The notes beneath the pieces are model-generated. The model searched no databases, was not told where the DNA came from, and saw nothing but the letters and a program-made list of their open reading frames with translations. Positions 1-64,000 of a stretch of DNA of 64,000 bases are shown here, in pieces (position 1 is the first letter of the stretch; every line of letters starts with the position of its first letter). Origin of the DNA: Pontibacter deserti. Lineage in GTDB: Bacteria; Bacteroidota; Bacteroidia; Cytophagales; Hymenobacteraceae. A program made the position numbers and the translations under genes. Where the stretch lies: the NCBI RefSeq assembly GCF_023630255.1, contig NZ_JALPRS010000001.1, positions 1,054,001 through 1,118,000 of the forward strand. The letters run 5' to 3'.

Positions 1-2735
1 AACTTGGCCTGTACTACTTTGAGCAGAAGGACTATAAGAAAGTAGTAGATCTGCTAAAGCAGGCACCAACACATCTTTTAAGTATAAAACAAAACAAAGA
101 GCTGGAATTTAAGCTGGGTTATTCTTATTTCGCTACTAAGGATTTTGCGAACGCTAAAATATACTTTGATAAAAACAAAACGAACGGCTTCAGAGAAGAA
201 GAGCATCGTTTTGCTTATGCATCAAACTATTATTCGGGCTATATTTCTTACCGCAACGGTGATTATGCTGCTGCCAAAGCAGACCTGAAAATTGCTGAAA
301 AGAATGAAGCATACGCGCAGATCGTGCCTTACATGATCACTGAGATCCTGTATAAGGAAAACGATGTGTATGAAGTTATTCGTTACGGTGAAGCCTCCCT
401 TGCACGCACCCCGAAAGTTCAGCAGTCTGACGAGATTGCGCTTTTAGTTGGAGATGCCTACTACCAGCGTGCCGATTATAAAACTGCTGACAAATACTTT
501 AACCAGTATGCGCAGGGCAAAAAGTCGCTTGACCCTGTAGTGCAGTATAAAATTGCCTATACCGACTATAAGAACAATAACTATAAAGATGCTATTGTTA
601 ATTTTAAAGCGGTAGCGCTTAAAAAAGATGCACTTGGCCAGAATGCAGCTTATTATTTAGGTTTATCCTACCTGCGCGAAAACAACAAGCAATTTGCATT
701 AACAGCTTTTGACCAGGCCCGCAAAAACGACCACGACAAAGATGTAACAGAAGCATCGACACTTAAATATGCTCAGGTAAACTATGAACTGGGTAACTAT
801 AGAGAAGTAATTAATTCACTTACCAGCTTCAGTAAAGATTACCCGGACTCTGACCAGGCAGCTGAAGCAGACGACTTATTAAGCGAAGCATATTTCAGCT
901 CTAACAACTATCCGGAGGCAATCCGCCACATAGAGAGCATGCCGAAAAAGAGCTGGAAAATACTGCAGACGTACCAGCGCGTTACCTACTATCATGGCGT
1001 AAATCTGTTTAACGAAGCTAAATTTCCTGCTGCCGTTGCGATGCTTGATAAGTCGTTGCAGTACCCTTATGATAAAGAAGTAACAGCCGCCAGCCACTTT
1101 GTAAAAGGCGAAGCCTATTCTGTTGGCCAGCGCTACGACGATGCCATTAACAGCTATGCTGCCGTATTCCGTAACACAACTGCTGGTAAATCAGATTATT
1201 ACCTGAAGTCGCGCTATGGCATCGGCTATGCATACTATAACACCAAACAGTACGACAAAGCATTGCCTCATTTCCGTGAGTTTGTGAACGGCACTAAACC
1301 AAGTAACCCGAATCACTACGATGCCATGCTGCGCCTTGCCGATCTGTACTATGTAAGCAAAAACTATAAGCAGGCAGAAGATCTGTACGAGAAAGTAATT
1401 GCTTCTAACTCACCGGATAAAGATTATGCCTACTTCCAGCGTGGGGTATTGGCAGGTATAAATGGTAATAAAGCCCAGGCAGAGCAGAGCCTGAAAAAAG
1501 TACTGAACGAGTTCCCGCAATCGCGTTATGCCGATGATGCTCAGTACCAGGCTGCCGTACTTGATTTTGAAGCTGGTAACTATGGCCCGGCTGTGGAAGG
1601 ATTCACACAACTGATAAACTCTGGTTCTTCAAGCAAATTGTTGCCTAACGCACTTCATAAACGCGGGCAGGCATATGCTAACCAGGGCAAGCACAATGAA
1701 GCTATTCAGGATTACAAACGCGTACTGGATGATTTTCCGACCTCTAAGATAGCAAGCGGTGCGCTTTATAGTTTACAGGAATCGCTGGCTGCCCAGAACC
1801 GAAGTGAAGAATTTGACGCATACCTGGCAAAGTATAAGTCCAATAACCCGGAAAGTACAGCTCTAGAAAGCATTGAATTTGAAGCTGCTAAAACGCTATA
1901 CTTCAACGAGAAATATGAGCAGGCAATAACTAAACTGGAAGCTTATTTAACTGCTTATCCGAAGAGCCCATATGTAAGTGATGCCCGCTACTTCCTGGCA
2001 GATTCATACCTGAAGAAGGATAACCAACAGGCTGGCTTACAGCGCATGAAAGAAGTAATTGCCGAAAACAAATCGGAATACGTTAACCGTGCGATACAAA
2101 AAGTTGCTGATATCGAGTTTGCTGCTAAAAACTATACAGAAGCTATAAAATACTATAGCCGCCTGCGCGATGTGGCTGCTAACCGCAAAGAGCAGCAGAA
2201 TGCACTGACCGGTCTGATGATGAGCTACTATAACACCAACGATTATGCAAACAGCAAGCGTATAGCCAGCGAACTGATAAGCCAGGGGAATGCAGCGATC
2301 AATGCTTATAATACAGCCATGCTTTACAGAGGTAAGTCAACGTACGCTCAGGGTGACCTGGCGCAGGCACTGAAGGAACTCCGTGAAACAGCAGGTGCGG
2401 CATCGGATGTACATGGCGCTGAAGCTCAATACCTGGTTGCTGAGATTCTGTATAAGCAGAAGAAGTATAAAGAGTCGCTGGATGAAGCATTTGCCTTTAA
2501 TAATAAGTTCTCGAGCCATGATTACTGGCTGGGTAAATCGTTCCTGATAATTGCTGATAACTACACCGCCCAGAATGAACTGTTCCAGGCTAAAGCAACC
2601 TTAAATTCTATTATCGAAGGCTCTCCTGTAGCAGAGATAGTGGAAGAAGCGAAGCAGAAACTGGAGAAGCTAAATGGTGGTAGCGGCAATGATACCACCA
2701 AAGTGAACAATGGTGGTGAGCAGGAGCAGAAGTAA
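1..2735 (+). CDS. Large tetratricopeptide-repeat protein, 5' partial
   Basis: The frame is open from base 3 to the stop at 2735 (about 910 residues), so the true start lies upstream of the window. The product is made of degenerate TPR/Sel1-like helical pairs from end to end (recurring A..Y..G..Y...G.Y..A patterns such as YYLGLSYLREN and YFLADSYLKKDN). It ends in a low-complexity Gly/Asn/Glu tail. Such proteins act as scaffolds, and in Bacteroidota they are often periplasmic or outer-membrane associated. The signal peptide cannot be seen because the N terminus is missing. The barrel-protein gene starts 29 bp downstream, suggesting co-transcription. The exact role is unknown. Confidence 0.85.
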   Translation, partial: LGLYYFEQKDYKKVVDLLKQAPTHLLSIKQNKELEFKLGYSYFATKDFANAKIYFDKNKTNGFREEEHRFAYASNYYSGYISYRNGDYAAAKADLKIAEKNEAYAQIVPYMITEILYKENDVYEVIRYGEASLARTPKVQQSDEIALLVGDAYYQRADYKTADKYFNQYAQGKKSLDPVVQYKIAYTDYKNNNYKDAIVNFKAVALKKDALGQNAAYYLGLSYLRENNKQFALTAFDQARKNDHDKDVTEASTLKYAQVNYELGNYREVINSLTSFSKDYPDSDQAAEADDLLSEAYFSSNNYPEAIRHIESMPKKSWKILQTYQRVTYYHGVNLFNEAKFPAAVAMLDKSLQYPYDKEVTAASHFVKGEAYSVGQRYDDAINSYAAVFRNTTAGKSDYYLKSRYGIGYAYYNTKQYDKALPHFREFVNGTKPSNPNHYDAMLRLADLYYVSKNYKQAEDLYEKVIASNSPDKDYAYFQRGVLAGINGNKAQAEQSLKKVLNEFPQSRYADDAQYQAAVLDFEAGNYGPAVEGFTQLINSGSSSKLLPNALHKRGQAYANQGKHNEAIQDYKRVLDDFPTSKIASGALYSLQESLAAQNRSEEFDAYLAKYKSNNPESTALESIEFEAAKTLYFNEKYEQAITKLEAYLTAYPKSPYVSDARYFLADSYLKKDNQQAGLQRMKEVIAENKSEYVNRAIQKVADIEFAAKNYTEAIKYYSRLRDVAANRKEQQNALTGLMMSYYNTNDYANSKRIASELISQGNAAINAYNTAMLYRGKSTYAQGDLAQALKELRETAGAASDVHGAEAQYLVAEILYKQKKYKESLDEAFAFNNKFSSHDYWLGKSFLIIADNYTAQNELFQAKATLNSIIEGSPVAEIVEEAKQKLEKLNGGSGNDTTKVNNGGEQEQK

Positions 2736-2764
2736 CATACAGTATAAGACAGAGAAGCATCAAA

Positions 2765-4453
2765 ATGAAGAATAAGATAAGAAAAGCATCGCTGGCCATT
2801 GTGTTGTGTGTTGGCTACGCATTTATGAATTCGGCCCATGCTCAGAACAACGGCTGGGGCGAAGGAGCAAAGCTGGAAGATGCTGAAGTAGTAGTAGAAA
2901 AGAACCGTGTAATTGAGCTGCCTAATGCAGCCCGTAACTTCGAGAAATTTAAAGTTGAACCACCAACCGTAGCAGATAAAACAATCCGTTACCGCTTTAC
3001 CGACTATCGCTTGCCAGAGCAGGATATAGAACTGCAGATGCGCGTGCTAACTATAAAGCAGGACGAGCTGACCAAATTATATGGCAACTACCTGAAGGCA
3101 GGCTTTGGAAACTATGCTACTTTATACTTAAAAGGTTATTTCCATAACAAGCGTTCTGAAACAGCATCTTATGGTGCAGAGGTTAGCCATGTTGGATCAG
3201 CACGTGGCCCGGAAGTACAGGGTCAGTCGGCGGTTTCGAATAGCAGCATTGGTTTGCATGGAGAGCGCTATTTGCCGGGCTTTACCATTGGTGGCCGGCT
3301 AGGCTATGAGCGAGACAAGAACCATTTCTATGGGTATGCTCCAGCACTGAAAGATGAAGTAGACAAAGATACAACTAAGCAGATATTTAACAGGATCAAT
3401 GCGAACGGTTATATCCATAACCAGACGTCAGATTCGCCGGTGTTGTACAAGGCAGGAATAAAGCTAAATTACCTGAACGACCGCTTTGACATGAGCGAAG
3501 CCAACGTTGCCCTGAATCTGAATTCAGAATATACTATCGATACGCTTTCAGGATTCAGAGTAGATGCTGACTTGTCGTTCGTATCACATAAAGATTCGAG
3601 CAGTGTATCTCGCCCTTTCTTTAAACTTAATCCAAGCTACGAGCGCCAGTTTGGAGTTGCCCGCATAATGCTGGGGGCTAATGTAGCCTATACTGGGGAT
3701 GAAGTAAATGATGCGCGCAAGTTCAATATCTATCCTCAGATAAGATTAGGGTTAGAGCCTATAGAAGATAACCTGCTGATCTATTTCGGTTTAGGTGGTG
3801 ATTTGCAAAGAGTTACTTTATATGAACTAACAAAAGAGAATCCTTGGATCGCTCCTAAGGTAGAAGTAGCTGATATTAATAAAGGTCTGGAAGTATATGG
3901 AGGTTTTTCGGCTAACTTATCCAACTATGTGCACCTGACCGGGCGTGTAGCTTACCAAAATTACCGTAACCTATACTTCTACAACAACTCCAGAGCTGAT
4001 TCTACCAAGTTTGACCTGGTTTATGACGATGGCGTAACAAATGTTTTAAATATTTATTCGGAGGCAGTTTTCGATTATATCGATGAAGTCCGCCTTGGTT
4101 TAAAGCTTGATTATAACAAGTATAACACAGCATCATTAGACCAACCCTTCCACCGTCCGGATCTGATGGCGAGTGTTTTTGCGACCTATAACTTCTACGA
4201 TAAGATTCTCTTTAATTCAGAACTTTACTATATTGGGAGTTCATTCGGACGTGTGTACAGACCAGATGGTTCTTTTGTAACACGCGAGACGGACAACATT
4301 ATAGATCTTAACCTGAAAGCGGATTACAAGTTTACGAATACCTTTACTGTATTCCTGATGGCCAATAATTTATTGGGCAACAAATACGAAAGGTTTGTAA
4401 ATTACCCCGTGAAGAGTATAAACGTGATAGGAGGCGTTACCTATTCATTCTAG
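2765..4453 (+). CDS. Outer-membrane beta-barrel protein, TonB-receptor-like
   Basis: A 562-residue protein with a clear signal peptide (basic start, hydrophobic core, cleavage near SAHAQ at residue 27). The rest is alternating-hydrophobicity beta strands with many aromatic residues, ending in a C-terminal strand that finishes in Phe (GGVTYSF), as outer-membrane barrels do. No plug or carboxypeptidase-regulatory domain is evident, so it is not a full TonB-dependent receptor, although the C-terminal half resembles one (MANNLLGNKYERF). It sits between the TPR protein and a SPOR protein and upstream of ExbB/ExbD/TonB. A joint envelope role is inferred from that context. The specific substrate is unknown. 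Confidence 0.75.
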   Translation: MKNKIRKASLAIVLCVGYAFMNSAHAQNNGWGEGAKLEDAEVVVEKNRVIELPNAARNFEKFKVEPPTVADKTIRYRFTDYRLPEQDIELQMRVLTIKQDELTKLYGNYLKAGFGNYATLYLKGYFHNKRSETASYGAEVSHVGSARGPEVQGQSAVSNSSIGLHGERYLPGFTIGGRLGYERDKNHFYGYAPALKDEVDKDTTKQIFNRINANGYIHNQTSDSPVLYKAGIKLNYLNDRFDMSEANVALNLNSEYTIDTLSGFRVDADLSFVSHKDSSSVSRPFFKLNPSYERQFGVARIMLGANVAYTGDEVNDARKFNIYPQIRLGLEPIEDNLLIYFGLGGDLQRVTLYELTKENPWIAPKVEVADINKGLEVYGGFSANLSNYVHLTGRVAYQNYRNLYFYNNSRADSTKFDLVYDDGVTNVLNIYSEAVFDYIDEVRLGLKLDYNKYNTASLDQPFHRPDLMASVFATYNFYDKILFNSELYYIGSSFGRVYRPDGSFVTRETDNIIDLNLKADYKFTNTFTVFLMANNLLGNKYERFVNYPVKSINVIGGVTYSF

Positions 4454-4459
4454 TAACCT

Positions 4460-5587
4460 ATGGTAGCAAAGCACATTAAGTCCTTGCTCTATGACCACGA
4501 CTGTGTCATCATCCCGGGATTTGGCGGGCTGATAACCCGTTACGTACCGGCCGTGGTACACCCGGTAAAACATACCATTACACCACCTTCCAAACGGGTG
4601 GCTTTTAATGAGAAGCTGATCTTAACAGATGGCCTGCTCATCAACACAATTGCTTACCATAACAGCATATCGGCTGTTGAGGCGCAGCAGTTAGTGGCAG
4701 CATTTGTTAATCAGGCAAACGAAAAACTTAAAACCGATAATCGCTTTGAACTAAGTGATATTGGTATTTTCCGTTATAATGCCGCCCATCGCCTTGAGTT
4801 TGAATACAGGGAAAGCGATAACCTGCTGGAAGCAAGCTTCGGTTTACCGGAGATAACTGCAAGACCGGTTAGAGCAGAAGAATCTGTAGTACTGCGCACC
4901 TTACTGAAAGACCGTGAACCGGCACAAGCACAACAAGGCAATAAATTTAAACGCCGCCTGCGCAGAGCTTATAGTGCAGCTGCTGGTCTTGTAATTGCCG
5001 GCCTTACCGGCTCAGCATTATACTTGTTATCTATACAGACAGAGTATAACCTTAGTAGTCTTAATCCTATCACCTTATTTACCTCGGGTACGTTTGGCAA
5101 TCAAACCATGCCTGCCACACGCTATACTTCAGATTACTTACCACTTTCTTTAACTGAACGCCAGTTAGCGTATCAGGAAGTTTTACGTTCTACTGAGTTT
5201 GGTATAGCTGATCTGCCATTACTTGAAGAACAAAATATAGCTGATGAAGTTAACATAGTTGACACTGTTGCTTTAAATGCGCTTGCTGAACCTGAAATAA
5301 ATCAGGAAGTTATAGTTGAAGAGCCTGCTGAGCCAGTGCTTACAATTAATGAAAGAACCGGTCGTTTTTATATCATTACCGGTGGTTATGCCCGCATGCA
5401 GAATGCTGAGGCTGGCCGCGACGAAGTAAGAGAGAACGGCCACGATGGCAAAGTGCTTACACCATTAAAAGGCAGCAGATTATTCCGCGTATCCGTAGCT
5501 GATTTTGCTACTGCCGAAGAAGCACAGGCTGCCATGAACGAATACAGAAAAACATACGGAAACTCAATCTGGGTACTCAATAACTAA
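4460..5587 (+). CDS. HU/CCDC81-like N-terminal domain protein with C-terminal SPOR domain
   Basis: This 375-residue protein begins 7 bp after the barrel gene. Residues about 1-130 form a domain resembling the bacterial CCDC81-like HU fold (LLYDHDCVIIPGFGGLI, FELSDIGIFRYN). A basic stretch (KFKRRLRRAY) and one transmembrane helix follow at about 170-190. An acidic linker then leads to a SPOR domain at about 295-375 (GRFYIITGGYARMQNAEAG), a fold that binds denuded peptidoglycan. The topology implied is an N domain in the cytoplasm and SPOR in the periplasm, so the protein may link something cytoplasmic to the cell wall at division sites. That role is inference; the domain calls are from motif resemblance. 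Confidence 0.75.
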   Translation: MVAKHIKSLLYDHDCVIIPGFGGLITRYVPAVVHPVKHTITPPSKRVAFNEKLILTDGLLINTIAYHNSISAVEAQQLVAAFVNQANEKLKTDNRFELSDIGIFRYNAAHRLEFEYRESDNLLEASFGLPEITARPVRAEESVVLRTLLKDREPAQAQQGNKFKRRLRRAYSAAAGLVIAGLTGSALYLLSIQTEYNLSSLNPITLFTSGTFGNQTMPATRYTSDYLPLSLTERQLAYQEVLRSTEFGIADLPLLEEQNIADEVNIVDTVALNALAEPEINQEVIVEEPAEPVLTINERTGRFYIITGGYARMQNAEAGRDEVRENGHDGKVLTPLKGSRLFRVSVADFATAEEAQAAMNEYRKTYGNSIWVLNN

Positions 5588-5588
5588 C

Positions 5589-6296
5589 ATGACATCACTC
5601 TTATTACAAATTACTACCGGTGCACCAGCCGATACTACTGCTCTTGCAGAAGGTACCGCAGCTGCAGCTGATACATCCGTTTCTCTTATTGATCTGGCCA
5701 TGTCAGGCGGATGGGCCATGTATCCGTTGGCTATACTTTCGCTGGCTGCCGTTTATATTTTTGTAGAGCGTTATTTAACGCTTAAAAAAGCAGCCAAAAA
5801 CCCTGAAGGTTTTAACGACCGCATTAAAAGCATGGTATTGGCTGGCGATATAAATGGAGCTAAAATGCTGTGTGCACAAACTAATACGCCTGTTGCCCGC
5901 ATGCTTTCTAAAGGTATAAGCCGCATCGGTAACCCACTTAAAAACATTGAAACTTCTATTGAGAACGTAGGAAAGATCGAGATTAGCCGCCTGGAGCGTA
6001 ACCTGGCCGGTCTGGCAACTATAGCAGGTGCTGCTCCGATGCTAGGCTTCCTGGGTACTGTAACCGGTATGATTCAGGCATTCATCGCAATTGCTCAGGC
6101 CGAAGGTTCTATCAGCCCGAAATTACTTTCTGGTGGTATCTATGAAGCGATGGTAACGACAGCTGCTGGTCTTATTATTGGTCTTCCGGCATATGTTGGA
6201 TATAACTACCTGGTTGGCCGTATTGATAACATTGTGCATTCCATGGAATATTCGTCTATTGAGTTCCTTGATCTGTTACAAGAACCACAACTATAA
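5589..6296 (+). CDS. exbB: MotA/TolQ/ExbB proton channel family protein
   Basis: A 235-residue inner-membrane protein of the usual ExbB/TolQ length. It has three membrane segments: about 37-57 (YPLALSLAAVYIFVERY), about 140-165 (LATIAGAAPMLGFLGTVTGMI) and about 180-205. The family signature around GAAPMLGFLGTVTGMI is intact. It forms the proton-conducting stator with ExbD and energises TonB. Its ATG is 1 bp past the SPOR gene stop, and exbD follows after 2 bp, so the three are surely co-translated. Whether it energises transport (Exb) or envelope constriction (Tol) cannot be settled from sequence alone; the adjacent TonB-like gene favours Exb. Confidence 0.93.
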   Translation: MTSLLLQITTGAPADTTALAEGTAAAADTSVSLIDLAMSGGWAMYPLAILSLAAVYIFVERYLTLKKAAKNPEGFNDRIKSMVLAGDINGAKMLCAQTNTPVARMLSKGISRIGNPLKNIETSIENVGKIEISRLERNLAGLATIAGAAPMLGFLGTVTGMIQAFIAIAQAEGSISPKLLSGGIYEAMVTTAAGLIIGLPAYVGYNYLVGRIDNIVHSMEYSSIEFLDLLQEPQL

Positions 6297-6298
6297 GC

Positions 6299-6697
6299 AT
6301 GAATTTACGCTCAAAAAACAGGATAAACGCAGAATTCAGTATGTCGTCTATGACGGACATCATTTTCCTGCTGCTTATCTTTTTTATGCTTACTTCTAAC
6401 TTCGTTACACCTTCGGGTTTGCCGGTTAGTTTGCCTTCCAGCAAAACATCCAACATCGTAATGCAGAAAATTAGCGTTACTATAACAGGTGACTTAAAGT
6501 ATTACTTGAATGAACAACCGATTGCCCTTGCTGACATCGAACCACAATTGGCAGCACTTTTGCAGGAAACTCAGGAGGGGGAAGGTGTTGTTGTGTTACA
6601 TGTAGACAAAACAGTGCCTGTAGAGCACTTAGCTCGCGTGGCCGGTATTGCTGCCAACCTGAAAGCAAAAGTAACACTGGCCACGTTGCCAGAATAA
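6299..6697 (+). CDS. exbD: Biopolymer transport protein ExbD/TolR
   Basis: A 132-residue protein with one N-terminal membrane helix (MTDIIFLLLIFFMLTSNFV) and a periplasmic domain. The helix carries the essential channel Asp in the pattern MTDIIFLLLIFFM. It partners ExbB at the inner membrane. It lies 2 bp after exbB and 14 bp before the TonB-like gene. Only one exbD copy is present here, whereas many Bacteroidota have two in tandem. Confidence 0.93.
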   Translation: MNLRSKNRINAEFSMSSMTDIIFLLLIFFMLTSNFVTPSGLPVSLPSSKTSNIVMQKISVTITGDLKYYLNEQPIALADIEPQLAALLQETQEGEGVVVLHVDKTVPVEHLARVAGIAANLKAKVTLATLPE

Positions 6698-6711
6698 GTA
6701 TAAAATAAATT

Positions 6712-7590
6712 ATGTCAGTAGCCTTATCACAGGAAGAAAAGAAGAATGAGCGTATTGCCGCAGGCGTAAGCGTGGCAGTGCACATACTTCTGCTTTTGCT
6801 TCTGATTTACGTAATGGCCTGGCGCGCTCCCGATCCGCCTGCCGCAGAACTGGGTATTGAGCTTAATTTCGGGATGGATAACGTAGGAAGTGGGGATATA
6901 CAAACTACGGCTACTCCAAACGAGTCGAAGAACGTGGAAGACAGCAAACCTGCGCCTACTCAACCTGATGCTCGTCCGGAACCAAAACCAACCGTTACGC
7001 CAACACCGCCACAGCCTGTAGAAACGCCCAAAGTGCAGACTACAACTGCGGATGCACCTGTTTCAGTTAAAGAGGATGTAAAGCCACAGCCTAAGCCGCA
7101 ACCAAAAGAGGAAGTGGTAAAAAAAGAGCCTGAAAAACCAAAAGCGTTGTACCCGGGCAAACCTACTACCAGTACTGGAACCGGTAAAAGCGGTACATCA
7201 AACGAAGCGACTGGTAACAATAACGGCGATAACCCGGGCACAGTAGGCGACAAAGGCTCACCGGATGGTAAACTGGATGCCAAAGCCCTTTATGGTAAAT
7301 CTGGTGGTGGTGCAGGTGGTTCGTTAAACATGGCCGGATGGGGCTGGGGAGATATACCGAAACCACGCGATAACTCAAGCGAAACCGGTAAAGTAGTAAT
7401 TAAAATCACCATTAACCCGGATGGTACTGTAGAGAATGCAAGAGTTGTGGAATCTACGGTATCTGCGCAAGTGGCAGAGATATATCGTATGGAGGTATTT
7501 AAGAAAGCAACTTTCGTGCGCCTGGGCGGCAATGATGATTATGGAAAAGGAGCCACAGGCTTTATAACTTATACAATCAAAACCAGATAG
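6712..7590 (+). CDS. tonB: TonB-like energy transducer
   Basis: 292 residues in three parts. There is one membrane anchor at about 18-36 (AAGVSVAVHILLLLLLIYVMAW). A long Pro/Lys/Glu-rich then Gly/Ser/Asn-rich linker spans about 65-205. The C-terminal TonB-like domain spans about 215-292 (GKVVIKITINPDGTVENARV). The protein spans the periplasm and passes force from ExbB/ExbD to outer-membrane receptors, plausibly the one encoded at 14802-17234. It closes the exb cluster; folC starts 9 bp downstream, so folC may be read through from the same promoter. Confidence 0.88.
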   Translation: MSVALSQEEKKNERIAAGVSVAVHILLLLLLIYVMAWRAPDPPAAELGIELNFGMDNVGSGDIQTTATPNESKNVEDSKPAPTQPDARPEPKPTVTPTPPQPVETPKVQTTTADAPVSVKEDVKPQPKPQPKEEVVKKEPEKPKALYPGKPTTSTGTGKSGTSNEATGNNNGDNPGTVGDKGSPDGKLDAKALYGKSGGGAGGSLNMAGWGWGDIPKPRDNSSETGKVVIKITINPDGTVENARVVESTVSAQVAEIYRMEVFKKATFVRLGGNDDYGKGATGFITYTIKTR

Positions 7591-7599
7591 CCTATCTTA

Positions 7600-8892
7600 A
7601 TGACCTATCAGGAAGTTTTAGATTACCTATACCAGCAATTGCCGATGTTTCAACGCATCGGCAATGTTGCTTTTAAGAAGAGCCTCGACAATATTATTGC
7701 TCTTTGTGATGCGATGGGGAACCCGCAGCATACCTTTAAAACAGTACATGTTGGCGGCACCAATGGCAAGGGCAGTAGCTCTCATATGCTGGCAGCTATA
7801 CTTCAGGAGGCTGGTTATAAAACAGGGCTTTATACTTCGCCACACCTTAAATCCTTTACAGAACGTGTTCGCATTAACGGTGTAGAGTTGCCAGAGCAAT
7901 ACCTGATCGACTTTGTAGAGAAGTATAAGTCGCTGTTCGAAGAGGTGCAGCCATCCTTCTTTGAAATGACGGTGGCGCTGGCATTTAAATATTTTGCTGA
8001 TGAGCGGGTTGATGTAGCAGTAATTGAAGTAGGTTTGGGCGGCAGACTGGATTCTACAAATATAATTACCCCGGAAGCTTCTCTTATCACCAATATTGGT
8101 TTCGATCACCAAAATCTGCTGGGCGATACATTGCACGCCATAGCTTCAGAAAAGGCAGGTATCATTAAACCGGGCATTCCGGCAACTATAAGCCTTAAAC
8201 AGCCTGAAATTGAAGATGTATTTAAGGCAAAAGCAGCAGAGGTTAAGGCACCTTTATACTTTGCTACTGACAACTATCAGGTAGTACTTAAGAGCCATAC
8301 GTTAGAGCAACAGGTATTTGATGTATACAGGCAAGACCAATTATACTTATCTGATCTGAAGCTTGACCTGACCGGAATTTACCAGCGCTACAACCTGCCG
8401 GGCGTGTTGCAAACCATAACTATACTTTCAGAGCATGGCTTTAATATATCAGAAGTTGCGATAAGAAACGGACTGGCAACTACCAAGCAACTGACTGGGC
8501 TGAAGGGGAGATGGCAGGTGTTGGGTAATCATCCCTTAACTATTTGTGACACTGGTCATAATGTGGATGGAATTAATCAGATACTTACACAGTTACATAG
8601 CCTGCAGCCAAAGCAGGTGCACTTTGTGTTCGGGGCAGTTAACGATAAAGATGTTACTACCATACTTGAGATGCTTCCGAAGAGTTATACCTACTATTTT
8701 TGTCAGGCAAGTATACCAAGAGCATTGCCTGTTACTGAATTACAGCAAAAGGCCGAAAGCGTTGGTTTACAAGGCAAAGGTTATACATCGGTGGCAGATG
8801 CTGTTCAGGCTGCAAAGGAAAATGCTGCTCCGGATGAGGTTATTTTTATTGGCGGCAGTACCTTTGTAGTGGCAGAGATTGAAGAACTATAA
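7600..8892 (+). CDS. folC: Dihydrofolate synthase / folylpolyglutamate synthase
   Basis: A 430-residue Mur-ligase-family enzyme that adds glutamate to dihydropteroate and to reduced folates, using ATP, in the cytoplasm. The P-loop (HVGGTNGKGSSSHML) lies near residue 50. The Mg/ATP-binding segment (EVGLGGRLDSTNII) lies near residue 145, and the C-terminal ligase domain has ICDTGHNVDGI. Length is normal for FolC. trmB follows after 3 bp, so the two are co-transcribed, although functionally unrelated. Confidence 0.96.
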   Translation: MTYQEVLDYLYQQLPMFQRIGNVAFKKSLDNIIALCDAMGNPQHTFKTVHVGGTNGKGSSSHMLAAILQEAGYKTGLYTSPHLKSFTERVRINGVELPEQYLIDFVEKYKSLFEEVQPSFFEMTVALAFKYFADERVDVAVIEVGLGGRLDSTNIITPEASLITNIGFDHQNLLGDTLHAIASEKAGIIKPGIPATISLKQPEIEDVFKAKAAEVKAPLYFATDNYQVVLKSHTLEQQVFDVYRQDQLYLSDLKLDLTGIYQRYNLPGVLQTITILSEHGFNISEVAIRNGLATTKQLTGLKGRWQVLGNHPLTICDTGHNVDGINQILTQLHSLQPKQVHFVFGAVNDKDVTTILEMLPKSYTYYFCQASIPRALPVTELQQKAESVGLQGKGYTSVADAVQAAKENAAPDEVIFIGGSTFVVAEIEEL

Positions 8893-8895
8893 ATA

Positions 8896-9561
8896 ATGGG
8901 AAGATCTAAATTAGCGAAATTCGCAACGATAGCTGAACGCGACAACGTGGTGCAGGATGGCGATGAGAAGTATGGGAAGCTGGCCGGTAAGTGGCGTTCA
9001 GAGCACTTTAGCAACAATAACCCGATTATATTGGAGATTGGCTGTGGCCGGGGAGAGTATACCGTAGGTATGGCCCGTCTGCATCCTGAAAAGAATTTTA
9101 TAGGCGTTGATATCAAAGGAAATCGTATCTGGAAGGGGAGTTCTTTGGCTGTTGAAGAAGGGCTGGAGAATGTAGCGTTCCTGCGCACATTCATCGAAAC
9201 TGTTTCAGATCATTTTGCTGAAGGCGAAGTGGATGAGATCTGGATCACTTTTCCAGACCCACGCCCGAAAGACCGTGACATAAAGCGTCGCCTTACTTCG
9301 CCTCGTTTCCAGGAAATGTATAGCTACATGCTGAAGCGTGATGGCATTATTCACCTTAAAACCGACAACCAACCGCTGTTTGATTATACTTTAGAAGTGT
9401 TACAGGATCGAAAAATAAAGCACTTGGTATCTACAACGGATCTTTATACTTCGGACCTGCAGGAACATACTATGGGAATATATACAACCTATGAAAAGCG
9501 TTACCTGGCCGAAGGTATAGCTATCAAATACCTGCAATACAAACCGGTTAAGGAAGTTTAG
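8896..9561 (+). CDS. trmB: tRNA (guanine-N7-)-methyltransferase
   Basis: 221 residues. It methylates G46 in the tRNA variable loop using S-adenosylmethionine. The SAM site is EIGCGRGEYTVGMA near residue 50, followed by the TrmB-specific IWITFPDPRPKDRDIKRRL near residue 115 and HLKTDNQPLFDYT near residue 154, all intact. It ends the folC-trmB unit and is followed by a strong bidirectional terminator. Confidence 0.96.
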   Translation: MGRSKLAKFATIAERDNVVQDGDEKYGKLAGKWRSEHFSNNNPIILEIGCGRGEYTVGMARLHPEKNFIGVDIKGNRIWKGSSLAVEEGLENVAFLRTFIETVSDHFAEGEVDEIWITFPDPRPKDRDIKRRLTSPRFQEMYSYMLKRDGIIHLKTDNQPLFDYTLEVLQDRKIKHLVSTTDLYTSDLQEHTMGIYTTYEKRYLAEGIAIKYLQYKPVKEV

Positions 9562-9625
9562 GAAGTAAGAGTTTGTGAGTTAAAGAAGTAAGAAGTGATT
9601 TTATAGTTTGAACAAAAAACGTAAA

Positions 9626-9676
9626 ACAAACAGAAAAGCCCGCTCAATTTATACTTGGGCGGGCTTTTCTGTTTGT
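9626..9676. terminator. Bidirectional intrinsic terminator between convergent genes
   Basis: Perfect 18-bp inverted repeat, 9626-9643 with 9659-9676, GC-rich core GCCCGC/GCGGGC flanked by A-run and T-run on the two strands. It lies between convergent trmB and the minus-strand gene at 9710, so it can serve both. Confidence 0.9.
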
Positions 9677-9709
9677 AGTTAAAGTATACTTCTTAAACTT
9701 ACTAAACTC

Positions 9710-10330
9710 CTAGTCTTCCAATTCTTCAAATATTTCCTGTAATTCGTCGAAGTTCTTGTAGCCCGGACGAATTTCCTGACCGCCTTGTAAGCCAATACCT
9801 GTTGGTTTTATCTTTTTGATGATATGGCTTACGTTGTCTTTCTGGAGTCCGAAACCGATATAAACCTGGTGTTTCTTAGCTACTTCACGTAACAGCTTTT
9901 CATTGGTCTCATCAATGCTGTTAAAGTCAGTCGAGTAAATAATGAAGCTATCTACGTAAGGGCTGTACAGGTCCATCATCTCCAGCAACTCGCTTTCTAC
10001 AGTATCTTTATTGATGAAAACTTTTTGAATCACCGGGCGATTGATCTCTTCAATCTCATCGATCAGGTAAGGCGTATCCAGCTGTATCAAGTCAAGGTTA
10101 AATTCTTCCGCCATCTCGTTTATGATATCAGGCTTGGCTCTTTCAAACTCACCAGCCAGTTTCACGCCCGATACCCAACCCGCAATTTCTTTCAGGGTTT
10201 GCGGCTGCACGCGCTCCGGGTCGTCCAGTTTCAGGTTAAAACCTATTACATCTACACCCATGCCAGCACAGTAGCGTGCATCGCTCAGGTTGTTTACTCC
10301 ATTTACTATTACTGAGGTACGTAAGCCCAT
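9710..10330 (-). CDS. TrpF-fold (phosphoribosylanthranilate isomerase-like) paralogue, probably not a TrpF
   Basis: A 206-residue beta/alpha barrel protein that aligns by eye with TrpF: the N terminus VNNLSDARYCAGMGVDVIGFNL matches the TrpF pattern of a first strand, N-L-x-D and G-A/V-D-x-I/L-G-F. The TrpF catalytic Cys (KxCG) is replaced by Asn10 (IVNG). A genuine TrpF with the Cys is encoded at 32470-33102 in the trp operon, so this copy is unlikely to be needed for tryptophan synthesis. It is monocistronic. The C terminus is unusually acidic (EELQEIFEELED). Another small-molecule or regulatory role is possible but not identifiable here. Confidence 0.7.
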   Translation of the reverse strand: MGLRTSVIVNGVNNLSDARYCAGMGVDVIGFNLKLDDPERVQPQTLKEIAGWVSGVKLAGEFERAKPDIINEMAEEFNLDLIQLDTPYLIDEIEEINRPVIQKVFINKDTVESELLEMMDLYSPYVDSFIIYSTDFNSIDETNEKLLREVAKKHQVYIGFGLQKDNVSHIIKKIKPTGIGLQGGQEIRPGYKNFDELQEIFEELED

Positions 10331-10510
10331 ATAAAGTTATACTTAAACAATAAGTGCAATTCCTTGTTATACTTTCAACTGCCAAAGTAAGCCCGATTCA
10401 GTTTTTAATGCCACATTTTTTTAACTTTTTTAGCATACGATGCTATTACAGCTAATGGCACGACTCCAATATTCGCTCCCCTGAAATCTTTATTACTCCC
10501 TGGTTGTTGC

Positions 10511-10518
10511 TATATTTG
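10511..10518 (+). promoter_or_regulatory. Bacteroidota-type -7 promoter element for mnmA
   Basis: TATATTTG matches the TAnnTTTG consensus exactly. A weaker TTTA lies about 20 bp upstream in the -33 position. The mnmA ATG is at 10561, giving a 5' UTR of about 35-40 nt. Confidence 0.6.
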
Positions 10519-10560
10519 TATCAAAATTTAAAGAAGTAGTATTTTTAGTACCTTACATAC

Positions 10561-11691
10561 ATGAGTAAATTAGGAAGGGTTTTAGTTGCCATGAGCGGCG
10601 GTATCGATAGTTCTGTAGCAGCAGTAATGTTACACGAGCAAGGATACGAAGTGGTTGGTATGACCATGAAAACCTGGGATTATGCCTCAAGCGGCGGTAA
10701 CAAAAAAGAAACTGGCTGCTGCTCCCTTGATTCTATCAACGATGCCCGTAACATAGCGGTACAATTAGGTTTCCCGCATTATATTATTGATATCCGTGAA
10801 GAGTTTGGCGATTTTGTGATCAATCATTTTACAGATGAATACCTGGCCGGTCGTACACCTAACCCATGTGTGCTTTGCAATACGCACATTAAATGGGATG
10901 CCTTGCTTCGTCGTGCTGACCAGTTGGGCTGCGATTTTATAGCAACAGGGCATTATGCCAAGATTCGGGAAGAAAATGGCCGTTATGTGATCTCTAAAGG
11001 CCTGGATGAGAACAAAGATCAGTCTTATGCGTTATGGGGAATTTCTCAGAAAAGCTTAAGTCGTACTATTTTCCCGTTAGGTGGTTTACGTAAATCAGAA
11101 ATTCGCCAGATGGCCATGGACCGTGGTTTTACCGAACTTGTAAACAAACCTGAGTCTTACGAAATCTGCTTTATACCTGACAACGATTACCGTGGCTTCC
11201 TGAAACGCCGTATTGAAGGCCTGGAAGAGCAGGTTGCCGGTGGCGAATTTGTGCTGGAAGATGGTACAGTAGTAGGCAAGCATGAAGGTTATCCGTTTTA
11301 TACGATAGGTCAGCGTAAAGGCCTTGGGGTAGCGCTGGGTTTTCCGGCATATGTTACCCGCATCGAAAAAGACCTGAACCGTGTGGTATTAGGTAACTTT
11401 GAAGATCTGGCTAAAAACGCCATGACAGTGGGTAAACTGAACATGGTGAAGTATGAGAACTTGATTGACAGGCCAATACCAACTATAACTAAGGTACGTT
11501 ATAACGACCCGGGTACTGATGCGATCATTGAACAGGAAGGAGATAAAATGAAAGTTCATTTCCTGCACGGCGTTCACGCGATTGCTCCTGGTCAGGCTGC
11601 CGTATTCTATGAAGGCGATGATGTAGTTGGTGGCGGATGGATTGAAACGAACTATAACCTCGACTATACTTTAGACGTTCTCCCATCATGA
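10561..11691 (+). CDS. mnmA: tRNA-specific 2-thiouridylase MnmA
   Basis: A 376-residue cytoplasmic enzyme that activates U34 of tRNA-Lys/Glu/Gln with ATP and inserts sulfur. The PP-loop AMSGGIDSSVAAVM is at residue 9. The two catalytic cysteines are recognisable in PNPCVLCN (about 100) and YEICFIPD (about 205). Length is standard. The next gene overlaps by 4 bp (ATGA), so the downstream lipoprotein is translationally coupled. Confidence 0.97.
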   Translation: MSKLGRVLVAMSGGIDSSVAAVMLHEQGYEVVGMTMKTWDYASSGGNKKETGCCSLDSINDARNIAVQLGFPHYIIDIREEFGDFVINHFTDEYLAGRTPNPCVLCNTHIKWDALLRRADQLGCDFIATGHYAKIREENGRYVISKGLDENKDQSYALWGISQKSLSRTIFPLGGLRKSEIRQMAMDRGFTELVNKPESYEICFIPDNDYRGFLKRRIEGLEEQVAGGEFVLEDGTVVGKHEGYPFYTIGQRKGLGVALGFPAYVTRIEKDLNRVVLGNFEDLAKNAMTVGKLNMVKYENLIDRPIPTITKVRYNDPGTDAIIEQEGDKMKVHFLHGVHAIAPGQAAVFYEGDDVVGGGWIETNYNLDYTLDVLPS

Positions 11692-12407
11692 TAAAAAAAT
11701 TGTTGTGCTGGTTTGTACTCGCTTTCGTTGTAGTTAGCTGCGACGAAAGCGATGTTACACCTGATCCGGTTGCCCGTGGCCTCAACTTTTATCCGTTAGA
11801 GGTAGGCGATTATAAGATCTACGATGTAACTGACATACATTACCAGAACAACAAGCCAACAGAAACCCGCTTCCAGATGCGTGAGTGGGTAGCCGATTCT
11901 TTTCTGGATCAGACAAACACCCTCACTTATAAAATTATCCGCTCTGTAAGGCCAAATGCTGAAAGCGTATGGGTGGATGATTCTGTAATGGTTGTAACCA
12001 AGAACAACAGCAGCGTTATACTTACTAAGGATAACACAAAGTATGTAAAGCTGGTATTCCCGGTAAAAAATGGCAAAACCTGGGAGGCTGATGCATTCAA
12101 CAATAATTATGTGAATGACGATGAGCGGGAGAAACATACCTATGCAGGCCTTGATCAGCCTTATACCTTAGATGAACTGGTATATGATAGCACTGTTACA
12201 GTTATTCAGGGCGAACCGCTGAATACCGTAATTAACTTTGATGACCGTAAAGAAGTATATGCCCGGGGTATCGGTAAAATTTACCGCTTGTTTAACCGCA
12301 AGGTTTTTGATACCTGTGATACCGAAGAATGCCCTGACGAAGGGGAGGATTATATTCTGGACGGTCATGAGCGCCACGAAGTACTGATCGAGTACGGTAA
12401 ACTATAA
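11688..12407 (+). CDS. Predicted lipoprotein of unknown function
   Basis: 239 residues with a lipoprotein signal: short basic start, hydrophobic core and lipobox VVSC with Cys18, followed by Asp-Glu. The mature part is beta-rich and acidic, with no catalytic motif I recognise. A Cys pair near the C terminus (FDTCDTEECPDEG) could form a disulfide or bind metal. It overlaps mnmA by 4 bp and precedes the T9SS subtilisin gene by 6 bp, so the three share a transcript. The function is unknown. Confidence 0.75.
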   Translation: MIKKLLCWFVLAFVVVSCDESDVTPDPVARGLNFYPLEVGDYKIYDVTDIHYQNNKPTETRFQMREWVADSFLDQTNTLTYKIIRSVRPNAESVWVDDSVMVVTKNNSSVILTKDNTKYVKLVFPVKNGKTWEADAFNNNYVNDDEREKHTYAGLDQPYTLDELVYDSTVTVIQGEPLNTVINFDDRKEVYARGIGKIYRLFNRKVFDTCDTEECPDEGEDYILDGHERHEVLIEYGKL

Positions 12408-12413
12408 ACCATT

Positions 12414-14063
12414 ATGCAAAAGCTGTTACTGCTTACGCTGCTTTATTTTTGCTTTGGCATGCTGCATGCCCGGCAGACTGATGAGCCTAAGAAGTACCTG
12501 ATTTACCTTGCAGATAAAAACAATACCCCTTATTCTATTCAACATCCGGAGCAATTTTTAAGCACAAAATCTATTGCCCGCCGACTACGCCAGCAAATAC
12601 CGGTTACAACCAGAGATCTGCCTGTAGACCCAGCCTATGTACAAAGTATAAAAAGCAAAGGAATTGAAGTATGGTATACTTCCCGCTGGTTTAATGCAGT
12701 TGTCATACGGGCTACGCAAACGCAGCTCACCGAAATTAACTCACTGCCTTTCATAAAAGGTACCAGAGCCCTGAACCGGCTGTCATCTTCCTCAGAAAAA
12801 GCAGTAACAAGTATAAAGTATGATCTTAGGGTAACATCTGAAGCTACCGGACCTTCCCTGGAAGATAAAGACTACGGAAAGACATTTCATCAGGCAGAGA
12901 TGTTAGGTGTTACTGATCTGCACGAAGCTGGTTTTCATGGAGAAGGAATGACCATAGCCGTTTTTGATGCGGGATTTCCTGCTGTAAACTCAATTCCTGC
13001 TTTTGCGCACCTTTTTCAGGAAAACCGAATAGCAGGTACCTATGATTTTGTTGAGAAAAAGAAGAACGCTTTTAGTGCTAATTCGCATGGTACTATGGTG
13101 CTCTCGACAATGGCAGCGTATGCTCCCGGTTTAATGATCGGAACAGCTTACAAAGCAAACTACCTGCTGCTACGTACCGAAGATGCCGCTACCGAACATA
13201 ACATAGAAGAAGTAAACTGGTTGCTTGCTGCTGAGTACGCCGATAGTGCCGGAGCCGATGTGATCAACTCCTCTCTTGGTTATTCTGTATTTGATGCTCC
13301 ATCCGTAAGTTATACTTACGACCAGATGGATGGGAACACAGCTATAGTTACGAAAGCTGCCGACTTTGCTGCTGCCACTGGTATGTTAGTAGTAGTAAGT
13401 GCCGGAAACGAAGGTAATAAAGCCTGGCAATACGTTACCGCACCTGCCGATGCCGATTCTGTACTCACCGTTGGTGCTGTTGATTCGCTGGGTACAGTTG
13501 CTTCGTTCAGTTCCCGTGGGCCAGCTGCAGATGGCAGAATCAAACCTGATGTAGTAGCAATGGGAGCCAGTGTTTATGTTCTTAATACAGCTGGCAATAT
13601 TGTCAAGAGCAATGGTACTTCTTTTTCCGGGCCAATCATGGCTGGTTTTGCAGCTTCCCTGTGGCAGGCTTATCAAACCCGGTCCAATTATGAGATCATC
13701 CAGTTTATCCGTCAGCTAGGGCATCTTTCCGGAGCTCCGAACAACACACTTGGGTATGGCATTCCTAACTATAGCCGTACCGTTACCGGATTACCCACAC
13801 CAGGCAGCAACAATGGAGTGATGGTAGTAAACCCGGTAACCGGTAATGAACTCGTGCTATTATTATCTGAGCCCTGGACAAATCAACGAGCGGAACTACA
13901 GCTACTGGATACAACAGGAAAGTTAATCCTGAAGAAACAGTTGCAACCTAACCTAGAACGGCAAACCCTGGATTTGCAGCCACTGGCGCTTCAGAAAGGC
14001 GTTTACCTTTGCCGCATAAGTTCCGGTAAACAGATTACTACCGTACGGTTCGTTAAATTATAG
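12414..14063 (+). CDS. Secreted subtilisin-like serine protease (S8) with T9SS sorting domain
   Basis: 549 residues: a signal peptide (1-20), a propeptide-like region (about 25-125), and an S8 catalytic domain (about 160-445). The triad is visible as Asp in IAVFDAGF, His in NSHGTMVLS and Ser in NGTSFSGPIMAGF; the oxyanion Asn is in VVSAGNEGN. Residues about 470-549 form a type A T9SS C-terminal domain (ELQLLDTTGKLILKK, GVYLCRISSGKQ). It is predicted to cross the outer membrane by T9SS and to be surface-anchored or released. Its substrate is unknown. Confidence 0.92.
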   Translation: MQKLLLLTLLYFCFGMLHARQTDEPKKYLIYLADKNNTPYSIQHPEQFLSTKSIARRLRQQIPVTTRDLPVDPAYVQSIKSKGIEVWYTSRWFNAVVIRATQTQLTEINSLPFIKGTRALNRLSSSSEKAVTSIKYDLRVTSEATGPSLEDKDYGKTFHQAEMLGVTDLHEAGFHGEGMTIAVFDAGFPAVNSIPAFAHLFQENRIAGTYDFVEKKKNAFSANSHGTMVLSTMAAYAPGLMIGTAYKANYLLLRTEDAATEHNIEEVNWLLAAEYADSAGADVINSSLGYSVFDAPSVSYTYDQMDGNTAIVTKAADFAAATGMLVVVSAGNEGNKAWQYVTAPADADSVLTVGAVDSLGTVASFSSRGPAADGRIKPDVVAMGASVYVLNTAGNIVKSNGTSFSGPIMAGFAASLWQAYQTRSNYEIIQFIRQLGHLSGAPNNTLGYGIPNYSRTVTGLPTPGSNNGVMVVNPVTGNELVLLLSEPWTNQRAELQLLDTTGKLILKKQLQPNLERQTLDLQPLALQKGVYLCRISSGKQITTVRFVKL

Positions 14064-14118
14064 GGTTTATACTTGCCCATGTAGTCAAGTATAAATTTAA
14101 ATCTTATTGATAAATCTA

Positions 14119-14126
14119 TACCTTTG
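14119..14126 (+). promoter_or_regulatory. Promoter -7 element for rpe, 5 bp before the start codon
   Basis: TACCTTTG matches TAnnTTTG. Only CCGGC separates it from the ATG at 14132, so transcription is expected to start at or next to the A of ATG. An approximate -33 element (TTTA) lies at 14096-14099. Confidence 0.6.
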
Positions 14127-14131
14127 CCGGC

Positions 14132-14788
14132 ATGAGACCTCTAATTGCCCCTTCTGTACTAGCTTCTGATTTCGCAAACCTGCAATCGGAAGTAGAAATG
14201 CTTAACAAAAGCCAGGCTGACTGGCTGCACATCGATATTATGGACGGCCGTTTCGTGCCGAATATCTCCTTTGGCTTTCCGGTAATGCAGGCTATAAAAA
14301 AGCATGCCCAGAAGCCAATGGATGTGCACCTGATGATCGTAGAGCCGGAATTATACATTGAGCAGTTCCGTGCAGCAGGTGCAGACGTTATTTCAGTACA
14401 TATCGAAGCCTGCAACCACCTGCACCGTACCATTCAGCAGATCAAAGCGACAGGTGCCAAGGCCGGAGTAGCTGTAAACCCGCATACTTCTGTAACGCTG
14501 CTGGAAGATATTATCGCTGACCTGGACCTGGTTTGCCTGATGTCTGTGAACCCTGGCTTTGGTGGCCAGAAGTTTATTGAAAACACATATCGTAAAACAG
14601 AAGCTTTAAAGAACCTGATCATACAGCGTAATTCTCAGGCGCTTATTGAAATTGATGGTGGCGTAAACCAGCAGAATGCACCACAGCTTTTAAATAGTGG
14701 AGCTGATGTTTTAGTTGCTGGCAGCTTTGTGTTCTCAGCCGCTGATCCATTAGGCACTATTGCCAACCTGAAGCACGTATCTAAATAA
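14132..14788 (+). CDS. rpe: Ribulose-phosphate 3-epimerase
   Basis: A 218-residue TIM-barrel enzyme that interconverts ribulose-5-phosphate and xylulose-5-phosphate (pentose phosphate pathway). Recognisable signatures are PSVLASDFANL at the N terminus, HIDIMDGRFVPNISFG with the metal-binding His and catalytic Asp, MSVNPGFGGQKFI, and EIDGGVNQQNA. Length is normal. It has its own promoter just upstream; the receptor gene begins 13 bp after the stop and may be read through. Confidence 0.97.
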   Translation: MRPLIAPSVLASDFANLQSEVEMLNKSQADWLHIDIMDGRFVPNISFGFPVMQAIKKHAQKPMDVHLMIVEPELYIEQFRAAGADVISVHIEACNHLHRTIQQIKATGAKAGVAVNPHTSVTLLEDIIADLDLVCLMSVNPGFGGQKFIENTYRKTEALKNLIIQRNSQALIEIDGGVNQQNAPQLLNSGADVLVAGSFVFSAADPLGTIANLKHVSK

Positions 14789-14801
14789 TAGTTTAAACCT
14801 G

Positions 14802-17234
14802 ATGCTGAAGTACCTGTCGGTATGGTGGATATTGCTTTTGCCGCTGGGTACGCTGGCTCAACAGGGTACTATAAAAGGTACTGTTCGTACGCCCGATAAT
14901 AAACCTCTTGAGCTGGCTACAGTTGGCATCAAAGGAACATCTATCGGTAAGCAGACAAACCCCACAGGTGACTTTATACTTCAGGTGCCTGCAAATCAGC
15001 AACTGGAGGTGGTTGTGCGATACCTTGGCTACAAAGAGCTGATACGTAAGGTAGAAGTAGCGACAGGTGAAACTATAACCTTACAACTTACCCTGGAGCC
15101 TGATCCTAAACAACTTAATACGGTTCAGGTACAGGGAAAACGCGATAGTGATACAAGAGAGCAAGCCAGCACCACTACATTAGACCCACGCCTAACCAAG
15201 AATCTGCCTTCAGCTTATGGCGACTTCAATAAGATACTGGTCACACTTCCAGGCGTAAGCAGCAACAACGAGCTTTCAAGTACATATTCTGTTCGTGGCG
15301 GTAATTATGACGAGAACCTGGTGTATGTGAATGGCATTGAAATATACCGCCCGTTTCTGGTGAGCAATGCACAGCAGGAAGGCTTGAGCTTTGTAAATCC
15401 GGACCTGGTTGACAATATTGAATTTTCTTCCGGTGGCTGGCAACCTGAGTATGGCGATAAGCTTTCGTCGGTGTTAAGTATAGCTTACAGAAGACCCACC
15501 ACTTTTGCTGCAACTATTACCGGTAGCCTGACCGGCGGCGCAATTCACTTAGAAAATGGTTCTAAAAACAGGAAGGTCTCTTACTTGCTGGGGGTGCGCC
15601 ACAAAAACGGCCAGTATATGCTGCAAAGCCTGCAAACTGATGGAGAGTATAAACCTAAATTCAGTGATGCGCAGGCCTATGTAAGTTTAGATTTAAGTAA
15701 AGGAGCGGAACAGGCCGGCAAAACTACACTTGGTATACTTACCAGTTATGCCAATAACGATTTTCTTGTAATCCCGGAATCCAGAGTTACTACATTTGGT
15801 ACACGACAGGTGCCTTTACGGCTTTATGTAGGTTTTGATGGCCGTGAGAAAATGAATTATAACACGTACCAGGCCGGAGTGAACCTGGCCCACCAGTTTA
15901 CATCAGGCTATACTTCGGAGCTTATACTTTCAGGAGTAGAGTCTCGGGAGCGGGAATTTAGGGATATAGAAGCCGGCTACCGGATCTGTGAAATGGATAA
16001 CAGCGGTAATTTTGAAGAATGCCAGATGGTGCTGGGGGTTGGCAGCGAATTTAATCATGCCCGAAATGCCTTGTTAGCCCGAATATTTACCGCAGAATTA
16101 AGAAATACATGGCAGCTCAATCAGCGCAATCAATTGCAGTTCGGGGTAAAAGTAGGATCAGAGAAGATAGAGGATGAGCTGGATGAGTACGGATTTACTG
16201 ACTCTGCGGATTACGTTTCCCAAACGTATACTTTACAATCCGGATTTAATCAGAATACTCTTCGTTATAACGCTTACCTGCAGCACTCATTTGATCTGGA
16301 TACGCTTAAGACCCTTACTTATGGTGTACGTGCGAGTTACTGGGACCTGAACGGGGAATGGCTTTTCTCACCACGGGTACAGTATTCATTTATTACAAAA
16401 CATAATCCTGATCTATCCTTTAAAGCGGCATTGGGTGTGTATTACCAGCCACCATTTTACCGAGAACTCCGCAATTTTGAAGGTACAGTCAACAAAGAGC
16501 TGAAGGCGCAGAAATCTGTACATGCCATAGTGGGTAGCGATTACCTATTCAAAGCCTGGAACCGTGATTTTAAACTTACCACAGAGCTATACTATAAACA
16601 TCTGACAAATGTAGTGCCGTATGACATTGATAACGTGCGGCTGCGATACTATGCCCTGAACAATGCGAAAGCATATGCTGCAGGTCTGGATGTTCGGGTA
16701 AACGGAGAGTTTATAAAAGGAGCAGAATCTTGGTTTAGCCTGGGCTTACTTACCACTAAAGAAGATGTGCAGGGTGATTCTGTGAATGTTTATGGTGCAG
16801 AAGGGCAGGAAACGGGCAGAGTGGAACAAGGCTACATCAGAAGGCCATCGGACCAACTGGTAAATATTGGTGTATTTTTTCAGGACCATTTACCTGACAA
16901 CCCTACTATAAGAATGTACTTGAACCTTGTGTATGGAAGCGGTTTGCCATTTGGGCCGCCCCGCCAACCTGAGTTTAGAAGCTCATTTTCAGGCAAATCC
17001 TACAAACGCATTGACATAGGTTTCTCAAAAGTGCTGGTGATGGAAAACGACTTGCTGGATAAAAACAGGTTCGCTTTAGAAAGTTTATGGATAGGATTGG
17101 AAGTGCTGAATATTATAGATGCCAATAACAGAGTATCTTATACTTATGTAAATGATATGAATGGGATAACGTATGCTGTTCCTAATTATCTAACTGGTCG
17201 TCGCCTGAACGTCCGTTTTGTTGCTAAATTCTAG
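14802..17234 (+). CDS. TonB-dependent outer-membrane receptor with carboxypeptidase-regulatory-like domain
   Basis: 810 residues in the usual order. A signal peptide cleaves after TLAQ (about 20). A CarboxypepD_reg-like beta domain covers about 23-100 (GTIKGTVRTPDNKPLELATV). The plug domain covers about 115-230 (YSVRGGNYDENLVYVNGIE), and a 22-strand barrel ends in Phe (NVRFVAKF). It imports an unidentified ligand powered by ExbB/ExbD/TonB. No SusD partner gene adjoins it, which argues against a glycan-utilisation locus. Confidence 0.93.
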   Translation: MLKYLSVWWILLLPLGTLAQQGTIKGTVRTPDNKPLELATVGIKGTSIGKQTNPTGDFILQVPANQQLEVVVRYLGYKELIRKVEVATGETITLQLTLEPDPKQLNTVQVQGKRDSDTREQASTTTLDPRLTKNLPSAYGDFNKILVTLPGVSSNNELSSTYSVRGGNYDENLVYVNGIEIYRPFLVSNAQQEGLSFVNPDLVDNIEFSSGGWQPEYGDKLSSVLSIAYRRPTTFAATITGSLTGGAIHLENGSKNRKVSYLLGVRHKNGQYMLQSLQTDGEYKPKFSDAQAYVSLDLSKGAEQAGKTTLGILTSYANNDFLVIPESRVTTFGTRQVPLRLYVGFDGREKMNYNTYQAGVNLAHQFTSGYTSELILSGVESREREFRDIEAGYRICEMDNSGNFEECQMVLGVGSEFNHARNALLARIFTAELRNTWQLNQRNQLQFGVKVGSEKIEDELDEYGFTDSADYVSQTYTLQSGFNQNTLRYNAYLQHSFDLDTLKTLTYGVRASYWDLNGEWLFSPRVQYSFITKHNPDLSFKAALGVYYQPPFYRELRNFEGTVNKELKAQKSVHAIVGSDYLFKAWNRDFKLTTELYYKHLTNVVPYDIDNVRLRYYALNNAKAYAAGLDVRVNGEFIKGAESWFSLGLLTTKEDVQGDSVNVYGAEGQETGRVEQGYIRRPSDQLVNIGVFFQDHLPDNPTIRMYLNLVYGSGLPFGPPRQPEFRSSFSGKSYKRIDIGFSKVLVMENDLLDKNRFALESLWIGLEVLNIIDANNRVSYTYVNDMNGITYAVPNYLTGRRLNVRFVAKF

Positions 17235-17250
17235 CAAGTATAAAAGCAAT

Positions 17251-17281
17251 AAAAAGGAGCCTTCATTGCTGAGGCTCTTTA
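17251..17281. terminator. Intrinsic terminator after the receptor gene
   Basis: GAGCC (17257-17261) pairs with GGCTC (17273-17277), with an A-run before and CTTT after. It lies between convergent genes and may act in both directions. Confidence 0.65.
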
Positions 17282-17291
17282 AGTAACATCC

Positions 17292-18161
17292 TTACATTTT
17301 ACGTTTTTTCCAGGAATTGTAAGCATTCTCAATATCCTGGGCATATGTCTGATAACTTTCTGGTTCTTCCTTCCCGAGTTTTATAGCTTTAGCTGTTAAA
17401 TCTGCAGCCATTTCGTATTCTTTATTTAAAGCATAAAGCTTTGCCTTAACCCAGTTATTAAAGAATGTTTCTTTGATAGAGATCGATTTGTTTATCAGTT
17501 CAAGTGCTTTCTGGTGAAGTTCTTTACGCGCTACCATATAATCAGCGCATTGTGCCCAGATATACCAGTCATCAGGAGCAGCTTTCTTCAAAGCTTCTTC
17601 TATGTTTGCAAGCGCTTTTTTCTCGATCTCAGTTTCAATGCGCAACGAGATCTGCGAAGTTTCCCAGGTAAGGTTCAGGTAACCAGTGTTCATGCCGATA
17701 TCAGAAAAGCTGAACTGCATGGTTTCGTGGTGTGGTACTTTCTTAGGGTTTACCCTAACATAAGCTACATCCTGCAGTTCGTCGTAACCTTCTAATCCCC
17801 ATAAGGTTGTATCGCGGTTTAAAACCACATTCCATACACTGTCGCTTTCCGGAAGTATAAAGAAAGAATATGTTCCGGCAGGCACACGTTCGTGGTTCAG
17901 GAACAATTCATCGGTAAAGGTGATGAGAGTAGCTTCGTTGGCACCGGCCCGCCATAATTTGCCATAAGGCACTAATCCTCCAAATATCTTTCGGCCTTTA
18001 ACACCGGGCGCATGGTAACGGATAGAAATATCAGTTAGACCAATGGTTTGTTTGATTTCTGCTGCCGGGCTAGGCTGTGGTAATCTTACCTGAGCAGATG
18101 CAATATTGCAGGTACTAAGTATATATAGTAGAAACAGTAGACTTAACAGGTACCTTTTCAT
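17292..18161 (-). CDS. DUF2911 family secreted protein with helical tail
   Basis: 289 residues: a signal peptide (cleavage near IASAQ, residue 24), then a DUF2911 domain at about 30-180 with its typical ISIRYHAPGVKGRKIFGGLVPYGKLWRAGANEAT. A TPR-like helical tail covers about 190-289 (ALELINKSISIKETFFNNWVKAKL). DUF2911 proteins are common in Bacteroidota and have no assigned activity. The gene is monocistronic. Function unknown. Confidence 0.85.
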   Translation of the reverse strand: MKRYLLSLLFLLYILSTCNIASAQVRLPQPSPAAEIKQTIGLTDISIRYHAPGVKGRKIFGGLVPYGKLWRAGANEATLITFTDELFLNHERVPAGTYSFFILPESDSVWNVVLNRDTTLWGLEGYDELQDVAYVRVNPKKVPHHETMQFSFSDIGMNTGYLNLTWETSQISLRIETEIEKKALANIEEALKKAAPDDWYIWAQCADYMVARKELHQKALELINKSISIKETFFNNWVKAKLYALNKEYEMAADLTAKAIKLGKEEPESYQTYAQDIENAYNSWKKRKM

Positions 18162-18639
18162 GGGTAATGAATATTTAAAGTTTTCGGAGCTACTATATTA
18201 ACCCGAAAAACCTTGCCATTTATGAGTTTTACTTAAAGAATTACAAAGGTAAATCATAACCTCCAAACTTCCTGCTATACCTAATATTCTGTTACAAAAG
18301 ATGATAGCATAATTTTAATTTAAAGAAATTGTTCACTTGCCATTTCCATCTGTTTACAATCCTAATAACTCCTTCTACATTTTATATAGCCTCACCTGAA
18401 CTTAATACAACTTTTTCTTATTTTATTTGTATAATATCTGAAATTATTATAAACCCTTCATTATAAATTACTAAAACATCTTATTGTACAAAGTGCTAGT
18501 CTTGTAAATAGACAAGTACATATTATTCAGGTTTACTTCTTAAACTGTTGCAGGTAAACTTTGCCCTAATGTTGCGCTATAGGCTGCCTGTAGCGAGATA
18601 AACTGGAGAAAAAGTAACTATAAATTAACCCTCTATCAT
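18162..18639. other. 478-bp AT-rich intergenic region between divergent genes
   Basis: It holds the promoters of the leftward DUF2911 gene and the rightward adhesin-like gene. I find no ORF, strong hairpin or exact TAnnTTTG site. An approximate element (TAAACTTTG, 18555-18563) lies about 80 bp before the adhesin start. It is clearly more AT-rich than its surroundings. Confidence 0.5.
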
Positions 18640-21600
18640 ATGAATGTTAGAACTCTACTAAATCAAAATTTTAAATGGCGGGTATTGTATCTCGCAACGT
18701 TCATCGCCACTTTATCTATTATAGGAGTAAGTGCACTAGACATATATCAACCCTCAGTAACCTCTGATAAAGAGGATTACTATCCTGGCGATACTGCACA
18801 TATTACTGGTTATGGTTGGACGCAAGACCAAATTGTTTATGTAGAATTAAAGGAAGAACCGGATTACCCGGATTTTCATAAATATGAAGTAACTGTTGAT
18901 TCAAATGGTACTTGGAGAATTGATTATCCAATTGAATGGCGGCATTTAGGTGTTAAATTCACGGTTGTTGCCGTCGGTAAACAAAGTGGTTATACTACCA
19001 CGCATATTTTTACCGATGCACCGAGGGTAGGATCTGTTACCATTTCCCCAATTATAAGAGAAACCTGCATACCTACAGGTAGTAATACCAGTACCGTGAC
19101 TTATATAGTTGACCCAACCCGTGGATCCGCACAAGGCTCAAATGGTAATACCACAGTTGGATTCTGTATTACAGGACTTCCATCAGGGGTAACTTCTTCA
19201 TTTGATCCAACAACTGTAAGTTCAACTGGACAAGCTGATTTTCCTGCGACAACCTTAACTTTAACAACTACATCGAGTACTCAAGCTGGGACTTACATTT
19301 TCACTGTGAAAGCTTTTAATACAAGCTCAGGTAATTGTAACACTGCTCTAGATTTTGCTATTGCAACTGGTACGTTAATTGTGAACCCCACTCCAAATGC
19401 TCCATCAGCGCCTTCTCCTCAAGCTTTCTGTTCAGCAGATGAACCAACTGTTGCTGATCTAACGGCTACTGGTTCTAACCTGCAGTGGTATACATCTGAG
19501 AACGGTGGAACTGCTTTAGCTTCAACAACTGCTCTTGCAAGCGGTAACTACTACGTTAGCCAGACTACCAACAACTGCGAAAGCGCCAGAACTACTGTTG
19601 CAGTAACGGTAAATGAAACTCCTGCTACACCAACAATTACGGCTGAATCAAACACGACTGTATGTCCAGGTAGTTCTGTTATATTAACTTCTTCTACCTC
19701 AAGTGGAAATCAATGGTATAGGAACCGAACTGTTATTTCTGGAGCAACGAACCAATCATTTACAGCAAGTGAGAGTGGATCTTATACAGTTGTTGTAACA
19801 TCAAATGGCTGTTCTTCTGCTGCATCTGATCCTGTTGTAGTAACAGTTGAAGATAACACTCCTCCAGCAACGCCAACTATAGCTGCTGCCACAGGTGAGT
19901 GCTCCGTTACAGTAACAGCTCCAACTACAACAGACAACTGTGCAGGCACCATTACTGGTACAACTACCAATCCTACAACTTATACAGAGCAAGGTACCTA
20001 TACAATTACCTGGACCTTTGCTGACGGCAATGGCAATACCACAACTCAGACCCAACAAGTGATTGTGGATGATGTTACAGCACCTGAACTAACAGCAGCT
20101 GAGAATCAGGAAGTAGCATTGAACGATAACTGTTCGGTTATTATCCCGGATGTGAGAGGTACAGCTACTGATAACTGCCAAAGTGTGACTATCACGCAAA
20201 CTCCAGCTATTGGCGCAGTAGTGAAAGCTGCAGATGGTCAACAGATCAGTGTAAATATTACTGCTACCGATGCTGCAGGTAATACCGATGATGCAACCGT
20301 AACACTTACAGCACAGGACTTAACGGCACCAACTATTACAGCACCAGCAGATGTGCAGGTCTCAGCAAATGCTTCCTGCCAGGCCTCTGATGTAGCATTG
20401 GGTACGCCAACAACAGCCGATAATTGCACAGTAGCTTCTGTAACTAACAACGCACCAGCAACCTATATTTTAGGAGAAAACCGGGTAAACTGGACAGTAA
20501 CTGACGCGGCTGGCTTAACGACCACCGCTACACAGATCGTAACAGTGGTGGATAATACTGCACCAGCAGCACCAACTATACTTGCTGCCAGAGGTGAATG
20601 TTCTGTAACTGTTACTGATGCGCCAACTGCTCAGGACAATTGCGGTGGTACAATTACCGGCACAACTTCAGATCCGCTGACCTACACACAGCAGGGTGAA
20701 TACACCATTACATGGTCTTTTAACGATGGTAACGGAAATACTTCAACTGCTACTCAGCAAGTTATAGTTGATGATGTGACAGCCCCTGTGGCACCTGTTT
20801 TGGCTGATGCTACAGGCGAGTGCTCCGTAACCGTGACCGCTCCAACAACAACCGATAACTGTGCGGGAACTATAACTGGTACCACTACTAGTCCAACCAC
20901 TTACAATGAGCAGGGCACTTATACCATCACCTGGACATTTAATGATGGCAATGGCAATACAATTACTGCTACTCAACATGTGATTGTAGATGACGTAACT
21001 GCGCCGGTAATAGCTGCTGTTGAGCCTGTAACTGCGCCAGCAGACGCAGACCAATGCAGCGCTACTCTAACTATAACTGCCCCTGAAGTTACTGATAACT
21101 GCGAAGCTAACCCAGTTACAGGAACAAGAGATGACGGAGCAGCTTTAGACGCGCAGTATCCGGTAGGTACTACAACTATAACCTGGAATGCAACCGATGC
21201 GAATGGCAATGCAGCCACTCCGGTAACGCAAACAGTTACGGTTAATGATATACAAGCTCCAACTATAACAGCACCGGCCGATGTTGAAGTAGCAGCGGAC
21301 GCTTCCTGCCGAGCCTCAAATGTAGCACTAGGAACACCAACTACAGTCGATAATTGCTCAGTTGCTTCAGTATCGAACAATGCTCCTTCTAGCTTCCCGC
21401 TAGGCGAGACCCAGGTAATCTGGACAGTAACTGACGCGGCTGGCTTAACTGCTACCGCTACGCAGGTAGTTACTGTTGTAGACGAAACTGCTCCGGTACT
21501 TACAGCCGCTGCCGATCAGGAAGTTACCTTAGGTGAAAATTGCTCAGTAATTATACCTGATGTTAGAGGCACTGCCACTGATAACTGTTCTGCTGCAACC

Positions 21601-23541
21601 ATTACCCAGTCTCCTGTTGCAGGTACAACAGTAGCGGCTGTTGATGGTCAGCAAATAATTGTGACCGTAACTGCTACTGACGTGGCAGGAAATAGCTCGA
21701 CCGATCAAGTGACGCTGACAGCCCAGGATGTAACAGCTCCGGTTCTGACCGCAGCTGCTGACCAGAATGTAGAATTAGGTGCCAGCTGCTCTATAGTTGT
21801 TCCGGATGTGACTGGTTCGGCTACTGATAACTGCCAGGGCACAACTATAACGCAAGCTCCGGTAGCTGGCACTGTAGTAAACGCCACTGATGGCGAACAG
21901 ATCGCTGTTCTGGTAACGGCCACAGATGCTGCCGGAAATACCGATACAGATGAGGTAGTACTAACAGCTCAGGATATTACAAATCCAATAGTGGTAGCAG
22001 GCTCAGACCAGACATCTGGCACCGATTCCGGTGCTTGCACGGCAAGAATTGCCATTCCTGATGCTACATTCAGCGATAACTGTGCTGGCAGCCAGCTTAG
22101 TTGGGAAATGACTGGCGCAACAACTGGCAATGGTAACGGGCAAATAGGTACCTATACTTTCAACAGTGGTGTAACTACAATTACTTATACTGCTACTGAC
22201 GCAGCTGGCAACACAGCTACTGACCAACTGTTAGTAACGGTAACTGACGATGAAGCTCCGGTGGTTACTGCCCCAGCAAATATTGTAGTCTCTACAGATC
22301 CGGGTAAGTGTGGTGCAGTAGTTAACTATACTATGTCAGCTTCTGATAACTGCTCAAATGTTACTCCGGAAATGACAGCCGGTCTTAGTTCAGGAGCTAC
22401 ATTCCCTGTAGGAACAACAACAGTAACTTACGAAGCCTCTGATGAAGCCGGTAACAAGACTACTCAAAGCTTTACTGTAACTATTCAAAATGCTGCACCA
22501 TCCAATTTGGTTATTACCGGTCCGGTTTCTCCAATTCAGCTTGGCTCAGATGTAACACTTAAGGCATCATTCACCGATGAGAACATAGCATCTGCAACCT
22601 GGGATTGGGGTAATGGAGCTACCACTACGCAAGCAATAACTGGTTCCCCAATTTCAGCTACTTATAAGTATGCGCAACCTGGCGTTTATACTGTAGGACT
22701 CACAGTTAAAGATCATTGCGGTGAAAGCACTTCAACTCAGTTTAACTATGTAGTTGTATTTGATCCTAACGGTGGATTTGTGACTGGCGGTGGCTGGATT
22801 GATTCACCTCCGGGTGCTTATGTAGCCAATCCTACGCTTGTTGGTAAAGCTAACTTCGGTTTCAATGCCAAGTATAAAAAAGGCTCAACTGAAGTGGATG
22901 GTAACACAGAATTCCAGTTCAAAGCAGGTGATCTGCACTTTAAGAGCTCTGCACACGATGCAATGACCTTGGTTGTTGCAGGCTACAAAGCGATGTATAA
23001 AGGTGTAGGAAGTGTAAATGGTAATGATAACTATGCTTTCATGGTTTCTGTAATTGACGGTAATCTTAAAGGTAAAGCAGAAGCCGACAGATTCAGGATT
23101 AAGATCTGGGACAGACGAAGTGGCGCTATTGTATATGACAACCAGTTAGGTGCTGCCGATAATGCGGATGCAACTACAGCTATTGGCGGAGGCTCCATCG
23201 TGATCCATGATGCGAAAGGTGGTTCTCTATCAACCTCTACTACTGCCAGGTTGGTTACGCCATCCACAATCCAACAGGAAACAGGCAAATTCTACAATTA
23301 CCCGAACACATTTACTGACAGAACAACGATAGCCTTCAGTTTAGACAGAGAGGAGAGCTATAGTCTGGAAGTATATGATATGCGAGGAGCTTTGATCAGA
23401 AAAGTAGACATGGGCGTAGCGAAAGCTGGTAAGCTGTATGAATATGAATTTGATGGAACCAACATTTCAAAGGGTATCTACATTGCCAGATTAGTAACAC
23501 CTTCAGGGGCAAGATCAATTAAGATGTTACTTAGCAAATAA
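18640..23541 (+). CDS. Giant HYR-repeat surface protein with T9SS sorting domain
   Basis: 1,633 residues. An N-terminal signal/membrane segment lies at about 14-32. A unique beta domain (about 35-130) is followed by Ig-like segments (about 130-405). Eleven HYR-type repeats of about 80 residues follow (about 405-1285), most with a T/S-DNC motif in the middle and V.VxD at the end. Then come a PKD domain (about 1287-1375), a post-repeat domain (FVTGGGWIDSPPGAY, about 1380-1540) and a T9SS type A C-terminal domain (about 1550-1633). It is predicted to be an exported, possibly adhesive or matrix protein. By motif start the repeats fall into classes in the order A-B-C-A-A-X-C-B-B-Y-Z, pointing to block duplications. 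It is monocistronic, with its own terminator. Confidence 0.9.
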   Translation: MNVRTLLNQNFKWRVLYLATFIATLSIIGVSALDIYQPSVTSDKEDYYPGDTAHITGYGWTQDQIVYVELKEEPDYPDFHKYEVTVDSNGTWRIDYPIEWRHLGVKFTVVAVGKQSGYTTTHIFTDAPRVGSVTISPIIRETCIPTGSNTSTVTYIVDPTRGSAQGSNGNTTVGFCITGLPSGVTSSFDPTTVSSTGQADFPATTLTLTTTSSTQAGTYIFTVKAFNTSSGNCNTALDFAIATGTLIVNPTPNAPSAPSPQAFCSADEPTVADLTATGSNLQWYTSENGGTALASTTALASGNYYVSQTTNNCESARTTVAVTVNETPATPTITAESNTTVCPGSSVILTSSTSSGNQWYRNRTVISGATNQSFTASESGSYTVVVTSNGCSSAASDPVVVTVEDNTPPATPTIAAATGECSVTVTAPTTTDNCAGTITGTTTNPTTYTEQGTYTITWTFADGNGNTTTQTQQVIVDDVTAPELTAAENQEVALNDNCSVIIPDVRGTATDNCQSVTITQTPAIGAVVKAADGQQISVNITATDAAGNTDDATVTLTAQDLTAPTITAPADVQVSANASCQASDVALGTPTTADNCTVASVTNNAPATYILGENRVNWTVTDAAGLTTTATQIVTVVDNTAPAAPTILAARGECSVTVTDAPTAQDNCGGTITGTTSDPLTYTQQGEYTITWSFNDGNGNTSTATQQVIVDDVTAPVAPVLADATGECSVTVTAPTTTDNCAGTITGTTTSPTTYNEQGTYTITWTFNDGNGNTITATQHVIVDDVTAPVIAAVEPVTAPADADQCSATLTITAPEVTDNCEANPVTGTRDDGAALDAQYPVGTTTITWNATDANGNAATPVTQTVTVNDIQAPTITAPADVEVAADASCRASNVALGTPTTVDNCSVASVSNNAPSSFPLGETQVIWTVTDAAGLTATATQVVTVVDETAPVLTAAADQEVTLGENCSVIIPDVRGTATDNCSAATITQSPVAGTTVAAVDGQQIIVTVTATDVAGNSSTDQVTLTAQDVTAPVLTAAADQNVELGASCSIVVPDVTGSATDNCQGTTITQAPVAGTVVNATDGEQIAVLVTATDAAGNTDTDEVVLTAQDITNPIVVAGSDQTSGTDSGACTARIAIPDATFSDNCAGSQLSWEMTGATTGNGNGQIGTYTFNSGVTTITYTATDAAGNTATDQLLVTVTDDEAPVVTAPANIVVSTDPGKCGAVVNYTMSASDNCSNVTPEMTAGLSSGATFPVGTTTVTYEASDEAGNKTTQSFTVTIQNAAPSNLVITGPVSPIQLGSDVTLKASFTDENIASATWDWGNGATTTQAITGSPISATYKYAQPGVYTVGLTVKDHCGESTSTQFNYVVVFDPNGGFVTGGGWIDSPPGAYVANPTLVGKANFGFNAKYKKGSTEVDGNTEFQFKAGDLHFKSSAHDAMTLVVAGYKAMYKGVGSVNGNDNYAFMVSVIDGNLKGKAEADRFRIKIWDRRSGAIVYDNQLGAADNADATTAIGGGSIVIHDAKGGSLSTSTTARLVTPSTIQQETGKFYNYPNTFTDRTTIAFSLDREESYSLEVYDMRGALIRKVDMGVAKAGKLYEYEFDGTNISKGIYIARLVTPSGARSIKMLLSK
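19850..22494 (+). repeat. Tandem HYR-coding repeats inside the giant surface-protein gene
   Basis: About eleven units of roughly 240 bp. The closest pair starts near 19890 and 20810 (both encode GECSVTVTAPTTTDNCAG). Another pair encodes TITAPADV units near 20325 and 21255, and B-type units occur near 20085, 21490 and 21740. Nucleotide similarity between paired units is high enough to permit recombination. Confidence 0.85.
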
Positions 23542-23561
23542 ACCTGTTTATCAGACCAACT

Positions 23562-23604
23562 ATAAAGTGCCGGTTTCTTTAGGAGCCGGCACTTTATTTT
23601 TATT
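23562..23604 (+). terminator. Intrinsic terminator of the giant surface-protein gene
   Basis: A perfect 12-bp stem, 23562-23573 with 23586-23597 (GTGCCGG/CCGGCAC core), followed by a T-rich tract. Confidence 0.9.
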
Positions 23605-23654
23605 AGGCCTTTCAAACTTTTCCTGCATTTTATAGTTTACTAAAAAATCCTGCT

Positions 23655-23662
23655 TACTTTTG
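23655..23662 (+). promoter_or_regulatory. Promoter -7 element for the hisG leader
   Basis: TACTTTTG matches TAnnTTTG. The leader ATG is 9 bp downstream at 23672. The context TTTGCAGCA is shared with the promoter of the second his leader at 38522. Confidence 0.6.
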
Positions 23663-23671
23663 CAGCACATA

Positions 23672-23770
23672 ATGCGCAACACCACGTTACATAGCATCCT
23701 TTCTACTCCGGCAACTACTTTTGCTTGTGGTATTGCTGCGCACATACATCATTTCCATCATTCCTCGTAA
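23672..23770 (+). CDS. hisL: Histidine leader peptide upstream of hisG
   Basis: A 32-residue ORF ending in HIHHFHHSS: five His codons in seven near the stop, plus one earlier His. It directly follows a -7 promoter element and precedes hisG by 104 bp. Such a His cluster is the hallmark of a his-attenuation leader. The stop codon TAA lies in the loop of a perfect 7-bp hairpin (ATTCCTC 23760-23766 with GAGGAAT 23771-23777). Ribosome stalling at the His codons would block this hairpin, and completion of translation would also affect it. Unlike the other leaders, no strong terminator follows. Confidence 0.8.
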   Translation: MRNTTLHSILSTPATTFACGIAAHIHHFHHSS

Positions 23771-23874
23771 GAGGAATCCAATTAACATATAGCCCCCGTT
23801 GGGTGTATACCCATTTATACGTTGCAGGAAGCAGGGTATAGATCGCCTTTATTTTCATTTTCAGAATAATATTT
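23771..23874 (+). promoter_or_regulatory. hisG leader RNA region, possible attenuator
   Basis: Between leader stop and hisG ATG. It has a short hairpin TGGGT/ACCCA (23800-23813) followed by a weak ATTTATA stretch. TATACCC can alternatively pair with GGGTATA (near 23834-23840), after which comes a T-rich stretch just before hisG. Competing structures are plausible, but no textbook GC-stem plus T-run terminator is present, so control might be translational. Confidence 0.4.
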
Positions 23875-24726
23875 ATGCTTCGTATAGCTATCCAAAAATC
23901 AGGCAGACTCAGTGATGATTCGCTTAAACTGATCCGTGAGTGCGGCATCTCGTTCATCAGCAGCAGCCTGAAACTAAAAACAGAATCAACTAATTTTCCG
24001 CTCGAGATACTCTTTCTCCGCGACGATGATATACCTGGTTATGTAGCCGATGGCGTGGCCGATATTGGTATAGTTGGCCAGAATGTGCTGGTTGAAGAAG
24101 GCATGCAGGACCTGACCGTAGAGGAGCTTGGTTTCTCGAAATGCCGTCTGTCGCTGGCTGTGCCTAAAGCCGATAACTATAGTTCAGTAGAAGACCTGAA
24201 CGGGAAGAACATCGCTACATCTTACCCTAATTTGCTGCAGTCTTACCTTTCAGAACGCGGGGTGCAGGCCAATATTCATACTATAAGCGGGTCTGTAGAG
24301 ATCGCGCCAAGTATAGGTCTGGCTGATGCTATTTGTGATATTGTGAGCTCTGGCAGTACACTTATCAGCAATGGTCTGAAGGAAGTGGAACGCGTATTTA
24401 AATCGCAGGCAGTACTGATCGCTAACAAAGCACTAAGCGGAGAAAAGCAGGAGATACTTGACAAGCTTTTATTCAGAATTCATGCGGTGCAACGTGCCCA
24501 ACGCGCTAAGTATATTTTGCTGAACGCGCCAAACGATAAGGTAGCAGAGATCTCAGAATTGCTGCCTGGAGTTAAGTCACCAACTGTACTTCCGTTGTTA
24601 GAAGAGGGATGGAGCTCGTTACACTCTGTTGTAAACGAAGACGATTTCTGGGAAATTATTGAGAAACTGAAAGCGACAGGGGCACAGGGAATTCTGGTTG
24701 TTCCAATCGAGAAAATGATCATCTGA
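23875..24726 (+). CDS. hisG: ATP phosphoribosyltransferase, long form
   Basis: 283 residues. First step of histidine synthesis, joining ATP and PRPP. The long form (about 280 residues) carries a C-terminal regulatory ACT-like domain (about 210-283) that allows feedback inhibition by histidine without HisZ. Motifs: IQKSGRLSDDS at the N terminus, DIGIVGQNVLVE, and the PRPP loop CDIVSSGSTLISNGL. It overlaps hisD by 1 bp (TGATG), so the two are coupled. Confidence 0.97.
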   Translation: MLRIAIQKSGRLSDDSLKLIRECGISFISSSLKLKTESTNFPLEILFLRDDDIPGYVADGVADIGIVGQNVLVEEGMQDLTVEELGFSKCRLSLAVPKADNYSSVEDLNGKNIATSYPNLLQSYLSERGVQANIHTISGSVEIAPSIGLADAICDIVSSGSTLISNGLKEVERVFKSQAVLIANKALSGEKQEILDKLLFRIHAVQRAQRAKYILLNAPNDKVAEISELLPGVKSPTVLPLLEEGWSSLHSVVNEDDFWEIIEKLKATGAQGILVVPIEKMII

Positions 24727-26006
24727 TGAAAAAGATCCTATACCCGGAAACTATAGTTTGGCCTGAGCTGGCAAAGCGCCCTGTAAAAGATCTGCAGGAA
24801 CTGGAGCCAACCATACGCAGCATTTTTAAGCTGGTGCAGGAGCAGGGCGACGAAGCTTTGTATCAACTCGCAGAAAAGTATGATGGCAAACGTCCGGAGC
24901 AATTACTCGCTACAGCCGAAGAACTGGCATCTGCAGAAAGTGAAATAAGCCCGGAACTGAAAGAAGCGATACTGCAGGCTTATAGTAACATTCAGCTTTT
25001 CCATTTGCAGCAGGCAGAACAAATGCCTATAGTGGAAACGATGCCGGGTGTAAACTGCTGGCGTAAAAGTGTAGCGATCGAGAAAGTAGGTTTATACATT
25101 CCGGGAGGAACGGCACCGCTTTTTTCTACGTTGCTGATGTTGGGTGTGCCTGCTAAACTAGCTGGCTGTAAGCAAATTATACTTTGTACACCGCCATCAA
25201 AAGAAGGTGCTATTCATCCGGCCATTCGCTATACGGCTGCTTTACTGGGCATCGAAACTATAGTGAAAGCAGGTGGTGCACAGGCAGTGGCAGCACTGGC
25301 TTTTGGTACGGAAAGTGTGCCGGCTGTGAGCAAAATATTCGGACCCGGAAACCAGTATGTAACCATGGCGAAGCAGCTGGTAGCGCAACTAGGCGTGGCT
25401 ATCGATATGCCGGCTGGTCCATCGGAAGTATTGGTGATGGCCGATGAAACTGCTAACCCTGCTTTTGTGGCGGCAGATCTTCTTTCACAGGCCGAACATG
25501 GACCAGACTCTCAGGTGGTGTTGCTGAGTACTTCTGAAACTATAGTTGACGAGGTAATCGCTGAAATTCAAAAACAATTACAGGAACTGCCTAGAGAAGC
25601 AGTAGCAGCCCAAGCACTGGAAAACAGCATGGCTATAGTTCTGGAAAATGCACAACAAATGCTGGACTTCTCGAATCTATATGCACCAGAGCACCTCATA
25701 CTTGCCATTAAAGAGCTGGAAACTGTAGCAAATGGCGTGGTAAATGCGGGCTCGGTTTTCCTTGGCAACTATACACCCGAAGCAGCCGGCGATTATGCGT
25801 CTGGTACGAACCATACGTTGCCAACCAATGGCTATGCCCGTGCCTACAGTGGCGTGTCGCTGGATAGCTTTGTAAAGAAGATCACGTTCCAGCACATCAC
25901 TACAGAAGGTTTGCAGAACATTGGCAGAACCATTGAAGTGATGGCCGAAGCCGAAGGGTTGCAGGCGCACAAAAATGCAGTAAGTATCAGATTAAAGACG
26001 CTATAA
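24726..26006 (+). CDS. hisD: Histidinol dehydrogenase
   Basis: 426 residues. It performs the last two oxidations, from histidinol to histidine, with NAD and Zn. Signatures: [49 protein letters not shown], and [13 protein letters not shown] with the Zn-binding Gln and His; also PEHLIL and NHTLPTNG with the catalytic His. It is full length and abuts hisC with no gap. Confidence 0.97.
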
Positions 26007-27062
26007 ATGTTTGATCTAGAAAGTATAGTTCGCCCGAATGTATGGCGCATGAAACCCTATGCATCGGCCCGCGATGAGTTTAAAGGCACTGCCAGTGTAT
26101 ACCTGGATGCCAACGAAAATAACCTGGGCAGTTTAGCCGGCAGCAACTATAACCGCTACCCGGATCCGCACCAGAAAGCGCTTAAAAGTAAGATTGCAAG
26201 TATAAAAGGAGTGAAGCCTTCGCAGATATTCCTGGGAAATGGGTCTGATGAAGCGATTGATCTTTTGTTCCGTATGGTTTGTCGCCCAGGCCAGGACCGT
26301 GCATTATTTTTACCGCCAACCTATGGCATGTATGAAGTGTCGGCTAACCTGAACGATGTGGAGCTGGATACCGTGCAGCTGACTGCTGATTTCCAGATAC
26401 CGGTGGCCGAAGTTTTGAGAAATGTGAAGCCTGAAACAAAACTCATCTTCATTTGCTCGCCCAACAATCCGACAGGTAATTCTATTAAATCAGAAGACAT
26501 TGAAGCCATACTTGACAATTTTGACGGTCTGGTTGTAGTTGACGAAGCGTACATTGATTTTTCGGAGGAGCCAAGCTGGACCACCCGACTACAGGATTTT
26601 CCAAACCTTGTAGTGCTGCAGACTTTCTCCAAAGCATGGGGAATGGCTGGCCTGCGCCTTGGTATGGCCTTCGCTTCCGAAGAGATCATTACGCTGCTCG
26701 ACAAAATAAAGCCGCCGTATAACATAAACGAAGCTACCCAGGAACTTGCCCTGAAAGCCCTTGATCAGGATGAGCAACTGAAGTATATGATCGAAGAGAT
26801 TATCCAGGAACGACAGATGCTGGAGACGGCTCTGCCCACCTTGGCTATAGTTGAGAAAGTGTATCCTTCAGATGCCAACTTTATACTTGTAAAAGTAACT
26901 GACGCTAATAGCCTTTATAGTTACCTTTTAAATAAGGGAATTGTGACCCGTAACCGCTCCAGTGTGCCCGGCTGCGACAATTGTCTGCGCATATCTGTTG
27001 GTACCACCGACGAGAACCAGCAACTATACCAGGCAATAGCAGAATTTAAGACGCAAGATTGA
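26007..27062 (+). CDS. hisC: Histidinol-phosphate aminotransferase
   Basis: A 351-residue PLP class I/II aminotransferase converting imidazole-acetol phosphate to histidinol phosphate. Motifs: [10 protein letters not shown] near residue 33, [22 protein letters not shown], and the PLP lysine in [13 protein letters not shown]. The start is immediately after the hisD stop. The stop lies at the edge of an inverted repeat that separates it from hisB. Confidence 0.97.
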
Positions 27063-27113
27063 AGACACAAGACACATGATTTGTGCAGTCTTACGTCCTA
27101 CGTCTTGTGTCTT
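27062..27113. repeat. Interspersed inverted repeat between hisC and hisB
   Basis: AAGACACAAGAC (27062-27073) and GTCTTGTGTCTT (27102-27113) are exact 12-bp inverted arms. A diverged relative lies before argB (53352-53411) and one arm occurs before trpB (near 33195). Confidence 0.8.
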
Positions 27114-27129
27114 ACATCCATTAAATAAA

Positions 27130-28224
27130 ATGAAAAAAGCATTATTTATAGATCGCGACGGTACCATACTTGTCGAGCCCAAAACCGATTACCAGGTAGA
27201 TTCTTTTGAGAAGTTTGAGTTCATCCCGAAAGTGATCCGCAATTTGTACAAGATCTACACCGAACTAGATTACGAGTTTGTGATGGTTACCAACCAGGAC
27301 GGGCTTGGTACTGACTCTTACCCGGAACATACTTTCTGGCCTTATCAGAATAAGATGCTGGATATACTAAAGAGCGAAGGCGTAGTGTTTGAAGATATCT
27401 TGATTGACCGCAGCTTCGAGCACGAAGGATTGGAAACGCGCAAGCCCGGCATCGGGATGATGAAAAAGTACCTGGAAGAAGAGTATGATCTGGCGAACAG
27501 CTACGTGATCGGCGACCGCCTGACTGATGTACAACTGGCGAAAAACCTGGGCGCAAAAGCTATACTTCTTGCCGATTTTCAGAGCGAAGACGCTGCCCTG
27601 AACACCAACGATTGGGACGAGATCTATACTTTCCTGAAGCTGCCAGAGCGCAAAGCAAGTGTCCGCCGCCAGACTTCCGAGACTGATATCCAAATAGACC
27701 TGAACCTGGATGGAACCGGAAAGTCAGATATTAAGACTGGCCTTGGCTTTTTCGACCACATGCTGGAGCAGCTGGCCCGCCACGGAAACGTAGACCTGAG
27801 AATAGCTGTTAAAGGTGACCTGCACATAGACGAACATCATACCATAGAAGACACTGGTCTGGCCTTGGGCGAAGCTTTCCTGAATGCGTTGGGAGACAAA
27901 AAAGGTATTACGCGCTATGGCTTTTTACTCCCTATGGACGACATACTGGCGCAGGTGGCGATTGATTTTGGAGGTCGGCCGTGGATTGTTTGGGATGCCG
28001 AATTTAAACGCGAAAAAATAGGAGACATGCCAACCGAAATGTTTTTCCACTTCTTCAAATCTTTCTCCGACACCGCTAAATGCAACCTGAACATCAAAGC
28101 AGAAGGCCAAAACGAACACCACAAGATTGAAGCAATCTTTAAAGCTTTTGCCAAAGCCATACGCATGGCGGTACAGCGTAACCTGAACGATAATTCTTTG
28201 CCATCAACAAAAGGGGTTTTATAA
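27130..28224 (+). CDS. hisB: Bifunctional histidinol-phosphatase / imidazoleglycerol-phosphate dehydratase
   Basis: 364 residues. Residues 1-165 form a HAD phosphatase (nucleophile Asp8 and Asp10 in [20 protein letters not shown] as the acidic motif). Residues about 170-364 form IGP dehydratase with the Mn-binding [22 protein letters not shown] and NEHHKIE. The phosphatase loop 93-104 ([12 protein letters not shown]) lacks the Cys-His-Cys-Cys zinc site of E. coli HisB. The start at 27130 is chosen because an upstream in-frame ATG (27076) would translate an inverted repeat. Confidence 0.95.
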
Positions 28225-28302
28225 TTTGTTAGTTTACAAGTAGTTGCGGGTCTGTTTTAACCTAAGTATAAGCAATAGCTTAAAAATAAAACTGAAGTAT
28301 AG

Positions 28303-28333
28303 TTTGCTTTTGAAAAATCGGGGCTTACATTTG
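28303..28333 (+). promoter_or_regulatory. Promoter of the trp leader and operon
   Basis: TTTG (28303-28306) and TACATTTG (28326-28333) fit the Bacteroidota -33/-7 consensus with 19 bp between them. A transcript would start near 28340, about 33 nt before the leader ATG. Confidence 0.75.
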
Positions 28334-28372
28334 TGACTTCGCAACTATAAGCGCTGCGAAATTAAACTGAAC

Positions 28373-28462
28373 ATGATCCAGAATCTTCATCTTACTGCAT
28401 GGTGGTGGCACGTTACGCAAAATATCGTGAACAGCCCGGCTATGCATTTTTTGAAGAGATAG
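28373..28462 (+). CDS. trpL: Tryptophan leader peptide
   Basis: A 29-residue ORF with three consecutive Trp codons (28400-28408) in the context LTAWWWHVTQ. It lies between a consensus promoter and a strong terminator in front of trpE. Three adjacent TGG codons are very unlikely by chance in a short spacer ORF and are the mark of trp attenuation. Its 3' half contains the antiterminator arm (28427-28435). Confidence 0.9.
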   Translation: MIQNLHLTAWWWHVTQNIVNSPAMHFLKR

Positions 28463-28528
28463 TATAGTCTTAAGCCAAAGGTATCAAAGGCCTGCTGTTC
28501 ACCTGAACAGCAGGCCTTTTTTGTTTTT
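28427..28528 (+). terminator. trp attenuator (terminator with competing antiterminator)
   Basis: The terminator stem is 28486-28501 with 28504-28519 (a perfect 16-bp inverted repeat, GGCCTGCTGTTC core) followed by T-rich 28515-28528. The alternative pairing is GTGAACAGC (28427-28435) with GCTGTTCAC (28494-28502), 9 bp, which would destroy the terminator. The 5' arm starts 18 nt after the last Trp codon, so a ribosome stalled on Trp leaves it free: terminator off, trpE on. Confidence 0.88.
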
Positions 28529-28544
28529 AGCCCAAACCAGAACC

Positions 28545-29954
28545 ATGCGTAACTATAAAATAACAACCAACTATAAACGATTGCTCGCAGATACACTTAC
28601 CCCGGTTAGTGTATACCTGAAACTGCGCGACCGTTACCCAAACAGCATTCTGCTCGAAAGCTCTGACTACCACGGTGCAGAGAACAGCTTCTCGTACATC
28701 TGCTGCAGCCCGATGGCAAGTATAAAAGCCGAAAATGAGGTACTGACGGAGCTTTTACCGGATGGAAGTATAAAGCAGACGCCTATCACAAAGGATGTAA
28801 ATGTGCCGGCGCAACTGGCTGCTTTTGCGCGAAGCTTTGAGGTGGAGCAGAATGGGTTTAACTTCATCAACAACGGCCTGTTCGGGTATATGAACTACGA
28901 TGCGTTGCGCTACTACGAAGACATCGAGCTAAACCTCCGCCCGGACCGCCAGCAACTGCCGGATTTATACTACGCGGTGTATCGCTACATCATTGCCATC
29001 AACCACTTCACCAACGAAGCCTATATTTTCTCGCACAACTATGATAAGAGCGACGATGATGGTATTGCGCAATTAGAGGCCCTGCTAAACAGCCGAAACA
29101 TCCCGATCTATACTTTCAAAACTACTGCAGAAGAAGCTTACAACATCAGCAGCGAAGGGTTTTTGAAAAATATTCAGAAGGCCAAAGAGCATTGCTTCCG
29201 GGGCGATGTGTTTCAGTTGGTGCTTTCCAGAAGGTTTGAGCAGGCCTTCCAGGGAGATGAGTTTAATGTGTATCGGGCGCTTCGTTCGGTTAATCCTTCG
29301 CCATACCTGTTCTACTTCGACTACGGCAGCTTCAAGATCTTCGGTTCTTCTCCGGAGGCGCAACTAGTGATCAAAGAAGGTAAGGCCAGCATTTTCCCGA
29401 TTGCAGGTACTTTCAGAAGAACCGGTGACGACGCTGCCGATGCTGCACTGGCTGAAAAGCTGTTAGCCGACCCTAAAGAGAATGCAGAACACGTAATGCT
29501 GGTTGACCTTGCCCGCAACGACCTGAGCCGCAACGGCCACAGCGTAGAAGTAGAGACTTTCCGCGAGATCCAGTATTACTCGCACGTCATTCACCTGGTA
29601 TCTAAGGTATCCGGTCAATTGCACGACCAGGAAGATTCGCTGCAGATGGTGGCCAGTACTTTTCCGGCGGGTACGCTTTCCGGAGCACCTAAGCACAAGG
29701 CCATGCAATTGATCGACAAGTACGAAACAACTAACCGTGCTTTTTACGGTGGCTGTATTGGCTTCCTGGATTTTAACGGCAACTTCAACAGTGCCATCAT
29801 GATCCGCTCGTTTCTGAGCAAAGATTACAAGCTGTTTTACCAGGCTGGAGCCGGTATTGTGGCGGCTTCTAACCCGGAGAGTGAACTGCAGGAGGTAGAT
29901 AATAAGTTAATGGCATTAAGACGTGCGCTTCAACTGGCACAGGAGATAAATTAA
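28545..29954 (+). CDS. trpE: Anthranilate synthase component I
   Basis: 469 residues. It makes anthranilate from chorismate with ammonia from TrpG. Chorismate-binding motifs: FGSSPEAQLVI, FPIAGTFRRTG, HVMLVDLARNDLSR, FPAGTLSGAPKHKAM and GGCIGFLDFNGN. An N-terminal LESSDYH motif resembles the LLES Trp-feedback site. The ATG at 28545 is chosen; an upstream in-frame TTG (28521) lies inside the terminator T-run. trpG follows after 1 bp. Confidence 0.96.
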   Translation: MRNYKITTNYKRLLADTLTPVSVYLKLRDRYPNSILLESSDYHGAENSFSYICCSPMASIKAENEVLTELLPDGSIKQTPITKDVNVPAQLAAFARSFEVEQNGFNFINNGLFGYMNYDALRYYEDIELNLRPDRQQLPDLYYAVYRYIIAINHFTNEAYIFSHNYDKSDDDGIAQLEALLNSRNIPIYTFKTTAEEAYNISSEGFLKNIQKAKEHCFRGDVFQLVLSRRFEQAFQGDEFNVYRALRSVNPSPYLFYFDYGSFKIFGSSPEAQLVIKEGKASIFPIAGTFRRTGDDAADAALAEKLLADPKENAEHVMLVDLARNDLSRNGHSVEVETFREIQYYSHVIHLVSKVSGQLHDQEDSLQMVASTFPAGTLSGAPKHKAMQLIDKYETTNRAFYGGCIGFLDFNGNFNSAIMIRSFLSKDYKLFYQAGAGIVAASNPESELQEVDNKLMALRRALQLAQEIN

Positions 29955-29955
29955 T

Positions 29956-30519
29956 ATGAACGTTCTGGTAATCGATAATTACGACTCATTTACTTACAAC
30001 CTGGTACACCTGCTGCAGGAATTAGGCGCTAATGTAACGGTGCGTCGCAACGACAAAACGACTTTGGAAGAAGTAGCAGGTTTTGACAAGATCATGCTTT
30101 CTCCCGGTCCGGGAATACCCGACGAAGCTGGTATGTTGAAAGAGATTATCCGCAAGTTCGGACCAACGAAAAGCCTGTTCGGTGTGTGTTTAGGACATCA
30201 GGCAATAGGTGAAGTATACGGTGGCAAGTTGTTTAACAGCAACGAAGTATGGCACGGCGTAGCTACGCCAATTCGTGTGGTATGCGAGGAGGAACCACTA
30301 TTCACGAACCTGCCAAATCAGTTTAACACCGGCCGATACCACTCCTGGCTGGTAGAGCAGGAATTACCCAAGTGCCTGGTGCCAACAGCAGTAGATGAAA
30401 CTGGGAACATCATGGCGCTGCGCCACAAGGAATATAATGTGCGAGGCGTTCAGTTCCATCCGGAATCAGTGCTGACCGAGCATGGTAAGGAGATCATCAA
30501 GAACTGGTTAATGGCTTAA
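29956..30519 (+). CDS. trpG: Anthranilate synthase component II (glutamine amidotransferase)
   Basis: A 187-residue class I glutamine amidotransferase that supplies ammonia to TrpE. The catalytic Cys is in GVCLGHQAIGE and the His/Glu pair in VQFHPESVLTEHG. It is a free subunit, not fused to trpD. It could also serve folate (PabA) synthesis, since no dedicated pabA is seen here. Confidence 0.96.
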   Translation: MNVLVIDNYDSFTYNLVHLLQELGANVTVRRNDKTTLEEVAGFDKIMLSPGPGIPDEAGMLKEIIRKFGPTKSLFGVCLGHQAIGEVYGGKLFNSNEVWHGVATPIRVVCEEEPLFTNLPNQFNTGRYHSWLVEQELPKCLVPTAVDETGNIMALRHKEYNVRGVQFHPESVLTEHGKEIIKNWLMA

Positions 30520-30520
30520 C

Positions 30521-30589
30521 TGTCATCTTGACGATAGGAGAGATCTGAATTGGAAAGTATAAGATTTATCGCTCTGGCTCGAAATGACA
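30521..30589. repeat. Interspersed TGTCAT...ATGACA inverted repeat, copy 1
   Basis: Ends TGTCAT (30521-30526) and ATGACA (30584-30589) are inverted. The interior (cGATaGGAGAGAtCTGA) matches copy 2 at 33106-33163 with substitutions. It occupies nearly all of the trpG-trpD spacer. Confidence 0.75.
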
Positions 30590-30602
30590 AAATGTAAGCA
30601 AC

Positions 30603-31613
30603 ATGAAAGAAATACTCAATCACCTATTTGAACATAAAACGCTGAGCAAAGAGCAGGCGCGGGAAGTGCTGGTAAATATTGCAGGCGGCAAATATAACCA
30701 GAACCAGATCTCTAGCTTTTTAACGGTGTACATGATGCGCAGCATTACCGTGGAGGAGCTGGAAGGGTTCCGGAATGCACTGCTGGACCTTTGCCACCGC
30801 GTAGACTTGTCGGCTTATAACCCTATTGATCTGTGCGGTACGGGTGGTGACGGCAAGGATACGTTTAATATTTCCACGTTGTCATCTTTTGTGGTGGCTG
30901 CCAATGGTATACCTGTAGCCAAGCACGGTAATTATGGTGTGTCTTCGTCCTGCGGTTCCTCCAATGTGCTCGAAGCACTGGGTATAAAGTTTACTACAGA
31001 CATCGATAAGCTGGAGCGAAGTATAGACAAGTATAACATCTGTTTCCTGCACGCGCCGCTGTTTCACCCGGCCATGAAGAGTGTGGGGCCGATCCGGAAA
31101 GATCTGGCAGTGAAAACTTTCTTCAACATGCTCGGTCCAATGGTGAATCCGGCTTTCCCGAAACTGCAGATGGTGGGAGTTTACAGTTTGGAGCTTGCCC
31201 GCATGTATAGTTACCTGTACCAGCAGCAGCCCGATGTAAAGTACAGCATTATCCATACTTTGGATGGCTACGACGAGATCTCTCTGACCAGTCCGTTTAA
31301 AGTCATCTCTGATAACCAGGAGTCCTTGCTGGACGCAGAGGCACTTGGTTTGCCGCGCCTGCAGCACGAGCAGATCAAAGGGGGAGAAGGCATTGCCGAA
31401 TCGGCGGAGATCTTTTTAAAGGTACTGAAAGGTGAAGGAACATCTGCACAGTCTGCCGTAGTTTCCGCCAACGCCGGAATGGCTATACAATGCGCCCGAC
31501 CTGAACTCAATCCTGTGGAAGCTGTTTTGCTAGCTAAAGAAACGCTGGAATCAGGAAAAACTTACGTGTTATTTAACAGCTTTATAAACGATAAGAATTT
31601 TGTGGAAGCTTGA
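30603..31613 (+). CDS. trpD: Anthranilate phosphoribosyltransferase
   Basis: 336 residues. It transfers the phosphoribosyl group from PRPP to anthranilate. Motifs: DLCGTGGDGKDTFNIST (PRPP loop), KHGNYGVSSSCGSSNVLEALG, HAPLFHPAMKSVGPIR and NMLGPMVNP. Length is standard. The spacer from trpG holds a repeat element. Confidence 0.97.
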   Translation: MKEILNHLFEHKTLSKEQAREVLVNIAGGKYNQNQISSFLTVYMMRSITVEELEGFRNALLDLCHRVDLSAYNPIDLCGTGGDGKDTFNISTLSSFVVAANGIPVAKHGNYGVSSSCGSSNVLEALGIKFTTDIDKLERSIDKYNICFLHAPLFHPAMKSVGPIRKDLAVKTFFNMLGPMVNPAFPKLQMVGVYSLELARMYSYLYQQQPDVKYSIIHTLDGYDEISLTSPFKVISDNQESLLDAEALGLPRLQHEQIKGGEGIAESAEIFLKVLKGEGTSAQSAVVSANAGMAIQCARPELNPVEAVLLAKETLESGKTYVLFNSFINDKNFVEA

Positions 31614-31657
31614 TCATCTTCATATCTCCACATCTCCTAATTTACAAATCAAAAGAC

Positions 31658-32473
31658 ATGAACATACTCGACGAAATCATTGCCCATAAATACAAAGAAG
31701 TAGCTGAACGCAAAGACTTATACCCGGTAAAGCTGCTGGAGAAAAGCCTGTACTTCGAGACACCTTGCCTGTCGCTGGAGCGCTACCTGTTGCGCCCGGA
31801 CAAAAGCGGGATCATTGCCGAGATCAAACGCAAGTCCCCATCCAAAGGCGATATCCATCCTTACGTATCGGTGGAGCGCACTTCTATTGGGTACATGCAG
31901 GCAGGCGCTTCGGCTTTGTCTATCCTTACCGATACCAACTACTTTGGAGGCAAGAACGAAGACCTGGTAACAGCCCGCAAGTATAATTTCTGTCCAATCC
32001 TGCGCAAAGATTTTATGGTTGATGAATACCAGATCGTTGAGGCAAAATCAATTGGTGCCGACGCCATATTGCTGATCGCAGCCGCTCTGGAACCTGCTCG
32101 TCTGAAAGAACTGGCTGCTTTTGCCCGCTCATTTGGTTTAGAGGTATTGTTGGAAGTACACAATAAGGAAGAACTGGACGAGACTCTGAACGAGTTTGTA
32201 ACGGTAGTTGGCGTGAATAACCGAAATCTGAAAACATTTAAGACAGATGTGGGCTTATCGTTTGAACTGGCGCAGTACATTCCTGCTGGTATCACTAAAG
32301 TTTCGGAGAGTGGCTTGAGTCAGGCGAAAACAGTGGTTGAGTTGCAGCAGGCTGGCTACAACGGCTTCCTGATTGGAGAGACGTTTATGACCGACAGCCG
32401 TCCTGAGCGTGCTGCCGCTGCTTTTGTAAAAGAACTGCGCCAGTTACAGGAGCTTAAAGCACAGGTAGTATGA
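31658..32473 (+). CDS. trpC: Indole-3-glycerol phosphate synthase
   Basis: A 271-residue TIM barrel. It closes the indole ring of carboxyphenylamino-deoxyribulose phosphate. Motifs: AEIKRKSPSKGDI with the catalytic Lys, ALSILTDTNYFGG, ILRKDFMVDEYQI, VGVNNRNLKTF and VSESGL. The ATG at 31658 (MNILDEIIAHK) is preferred over an in-frame ATG at 31610 lying in low-complexity spacer. It overlaps trpF by 4 bp (ATGA). Confidence 0.96.
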   Translation: MNILDEIIAHKYKEVAERKDLYPVKLLEKSLYFETPCLSLERYLLRPDKSGIIAEIKRKSPSKGDIHPYVSVERTSIGYMQAGASALSILTDTNYFGGKNEDLVTARKYNFCPILRKDFMVDEYQIVEAKSIGADAILLIAAALEPARLKELAAFARSFGLEVLLEVHNKEELDETLNEFVTVVGVNNRNLKTFKTDVGLSFELAQYIPAGITKVSESGLSQAKTVVELQQAGYNGFLIGETFMTDSRPERAAAAFVKELRQLQELKAQVV

Positions 32474-33102
32474 AAGTAAAAGTATGCGGCATGCGCGAGC
32501 CGGAGAACCTGAAGCAGATCTCAGCGCTTTTGCCGGATTACATAGGCTACATCTTTTACGAAGGATCCAAACGCTATTGTGAAGGAACTATAACTCCAGG
32601 GCTATTAGCCGAACTGCCGTCAAGTATAAAAAAGGTAGGTGTCTTCGTGAATGAATCCACTGAAGTTATACTGGACACAGCCCGAAAGTATAATCTGGAG
32701 GTAATACAGCTGCATGGGAGAGAAACTCCAAGACAATGCAAAGAATTGCAAGAAGCTGGCTTAGAAATTATAAAGGCCTTCTCGGTAGATGATAGCTTTG
32801 TTTTTGAAAATGTACTGCTCTACGAAAGGAACTGCGACTTTTTCCTGTTCGATACCCGTGGAAATAATTACGGCGGTAACGGAACAGTCTTCGATTGGGA
32901 AATACTAAAAGGTTACTTATCTGATAAGCCATACTTCCTGAGCGGCGGACTGAACCTGGAAAACCTGAAAAGCCGTGAATTTGAAAGAATCTGGCCGAAG
33001 CCTTTTGCGCTGGATGTAAACAGCGGTTTTGAGCTGGAGCCCGGAGTGAAGGATGTAGAGAAAGTGAAGGAGCTGATTAAACTTATTAAAGAGAAGAGTT
33101 AA
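32470..33102 (+). CDS. trpF: Phosphoribosylanthranilate isomerase
   Basis: 210 residues. The Amadori isomerase between TrpD and TrpC. The catalytic Cys6 is present in KVKVCGMR, and the C-terminal barrel has FLSGGLNLENL and ALDVNSGFE with the second catalytic Asp region (FLFDTRGNNYGG). It is translationally coupled to trpC and is the genuine TrpF of this window, in contrast to the Cys-less paralogue at 9710. Confidence 0.95.
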   Translation: MKVKVCGMREPENLKQISALLPDYIGYIFYEGSKRYCEGTITPGLLAELPSSIKKVGVFVNESTEVILDTARKYNLEVIQLHGRETPRQCKELQEAGLEIIKAFSVDDSFVFENVLLYERNCDFFLFDTRGNNYGGNGTVFDWEILKGYLSDKPYFLSGGLNLENLKSREFERIWPKPFALDVNSGFELEPGVKDVEKVKELIKLIKEKS

Positions 33103-33105
33103 AAC

Positions 33106-33163
33106 TGTCATCTCAACGATAAGAGAGAACTGAGTCAGATTTCTCATTCCATTCGAAATGACA
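33106..33163. repeat. Interspersed TGTCAT...ATGACA inverted repeat, copy 2
   Basis: Ends TGTCAT (33106-33111) and ATGACA (33158-33163). The interior ACGATAAGAGAGAACTGA parallels copy 1. It lies in the trpF-trpB spacer, which also contains a GTCTTGTGTCT half-repeat near 33195 and AACGTCTaa direct repeats before the trpB ATG. Confidence 0.7.
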
Positions 33164-33229
33164 AAAAGTATAAATGACAATAGCTACAAATTAGTCTTGT
33201 GTCTAACGTCTAAAATCTAACGTCTGATT

Positions 33230-34409
<1,180 letters not shown>

Positions 34410-34420
<11 letters not shown>

Positions 34421-35192
34421 AATAAAGACACTCTTTGAACAGAAGCCGCAGGGATTGCTGTCGCTATACTTTACAGCCGGTTATCCGAACTTAGAAGATA
34501 CTGTTCCGATCATCCTGGAGCTGGAAAAGAATGGCGTTGACCTGATCGAGGTAGGTATGCCTTTCTCTGATCCATTGGCCGATGGACCTACCATACAACA
34601 AAGCAGCGAAGTTGCCCTGCGTAATGGCATGACCATCCCAAAGCTGTTTGAGCAGTTGAAAGACATTCGCAAGCACACTCAGATTCCGCTGGTGCTGATG
34701 GGCTACCTGAACCCGGTTATGCAGTATGGCGTGGAGCGCTTCTGCCAGAAAGCCAGAGAAATCGGTATAGATGGAATCATCCTGCCGGACCTGCCGCTTT
34801 CAGATTATGTGCGGGAGTATAAGGAGTTGTTTGAGCAGAATAACCTGAGCAAAATTTTCCTGATCACGCCACAAACTCCGGAGCAGCGCATTCGTGAGAT
34901 CGACAGCCACACCAATGGCTTTGTGTACATGGTTTCCTCTGCGTCGGTAACGGGCAGCACGAACGGCAATGCTGTGGTTAACACAGGTTATTTCGAGCGG
35001 GTAGGACAGATGGGGCTTCGGAACCCGGGCATGATCGGCTTCGGCATTCATAACCGCGATACGTTTTCGCAAGCCTGCAACCACGCACGCGGCGCTATCA
35101 TTGGCAGTGCCTTTATCAAAGCATTGGCACAGGAAGGTAGCCTAGAACAAAACATCCAGACATTTATCCAGAGCATTAAACAAGAAGTATGA
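34410..35192 (+). CDS. trpA: Tryptophan synthase alpha chain
   Basis: 260 residues. It cleaves indole-glycerol phosphate and channels indole to TrpB. Catalytic Glu and Asp are visible in [19 protein letters not shown] and [14 protein letters not shown]. The ATG at 34410 is preferred over an in-frame TTG nine bases upstream. It overlaps the DAHP synthase gene by 4 bp (ATGA). Confidence 0.96.
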
Positions 35193-36199
35193 TCATACAA
35201 TTGCAGCAAGGTATACCTGCTGAACTGAAAGAAAATATCCTGCAGCAGATAAAAGCTGTCGGCTTTAAAGGCAATGAAGTCCTGACGCAGGAAGGCCATT
35301 ACATTGTAGGTATAGGCAAGAAAGATTTCGATATCCGCACGATTGGTCAGCTGCCCGGCGTGGCAGACATTCACCGCGTGTCGGATGAGTATAAACTGAT
35401 TTCTCGCAAGTGGAAAGTTGAACCAACCCGCATTGACTTAGGTAATGGCGTGGTGATTGGCGAAGGTCAGTTCAGTATTATGGCCGGACCATGCTCCATC
35501 GAAAGCGAAAAGCAGATTGAGCTGGTGGTGCAGCACCTGGTAGAAAACAACGTGAAGATCATGCGTGGGGGCGTGTTCAAGCCGCGTAGTTCGCCCTATG
35601 CTTTCCGAGGGCTTGGGCTGGAAGGCTTGCAGATGTTCCACCGCATTTGCCGTGAGAATGGGATCAAGATCATTACCGAAGTAATGCAGGTATCGCAGAT
35701 CGAAGACATGATCGATTATGTGGATGTGTTCCAGGTAGGAGCCCGCAACAGCCAGAACTTTAACCTGCTGGATTCTCTTGGTGCGGCGCAGAAGCCTGTG
35801 CTATTGAAACGAGGAATTTCCGGTACGCTGGAGGAACTGCTGCAGGCTGCAGAGTATATTTTTTCAAACGGAAACGAAAAGATTATGCTGTGCGAGCGTG
35901 GTATTCGCTCTTATGAAAATTCCTACCGCAATGTGCTGGATCTGAATGCAGTGCCAGTGCTGAAAGCTAAAACACATTTACCGGTAATAGTTGATCCTTC
36001 GCATGGTATCGGCTTGCGCGATTATGTAGAAGAAATGTCGTTGGCAGCTGTAATGGCAGGGGCTGATGGCGTGATCTACGAAACACACCAGAAGCCGGAG
36101 GAAGCTTTTTCAGATGGTCAGCAGACGTTAAATTTTAAAGAATCGGAAAGGCTGATCCGACGTATGCGCCAGGCTTATGCTTTAAGGGAGAGTTTCTAA
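35189..36199 (+). CDS. aroF: 3-deoxy-7-phosphoheptulonate (DAHP) synthase, type I-beta with N-terminal ferredoxin-like domain
   Basis: 336 residues. First step of the shikimate pathway, from PEP and erythrose-4-phosphate. Residues 1-70 form the ferredoxin-like regulatory domain known from the Thermotoga-type enzyme. The barrel has IMAGPCSIES, KIMRGGVFKPRSSPYAF, FQVGARNSQNF, LLKRGISGTLEE and VDPSHGIGLR. No chorismate mutase domain is fused. Placing DAHP synthase last in the trp operon ties precursor supply to Trp attenuation. The symbol is approximate, since this family is also called aroG or aroA. Confidence 0.93.
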   Translation: MIIQLQQGIPAELKENILQQIKAVGFKGNEVLTQEGHYIVGIGKKDFDIRTIGQLPGVADIHRVSDEYKLISRKWKVEPTRIDLGNGVVIGEGQFSIMAGPCSIESEKQIELVVQHLVENNVKIMRGGVFKPRSSPYAFRGLGLEGLQMFHRICRENGIKIITEVMQVSQIEDMIDYVDVFQVGARNSQNFNLLDSLGAAQKPVLLKRGISGTLEELLQAAEYIFSNGNEKIMLCERGIRSYENSYRNVLDLNAVPVLKAKTHLPVIVDPSHGIGLRDYVEEMSLAAVMAGADGVIYETHQKPEEAFSDGQQTLNFKESERLIRRMRQAYALRESF

Positions 36200-36204
36200 A
36201 GAGA

Positions 36205-36331
36205 GCTCTCCCCTTGAGGGGAGTTAGAGGGGTGTTAATTTAGCAGGTGACTTTTACAACTGGATTTACACCCCTATTGAGCAATGCTCGCAACTCTAAA
36301 GCTCTCGCTTTAAGTTTTCCTCAAGGGAACA
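36205..36331. repeat. Intergenic palindromic element
   Basis: The left part CTCCCCTTGAGGGGAGTT plus AGAGGGGTGT is mirrored by ACACCCCT near 36268 and, interrupted, by CAACTCT and CCTCAAGGGAAC. It is an imperfect element of about 125 bp between the trp operon and the S9 gene terminator. Similar CCCCTTGAGGGG elements are widespread in Bacteroidota spacers (general recollection). Confidence 0.6.
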
Positions 36332-36345
36332 GTCTCACACAAATA

Positions 36346-36377
36346 AAAAGCCCGGTACTTAACAGCACCGGGCTTTT
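36346..36377. terminator. Bidirectional terminator between aroF and the S9 peptidase gene
   Basis: AAAAGCCCGGT (36346-36356) and ACCGGGCTTTT (36367-36377) are perfect 11-bp inverted arms with A and T runs. They lie between convergent genes. Confidence 0.88.
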
Positions 36378-36382
36378 ATACT

Positions 36383-38431
36383 TTAGTTGTTGGCTGGTTT
36401 CAGCGTTTCGTCTAACCATTTAAAGAACTCACGCTGCCATACAATCGCGTTTTGCGGTTGCAGTACCCAGTGGTTCTCGTCTGGCAAGTATAACAGGCGG
36501 CTCTTAATGCCTTTCAGCTGTGACAGTTGGAATGCTTGTAAGCCCTGTTCAATACCTACACGGAAGTCCTGCCCACCCTGAACGATCAGGATTGGGGTGT
36601 TCCATTTGTTGGCGTGCTCGATCGGGTTAAACTCTTTGTAAGCCTGAGGGGCTTTGGTTTCCCAATACGGGCCTTTCAACTCGTTGTTAGCAAAGAAAAG
36701 CTCTTCTGTAGTGCCGTACCAGCTGCGCATGTCAAACAAGCCGTCGTGTGCGATAAAGGTTTTGAAGCGATTTTCGTGCAGACCAGCCAGCATGAACACC
36801 GAGTAACCGCCGTAGCTGGCACCCACAGCGCCCAGTCTGTCTTTGTCAACGTACTTTTCTTTGGCAACATCATCAATGGCAGTCAGGTAATCGCGGATGG
36901 CTTGTCCGCCCCAGTCGCCGCTGATCTGGCGGTTCCATTCATCGCCGTGACCCGGCATGCCGCGTCTGTTTGGTGCCACCACAATATATCCGTTTGCAGC
37001 CATCAATTGCATGTTCCAGCGGTAAGAGTAGTACTGTGTAAGCGCCGACTGCGGACCACCCTGGCAGTAAAGCAGTGTCGGGTACTTCTTGTTCGGGTCG
37101 AAATCCGGAGGGTAAACTACCCACGAGAACAGGTCTTTGCCATCGGTAGCTTTGGTAACGCGTGGCTCTACTTTGCTCAGTGAAAGCTTGCTGTAGATCG
37201 CGTCGTTCACATTGGTCAGTTGCGTCAGTTTACCAGATTTCAGGTCTACTCTGTAAAGTTCTGCAGCGTGGTTCATGTCAGCGCGCGACACGATCAGGCT
37301 GTTACCTGACTGGCCTGCAATATCATTAATATCAAACTGCCCTTTGGTAAGCTGCTTTATACTTTTAGCCGAGAACTTGCCAAGGTTTTTCGGTAGCGAT
37401 ACTTCAAAAATTTGGATCGTACCTTTAGTTGGCGCTACAAACCAGATCTTGCTGCCATCTTTGCTCCAGGTAAAGGAATTTATAGTTTCATCCCAGTCTT
37501 TGGTCAGGTTATACTTCTGTCCGGTTTTGGTGTCGGAAATGATCAGGTCGTTCTGGTCGGCTTCGTTACCGTCTTCGTCCATCGCCAGCCAGGCAAGCTT
37601 GGTAGCATCTTCCGAAAAGGCAGGAGCGTTGTCGTAGCCCATATTGCCTTCGGTAAAGTTAGTTGTTTTGCCAGTGGCTATGTCGTATCGGTAAATATCC
37701 GTGTTGGTGCTTACAGCGTATTCTTTGCCGAACTTCTTCTTGCTTACATAAAGTATAGCTTTGCTGTCCGGGCTCCAGATCATGTCTTCCAATCCACCAA
37801 ACGGCATTTGCGGCGTATCGAAAGGCTCATCTTTCATAATGTCGGTAGCCGTGCCGATCTTGCCATTGTTGTAAGGGGCAAAGAAAACGTGCTGAAACTT
37901 ACCATCTTCCCAGGTATCCCAGTGGCGGTAGTTCAGGTCGTCGTACACGTAAGCGTTTGATTTCTTCAGCTCAGGGTAAATATCGGTGCTGTGCACATTT
38001 TTCACTTCTACCTCGCGCGTAAACATAACATGCTTTCCATCTGGCGAGAAGCGCACGTTGCTCAGGCTGCCCTCAAGGTTTGTCAGTTGCTTTGGCTCGC
38101 CTTTACCTCCTGTTAGTTGCCACAGCTGGCCTTTGTGCAGGTAAATGATATCGCCTGTTACCTTGTCTACTTTAACTATACTTTCGCCACCTTTCGCTGA
38201 TGTGATCTGCGTGGCTTGTCCGCCAGAAACAGGAATACGGTAGAGGTTGCGCTCACTGCCGTTTTCTTCCATATTTACATAGCCAACGCTGTAAATAACT
38301 GATTTGCCATCGGGCGTTACCGTCTCAGCCGAAACGCGCCCCAGCTTCCAGAGCAGTTCCGGAGTCATGCGCTGTTGTGCCTGCGCTATACTTACAGCAA
38401 ACACGCCAGCCAGTATCAATGTCTTTTTCAT
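36383..38431 (-). CDS. Secreted S9 family (prolyl oligopeptidase/DPP-like) peptidase
   Basis: 682 residues: a signal peptide (cleavage near IAQAQ, 18), a WD40-like beta-propeller with repeated SPDGK motifs (about 25-420), and an alpha/beta hydrolase catalytic domain (about 430-680). The nucleophile Ser is in GASYGGYSV, the Asp in VQGGQDFRVG and the His in DENHWVLQ. It is predicted to be periplasmic and to cut short peptides. It lies between the trp and his operons on the opposite strand. Nutritional peptide use is inference. Confidence 0.94.
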   Translation of the reverse strand: MKKTLILAGVFAVSIAQAQQRMTPELLWKLGRVSAETVTPDGKSVIYSVGYVNMEENGSERNLYRIPVSGGQATQITSAKGGESIVKVDKVTGDIIYLHKGQLWQLTGGKGEPKQLTNLEGSLSNVRFSPDGKHVMFTREVEVKNVHSTDIYPELKKSNAYVYDDLNYRHWDTWEDGKFQHVFFAPYNNGKIGTATDIMKDEPFDTPQMPFGGLEDMIWSPDSKAILYVSKKKFGKEYAVSTNTDIYRYDIATGKTTNFTEGNMGYDNAPAFSEDATKLAWLAMDEDGNEADQNDLIISDTKTGQKYNLTKDWDETINSFTWSKDGSKIWFVAPTKGTIQIFEVSLPKNLGKFSAKSIKQLTKGQFDINDIAGQSGNSLIVSRADMNHAAELYRVDLKSGKLTQLTNVNDAIYSKLSLSKVEPRVTKATDGKDLFSWVVYPPDFDPNKKYPTLLYCQGGPQSALTQYYSYRWNMQLMAANGYIVVAPNRRGMPGHGDEWNRQISGDWGGQAIRDYLTAIDDVAKEKYVDKDRLGAVGASYGGYSVFMLAGLHENRFKTFIAHDGLFDMRSWYGTTEELFFANNELKGPYWETKAPQAYKEFNPIEHANKWNTPILIVQGGQDFRVGIEQGLQAFQLSQLKGIKSRLLYLPDENHWVLQPQNAIVWQREFFKWLDETLKPANN

Positions 38432-38435
38432 ACTT

Positions 38436-38443
38436 CAAATGTA
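38436..38443 (-). promoter_or_regulatory. Promoter -7 element for the S9 peptidase gene
   Basis: On the minus strand TACATTTG is followed by AAGT and then the ATG at 38431, a gap of only 4 bp, implying a leaderless mRNA. It is divergent from the second his promoter 80 bp away. Confidence 0.6.
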
Positions 38444-38521
38444 ACTTAATTGGCTGTATTCTGAAATTATACTTAAGCGAAGAGATTGCAAGATTTTGTA
38501 GTTCCTGAACTATACTTGTCT

Positions 38522-38529
38522 TATATTTG
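38522..38529 (+). promoter_or_regulatory. Promoter -7 element for the hisH leader
   Basis: TATATTTG fits TAnnTTTG. The first ATG of the leader is 5 bp downstream. Confidence 0.65.
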
Positions 38530-38534
38530 CAGCA

Positions 38535-38615
38535 ATGAAAGGCACAATGGCTCATATGCACCATCATCATGCACGAAGCAACAGTTTCGGAGCCAATAGC
38601 CTATGGATTTGCTAG
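38535..38615 (+). CDS. hisL: Histidine leader peptide upstream of hisHAF
   Basis: A 26-residue ORF containing HMHHHH (five His in six codons, 38553-38570). The ATG at 38535 is only 5 bp past the -7 element; an in-frame ATG at 38547, preceded by AAAGG, is an alternative start. The 3' half carries an antiterminator arm (38584-38592). It precedes a strong terminator and hisH, so it should sense charged tRNA-His. Confidence 0.9.
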   Translation: MKGTMAHMHHHHARSNSFGANSLWIC

Positions 38616-38676
38616 AAGTATAAATTCAATATATCCAAAAGCCTGACTCCGAAACGAGTCAGGCTTTTTTGTTTTT
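38584..38676 (+). terminator. his attenuator before hisH
   Basis: The terminator is AAAAGCCTGACTC (38637-38649) with GAGTCAGGCTTTT (38656-38668), followed by a T-rich tail. The antiterminator is GTTTCGGAG (38584-38592) with CTCCGAAAC (38647-38655), a perfect 9-bp pairing that includes the terminator loop and upper stem. The arm begins 13 nt after the last His codon, so a ribosome stalled there leaves it exposed. Confidence 0.88.
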
Positions 38677-38744
38677 GGATTAATCAGGATTTATACTTCA
38701 GCACTCATTCGTAATTCGTAATTATTAATTCGTAATTAATTAAC

Positions 38745-39326
38745 ATGAACTTAGTTATAGTTGATTACAAGGCAGGTAACGTGCAATCGGTGATGTTTGC
38801 GCTGGAACGGCTGGGAATAAATGCCACCCTGAGCTGCGACTTCGAAACTATAAAGTCTGCCGACAAGGTGATCTTTCCGGGCGTAGGCGAAGCGTCATCG
38901 GCCATGGCCCAGCTGAAAGCCCGCAACCTGGAGAAGCTGTTGCCGACGTTGGAGCAGCCATTCTTTGGTGTTTGCTTGGGCATGCAGCTGCTTTGCCAGC
39001 ATTCTGAAGAAGGCAATACCGATCTTCTGGGTATTATTCCGCTGCCGGTTAAGCGTTTCGAAACAGACTTGAAAGTACCGCACATGGGCTGGAACCAACT
39101 GGAGAAGCTGCAATCGCCACTTTTTGCAGGTATAAACGAAGGCGAGTATGCCTACTATGTGCACAGTTATTACGTGCCTCTTTCGGAGTATACCATTGCC
39201 CAGACCTCGTACCCGGAGCCTTTTTCGGCTGCCTTACATTATAAAAACTTCTATGCTGCGCAATTCCACCCAGAGAAAAGCGGACCTGCCGGCTCTCAAA
39301 TCCTGAAAAATTTTTTAGCCCTATGA
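38745..39326 (+). CDS. hisH: Imidazole glycerol phosphate synthase, glutaminase subunit
   Basis: 193 residues. It supplies ammonia to HisF. The catalytic Cys is in FFGVCLGMQLLC and the His/Glu pair in AAQFHPEKSG. HNMGWNQL is present in the form PHMGWNQLEK. It starts right after a spacer of TAATTCG direct repeats (38710-38740) and overlaps hisA by 4 bp. Confidence 0.96.
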   Translation: MNLVIVDYKAGNVQSVMFALERLGINATLSCDFETIKSADKVIFPGVGEASSAMAQLKARNLEKLLPTLEQPFFGVCLGMQLLCQHSEEGNTDLLGIIPLPVKRFETDLKVPHMGWNQLEKLQSPLFAGINEGEYAYYVHSYYVPLSEYTIAQTSYPEPFSAALHYKNFYAAQFHPEKSGPAGSQILKNFLAL

Positions 39327-40045
39327 TGGAGATCATCCCAGCGATAGACATAATCGGCGGCCAGTGCGTGCGCCTCACCGAAGGCGATTTTGCACAGCAA
39401 ACCACCTACGACAGCAACCCACTTGAGGTAGCCAAACGTTTTGAAGCAAGTGGTATCAAACGCCTACATTTAGTAGACCTCGATGGTGCGCGTGCCAAGA
39501 AACCGGTGAACCTGGCAGTACTGGAAAGTATAGCGGCCAACACAGGCTTAACCATAGATTTTGGTGGTGGACTTCAGTCGGATGAGGCGGTGAAGCAGGC
39601 ATTTGACGCTGGAGCCGCGCAGATTACAGCCGGAAGTATAGCGGTGCGTGAACCGGAAACGGTGAAGAACTGGTTAATAAAGTATGGCCCGGACAAGATC
39701 ATCATCGGGGCAGATTTTAAAGGCACCAACATCGCCATCAGCGCCTGGACCGAAGAGAGCAAATACCCGTTGCAGGACTTCATCTCAGGTTATTTGAAAA
39801 CGGGAGCCAAGCTGTTTATCTGCACCGATGTGAGCAAAGACGGTAAATTGCAGGGACCATCAATCAATACCTACCGTCATCTGAAACTGACACTACCGGA
39901 AGCCGGTATTATTGCCAGCGGCGGCGTTACCACAGTAGAAGACCTGGAGCAACTACAGGAGATCGGGGTTAAAGGTGCTATCATTGGCAAAGCCATTTAT
40001 GAAGGCACCATTTCATTAAAAGATTTAGAGCAATTCCTATGTTAA
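39323..40045 (+). CDS. hisA: ProFAR isomerase (5'-ProFAR to PRFAR)
   Basis: 240 residues. The barrel isomerase ahead of HisF/HisH. Catalytic Asp residues are visible in [13 protein letters not shown] and [14 protein letters not shown]; also [10 protein letters not shown] and [13 protein letters not shown]. It overlaps hisH by ATGA and hisF by 7 bp. The first ATG (39323) or the next codon ATG may be the start. Confidence 0.96.
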
Positions 40046-40797
40046 CCAAACGCATTATTCCTTGCCTTGATATAAAGGATGGCCGCACCGTAAAAGGCAT
40101 ACGCTTCGAGAACATCCGCGACGCAGGTGACCCGGTGGAGCTGGCCAAATGGTATGCAGAACAGGGCGCTGACGAACTGGTTTTCCTTGATATTACCGCC
40201 ACCAACGAAGAGCGCAAGACCTTTGCCGAACTTGTGCGCGATATTGCCCGCCACATCGATATTCCTTTCACAGTTGGCGGTGGCATTAGTGCGGTTGCTG
40301 ATGTTGAACTGCTGCTGCAGGCCGGTGCTGACAAAGTATCCATCAATTCAGCTGCTATCAAGAATCCTAATCTGGTTAAAGATCTGGCGAGCCGATTCGG
40401 GAGCCAGTGCGTTACCGTTGCCATCGACACTAAGTATACAGAAGCCACCGGCTGGAAAGTATATACCCGCGCTGGCACCGTGGAAACAGAATGGGCAACT
40501 GTAGACTGGGCAAAAAAAGTGGTTGAACTGGGCGCCGGTGAAATTCTACTGACAAGTATGAACAACGACGGTACCAAAGCAGGCTTCGCACTGGACATCA
40601 CAAAAGTAGTTTCAGAGGCTGTTTCTGTTCCGGTTATCGCTTCTGGCGGTGCTGGCAACATGCAGCACTTTGCAGACGCTTTCAATAAAGCACACGCCGA
40701 CGCCGCTTTAGCAGCCAGCCTGTTCCACTTCCGCGAACTGGAGATACCAGACCTGAAGCAGTTCCTGAAAAAGCAGGGAGTGGATGTGAGGATATAA
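40039..40797 (+). CDS. hisF: Imidazole glycerol phosphate synthase, cyclase subunit
   Basis: 252 residues. It forms imidazole-glycerol phosphate and AICAR. Motifs: [17 protein letters not shown] with catalytic Asp, [34 protein letters not shown] with the second catalytic Asp, and [11 protein letters not shown]. Standard length; coupled to hisA. Confidence 0.97.
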
Positions 40798-40802
40798 AAT
40801 AT

Positions 40803-40929
40803 CTGGCGCCGGAATTTTTCCGGTGACTTGAAGTGTGCGTGAGTCTCCAGACTCACTATTGTAAACTATAAAATAAGCGAGTCTGGAAACTCGCATACAC
40901 AGTAGGCACGAGATGAATTCTCGCGCCAG
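40803..40929. repeat. 127-bp palindromic element between hisF and hisIE (MITE/REP-like)
   Basis: Terminal arms CTGGCGC (40803-40809) and GCGCCAG (40923-40929) enclose a GGAATT/GAATTC pair. A second nested inverted repeat lies within: 40833-40854 with 40879-40900, with 19 of 22 bases pairing. The whole can fold into one long cruciform. No ORF inside. Confidence 0.75.
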
Positions 40930-40981
40930 GGTCAGAAGGAAGTATAACTTTCTAACTCTCTAACTTCTAAACTTTCTAACT

Positions 40982-41587
40982 ATGTTAGATTTCGATAAAA
41001 TGGGTGGATTGGTGCCCGCTGTGATACAGGACGAACAGACAAGCCAGGTGCTTATGCTGGGCTACATGAACCAGGAGGCACTGGAAAAAACGCAGCAGGA
41101 GGGACTGGTAACATTCTTTTCACGCACCAAAAACCGCCTCTGGACCAAAGGCGAGACATCCGGCAACACCTTGCAGGTGATAAGTATAGCCGAAGATTGC
41201 GACAACGATTCGCTTCTGATCAAAGTGAAACCCAACGGCCCGACCTGCCATACCGGTGCAACCAGCTGCTTTGGTGAAGAAAACGCCTCCAGAAGAGCAA
41301 AGGCCATTCAGTTCATAGCCCAACTGGAAGATGTGATCCAGCAGCGTAAAGTTAATTCGGCGGAAGGGTCTTATACAAATTTCCTGTTTGAGAAAGGCGT
41401 AAACAAAATAGCCCAGAAAGTAGGAGAGGAAGCTGTAGAAACTGTTATTGATGCGGTAGCAGGAAAACTAGATACCATGAAAGGCGAAGCTGCTGACTTG
41501 TTGTATCACCTACTAGTGTTGTTGGCTGCCACTGGCTTAGAACTAGCTGATGTGGTGGCCGTGCTGCAGGAGCGACACAAGAAGTAA
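40982..41587 (+). CDS. hisI: Bifunctional phosphoribosyl-AMP cyclohydrolase / phosphoribosyl-ATP pyrophosphatase
   Basis: A 201-residue HisIE fusion. HisI (about 1-115) has LMLGYMNQEAL, LWTKGETSG, AEDCDNDSLLIKV and the Zn Cys in GPTCHTG. HisE (about 115-201) has GVNKIAQKVGEEAVETVIDA and LYHLLVLL. Steps two and three of the pathway. It is separated from hisF by a palindromic element but lies in the same orientation and completes the his gene set. Confidence 0.96.
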   Translation: MLDFDKMGGLVPAVIQDEQTSQVLMLGYMNQEALEKTQQEGLVTFFSRTKNRLWTKGETSGNTLQVISIAEDCDNDSLLIKVKPNGPTCHTGATSCFGEENASRRAKAIQFIAQLEDVIQQRKVNSAEGSYTNFLFEKGVNKIAQKVGEEAVETVIDAVAGKLDTMKGEAADLLYHLLVLLAATGLELADVVAVLQERHKK

Positions 41588-41605
41588 GGAGTAGAACTAT
41601 TATGT

Positions 41606-41645
41606 AAAACAGTGTCAAGTATAAGTTATACTTGACGCTGTTTTT
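41606..41645. terminator. Bidirectional terminator after hisIE
   Basis: AAAACAG-T-GTCAAGTATAA (41606-41624) pairs with TTATACTTGAC-G-CTGTTTT (41626-41644), fully paired with one T/G wobble. The arms contain the genome-wide AAGTATA/TATACTT motif. Confidence 0.85.
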
Positions 41646-41654
41646 GTTTTATAC

Positions 41655-42521
41655 CTAACCAATAAATCGCTGTATCGCTTCGGCTATTTCGCCTCCACGT
41701 TCTTCCTGCACAAAATGGCCTGCTTTATACTTTATCACTTTTGTCTCCGGAAATTCCTGTTGCCATTTATCCAGAAAATGCAGCGGCAATAGTTTATCCT
41801 TTTCGCCCCAAAGTATAAGTTTGTTTATACTTCGTAGTTTCTCACGTTGCTCCCATAATTCGGCAAAATATGCGTTAGAGTCGTGTAATGCCACTGCAAA
41901 TTTCCAGGTACCTAACCGGGCTTGCGGCGAAGTAAATGGCTTCAGGTAATGATTGTGCACATCCTTAGTCAGGTGTTTGCGCTCGTGGTAGCCTTTGGGT
42001 AGCAGAAAACGTGGCGAGAAACCTAATTGCAAATACATAAAACGACCCACACCTCCGCTCAGGAATTTGCTTACTTTCATCATCTGTTTTTCTTCTTCCA
42101 GGTTCCACATCCAGGTGTTCAGTATTACCAGGTTCTTCACGTTCTCAGGGTGGCGCAGGGCGTAACGCAAACCTATCGGGCCTCCGAAATCATGCACAAC
42201 CAGCGTAATGTTCTTCAGTTGCAGATGGTCTATTAATCGTTCCAAGTTATCGGCATGGGCCTCGGGTGTGTAAGCAAAATCCATCTCAGTTGGTTTATCA
42301 GATAAGCCGAAACCTAAATGATCGGGGGCAATGCAGCGGTGGGTTCTGCTTAGCCGCTTTATCTGCTGGCGCCACAAGAAAGACCAAGTTGGCGTTCCGT
42401 GCACAAAAACTATGGCATCGCCAGTCCCTTCATCTACATAATGCATATTGCCTTGTGGCAACTGCAACGTGTGGTGCGCGAACGGGTAAAGTATACGATC
42501 AAGCCATTTAGGAGAATTCAT
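41655..42521 (-). CDS. Alpha/beta hydrolase, haloalkane dehalogenase-like
   Basis: 288 residues. The fold is clear: the nucleophile Asp is in LVVHDFGGPIG, the acid in LWGEKDKLLP, the His in KAGHFVQEE, and the oxyanion region in FVHGTPTWSFLWR. The Asp nucleophile and NTWMW suggest the dehalogenase/epoxide hydrolase group. The halide-binding Trp normally next to the nucleophile is Phe here, so dehalogenase activity is uncertain. It lies 33 bp downstream of the tetR gene and is probably co-transcribed with it. Confidence 0.8.
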   Translation of the reverse strand: MNSPKWLDRILYPFAHHTLQLPQGNMHYVDEGTGDAIVFVHGTPTWSFLWRQQIKRLSRTHRCIAPDHLGFGLSDKPTEMDFAYTPEAHADNLERLIDHLQLKNITLVVHDFGGPIGLRYALRHPENVKNLVILNTWMWNLEEEKQMMKVSKFLSGGVGRFMYLQLGFSPRFLLPKGYHERKHLTKDVHNHYLKPFTSPQARLGTWKFAVALHDSNAYFAELWEQREKLRSINKLILWGEKDKLLPLHFLDKWQQEFPETKVIKYKAGHFVQEERGGEIAEAIQRFIG

Positions 42522-42554
42522 AGTTCTGTATTTTTTAGTTAGCAGAGCGGCACA

Positions 42555-43121
42555 TTAGTGCTTTTTATACTTCATTATCAGCAAGGTAGCTACGTCGTCA
42601 ATTGGGTAATTGTCATAGAGCAAAAAATGGTGAGCCATTCCGTCAATGGAAGCAAAAAGAAGTTTAGCCTCCAGATCAGGAAATGGGATACTGGCTTCAA
42701 CCAGATTCTTTTTTATCTGTGTTTTAATAAAAGAGGTTTGTTCATTCATCTGGTTCACCAGTTGCTTTACCACTTCCGACTGCATTCTTATCCCGTGTAG
42801 CAGCTTCCAGAAGTCCTTTTTCTCTTTCAGGATCTTAATTGTCTGGCGGATGTGGTGCTCTATACTTGTCTGTGGAGTCTGATCATTATCTGTTTTTAGC
42901 AATGAAGCTTTAATGTCTTCATAGCCTTGTTTAAATATTTCTACAAGAAGTTCATCCTTACTTTTAAAATAATTATACATCAGGCCAAGCGAAATTCCTG
43001 CTGTTTCAGCTATTGTTCGGATTGATGTTTTATCGAACCCCTTTTGAGAAAATAGCTGTAGGGCTGTTTCAATTATTAAATTTTTACTCGCTTCTCTACG
43101 TTGGTTTACTTCTAATTTCAT
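42555..43121 (-). CDS. TetR family transcriptional regulator
   Basis: 188 residues. N-terminal helix-turn-helix at about 28-55 (TSIRTIAETAGISLGLMYNYFKSKDEL); variable ligand-binding C-terminal domain. It is first gene of a unit with the hydrolase. An imperfect palindrome between its -7 element and its start (43125-43142) is the likely operator, so it should repress itself and the hydrolase until a ligand binds. Confidence 0.92.
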   Translation of the reverse strand: MKLEVNQRREASKNLIIETALQLFSQKGFDKTSIRTIAETAGISLGLMYNYFKSKDELLVEIFKQGYEDIKASLLKTDNDQTPQTSIEHHIRQTIKILKEKKDFWKLLHGIRMQSEVVKQLVNQMNEQTSFIKTQIKKNLVEASIPFPDLEAKLLFASIDGMAHHFLLYDNYPIDDVATLLIMKYKKH

Positions 43122-43124
43122 ATA

Positions 43125-43142
43125 TGAATGAACGTTTGTTCA
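43125..43142. promoter_or_regulatory. Predicted TetR operator
   Basis: TGAATGAACGTTTGTTCA is an 18-bp palindrome (14 of 18 positions symmetric, AACGTT core). It overlaps the expected transcription start of tetR. Confidence 0.65.
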
Positions 43143-43146
43143 ACAG

Positions 43147-43154
43147 CAAAGTTA
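43147..43154 (-). promoter_or_regulatory. Promoter -7 element for tetR
   Basis: On the minus strand TAACTTTG fits TAnnTTTG. It lies 25 bp before the tetR ATG, with the palindromic operator in between. Confidence 0.55.
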
Positions 43155-43328
43155 TCTTTTTATCTATGTAAGTTGCGGTCATAGGTAAGGAAATATGAGA
43201 TTGGTGACTTTATTTATAGAACCTTTCAGAATGCGTATACTCAAAACATCTCAATCTCATTAGTTTAACACAAACCTATCTGGCCTGTTTTCAGTTATAT
43301 CTAAGTCTGACAGAGAAATTTGTGTGAG

Positions 43329-44138
43329 ATGGTTCAGATTAAGGACATCAGCGGATATTTGGTTCATAACGATGAGAGTGGCCCCTTTGATATCATCGGG
43401 GATGTACACGGCTGTTTTGATGAACTAAAAGAACTGCTTGAAAAACTAGGCTATCATATTTTATTTGATGATGCTACTAATAGCTATACTGTCACCCCGC
43501 CTGCTAAACATAAAGCTATATTTATTGGAGACTTAGTAGACCGTGGCCCTAAATCTCAGGAAGTATTGCGACTTGTAATGGATATGGTTGATGCCAACCA
43601 AGCTTATTGTGTAAGTGGAAACCATGACGATAAATTATACCGCAAACTTATAGGAAGAAATGTGCAGGTACGGCATGGACTGGAACATACAATGGAGCAA
43701 TTAAGCCATTGTAGTGCTGAATTTATAGCGCGTATCCGTAGTTTTCTAGGGTCGTTACCTCATCATATTTTGCTGGATGATGGCCGCTTGGTAATTGCCC
43801 ATGCCGGCTTAGCGGAGCACCTGCACGGTAGCCATAATCGTTCGGTTCGGGATCTTTGTTTATATGGACCAACAACCGGAGAATTAGATAAAATGGGTTT
43901 GCCTGTACGGCTGGACTGGGCTGCGAATTATACCGGACATGCAATAGTTGTGTACGGTCATACACCTGTTCAGGAACCTAACTGGCGTAACAACACTATT
44001 AACATTGACACCGGTTGCGTATTTGGTGGTAAATTAACTTCACTCACTTACCCTGACCATATACTTACTTCTGTTCCGGCTCATAAAGTATATGCTGAAC
44101 CTGTTCGGCCATTCCTGCAACATAACATTAGTGCCTAA
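43329..44138 (+). CDS. Calcineurin-like metallophosphoesterase, PrpE/PNKP-phosphatase type
   Basis: 269 residues. Metal-binding motifs in order: FDIIGDVHGCFDE, FIGDLVDRGPKS, VSGNHDDKLYRKL, IAHAGL and VVYGHTP. This arrangement matches bis(5'-nucleosyl)-tetraphosphatase (PrpE) and the phosphatase domain of bacterial Pnkp; no kinase or ligase domain is present. ATG at 43329 is preferred over a TTG at 43320. AGTATA-type sites are sparser here than in neighbouring operons. Likely substrate: dinucleoside polyphosphates or phosphoproteins (inference). Confidence 0.85.
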   Translation: MVQIKDISGYLVHNDESGPFDIIGDVHGCFDELKELLEKLGYHILFDDATNSYTVTPPAKHKAIFIGDLVDRGPKSQEVLRLVMDMVDANQAYCVSGNHDDKLYRKLIGRNVQVRHGLEHTMEQLSHCSAEFIARIRSFLGSLPHHILLDDGRLVIAHAGLAEHLHGSHNRSVRDLCLYGPTTGELDKMGLPVRLDWAANYTGHAIVVYGHTPVQEPNWRNNTINIDTGCVFGGKLTSLTYPDHILTSVPAHKVYAEPVRPFLQHNISA

Positions 44139-44268
44139 ATAGAACTGTTAGCACCGGGTTATAAATAAATTCTGATTTAAGTACACTATTGTATTCTGTC
44201 AACGTACCTTAATTATCAGGTATCAAACCTCTTATGATCGGTATTCTGTCAGATAAATCTACATAATT

Positions 44269-45192
44269 ATGGATGAGCTGAAAAACCTGCTGGTAGCCTT
44301 AGACCATACCAAAATGGACGAAGTGCTGGTTTGCTATACTGCCTTCTTGTGTTCGCTGATGCCCATAGAAAAGGTTCATTTTGTACATGTGCGCCGGCGT
44401 CAGGAAATACCTATGGAAGTTCTAAAGAACCTGAATATAACAGAAAATACCAGTGAACCAGAGTTCCCCATAGAAGAAATGGAGCAGTTGGTGCGTCTTT
44501 ATATGTCAAGCAATAACAAGGTACGGACAGATGTACAGATTTCAGATGGCTCACCTATAAAAGAACTCCTAAAATTAATTAAAGAAAAAGATATTGACCT
44601 GGTTGTTTGTGGTAGAAAGCTTCGGCTTCACGGGAGCGGAATTTTACCGCATAAACTGGTGCACTCCGGTAAAACCAGTGTGGTACTTGTGCCTGAAATA
44701 GCATCGCCGGAATTAAACCGAATAGTAGTAAGTATTGATTTCTCTGAATACTCCTTGATGACAATACGCTACATCTTACAGATGACGAAGATGCTTCCTG
44801 AACTTGAGATCATCTGCCTGCATGTATACGAAGTACCTTCAGGTTATATTACTTTAGGTATAACCCACGATTTATTTGAAGAACAGATTCGTCGGTTTGC
44901 AGAAGAAAAATATCAAAAATTGCTCACTCAAATTCCTGAATTAAAAGAAAGAGCCTATCTGAAACTTGTAAGAAAGAACATACCGGAAGATACGGGCGAA
45001 GTGCTGGTGTTGGAAGCAAAACGGGCCAAAGCGAATCTTCTGGTAATAGGTGCTCGTGGTTTATCCGCAACCTCTCTGTTTCTTATGGGCAGCGTAACTG
45101 AAAAAGTAATTCGTTATAATGCTGAAATTCCGTTGATCATATTCAAAAAGAAAAACGAAAGCCTAGGGTTTGTAGATGCTTTGATCGGATAG
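44269..45192 (+). CDS. Tandem-domain universal stress protein
   Basis: 307 residues with two UspA-like domains (about 1-145 and 148-300). The second has the ATP-binding pattern VIGARGLSATSLFLMGSVTEKVI; the first has a degenerate equivalent (VVCGRKLRLHGSGILPHKLV). Probably a cytoplasmic stress or energy sensor. It is single-gene and convergent with the carbonic anhydrase. Confidence 0.9.
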   Translation: MDELKNLLVALDHTKMDEVLVCYTAFLCSLMPIEKVHFVHVRRRQEIPMEVLKNLNITENTSEPEFPIEEMEQLVRLYMSSNNKVRTDVQISDGSPIKELLKLIKEKDIDLVVCGRKLRLHGSGILPHKLVHSGKTSVVLVPEIASPELNRIVVSIDFSEYSLMTIRYILQMTKMLPELEIICLHVYEVPSGYITLGITHDLFEEQIRRFAEEKYQKLLTQIPELKERAYLKLVRKNIPEDTGEVLVLEAKRAKANLLVIGARGLSATSLFLMGSVTEKVIRYNAEIPLIIFKKKNESLGFVDALIG

Positions 45193-45208
45193 ATTATAAA
45201 CGCTTAAG

Positions 45209-45835
45209 TTATGGCATTATACCCAGCGCCTGCCACTCACTGATCGGTAGTTTAAGATCTTTAATTAAACCGTTTTCGATATCCAGTACCCAACCATGAA
45301 CAGTAGGGTATTTTAATGTCTTGTAAGCGCGGTGCATAACCGAAGTAGTACAGATGTTTTTAACCTGTGCCAGCACATTAAGTTCAGCAAGTTTTTGCAG
45401 CCGTTCTTTTTCTGTTGGCATGTTATCTATTTCCTGGCGATTCTGCATGTATATATCGCGGATAGGGCTTACCCAGTTCTCCACCACGCCGGTAGCTGTT
45501 CCTTTGTAGGCGGCCTCTACACCACCACAGCAATAATGCCCGCAAACTACAATGTGTTGCACATCCAACGCTTCTACAGCATACTCCAGCACAGCTAGCA
45601 GGTTCATATCTGTCAGCGATACCTGATTAGCTACATTACGATGTATAAAAAGTTCGCCGGGCTCTGTCTGGGTGAAGCTGGAAATTGGCATCCTGCTGTC
45701 AGAGCATCCGATATAAAGAAAAGGAGGTTTCTGCCCCTGTGCCAGCTGCTTGAAATACTCAGGTGTCAGTTCAAGCTTTTCGGCTACCCATTTCTTGTTA
45801 TTGGCTATTAGATCATCGTACTCGTGGTAGTGCAT
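45209..45835 (-). CDS. can: Beta-class carbonic anhydrase
   Basis: 208 residues. It interconverts CO2 and bicarbonate. Zn ligands and the catalytic dyad are visible: Cys and Asp in YIGCSDSRMPI, then VVCGHYCCGGVEAA with His and Cys. FIHRNVANQV is the second conserved segment. Cytoplasmic, no signal peptide. Monocistronic. Confidence 0.95.
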   Translation of the reverse strand: MHYHEYDDLIANNKKWVAEKLELTPEYFKQLAQGQKPPFLYIGCSDSRMPISSFTQTEPGELFIHRNVANQVSLTDMNLLAVLEYAVEALDVQHIVVCGHYCCGGVEAAYKGTATGVVENWVSPIRDIYMQNRQEIDNMPTEKERLQKLAELNVLAQVKNICTTSVMHRAYKTLKYPTVHGWVLDIENGLIKDLKLPISEWQALGIMP

Positions 45836-46087
45836 GGGCTTTTAGTTAAAGTAAAGTAGCATACAATTAAGCGTAGCTAGCCTGTAAAGATAGACAAGAT
45901 AATCTTAGCAGGTATAGGTTTGTTCATCTCTACTACCTCATTACTAAGTTAATGTACCTTCAGTTTTAGATGCTTTGTACTCTACAAAACAATATACGCC
46001 ATTGTAATTAGTTTTAATTAATTTGATTATAATCAGGATATTACGTATATTATCATTAAATGTAATAAGTAGCTAAACCTGCCCGAT

Positions 46088-47338
46088 ATGACAAAAGCAT
46101 TTTACCCAATGTTGCTTTGTCTGCTGCAGTGCTTCCTTGTAATAATAGGGGCACAAGGGCAATCTGTTCCTGTTGATACAGCTTACTTTACACATAATCA
46201 TAAAAAGCTTAAGATTCCTTTCAAACTGGCGCATAACCTGATCGTCATACCTGTCTCTATCAATGATTCTAAGCCTCTTAATTTTATACTTGATTCTGGT
46301 GTAAACAGTACACTTATCACTAAATTGGATTATACTGACTCGCTTAGTTTAAACAACTCTACTAAGATTACCGTGCAAGGGCTAGGAGAGGGCTATACCA
46401 TGGAAGCATTGATCTCCAGAAGTAACAGCATGCAACTAAAACATATCAGGGGCGAGAATCAGGAGGTATATGTATTGCTGGAAGATGTTTTTAACCTTTC
46501 CACCCGAATGGGAATGCCCATACATGGTATAATAGGCTATGATATCTTTAAAAACTTTATAGTTAAGATTAATTACAGTGCCCAGGTTATTACGCTCTAC
46601 AGACCCGATGCCAAGATCAGGATAAACAAAAAAGCAGAAGTTCATCAACTACATATTGAAGACTGCAAACCATATGTTTTTGCAAAGGTCAGGCAGTATA
46701 ACGGCGACTCTTTAAATGTGAAACTGGTAGTAGATACAGGTGCCAGCCACTCCCTGTCGTTATACCTGCCAACCCATGAAAAACTGAAGTTACCTCCTAA
46801 AGTGATGGAAGCTTACTTAGGACGTGGACTTAGTGGCGACATACACGGAAAAATTGGTAGAATAGATGGTATGTCCTTAGGACGATATGATTTTACTGAT
46901 TTACCAGCATCATATCCTGACGAAGAAGCTATAAGGCTTGCGCTAAATGTGGCTAACCGAAACGGTAACCTCGGTTCAGATATTTTAAAGCGATTTAATG
47001 TAATATTCGATTACCCACACAACAGACTCATCCTGTACCCAAATGGGAAGTATAAACAACCATTTAGTTACAACATTGCAGGTTTTGAAGTAAGCACTCC
47101 TATGCCGGGCATAAATGTTTATGTGGTATCAAATGTGTCTAAAAATTCCGCAGCGCAAGAAAAAGGCATCGAGGTTGGGGACCAGCTAGTATCTATAAAC
47201 GGGCAGGACTGTAAAGATCTGGATTTAAACAGAATACTCAATTACCTGGACGGAAGGCCGGGCCAGCAGCTGCGTCTCATCTTTAAGCGGGACTTGAAAC
47301 CTTATAAAGTAAGTTTAACCTTACAAAACAGGATCTGA
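46088..47338 (+). CDS. Secreted retropepsin-like aspartyl protease with PDZ domain
   Basis: 416 residues: a signal peptide (cleavage after IGAQG, about 25), two aspartyl-protease lobes with catalytic motifs FILDSGVNSTLI (about 67) and LVVDTGASHSLS (about 215), and a C-terminal PDZ domain (about 335-405, SKNSAAQEKGIEVGDQLVSING). The two lobes are in one chain, so the enzyme can be active as a monomer. Periplasmic or surface location is predicted. Substrate unknown. Confidence 0.9.
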   Translation: MTKAFYPMLLCLLQCFLVIIGAQGQSVPVDTAYFTHNHKKLKIPFKLAHNLIVIPVSINDSKPLNFILDSGVNSTLITKLDYTDSLSLNNSTKITVQGLGEGYTMEALISRSNSMQLKHIRGENQEVYVLLEDVFNLSTRMGMPIHGIIGYDIFKNFIVKINYSAQVITLYRPDAKIRINKKAEVHQLHIEDCKPYVFAKVRQYNGDSLNVKLVVDTGASHSLSLYLPTHEKLKLPPKVMEAYLGRGLSGDIHGKIGRIDGMSLGRYDFTDLPASYPDEEAIRLALNVANRNGNLGSDILKRFNVIFDYPHNRLILYPNGKYKQPFSYNIAGFEVSTPMPGINVYVVSNVSKNSAAQEKGIEVGDQLVSINGQDCKDLDLNRILNYLDGRPGQQLRLIFKRDLKPYKVSLTLQNRI

Positions 47339-47350
47339 CAAACTAAGTCT

Positions 47351-47659
47351 CTATTTGGAGACCTGCTGAAAATCCTGCAGAATTTGCAGGACAAGCAAAA
47401 TACCCGCCATTATGATAAGGAAAATTCCGGTATACATCCTGGCTTTAGGAATGGGTTTAGTTTCTACATCACCAAACTCATTTACACTGCTGAAGCGAAG
47501 GTTGCTTAACAGGAGACCGTTCCCGAAACTGAGCCAGATTGCAGCCGTTAGTGCCTGTCCGAACAGGAAAAGTGTAACCAGTCCAATCACAGAAAATAAG
47601 ATGCCGATCATGACCGGCAGGTTCAGGTTTTTCATCATCTTAAAACAGAAATGCTGCAA
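47351..47659 (-). CDS. Small membrane protein of unknown function
   Basis: 102 residues with two or three hydrophobic helices (MIGILFSVIGLVTLFLF, AAIWLSFGNGLLL, TGIFLIIMAGILLVLQIL). An internal Met at residue 8 or 9 may be the real start. It is convergent with the aspartyl protease gene, 12 bp away. No family recognised. Confidence 0.6.
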   Translation of the reverse strand: MQHFCFKMMKNLNLPVMIGILFSVIGLVTLFLFGQALTAAIWLSFGNGLLLSNLRFSSVNEFGDVETKPIPKARMYTGIFLIIMAGILLVLQILQDFQQVSK

Positions 47660-47849
47660 GTTAAGCTATAAACAGGCAATGCCAATATAACTATAGCTGT
47701 AGCATGTATTAACTATAACAAATTTATATGATGTATAATTTTTAATTGAATTTTGGGCGGAATGTTGTTTAATAAATTTTTTAATGAAAACATTTGCACG
47801 GCTTTAGCAGTATTTAAACGCTCAAGCTGTTTTACATTTAAATTAAGAA

Positions 47850-47984
47850 ATGAAAAAAAAGGTCCTTTTATCTGGCGCTAAGCCAACGATAAAACACGCT
47901 GCTACGAAGCGTGCGACTTTTTCTGCCCGCGTATGCAGGGCAGTTTTTAGGATTACCTTTTCCAATTTCAGGCTCAGGCCCTAG
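47850..47984 (+). CDS. Candidate arginine-rich leader peptide of the arg operon
   Basis: A 44-residue ORF with six Arg codons in its second half (CGT, CGC, then four AGG), ending FRLRP. AGG looks uncommon in neighbouring genes, where CGC and CGT dominate, so clustered AGG may make translation sensitive to arginine supply. A TACATTTA sequence (47833-47840), one base from the -7 consensus, sits 9 bp before the ATG. It precedes the arg operon by 174 bp. No competing terminator is obvious, so it is a weaker case than the trp and his leaders. Confidence 0.4.
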   Translation: MKKKVLLSGAKPTIKHAATKRATFSARVCRAVFRITFSNFRLRP

Positions 47985-48158
47985 GCCGACGTTCTATCTG
48001 ATCACCTATGCGGTGATCTTGCTTCCCAACCATCGTTTATTCCTGTTTTAATGCGTGTAAGCTCAGCTTTTTCGAAAGGCAGCTCAAGGCATTTGTACAT
48101 TCAAAATTTTGCTTAACTGGCTGTTAGCGCAGCCAGACCGTATATTTTCTATACTTAA
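47985..48158 (+). promoter_or_regulatory. Structured 5' leader RNA region of the arg operon
   Basis: Three hairpins are visible: GATCACC/GGTGATC (48000-48018), GCTTT/AAAGGC near 48068-48083, and TGGCTG/CAGCCA (48118-48135), 23 bp before the first structural gene. None has a clear T-run. Together with 47690-47849 (AT-rich, AACATTTG at 47789), this spacer is the likely control region. Confidence 0.4.
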
Positions 48159-48857
48159 ATGACCAATTTACCCACCTTTATAGTTACTGTGGCAAATGAA
48201 AGTCACGTGGGATATGCGCAAACTATCTGCGATGAAATGGAAGCTTCTGCCAAGGCACGGGGTACCGGTATAGCCAAGCGCAAACCGGAGTACGTTGCCC
48301 TGAAAATGACGGAAGGTAAAGCCGTAATTGCATTGCACCCCGATGGCAAGTGGGCCGGTTTCTGCTACATTGAGACGTGGGGACATGGAAAATACGTGGC
48401 CAACTCTGGCCTGATCGTGTCGCCGGAGCTGCGCAAAAGTGGCCTGGCTCGTCAGATCAAACAGAAAGTATTTGAGCTCTCCCGCACCAAGTATCCGGAT
48501 GCCAAGATATTTGGTTTGACAACTGCTCTGGCGGTTATGAAGATTAACTCAGGTCTTGGTTACAAACCGGTTACTTATTCTGAACTGACAGATGATGAAG
48601 ATTTCTGGAAAGGTTGCCAGAGTTGTGTGAACTTCCCGATACTGACGAGCAAGAACCGCAGCAATTGCCTATGCACGGCCATGCTCTTCGACCCGGCGCA
48701 GGAACCGACTTTTATTCCATTGCCAGTGGCGGAGCAAAAGCCTGCTGCTAAAGCTACAAGTTTGCAGGAGCGTTGGGTACGATACCGTCAGCGTTTATCG
48801 ATTCAACCTATGCAATTACCAGATCAGGATAAAGACGAAAATAAGCAAGCCTCATAA
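48159..48857 (+). CDS. GNAT acyltransferase at the head of the arg operon (glutamate N-acyltransferase candidate)
   Basis: 232 residues. A GNAT fold with an acyl-CoA loop near VSPELRKSGLARQIKQ (about 88-103). It leads the arg operon and no argA or argJ is present, so it is the likely glutamate N-acetyl- or N-succinyltransferase. A CxxC (Cys153, Cys156) and CxC (Cys170, Cys172) pair follow the GNAT core and could bind metal. The C-terminal tail (about 180-232) is low-complexity. argG follows after 21 bp. Confidence 0.8.
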   Translation: MTNLPTFIVTVANESHVGYAQTICDEMEASAKARGTGIAKRKPEYVALKMTEGKAVIALHPDGKWAGFCYIETWGHGKYVANSGLIVSPELRKSGLARQIKQKVFELSRTKYPDAKIFGLTTALAVMKINSGLGYKPVTYSELTDDEDFWKGCQSCVNFPILTSKNRSNCLCTAMLFDPAQEPTFIPLPVAEQKPAAKATSLQERWVRYRQRLSIQPMQLPDQDKDENKQAS

Positions 48858-48878
48858 GGCCATCAAAGTATAAAAATC

Positions 48879-50090
48879 ATGAAGAAAGTTTTGTTAGCCT
48901 TTAGCGGCGGATTGGATACATCTTATTGCGTTATTTACCTGTCGCAGGAACTGGGGCTGGAAGTTTATGCGGCTTTAGTAGATACCGGTGGTTTTTCTGC
49001 GGAAGAAATTCAGGAGATTGAGCGCCGTGCTTATGCCTTGGGTGTAAAGCAGTTCACACATCTTGACGAGAAGGAAAGCTACTACAAAAGCTGTATCAAG
49101 TATATGATCTTTGGCAATGTGCTGAAGAACAATACCTACCCGTTGTCGGTAAGTGCGGAGCGTGTTACACAGGCGCTAAGTATAGCCAATTTTGCCAAAA
49201 ACATTGGGGCAGATTATGTGGCCCACGGCAGCACAGGCGCTGGTAACGACCAGGTTCGTTTTGATATGGTGTTCCAGGCGATCATCCCAGATGTGGAGAT
49301 CATCACGCCGATCCGTGACATGAAACTATCGCGTGAGGAAGAGATCGTATACCTGCGCCAACATGGAGTGGAGATGGACTTCACCAAAGCACAATACTCA
49401 ATCAACAAAGGCATCTGGGGTACATCAGTAGGCGGAAAGGAAACACTCACATCACACCTGCCATTGCCTGAATATGCTTACCCTACACAGCTTACAAAAC
49501 ACGATGCGGAGCGCGTAACTATACATTTCCAGAATGGTGAGCCGGTTGGGTTAAATGATGAAGTATTTGAGAGCCCGGTACAGGTAATTCAGCGCTTACA
49601 GGAAATTGCTGGACCGTTTGCTATAGGCCGCGACATTCACGTTGGCGATACCATCATCGGCATCAAAGGCCGCGTTGGTTTTGAAGCTGCTGCACCAATG
49701 GTGATCATCAAAGCGCACCACACACTAGAGAAACACACGCTTACCAAATGGCAACTATACTGGAAAGACCAGCTAGCAACCTGGTATGGTAACTGGCTGC
49801 ACGAAGGCCAACTGCTGGACCCAACCATGCGTGATATCGAAGCTTTTCTGGAGAGCACACAGAAAACCGTAACCGGTAAAGTGCATGTGCTACTGGCGCC
49901 TTACCGTTTCCAGGTAGAAGGTATAGAAAGCGAGCATGATCTGATGAGCGACAAGTTTGGCAGCTACGGCGAAATGAACCGCGCATGGACAGCCGACGAT
50001 GTGAAAGGCTTTACCAAGATATTCGGTAACCAGACCAAACTATACCACAACGTTAACAATACCACGGCAGCATGGGTAACCGAAAAGTAA
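48879..50090 (+). CDS. argG: Argininosuccinate synthase
   Basis: 403 residues. It joins citrulline and aspartate with ATP. Motifs: the PP-loop AFSGGLDTSYCVIYL near residue 6, the segments HGSTGAGNDQVRFD and KGIWGTSVGGKET, and VGFEAAAPMVIIKAHH. Length is standard. It overlaps argC by 19 bp. Confidence 0.96.
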   Translation: MKKVLLAFSGGLDTSYCVIYLSQELGLEVYAALVDTGGFSAEEIQEIERRAYALGVKQFTHLDEKESYYKSCIKYMIFGNVLKNNTYPLSVSAERVTQALSIANFAKNIGADYVAHGSTGAGNDQVRFDMVFQAIIPDVEIITPIRDMKLSREEEIVYLRQHGVEMDFTKAQYSINKGIWGTSVGGKETLTSHLPLPEYAYPTQLTKHDAERVTIHFQNGEPVGLNDEVFESPVQVIQRLQEIAGPFAIGRDIHVGDTIIGIKGRVGFEAAAPMVIIKAHHTLEKHTLTKWQLYWKDQLATWYGNWLHEGQLLDPTMRDIEAFLESTQKTVTGKVHVLLAPYRFQVEGIESEHDLMSDKFGSYGEMNRAWTADDVKGFTKIFGNQTKLYHNVNNTTAAWVTEK

Positions 50091-51082
50091 AGGCTGGCAT
50101 TATTGGCGGTGCCGGCTACACCGGTGGCGAACTGCTGCGCCTGTTGCTGAATCACCCGAATGTAGAGCTGGTTTTCACGCACAGCAAAAGCCAGGCAGGC
50201 AAGCCTGTTTATTCTGCCCATGCCGATCTGTTAGGTGAAACTGAACTATACTTCAGCGACTCATTTGAGCAGGAAGTGGATGTGCTGTTTTTGTGTGTTG
50301 GTCACGGCGAAGCGAAGAAATTCTTAGCTGAAAACAACTTTGCTGAAAGTATAAAGATCATCGACCTGAGCCAGGATTTCCGTTGGAATGGGGAAGCTGG
50401 TAAAGCTCAAACTATAGACACTACTGGTAGAGCATTTACCTACGGTTTGCCGGAAATGCTCCGCGAGAGTATACAACAGGCACAGCACATTGCTAATCCG
50501 GGTTGTTTTGCTACAGCCATTCAACTGGCATTGCTGCCATTGGCATCTAAAGGTTTGATTACCGAAGAAGTGCATGTAAGTGGTATTACAGGTAGCACCG
50601 GAGCAGGGCAGAGCCTGAGCCCGACATCGCATTACAGCTGGCGCAGTGGTAATATCTCCAACTATAAAGTGCTTAACCACCAGCACCTGAATGAGATCCG
50701 TCGCAGCCTGAACGAATTGCAGCCAACGCAGGAATTACCAGCAATCCATTTTGTGCCTTATCGTGGTCCTTTTACACGTGGTATACTTTGCACCAGTTAC
50801 CTGCCTTGCGGCCTGACTATAGACGAAGCACAACAACTATATAGCAGCTATTATAGTACACACCCGTTCGTGGCGCTGAGCCCGGTTACACCGGATCTGA
50901 AGCAGGTAGTAAATACAAACAAGTGCATTTTATACCTGGAGAAACAGGGCGAGATGCTTGTGATCACCAGCATGATCGATAACCTGCTGAAAGGTGCATC
51001 GGGCCAGGCAGTGCAGAACATGAACCTGCTTTTTGGTCTGGAAGAAACTGCCGGATTAAAACTGAAACCTTCAGGATTTTAA
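50072..51082 (+). CDS. argC: N-acetyl-gamma-glutamyl-phosphate reductase
   Basis: 336 residues. NADPH-dependent reduction of the acylglutamyl phosphate. The Rossmann motif is GIIGGAGYTGGELLRLL, the catalytic Cys is in NPGCFATAIQLAL, and the His in HFVPYRGPFTRGI. The start inside argG gives a 19-bp overlap. It may use the N-succinyl analogue if the pathway is succinylated. Confidence 0.95.
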   Translation: MGNRKVKAGIIGGAGYTGGELLRLLLNHPNVELVFTHSKSQAGKPVYSAHADLLGETELYFSDSFEQEVDVLFLCVGHGEAKKFLAENNFAESIKIIDLSQDFRWNGEAGKAQTIDTTGRAFTYGLPEMLRESIQQAQHIANPGCFATAIQLALLPLASKGLITEEVHVSGITGSTGAGQSLSPTSHYSWRSGNISNYKVLNHQHLNEIRRSLNELQPTQELPAIHFVPYRGPFTRGILCTSYLPCGLTIDEAQQLYSSYYSTHPFVALSPVTPDLKQVVNTNKCILYLEKQGEMLVITSMIDNLLKGASGQAVQNMNLLFGLEETAGLKLKPSGF

Positions 51083-51232
51083 CGCCTGAAATAGCCCCCG
51101 CTCGCGGGGTGCGAGCAAGGGCAAAAGCAGAAAGTGAACAATTAACAATACAACAACCAACAATTAGCCATATGTACGTAGAGTACTTCCTTTATTGTCT
51201 TACTTCTTACATCTAATTCTAAAGTATAAACC
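51083..51232. other. argC-argD spacer with hairpin and low-complexity repeats
   Basis: It contains a hairpin GCTCGC/GCGAGC (51100-51116) flanked by CCCC and GGG but lacking a T-run, then AACAATTAACAATACAACAA-type direct repeats (about 51136-51165). The latter type recurs before argH (about 55297-55330). Confidence 0.55.
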
Positions 51233-52384
51233 ATGAACCTCTTCGACGTTTATCCTCTCTTTGATATAAATCCGGTGCGTGGCCAGGGCTGCTACGTTTG
51301 GGACGACAAAGGCACCAAATACCTCGACCTGTATGGCGGCCACGCTGTAATTTCTATCGGGCATAGCCACCCGCACTACGTAAAACGCATCGCCCGCCAA
51401 CTTTATGATATCGGTTTTTACTCTAATTCGGTACAAATGCCGATGCAGGAAGAACTGGCTGCTAAACTCGGAGAGCTAAGTGGATACCCTGATTATGGTT
51501 TGTTCTTATGCAATTCTGGCGCCGAAGCCAACGAGAACGCTATCAAACTGGCATCTTTTCATACAGGCCGCAAAAAGATCATCGCATTTAAAGGAGCCTT
51601 CCATGGCCGTACTTCTGCTGCCGTTGCCGCCACCGATAATCCTTCTATCATAGCACCGGTAAACGAAACAGAGAATGTGATTTTCCTGCCTTTAAACGAC
51701 CTGGATGCGTTTGCGCAGGCTATTAACAAGTATGGCTCTGAGCTGGCGGCTGTAATTGTGGAGGGTATACAGGGCGTAGGCGGAGTTCATATTCCTGATA
51801 CAACTTTCCTGAAGGCATTAGCTGCTGGTTGCGAAAGAGTTGGTGCTTTATTGATTCTGGATGAAGTGCAGTCGGGTTATGGCCGCTCAGGTAAATTCTT
51901 TGCACACCAATACGCCGATGTGAAGCCGCAGCTTATTACGGTGGCTAAAGGGATGGGCAATGGTTTCCCGATTGGTGGTGTATTGATCAGCCCGGATATT
52001 GAAGCGAAACATGGCATGCTGGGTACTACTTTTGGTGGTAATTACCTGGCTTGCGCTGCCGGTATCGCGGTGTTGGAAGTGCTTGAAAAAGAACAACTGA
52101 TACAACATGCCAAACTGCTTGGCAACCGCTTACTGCACGAGATCGAAAGGCTACCAAACGTGCGCGAAGTACGTGGTTTAGGTTTGATGATAGGAGTGGA
52201 GCTGGAAGAACCTTGTGGCCCAATTCGAAAAGAGTTGCTTGAGAAGTACCAGATTTTCACTGGCTCATCTTCTGATAAAAATACGCTGCGTTTATTGCCG
52301 CCATTGTGCATGGGAGCCCGCGAAGAAGACAAGTTTTTAACATCGTTCGAGGCTATACTTTGCAAGCTGGAACCACAACTATAA
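51233..52384 (+). CDS. argD: Acylornithine aminotransferase
   Basis: A 383-residue class III PLP aminotransferase. The PLP lysine is in TVAKGMGNGFPIGG; other motifs are FCNSGAEANENAIKLA (as LCNSGAEANENAIKLA), FHGRTSAAVAAT and LILDEVQSGYGRSG. The context fixes the arginine role. argF' starts 2 bp after the stop. Confidence 0.95.
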   Translation: MNLFDVYPLFDINPVRGQGCYVWDDKGTKYLDLYGGHAVISIGHSHPHYVKRIARQLYDIGFYSNSVQMPMQEELAAKLGELSGYPDYGLFLCNSGAEANENAIKLASFHTGRKKIIAFKGAFHGRTSAAVAATDNPSIIAPVNETENVIFLPLNDLDAFAQAINKYGSELAAVIVEGIQGVGGVHIPDTTFLKALAAGCERVGALLILDEVQSGYGRSGKFFAHQYADVKPQLITVAKGMGNGFPIGGVLISPDIEAKHGMLGTTFGGNYLACAAGIAVLEVLEKEQLIQHAKLLGNRLLHEIERLPNVREVRGLGLMIGVELEEPCGPIRKELLEKYQIFTGSSSDKNTLRLLPPLCMGAREEDKFLTSFEAILCKLEPQL

Positions 52385-52386
52385 CT

Positions 52387-53340
52387 ATGAAAAAATATAC
52401 TTCTGTGCACGATGTTACTGATGTTTCTTCATTAGTAAAAGAAGCGCTGCACCTGAAAGAAAATCCATATAAGTATAAATCGCTGGGCGAAAATAAAACG
52501 CTTGGTCTTATCTTCCTTAACCCGAGTTTGCGCACGCGCCTGAGCACGCAGAAAGCCGGACAGAACCTGGGCATGAACGTGCTGGTAATGAACCTGGACA
52601 AAGAAGGCTGGGCACTTGAAACGCAGGATGGTGCCATCATGAACGGAACTACGGTTGAGCACATCAAGGAAGCTGCTGCTGTAATGGGCCAGTACTGTAA
52701 TATCATCGGCATCCGCTCGTTCCCGAAACTGCAGGACAGAGAAGAAGACTACAGCGAAGACCTACTGAACAAATTCATTTCTTATGCCAATGTTCCGGTT
52801 GTAAGCCTGGAGTCAGCTACGCGCCACCCACTGCAAAGCCTTGCCGACCTGGTAACTATAACCGAACAAAAACCAGCTGGTAAGAAGCCGAAAGTAGTGT
52901 TAACCTGGGCTCCGCACGTGAAATCGATTCCGCAATGCGTATCTAACTCTTTTGCCGAGTGGATGCAGCAGGCCGATGTAGAACTGGTAATTACAAACCC
53001 GGAAGGCTACGATCTAGCAGATGAATTTACAAAAGGCTCTACCGTACTGCACAACCAGGATGAAGCGCTAAAAGATGCTGACTTTGTATATGTAAAGAAC
53101 TGGTCGAGCTACGAGCAGTATGGCAAGGTGCTGACAGATGGTGAAGGCTGGATGATGACCAACGAAAAGCTGACTCTAACCAACAATGCCAAAGTAATGC
53201 ACTGCCTGCCGGTACGCCGTAACGTAGAGCTAAGCGACGAGATCCTGGACGGAGCAAACTCACTGGTACTGGAGCAGGCTAATAACCGCACTTATGCTGC
53301 TCAGGCAGTACTTAAGCGCATGCTGGAATCTTTGAAATAG
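52387..53340 (+). CDS. argF': N-acylornithine carbamoyltransferase (succinylornithine type likely)
   Basis: 317 residues. Carbamoyl-phosphate motif SLRTRLSTQKAG near residue 47, HPLQSLADL near 145 and the family HCLPVRRN near 280. It resembles Bacteroides SOTCase and Xanthomonas AOTCase rather than classical ArgF. At the position that is Pro90 in the former and Glu92 in the latter, this protein has Val90 (TTVEH). From memory, replacing that Glu with Val and similar residues turns AOTCase into a succinylornithine enzyme. The in-frame ATG upstream (52306) lies inside argD; 52387 is preferred. Confidence 0.9.
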   Translation: MKKYTSVHDVTDVSSLVKEALHLKENPYKYKSLGENKTLGLIFLNPSLRTRLSTQKAGQNLGMNVLVMNLDKEGWALETQDGAIMNGTTVEHIKEAAAVMGQYCNIIGIRSFPKLQDREEDYSEDLLNKFISYANVPVVSLESATRHPLQSLADLVTITEQKPAGKKPKVVLTWAPHVKSIPQCVSNSFAEWMQQADVELVITNPEGYDLADEFTKGSTVLHNQDEALKDADFVYVKNWSSYEQYGKVLTDGEGWMMTNEKLTLTNNAKVMHCLPVRRNVELSDEILDGANSLVLEQANNRTYAAQAVLKRMLESLK

Positions 53341-53351
53341 ACACAAGATTA

Positions 53352-53411
53352 AAGACACAGGACATAAGATTAATATCTAAGTTTGGTTTAAAGTCTTGGG
53401 TCCTTTGTCTT
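53352..53411. repeat. Interspersed inverted repeat before argB
   Basis: AAGACACAGGAC (53352-53363) and GTCCTTTGTCTT (53400-53411) match as inverted arms at 11 of 12 positions, and resemble the repeat between hisC and hisB. Confidence 0.7.
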
Positions 53412-53425
53412 GAATCCCTAATAAT

Positions 53426-54220
53426 ATGCTGACTATAGTTAAGATTGGCGGAAACGTCATTGATGATCCCGGGTTGCTGCACCGTTTTCTGGTTGATTTT
53501 GCGGCAGTAACTGGTCCTAAGTTGCTGGTGCATGGCGGCGGTAAAATAGCGTCGGCCATTGGCCAGCGGCTGGGCATCGAACCAATACTGGTAGACGGTC
53601 GCCGCATTACAGATTCTGAAACCCTTGAAGTGGTTACGATGGTATACGGCGGCTTGGTAAACAAAAATATTGTAGCACAACTACAGGCTTTGGGCAGCAA
53701 TGCTATTGGCTTAACCGGTGCCGATGCCAACATCATTAAAGCCGAAAAGCGCCCTGTTAAAACGATTGATTATGGTTTTGTAGGCGATGTAAAAGGCCCT
53801 GAAAGTATAAACGTACAGGCGCTGAATGCCATGTTGCAGGCTGGTTTTACGCCTGTTGTAGCTCCACTTACGCACGACGGCAATGGCTCACTACTTAATA
53901 CCAATGCAGATACCGTAGCTTCTGTTTTGGCAATAGCTCTGGCGCAGAAGTATAGCGTGCAGTTGCTTTATTGTTTCGAAAAGAAAGGGGTACTGGAAGA
54001 TGCTGCGGATGATAAATCTATAGTTGAGTTGCTGACGCCGGACAAGTATAAAGAGATGCAGGAGAAGGGACAAGTGTTTGCCGGTATGTTACCGAAACTG
54101 GACAATGCTTTTGCTACACTGCAAAGCGGCGTAAGTATCGTAAAGATCGGACAGTCTGAAGATGTGCTGGCAATGGCCGAAGGTAAAAGTGCCGGAACAA
54201 CTATAGCGCTGGAAGTATAA
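53426..54220 (+). CDS. argB: Acetylglutamate (acylglutamate) kinase
   Basis: 264 residues. It phosphorylates acylglutamate. Motifs: VKIGGNVID with catalytic Lys5, LVHGGGKIASAIGQRLG and NTNADTVASVLA. The short form without an N-terminal arginine-sensing helix suggests it is not feedback inhibited by arginine (inference). argE-like follows after 2 bp. Confidence 0.94.
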   Translation: MLTIVKIGGNVIDDPGLLHRFLVDFAAVTGPKLLVHGGGKIASAIGQRLGIEPILVDGRRITDSETLEVVTMVYGGLVNKNIVAQLQALGSNAIGLTGADANIIKAEKRPVKTIDYGFVGDVKGPESINVQALNAMLQAGFTPVVAPLTHDGNGSLLNTNADTVASVLAIALAQKYSVQLLYCFEKKGVLEDAADDKSIVELLTPDKYKEMQEKGQVFAGMLPKLDNAFATLQSGVSIVKIGQSEDVLAMAEGKSAGTTIALEV

Positions 54221-54222
54221 CT

Positions 54223-55287
54223 ATGACTGAAAAAGAGCTATACCCACAGGCGCTGCAGCTGTTGCAGGAACTGATTAGCATTCCTTCATTTAGTCGCGAA
54301 GAAGATAAAACTGCTGACACCATTTATACTTTCCTGGAGCAACACGGCGTAAAGGCAGAGCGACAGGGAAACAATGTGTGGGCTCGTAACCAGCACTTCA
54401 AACCGGAACTGCCAACTATACTGCTTAACTCGCACCATGATACTGTAAAACCAAACGCCGGTTATACTATAGATCCGTTCACGCCATCTATAAAAGACAG
54501 CAAACTATACGGGCTGGGCAGTAACGATGCTGGTGGTTGCCTGGTGTCCCTGATCGCTACGTTTTTATACTTTTATCCGCAGCAAAACCTGAAGTATAAC
54601 TTTATACTAGCAGCCACCGCCGAAGAAGAAATTTCCGGGACAAACGGACTGGAATCAATACTTCCGCAACTCGGTGAAATAGACTTTGCTATAGTTGGCG
54701 AACCTACGCAAATGCACCTGGCCGTTGCCGAAAAAGGACTGCTGGTACTGGACTGTGTTGCCCACGGAAAAGCCGGACACGCTGCCCGTGAAGAAGGAGT
54801 CAATGCCATTTACGAAGCCCTGTTTGATATCGAGTGGTTCCGCAACTATAAATTTGAGAAAGTCTCGGAAACGCTTGGACCGATAAAGATGAGCGTAACA
54901 GTGTTGCAGGCTGGTTCGCAGCATAACGTGGTGCCGGATACCTGCAAGTTTACCGTAGATGTGCGTGTTACAGACGCTTATAGTTTGGAAGAAGTCTTGG
55001 ATACTGTAAAGCAGCATGTAAAAGCGACCGTTACGTCGCGCTCCGTTCGTTTGCAGCCATCAGGTATTCCGCTTACACATCCTATAGTTCAGGCTGGTAT
55101 AAAACTTGGTCGCAATACTTACGGTTCACCCACTACTTCTGACCAGGCGTTGCTTCGTGTGCCATCTGTAAAACTTGGTCCCGGCGACTCCGCTCGCTCA
55201 CACACTGCCGACGAGTACATTGAACTACAGGAACTAGAAGAAGGTATCCCACTCTATATTCAGATGCTTGAAAAAGTAGTTTTATAG
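54223..55287 (+). CDS. argE: M20 family acylornithine/acylcitrulline deacylase
   Basis: A 354-residue Zn peptidase-fold amidohydrolase. Metal ligands and catalytic acids are visible: LLNSHHDTVKP, GSNDAGGCLVS, AATAEEEISG, IVGEPTQM and the late His in ARSHTADEYIELQELEEG. It removes the N-acyl group, making the pathway linear rather than ArgJ-cyclic. Since the carbamoyltransferase acts on the acylated form, the substrate is probably acylcitrulline. Confidence 0.9.
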   Translation: MTEKELYPQALQLLQELISIPSFSREEDKTADTIYTFLEQHGVKAERQGNNVWARNQHFKPELPTILLNSHHDTVKPNAGYTIDPFTPSIKDSKLYGLGSNDAGGCLVSLIATFLYFYPQQNLKYNFILAATAEEEISGTNGLESILPQLGEIDFAIVGEPTQMHLAVAEKGLLVLDCVAHGKAGHAAREEGVNAIYEALFDIEWFRNYKFEKVSETLGPIKMSVTVLQAGSQHNVVPDTCKFTVDVRVTDAYSLEEVLDTVKQHVKATVTSRSVRLQPSGIPLTHPIVQAGIKLGRNTYGSPTTSDQALLRVPSVKLGPGDSARSHTADEYIELQELEEGIPLYIQMLEKVVL

Positions 55288-55333
55288 TTACCAGATCAAC
55301 AATTTAACAATACAACAATCAATAATTTACCAC

Positions 55334-56668
55334 ATGAAACTCTGGCAGAAAGATATACAGGTACAGGAAGAAATAGAACGTTTTACGGTTGGCAACGACC
55401 GCGAAATGGACCTGGAACTGGCACCGTTTGATATACTTGGCTCGCTGGCGCACACGCGTATGCTGAACCAGGTTGGTCTGTTGGAGCAGAAAGATCTTGC
55501 TGCCGTACAACGCGAGCTGAAACAACTCTACGCCGAAGTAGCACAAGGTAATTTTTTGATTGAAGATGGCGTGGAAGATGTGCACTCACAGGTAGAGTTG
55601 CTACTGACGAAACGCATTGGCGAAGCCGGTAAAAAGATACACAGTGGCCGCTCCCGCAACGACCAGGTTTTGCTTGACCTCAAACTATACATGCGCCACC
55701 AGTTGCGCCAGGTGGTTGAAGCCACTGAGACTTTGTTTCATACTTTACAGAACCTCAGCGAGCAGCACAAAGACAAACTGTTGCCGGGTTACACGCACCT
55801 GCAGGTTGCTATGCCATCATCTTTTGGTTTATGGTTTGGCGCTTATGCCGAGAGTTTAATTGATGATTTGCTGGTTGTCCAAGCTGCTTACCGCATCAGC
55901 AATAAAAACCCGCTTGGCTCGGCAGCCGGTTATGGTTCGTCTTTCCCGCTTAACCGCCAGCTAACTACTGATCTGCTGGGTTTCGAGAGCCTGAACTATA
56001 ACGTGGTTTATGCGCAGATGGGACGAGGCAAAACTGAACGTGTAGTAGCTACTGCACTGACAACTATAGCCGCAACTATAGGTCGTATGGCCATGGACTT
56101 ATGCCTCTACATGAGCCAGAACTTTGCCTTTGTAAGCTTGCCTGATGAACTGACTACAGGCTCCAGCATCATGCCACACAAAAAGAACCCGGATGTGTTC
56201 GAGCTGATCCGTGGCAAGTGTAACAAACTCCAAGGACTACCAAACGAAATCGCCCTGCAAACAGCTAACCTGCCATCAGGTTATCACCGTGATATGCAGC
56301 TTCTGAAAGAGAGCCTTTTCCCGGCTTTTGGTACACTGCTCGACTGCCTGCAGATGGCGAACTACATGCTGCCAAAGCTTATTGTTAAAGACAACATCAT
56401 GCAGGACGAAAAGTATAAATATGCCTTTAGCGTGGAGGTGGTAAACAACGAAGTGCTGCAGGGTGTGCCTTTCCGGGATGCATATAAAAAGGTAGGATCT
56501 GCCATAGCCAATGGTACTTTCGAAGCGCCAACACAAGTGCACCACACCCACGAAGGTAGTATAGGCAACCTGTGCACCGAGCAAATTGCAGTGCAGATGC
56601 AGCAGGTGTTACAGGCCTTTGATTTTACGAAAGTTGATGCCGCTGTAAATGCACTATTGGCAGAGTAG
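55334..56668 (+). CDS. argH: Argininosuccinate lyase
   Basis: 444 residues. It splits argininosuccinate into arginine and fumarate. Fumarase/aspartase superfamily signature GSSIMPHKKNPDVFELIRGK, plus DVHSQVELLLTKRIG, HSGRSRNDQVLLDLKLY and PGYTHLQVAMPSSFG. It is the last arg gene; the spacer before it holds AACAATxxAACAATAC-type repeats. Confidence 0.96.
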   Translation: MKLWQKDIQVQEEIERFTVGNDREMDLELAPFDILGSLAHTRMLNQVGLLEQKDLAAVQRELKQLYAEVAQGNFLIEDGVEDVHSQVELLLTKRIGEAGKKIHSGRSRNDQVLLDLKLYMRHQLRQVVEATETLFHTLQNLSEQHKDKLLPGYTHLQVAMPSSFGLWFGAYAESLIDDLLVVQAAYRISNKNPLGSAAGYGSSFPLNRQLTTDLLGFESLNYNVVYAQMGRGKTERVVATALTTIAATIGRMAMDLCLYMSQNFAFVSLPDELTTGSSIMPHKKNPDVFELIRGKCNKLQGLPNEIALQTANLPSGYHRDMQLLKESLFPAFGTLLDCLQMANYMLPKLIVKDNIMQDEKYKYAFSVEVVNNEVLQGVPFRDAYKKVGSAIANGTFEAPTQVHHTHEGSIGNLCTEQIAVQMQQVLQAFDFTKVDAAVNALLAE

Positions 56669-56685
56669 CAGCTCATACTTTATAC

Positions 56686-57411
56686 TTAGTTCAGGTGGAA
56701 TTTCTGGGGCTTAATATTATTTAGTTTACGCGACGTTTGCAGGAGCGTACCTACTATAAGCGCAACTATAACGGCTAAGCCAATTACAAGGTAGGAGAGC
56801 ACCTTCAGCATTTTTACACTTCTGTCAGCCGACTGGTAAAGCTCCTGCCCAACATCGCCCTGCACGCGGATGAGTGCGTGCAGCGGCTCTAGTAAATTCT
56901 GAAATGCAGTGTAGCCGTTTGTTAAGTATAATTTCCTGGCAAGCCCTTTATTCCCATTTGTACTCAACTGCAATATACTGTTCTGTACCTGTACCAGCTT
57001 TGTGAATTGGGATTTATAGGCAGTCAAGTTTTTTTGCTCCTGATCAACAAGGTAAGTGGTTTCATACTTCTCCATCAGTGCTTCAATGGCCTTGGTATTG
57101 GCATTTATATGTTGATGTAAACTGTCCTGACTGTAGATATTATCAGCCAGAATATGTTCCTCCAGTAACATACGGTTCTGGTAGTACCGCTCCAGTATTT
57201 CCGAAATGTCAAGCGATGGTATCAACCTGTCCTGGTACACCGACTGAAATTTGCGGCCTACCTGCTCCATACTATAGCTCACAAACCAGTTCGCGAAAAC
57301 TATAATCACAAACATCGATAAAAAAGCAACCGCTACTTTATGGCGCTGCTTAAAACTGAAACTCCATCTCATGGTCTGGTTCTTGGTGCTCACTGTAACC
57401 AAGTTAATCAT
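56686..57411 (-). CDS. Four-helix-bundle sensor-like membrane protein (4HB_MCP type, no signalling domain)
   Basis: 241 residues: a membrane helix at about 27-45 (VAVAFLSMFVIIVFANWFV), an extracytoplasmic helical domain (about 50-205) typical of 4HB_MCP sensor domains, a second membrane helix at about 206-230 (VLSYLVIGLAVIVALIVGTLL), and a 10-residue tail. No HAMP, kinase or methyl-accepting domain follows, so it cannot signal by the classical route alone. It is divergent from the amidoligase cluster. The start could be an internal Met (MRWSF, residue 14). Confidence 0.75.
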   Translation of the reverse strand: MINLVTVSTKNQTMRWSFSFKQRHKVAVAFLSMFVIIVFANWFVSYSMEQVGRKFQSVYQDRLIPSLDISEILERYYQNRMLLEEHILADNIYSQDSLHQHINANTKAIEALMEKYETTYLVDQEQKNLTAYKSQFTKLVQVQNSILQLSTNGNKGLARKLYLTNGYTAFQNLLEPLHALIRVQGDVGQELYQSADRSVKMLKVLSYLVIGLAVIVALIVGTLLQTSRKLNNIKPQKFHLN

Positions 57412-57571
57412 TCTGAAGCGAATAAGTATACTATTATCACTATAAGTATAGATCGCATCTTTAAATTACAATACTTTGATCATACTCAATCTTGCTTTAT
57501 TCTAATAACTTATAGTTAGTACAGCGTATAAGGGTGCACACTGTTTCTTATAAAACACAAAGCAGAACATA

Positions 57572-58288
57572 GTGATCCCGATAAAGATACATACCCAACC
57601 CGACGATTCAACCTGTGGCCCTACCAGCCTGCATGCCGTCTATAAGTATTTTAAAGATCCTATTCCGCTTAGCGAGGTGATAAAGGAGGTGCCGTACCTG
57701 GATGAAGGAGGTACCCTGGAAGTTTTGCTAGCCTGCCATGCATTGCAACGTGGATATAAGGCAACAATATTTACTTATAACCTTAATGTTTTTGATCCAA
57801 CCTGGTTTGGGCTCTCAAATGATGAGCTTATTTCTAAACTGGAGGAACAACTGGAGATAAAAACAGGTAAAAAACTTAAAAGGGCTTCTAAAGCTTACAT
57901 TGAATTTCTGAAGCTTGGCGGAACACTCCGCTGCGAAGATCTTACTATATCTTTATTAAGAACCTTTTTTGATAATGGTATTCCGATGCTAACGGGTTTA
58001 AGTGCAACATACCTGTACCGGAGTGCCCGCGAATTTGCCGATGAAGCTGGCAATTCTGTTTATGATGATGTTCGTGGTTACCCGATGGGTCATTTCGTGG
58101 TGCTTTGTGGCTTTACCGATGATCTGCAACATGTAGTGGTAGCCGACCCTTACCCTGAGAACCCATACTTTAACAATAATTATTACGAAGTCGGACTTTC
58201 GCATTTGCTCAGTTCCATCATGCTGGGCATGTCAACCTTCGATGCAAACCTGCTGGCCATTGAGCCAAAAGAACCCTTAACTGAATAA
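57572..58288 (+). CDS. C39-like cysteine peptidase
   Basis: 238 residues. Papain-like C39 arrangement: Cys in DDSTCGPTSLHAV (residue 15), His in PMGHFVVLCGF (about 192) and Asp in VVADPYPE (about 208). A GTG start is used, giving MIPIKIHTQPDDS; no better ATG fits. No signal peptide, so it acts in the cytoplasm unless exported otherwise. It is the first of four tightly packed genes; the ATP-grasp gene starts 7 bp after its stop. A role in processing or hydrolysing the cluster product is inferred. Confidence 0.82.
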   Translation: MIPIKIHTQPDDSTCGPTSLHAVYKYFKDPIPLSEVIKEVPYLDEGGTLEVLLACHALQRGYKATIFTYNLNVFDPTWFGLSNDELISKLEEQLEIKTGKKLKRASKAYIEFLKLGGTLRCEDLTISLLRTFFDNGIPMLTGLSATYLYRSAREFADEAGNSVYDDVRGYPMGHFVVLCGFTDDLQHVVVADPYPENPYFNNNYYEVGLSHLLSSIMLGMSTFDANLLAIEPKEPLTE

Positions 58289-58295
58289 CCTCAAC

Positions 58296-59768
58296 ATGCG
58301 AAAAATAGTAGTTGTCGATTACCCAAAAGACTGGGAAACGAAGATAGAAGACGTAGAAGTTGTTGATGCCCAGACTTACCTGACAGATACTACTTATACA
58401 GATATAAAAAACGCCAGGATATTTAATCTATGCCGATCATATAAATACCAGAGTGCTGGCTACTATGTGTCGTTGCTGGCCGAGGCGCGTGGTCATAAAC
58501 CTATACCAAGCGTAACTACCATGCAGGACCTTAAAACGCCAACTATAGCGCGAGCCATCACCATGGAAATAAACGACCTGGTACAGAAAAGCCTCGGCAA
58601 ACTGAAGTCAAAAACATTTACGCTGAGTATATACTTCGGGCAGAACGTTGCTGAGAAGTATGAAAAGCTTTGCAAGCAACTGCATGATCTGTTTCAGGCT
58701 CCGCTTTTACGGGCTCAGTTTGTTTATAAGGATGAATGGGTACTGCAAAGTATATCGCCTATACCGGTAACTGAAGTGCCCGAAAACCATAAGCGATACA
58801 TGGTACGTTTTGCGAAAGCATACTTTGCCAGACATCGTTTTGCAGGCGCACGAATTGCCCGTAAAGTATACGACCTGGCTATACTTGTTGATCCCGAAGA
58901 AAAAGCTCCGCCATCTAATGAACGCGCCATTCAGAATTTCGTAGAAGCGGCAGAGCAACAAGGTTTTTACACCGAACTTATCACCAAAGACGATTACCGC
59001 CGACTGGCTGAGTTTGATGCCCTGTTCATCAGAGAAACTACTTCCGTAAATCACCACACGTATAAGTTTGCCCGTAAAGCGTTTGCTGACGGGCTGGTGG
59101 TAATAGACGATCCGGTTTCCATACTGAGGTGTACCAACAAAGTATACCTGGCTGAACTGCTTACCAAAGCGAAAGTACCTGTTCCGAAAACCATGATTAT
59201 CCATAAAGATAACCGGGAGCAGGTAGAGGCTGAGCTAGGTTTACCCTGTGTATTAAAGAAACCGGACAGTTCCTTCTCGCAAGGCGTGGTAAAGGCCAAC
59301 AACAAACAAAGCCTGGAAAAGAAACTGGATGAGATGTTGTCTGATTCAGAATTGATTATAGGCCAAGAATTTACACCAACAGATTTTGACTGGCGGATTG
59401 GGGTACTGGACAAACAGCCGCTTTATGCCTGCAAATATTTTATGGCAAAAGATCATTGGCAGATCTATAACTGGAATGGCAAAAAGAAACAGGACGAAGA
59501 AGGAGATGATGAAGTAGTGCCATTTGAGCAAGTACCATTTCATGTGCTACATACGGCACTAAAAGCTGCCAACCTGATAGGCGATGGCCTGTATGGGGTT
59601 GATATTAAAGAAATAGACGGAAAAGCTTACGTAATAGAAGTAAACGATAACCCAAGTATAGACTCGGGCTGTGAAGATAAAATACTGAAAAAAGAACTAT
59701 ATGCTGCTATCATCAAATCCATTAAACGACGTATTGACAACCATAAAAACTTCAGAACCGATGAGTAG
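58296..59768 (+). CDS. RimK-like ATP-grasp ligase with RLAN-type N-terminal domain
   Basis: 490 residues. The N-terminal region (about 1-200) fits the RimK-like ATP-grasp N-terminal (RLAN) type, starting IVVVDYPKDWE and containing NLCRSYKYQSAGYYVSLLAEARG. The ATP-grasp domain (about 205-485) has CVLKKPDSSFSQGVVK, ELIIGQEFTPTDFDWRIGVL and the metal-binding VIEVNDNPSIDSG. Such enzymes form amide bonds between a carboxylate and an amine, often with amino acids. It overlaps the GCS2 gene by 8 bp. Confidence 0.88.
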   Translation: MRKIVVVDYPKDWETKIEDVEVVDAQTYLTDTTYTDIKNARIFNLCRSYKYQSAGYYVSLLAEARGHKPIPSVTTMQDLKTPTIARAITMEINDLVQKSLGKLKSKTFTLSIYFGQNVAEKYEKLCKQLHDLFQAPLLRAQFVYKDEWVLQSISPIPVTEVPENHKRYMVRFAKAYFARHRFAGARIARKVYDLAILVDPEEKAPPSNERAIQNFVEAAEQQGFYTELITKDDYRRLAEFDALFIRETTSVNHHTYKFARKAFADGLVVIDDPVSILRCTNKVYLAELLTKAKVPVPKTMIIHKDNREQVEAELGLPCVLKKPDSSFSQGVVKANNKQSLEKKLDEMLSDSELIIGQEFTPTDFDWRIGVLDKQPLYACKYFMAKDHWQIYNWNGKKKQDEEGDDEVVPFEQVPFHVLHTALKAANLIGDGLYGVDIKEIDGKAYVIEVNDNPSIDSGCEDKILKKELYAAIIKSIKRRIDNHKNFRTDE

Positions 59769-61020
59769 CCAACCCAAACGCATCCTGCACCTCTTCGAAG
59801 GCTTTGGCGTGGAGCTGGAATATATGATCGTGAGCAGGAAAGACCTGCATGTACTGCCTATTACTGATAAACTGATTTATGATGAAGTAGGGCAATACAT
59901 TTCTGATGTGAAGTTTGGTGAAATAGCCTGGTCTAATGAACTGGTACTGCATGTAGTGGAACTGAAAACACAGGGGCCGGTAAAGTCGCTGGAAGGGTTA
60001 CATCTTAAGTTTCAGGAGCATGTGCAGAAGATAAACCAAATGCTGGAAAAGCACGATGCCATGCTGTTGCCAACAGGTGCACACCCTCTCATGAACCCGG
60101 ACACTGATACGCAACTATGGCCACACGAGCATAATGCAGTGTACGAAGCTTATAACCGTATCTTCGATTGCAAAGGCCACGGTTGGGCAAACCTGCAGAG
60201 TACACACCTGAACCTGCCTTTCGCTAACGATGAAGAGTTTGCCAGATTGCACGCTGCTATTCGTATGCTCTTGCCTATACTTCCGGCTTTAAGTGCATCA
60301 TCTCCTATACTTGATGGCAAGGTTACCGGCATGTTTGATTCACGTTTGGAAGTATACCGCCACAACCAAGGCAAAATTCCAAGCATTACAGGTAAAGTAA
60401 TACCGGAACCAGTATTCAGTAAAGCAGATTATGAAGAGCAGATCTTGAATAAAATGTATGCTGATGTGGCCCCGCATGACCCTGAGGGAACGCTGCAGGA
60501 AGAATTTCTAAATTCGCGTGGCGCTATTGCCCGCTTTGAGCGCAATACCATAGAGATCCGCTTATTGGATATACAGGAAAGCCCGGTTGCTGACCTGGCT
60601 ATAGTTCAGGCAACGGTAGCTGTTCTACAGGCATTGATAGGGGAGCGATGGGTGGCTTTACAGGAGCTTAAAACGTTTGACGAACACAGGCTTTCCAGAA
60701 TATTAGTACAGGTCATTTCTAATGGCCAGGAAACTATACTTACTGATCTGGAATTTCTGCGATGTTTTGGATTTGAGTGTACTGATAACTGTACAGCCGG
60801 AGAACTATGGCGACACCTGGTCAAAGAATGCATCGTGTTGGAAGAACAACCTGAAGTGCAACATGCGCTTAATGTGATACTTTCGCGTGGAAACTTGGCC
60901 AAACGAATTTTAGATGCTACTCAATTAAACCCTGACAATTCAACTATCGCAAAAGTATATACACAGTTGGCGAAATGCCTGCAGAAAGGTGGCGTGTACT
61001 TACCTGAAAAACCATGCTAA
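59761..61020 (+). CDS. GCS2-family carboxylate-amine ligase (glutamate-cysteine ligase-like)
   Basis: 419 residues. The glutamine-synthetase-like GCS2 fold is suggested by FGVELEYMIV (ATP/metal glutamates) near residue 16, ELVLHVVELKTQGP, QSTHLNLPF and NTIEIRLLDIQE. GCS2 enzymes make gamma-glutamyl or other aminoacyl amides. The ATG at 59761 overlaps the upstream stop by 8 bp and the next gene by 7 bp, so the three are translationally coupled. True glutathione synthesis is unlikely from this context, though it cannot be excluded. Confidence 0.87.
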   Translation: MSSQPKRILHLFEGFGVELEYMIVSRKDLHVLPITDKLIYDEVGQYISDVKFGEIAWSNELVLHVVELKTQGPVKSLEGLHLKFQEHVQKINQMLEKHDAMLLPTGAHPLMNPDTDTQLWPHEHNAVYEAYNRIFDCKGHGWANLQSTHLNLPFANDEEFARLHAAIRMLLPILPALSASSPILDGKVTGMFDSRLEVYRHNQGKIPSITGKVIPEPVFSKADYEEQILNKMYADVAPHDPEGTLQEEFLNSRGAIARFERNTIEIRLLDIQESPVADLAIVQATVAVLQALIGERWVALQELKTFDEHRLSRILVQVISNGQETILTDLEFLRCFGFECTDNCTAGELWRHLVKECIVLEEQPEVQHALNVILSRGNLAKRILDATQLNPDNSTIAKVYTQLAKCLQKGGVYLPEKPC

Positions 61021-61742
61021 AATTATTGCTGACCTGCGAACACGGAGGTAACCGGATACCGGAAGTTTATACTTCTTTTTTTGAGGGAAAAGAACAGTTG
61101 TTGGCGTCGCATAAGGGTATTGATATTGGTGCACTGGAATTATTCAGAACACTTGAGCCCTTAGCAGATAAATCTTTTTTTTCTGAAACATCCAGGTTAC
61201 TTGTAGAGCTTAACCGCTCCCTGAACCATGCAAAATTATTCTCTGATATAACCCGGGAACTGGATGATACCATAAAATCAGCTATCCTGAAAGAACATTA
61301 TTTCCCTTATCGTGAGGAAGTAGAGCACCTGATCCATGATTTTGTAATGGCTGGAAGGCAAGTACTGCATGTAGCAGTGCATACCTTTACTCCCGAACTG
61401 GACGGACAAGTTCGTGATGCCGATATTGGCTTGCTTTATGACCCTAAACGCAAGCTGGAGCAAACCTTTAGCCGCACCTGGAAACAGCAGCTTCAAAAGC
61501 AAAGCAGCGAATTACAGGTGCGGTTCAATTATCCATACTTAGGCATTGCGGATGGTTTCCCGACTTATCTGCGACGAAAGTTTACCGAAGAACAATACAT
61601 TGGAATTGAACTGGAAGTAAACCAGAAGTTTAAGTTAAATCAGCCTGAAGTATGGGAAGAAGTAAAGCAGGCTATTTATACTTCTCTGCAGGCTACTTTA
61701 AAACAGTTCAGACCAGAGCTTTCTGAAGAAGAGGAGATTTGA
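61014..61742 (+). CDS. N-formylglutamate amidohydrolase-like hydrolase
   Basis: 242 residues. FGase-family pattern: LLTCEHGGNRIPEVY at the N terminus (metal-binding Glu/His), a HKGIDIGALEL segment, LLVELNRSLNH and HVAVHTFTPELDG with the second His. It belongs to Zn-dependent amide hydrolases related to carboxypeptidases. In this cluster it probably trims or recycles an amide made by the two ligases rather than serving histidine catabolism, as no hut genes are present. Confidence 0.87.
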   Translation: MLKLLLTCEHGGNRIPEVYTSFFEGKEQLLASHKGIDIGALELFRTLEPLADKSFFSETSRLLVELNRSLNHAKLFSDITRELDDTIKSAILKEHYFPYREEVEHLIHDFVMAGRQVLHVAVHTFTPELDGQVRDADIGLLYDPKRKLEQTFSRTWKQQLQKQSSELQVRFNYPYLGIADGFPTYLRRKFTEEQYIGIELEVNQKFKLNQPEVWEEVKQAIYTSLQATLKQFRPELSEEEEI

Positions 61743-61948
61743 AGTATAAGTTGGTTCGCCTTACTACTGGTGAATTGATTAATATAAATTCATTAAGCAT
61801 TTAGTTCATCTGCCAATCGTCTCCTAAAGCATTCATTTACCGATTAATAACAACCAAATCAATATTTAAATAGTATTACGAACATTATAACATATATCTA
61901 TAGTTACAGATCCTTTACAGCATTATTTTCATCATTAATACTTAAACT

Positions 61949-62551
61949 ATGAACATTAAAAGTTTACTTCAATTAGTCCTGATATTTGTTGCCGGACAGC
62001 TATTCTTTGCTTGTAGCTCAGTTAAATATTATGAGTTTGCCGGAAACAAACAAGCTCCATATTATGAATCTAAGCAAAAGCAAGAACCTGCCACAAAACC
62101 AGTAGAAACTGAGAGCTTGGCTAAAATAGCCATAGAGGCAGCTGAGGATAAAGCTGTTGTAAAAGCTGATGCACAAAAATTATTAGCTTCTACAGAGTCA
62201 AAGGTTGTAGCTGCTCCAGCTAAATTAGCTCCGGTAACCAACGTAGCAGAAACTGCTGCAGCAAACAAAACTTTAGCTGAAGCTGAAGCGCTTGAACTGG
62301 TAAAAGAGCGCGTAGCCAGCATGACAAAAGCTGAGAAAAAAGAGCTTAAAAAGGAATTGAGAGAAGCAATGAAACAGAGCGGGTCCCGAGTTTCTATTGT
62401 AGAGGTTATTTTGGCTGTATTATTGCCTCCATTGGCGGTCTTCCTGCACGATGGTATAGGAACCTCGTTCTGGATAAGCATAATACTTACACTGCTATTC
62501 TGGATTCCGGGAGTGATTTACGCCTTGCTTGTAGTAACAGATACGATCTAA
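61949..62551 (+). CDS. Lipoprotein with C-terminal Pmp3/YqaE membrane domain
   Basis: 200 residues: a lipoprotein signal with lipobox FFAC (Cys22) followed by Ser-Ser; an Ala/Lys/Glu-rich helical middle (about 40-140); and a Pmp3/YqaE two-helix domain (about 148-200, VILAVLLPPLAVFLHDGIG and IILTLLFWIPGVIYALLVV). Lipid anchor and membrane pair on one chain suggest it spans or bridges membranes. Function unknown; Pmp3 proteins affect membrane potential and cation balance. Confidence 0.8.
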   Translation: MNIKSLLQLVLIFVAGQLFFACSSVKYYEFAGNKQAPYYESKQKQEPATKPVETESLAKIAIEAAEDKAVVKADAQKLLASTESKVVAAPAKLAPVTNVAETAAANKTLAEAEALELVKERVASMTKAEKKELKKELREAMKQSGSRVSIVEVILAVLLPPLAVFLHDGIGTSFWISIILTLLFWIPGVIYALLVVTDTI

Positions 62552-62572
62552 ATAGCAACTATAAAGTATAAG

Positions 62573-62599
62573 AAAGCACCTGCAAAGGTGCTTTTTTTG
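62573..62599 (+). terminator. Intrinsic terminator after the Pmp3 lipoprotein gene
   Basis: AAAGCACCT (62573-62581) pairs with AGGTGCTTT (62586-62594) around GCAA, followed by a run of T. Confidence 0.92.
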
Positions 62600-62702
62600 T
62601 ATCCGGCTAATTTTCAACCGTGCGTAAACCGGTGTGGCTTAGTCACGTTTTATACAATGTATCAGCAGTGTGTTTTATCTGAAGTATAGCAACACATAAA
62701 CC

Positions 62703-63656
62703 ATGGACTACAAGGACTATTATAAGATACTAGGCGTAACCAAATCAGCGTCTCAGGCTGAAATTAAAAAAGCTTACCGCGCGCTGGCCAAGAAATATCA
62801 CCCTGATAAAAATAAAGGTGACAAAGCTGCTGAAGATAAGTTTAAGGATATAAGCGAAGCTTATGAAGTGCTCGGTGATGAAGAAAAGCGCAAACAATAT
62901 GACCAGCTAGGTGCCAACTGGCGGCAGTATCAGAATGCAGGAGCCGGTGGATTTGGTGGCAGGGGAGGCCAGTACGAGTATTACGGAGGTGGACAGCCTG
63001 GTGGTTTCCGCGGTTTCGAAACTGATGCTGATATGTTTGGTGGCGGCTTCTCTGAATTTTTTCAGCAGTTTTTTGGGGGCGGTGGTGGCTTTAGCCAGCA
63101 AACAGGTGGCAGAGGCCGGACTCATGCAGCCAAAGGGCAGGACTATGAATCTGAGATGGAAATTTCGTTGCAGGAAGCCTATCATGGTGCCTCGCGTTTA
63201 ATAAACCTTCAAAATCAGCAGTTGCGCATTACTACCAAACCAGGAGTTGCAGACGGGCAGGTGCTTAGAATAAGAGGAAAGGGTGCACCAGGTCCGGGGG
63301 GCGGCACTGCTGGAGACCTGTATATTAAAGTGCTGATTAAGCCGGACCATAACTTCGAACGCAAAGGCAACGATCTGTACACTACTTTACCGGTAGACAT
63401 GTACACAGCTATACTTGGAGGGGATGCCCATGTGCGTACACTAACAGGACAGCTTAAGTTAAAAATACCAGCCGGAACACAGAGTGATAAAAGCCTGAGG
63501 TTAAAAGGAAAAGGCATGCCTGTTTATGGCAAACCTGACCAGCACGGCGACCTTTACGTAAAGATAACTGTAACGCTGCCAACGCACCTGAGCGAAGAAG
63601 AAAAAGAGCTGTTTCAGAAGCTGAGAGAAATACATCAAGCTAAGAAAGCAGCATGA
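62703..63656 (+). CDS. DnaJ/CbpA-type co-chaperone
   Basis: 317 residues: a J domain (1-70) with the HPD motif in YHPDKNKGD, a Gly/Phe-rich linker (about 75-145), and a C-terminal substrate-binding pair of domains (about 150-305). No Cys-rich zinc domain, so it is a type II DnaJ like CbpA. It stimulates Hsp70 ATPase. The next gene starts 22 bp downstream, which in CbpA operons is often a modulator. Confidence 0.93.
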
Positions 63657-63678
63657 TAACCAAAATATTAATGCAACT

Positions 63679-64000
63679 ATGTTAGCAACCTTAGACCAAT
63701 TACAGTACAACAGCCTGATCAGTAACTTTCTGGACAGCATGGCAGAGAGCCACCTTACTTTTTATGCCAGCGACCTGCTGGAAAAGCATGGCTGCCAGAG
63801 CCGCGAAGAATTAGACCAAGCCGTAAAACGTACCACTGAAGTTTGTAGTTGCATGCATCTTCCGTTACAGGAAAACATAAAAACAGTATACCGCGCGCAG
63901 AACGGGCAGGTAGTGCAAGACTGGCGTTTGTCTCCAATGGCCTACATGTTACTTGTAATCAATGCAGATTCTAAAAATCAACTGGTGGCCCAGTTACAGG
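63679..64000 (+). CDS. Unknown protein, 3' partial at window edge
   Basis: 107 codons are visible from ATG 63679 with no stop. The sequence is helical and has no motif I recognise. Its position after the DnaJ gene is reminiscent of CbpM-type modulators, but the sequence does not clearly match one. Confidence 0.6.
   Translation, partial: MLATLDQLQYNSLISNFLDSMAESHLTFYASDLLEKHGCQSREELDQAVKRTTEVCSCMHLPLQENIKTVYRAQNGQVVQDWRLSPMAYMLLVINADSKNQLVAQLQ

Follow-up and report, generated by a model that had tools for sequence, protein, structure and literature searches.

Four adjacent genes of Pontibacter deserti encode two putative amide ligases and two putative amide hydrolases, raising the question of what such a set might build and then take apart. 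They lie in the window, the whole stretch of 64,000 nucleotides analysed here, which belongs to a genome of 4.15 Mb.

A compact set of ligases and hydrolases

The genes occupy positions 57572 to 61742 of the window, all on the + strand, in the order C39-like, RLAN plus RimK-like ATP-grasp, GCS2 and FGase. The first (57572..58288; 238 aa, GTG start) encodes a C39-like Cys peptidase or transferase of papain fold, matching PF13529 (Peptidase_C39_2; 32.8 bits, cut-off 24), and the second (58296..59768; 490 aa) carries an N-terminal RLAN domain (PF14401; 167.4 bits, cut-off 25) followed by a RimK-type ATP-grasp amide ligase (PF08443; 45.1 bits, cut-off 21). Next come a GCS2-type carboxylate-amine ligase (59761..61020; PF04107, 103.6 bits, cut-off 21), taken as 419 aa from the ATG at 59761 while a longer frame opens at 59701, and an accessory FGase-like amide hydrolase (61014..61742; 242 aa; PF05013, 72.8 bits, cut-off 28.9). 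With the GCS2 start placed at 59761, the genes lack internal stops and are spaced by a gap of 7 bp and then overlaps of 8 and 7 bp. Open frames and Pfam matches thus bear out the earlier note's account of four same-strand genes at spacings of +7, −8 and −7 bp; the RimK likeness it gave the ATP-grasp protein was also matched, but it had left unnamed the N-terminal RLAN domain, the most telling part of that protein. Promoter scans, including those for Bacteroidota promoters, gave no signal beyond chance, and an Rfam scan gave no match.

Judged by what is conserved in each family, the catalytic residues of the C39, GCS2 and FGase proteins are likely intact. In the C39-like protein Q9, C15, H174 and D192 are invariant in 27 rows, making a complete Cys-His-Asp triad; with the catalytic Cys at residue 15 leaving no room for a signal peptide, the protein is probably cytoplasmic. 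At an E limit of 1 the 27 family members match Guanylate_cyc_2 in 24 cases, DUF3335 in 10, BtrH_N in 7 and phytochelatin synthase in 3, the last three sets of matches being weak. The C39 bacteriocin-processing peptidase family PF03412 is missed (18.9 of 22 bits), and no ABC domain is present in the C39-like protein or in the flanking genes looked at, one preceding the cluster and two following it.

For the GCS2 protein, E19 and E21 of an E-x-E motif are invariant in 27 rows and align with YbdK, and H109 and H150 are invariant in 26–27 rows. YbdK (1r8g) is the only solved relative found, and the weak match to it (profile E 0.0014) brings the motifs GIELE and H-P into line; where YbdK reads E-L-A-T, the cluster's protein has a Lys, E-L-K-T. 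Given this Lys and the weak likeness to characterised enzymes, glutamate is not assured as the substrate. The FGase protein keeps E9, H10, H33, N67, R68, H119, H123 and E201 invariant in 26–27 rows, and its nearest solved structure is 2odf (Atu2144, titled a hypothetical protein; profile E 7e-34). It matches no NCBIfam family at E 0.001, the N-formylglutamate deformylase HutG included, although it meets PF05013.

Conservation of the unit

A scan of public genome contigs with an alignment of the ATP-grasp protein matched at least 582 loci, of which the 80 best were kept. Going by record titles these 80 come from 12 or more phyla, and the unit is therefore not confined to Bacteroidota. The ATP-grasp is 46–78% identical to 16 aligned homologues, with 93 invariant columns, and is 59–62% identical to proteins named as coming from Omnitrophica, Aureabacteria and a gammaproteobacterium. 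Among these best 80 loci, GCS2 adjoins the ATP-grasp in 71 and all four genes stand together in 32 (34 by an earlier count at looser limits); the remainder lack at least one gene or run off the end of their contig, and neither C39 nor FGase adjoins in 7 of the 71 loci with GCS2. Median spacings in the best 80, in the order C39, ATP-grasp, GCS2, FGase, are +2 (n=53), −1 (n=71) and −4 bp (n=46), which suggests translational coupling; gaps above 150 bp occur in four cases between ATP-grasp and GCS2 and in two between GCS2 and FGase.

Across the 32 complete loci the four proteins resemble one another in their pairwise distances (r 0.60–0.84, whereas 1000 permutations never exceeded 0.27), a correlation to which species history in common contributes. 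The four families form one evolutionary unit, above chance. Clustering of 469 flanking frames revealed no additional neighbour family in more than 5 of the best 80 loci. An arginine operon upstream of the cluster was considered as a link and dropped, no upstream family in the best 80 recurring outside its four Pontibacter loci. On plasmids, 11 records match at an E limit of 1e-40, and the two that were inspected, one of them without annotation, offered no functional context; a search of phages at an E limit of 1e-20 returned no records.

An even sample of 395 Bacteroidota genomes served to measure co-occurrence. About a tenth, 44, carry RLAN, 43 of them over the cut-off; the exception (G671) is a broken, weak match. 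The cluster's GCS2 family (E limit 1e-30) is found in 30 of the 395, every one with RLAN (Fisher p 1e-34, kinship ignored), and its C39 family (E limit 1e-20) in 27, all among those 30; in one of the 30 (G486), ATP-grasp and GCS2 are each split over two frames. FGase lies beside GCS2 in 21 of the 30: in the window and in 20 of the other 29, for which stretches of 3 to 4.5 kb were examined. Each of the 30 nevertheless has at least one hydrolase, because the nine without FGase have C39 and the three without C39 have FGase. In 25 genomes with no C39 beside RLAN, a search elsewhere in the genome found none but one weak fragment. Nearer to the cluster's host, RLAN is present in 24 of 25 genomes of the genus, the one miss being 87% complete, and at the level of the order 28 of 291 genomes match it, 27 over the cut-off.

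The co-occurrence that the earlier note proposed to look for is accordingly strong, in that all 30 GCS2-bearing genomes among the 395 also have RLAN and the protein distances run together. Its picture of the four genes as a set holds insofar as they belong together, and fails insofar as the set is not obligatory, C39 (27 of 30) and FGase (21 of 30) being accessory. We read the RLAN ATP-grasp and one acylating enzyme as the core, with C39 and FGase as accessories.

GCS2 or GNAT as the acylating partner

That the acylating enzyme need not be GCS2 emerges from the sample of 395 Bacteroidota genomes, where the 13 remaining RLAN genes above the cut-off all have a GNAT. In 12 (L159–L170) it is fused to the N-terminus of the RLAN protein, and in one (L171) it adjoins, together with a DUF3335 papain-like domain. 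Conversely, no GNAT of the profiles used lies within 1.5 kb of RLAN in the 30 GCS2-bearing genomes. The 43 Bacteroidota RLAN genes over the cut-off therefore divide into 30 with GCS2 and 13 with GNAT, none having both and none neither.

The same division extends to a wider collection of 184 loci, drawn from four partly overlapping sets that include the best-ranked loci of longer lists: within 1.5 kb, 142 have GCS2, 27 have GNAT, none has both and 15 have neither, a point against the rule, although some of these last lie on short contigs. In the class of Nitrosomonas, where about a fifth of genomes (81 of 369) carry RLAN, the best 30 of the 81 loci comprise 19 with GNAT and DUF3335, two with GNAT alone, two with C39 and GCS2, and seven with neither GCS2 nor GNAT in their short flanks; five rows from this class make up one starred clade without a partner within 1.5 kb. 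Nineteen genomes in which no GCS2 adjoins RLAN were searched in full, and a GCS2 turned up in two, the planctomycete MAGs L068 and L079, on other contigs with no RLAN adjoining. None was detected in any of ten GNAT-type genomes tested, nor in G303, L062, L070, L087, L096, L111 and L114.

By hhalign, the GNATs fused to RLAN and those that accompany DUF3335 belong to a single family (E 6e-31). RimI, an alpha-amine acetylase, is the best NCBIfam GNAT match in all five GNAT proteins tested and the best match overall in L070, L171 and L179, RimK ranking first in both fusions; L179 is just above the RimI cut-off (87.9 of 86.4 bits) and the other four are below it. The hydrolase side has a parallel. 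The cluster's C39 profile and that of DUF3335 are related, their Cys, His and Asp lining up (hhalign probability 95.9, E 6e-9), so that a papain-like enzyme is present, mostly, in both kinds of RLAN system; no hydrolase adjoins in the GNAT-fused systems. In one locus (L070), GNAT and RLAN sit between argG and lysA-like and dapA-like genes; this single case is a possible hint at amino acid substrates.

In a quick tree of 125 ATP-grasp rows, a GCS2 clade (support 98) encloses a GNAT clade, with at least two partner changes. We did not retain a partner swap nested within the GCS2 clade: it appears on the tree, yet an AU test on 67 of these rows does not reject a single GCS2 clade (p 0.43), and few events may lie behind the exclusivity. 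ATP-grasp–GCS2 fusions were likewise discarded as support, two (P0241 and P0242) looking frame-shifted and a third (P0243) being unconfirmed. Since GCS2 and GNAT exclude each other in the loci examined, they probably perform the same capping step, one adding a gamma-glutamyl and the other an acetyl group, and we read them as interchangeable providers of an amine cap for the core RLAN ATP-grasp.

Candidate pathway, alternatives and known systems

We give about an even chance to a pathway that is complete in itself and located in the cytoplasm, where a pair of ATP-dependent ligases would assemble a small amide or peptide capped at its amine. In such a pathway GCS2, going by its family, would form an amide between glutamate's gamma-carboxyl and the alpha-amine of X, a compound resembling an amino acid; the RLAN/RimK-like ATP-grasp would then activate the carboxylate left free on this capped intermediate and couple it to a second amine Y, by chemistry like that of glutathione synthase or RimK; and the C39-like and FGase-like hydrolases would undo, process or recycle the result. 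What the pathway makes is probably an amide with a gamma-glutamyl (or N-acetyl) group, on which C39 and FGase would act. That no other neighbour recurs across the 80 best-ranked loci, out of at least 582, suggests that the substrates are ordinary cell metabolites. More tentatively, and with the balance tilted against it, a single hidden pathway might span many phyla, one conserved ligase making a capped amide whose cap is modular, glutamate (from GCS2) or acetate (from a RimI-like GNAT), never both. So strongly conserved a pathway, as yet with no product assigned to it, marks a gap in the understanding of bacterial metabolism, and the either-or rule narrows the question to whether GCS2 and GNAT systems make the same core amide under different caps.

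The chief rival, on account of the RimK and RimI likenesses, is modification of a protein or peptide tail: the RimK-like ligase would extend a protein C-terminus, a RimI-like GNAT or GCS2 would cap its amine, and the papain-like enzyme would remove the tag. RimK and RimI are the nearest NCBIfam families of the ligase and the GNAT, and RimI modifies ribosomal proteins. RimK does so as well and forms an established pair with the tail-trimming protease RimB (PMC12239564). The ligase, however, misses the RimK cut-offs (TIGR00768, 67.7 of 143.4 bits; NF007764, 34.6 of 331 bits). Nor does a target gene recur, since no neighbour family reaches more than 5 of the 80 top-ranked loci (from at least 582), and GCS2 enzymes are known for acting on small molecules. 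Tail modification is a minority prospect of roughly one chance in five.

A glutathione-like thiol is less probable again. GCS2 would make gamma-Glu-Cys or a variant and the ATP-grasp would extend it by a third residue, the result being a thiol for redox work or metal binding; some bacteria and plants make glutathione with this pairing of enzymes, and three of the 27 C39 members weakly match phytochelatin synthase (best E 0.002). Both ligases nonetheless miss the relevant families, glutamate-cysteine ligase TIGR02048 with 43.9 of 249 bits and glutathione synthase NF009110 with 38.6 of 408, and elsewhere a GNAT stands in place of GCS2, so that no gamma-Glu-Cys would arise there. The GCS2 protein also falls short of TIGR02050 (56.5 of 176.4 bits) and PRK13515 (57.2 of 371 bits); with TIGR02048, these are the cut-offs for cyanobacterial GshA and for YbdK. 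The genome moreover has BshC of bacillithiol, and its single GCS2 gene is the cluster's own, for which reasons the cluster is probably not its main thiol pathway. The earlier note had recognised that the GCS2 protein might prove an ordinary glutamate-cysteine ligase; its scores, far under the curated cut-offs, speak otherwise.

We consider it similarly improbable that the genes form a catabolic or salvage module, whose ligases would gamma-glutamylate an unusual amine or amino acid and whose hydrolases would release a usable product. FGase and C39 are hydrolase families, and gamma-glutamylation serves amine breakdown in the gamma-glutamyl putrescine pathways; but no neighbour family exceeds 5 occurrences among the 80 best-ranked of at least 582 loci, and so the unit has neither an oxidase nor an uptake system. 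Slightly less probable still is an osmolyte pathway akin to that of N-acetylglutaminylglutamine amide, which joins a GNAT with an ATP-grasp. Three of the five GNAT proteins tested weakly match trio_acet_GNAT, yet the GNATs reach at most 38 of 569 bits, the cluster proteins have no TIGR03103 match at E 0.001, and record titles place gut Fibrobacter and groundwater MAGs among the carriers. Anti-phage defence was set aside, PADLOC models matching no family for any of the four cluster proteins.

The pathway of two ligases and two hydrolases proposed here has partial likenesses among characterised systems. With the butirosin side-chain pathway it would share an ATP-grasp, there BtrJ, and a gamma-glutamyl cap. 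A papain-like partner is a further likeness, BtrH being an acyltransferase with a papain-like domain (PMC10318531). The resemblance is weak in sequence, 7 of 27 C39 members matching BtrH_N at a best E of 0.015, and carrier protein or aminoglycoside genes do not recur as neighbours in the 80 best-ranked of at least 582 loci. With RimK/RimB glutamylation of S6 the cluster has in common a RimK-like ligase and an antagonistic protease (PMC12239564); RimB is a retropepsin-like protease there, whereas the cluster's enzymes are papain- and FGase-like. Both ligase superfamilies of the cluster are found in glutathione synthesis, as a GCS2-type GshA and an ATP-grasp GshB. The cluster differs from it in the missed cut-offs, the extra RLAN domain and the two hydrolases in its operon.

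The closest comparison is with the RLAN systems themselves, in which the core PF14401 enzyme is the same. RimK-like ATP-grasp systems of this kind were reportedly predicted from comparative genomics by Iyer et al. in 2009, with GNAT, papain-like and GCS2 neighbours, and the Pfam note on PF14401 presumably names GNAT-papain and GCS2 neighbours. The cluster is without the GNAT-papain neighbour that this note would lead one to expect; instead of a GNAT-DUF3335 protein it has stand-alone C39, GCS2 and FGase proteins. In the part of the open-access literature covered we found no experimental work on RLAN ATP-grasp systems. The RLAN kind itself had, reportedly, been predicted before; the present analysis contributes a measurement of how GCS2 and GNAT exclude each other and the finding that neither hydrolase is obligatory, both of which may be new.

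Genes on either side of the cluster

A short way 5' of the four-gene cluster lies an arginine operon (51233-56668) comprising an argD-like gene, an N-acetylornithine carbamoyltransferase-like gene, argB, a gene for an ArgE/DapE-like deacylase and argH, in which the argD, carbamoyltransferase and deacylase products do not reach curated cut-offs. Between operon and cluster, the minus strand encodes a protein with a 4HB_MCP sensory domain (56686-57411), in which a domain search found no output domain; frames resembling it adjoin the cluster in several loci of the same genus. On the 3' side, the protein encoded at 61949-62551 has a lipoprotein-like start and a long N-terminal stretch rich in Lys, Glu and Ala, followed at its end by a Pmp3-like membrane domain.

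A second FGase gene and joined RLAN-GCS2 proteins

The same genome carries another FGase gene (G000:C1:813218-813835), not adjacent to the RLAN gene, for which an NCBIfam search at E 1e-20 returned no match. Two database proteins, P0241 and P0242, have RLAN joined to GCS2 with no recognisable ATP-grasp domain between them, and both appear to be frame-shifted.

RLAN ligases in other company

Five RLAN genes from the sample of the class of Nitrosomonas (L180, L181, L188, L201 and L204) form one starred clade, and GCS2, GNAT and a papain-like partner are all absent from their 1.5 kb flanks. On a Pseudomonas aeruginosa plasmid, a relative of the ligase with 45% identity (L209, 5908-7497) is annotated as RimK family; neither GCS2 nor GNAT is annotated next to it, and some 2 kb separate it from a set of glutamate ABC transporter genes. 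A Verrucomicrobia MAG (L070, 738-6270) carries argG, GNAT, RLAN ATP-grasp, lysA-like and dapA-like genes consecutively.
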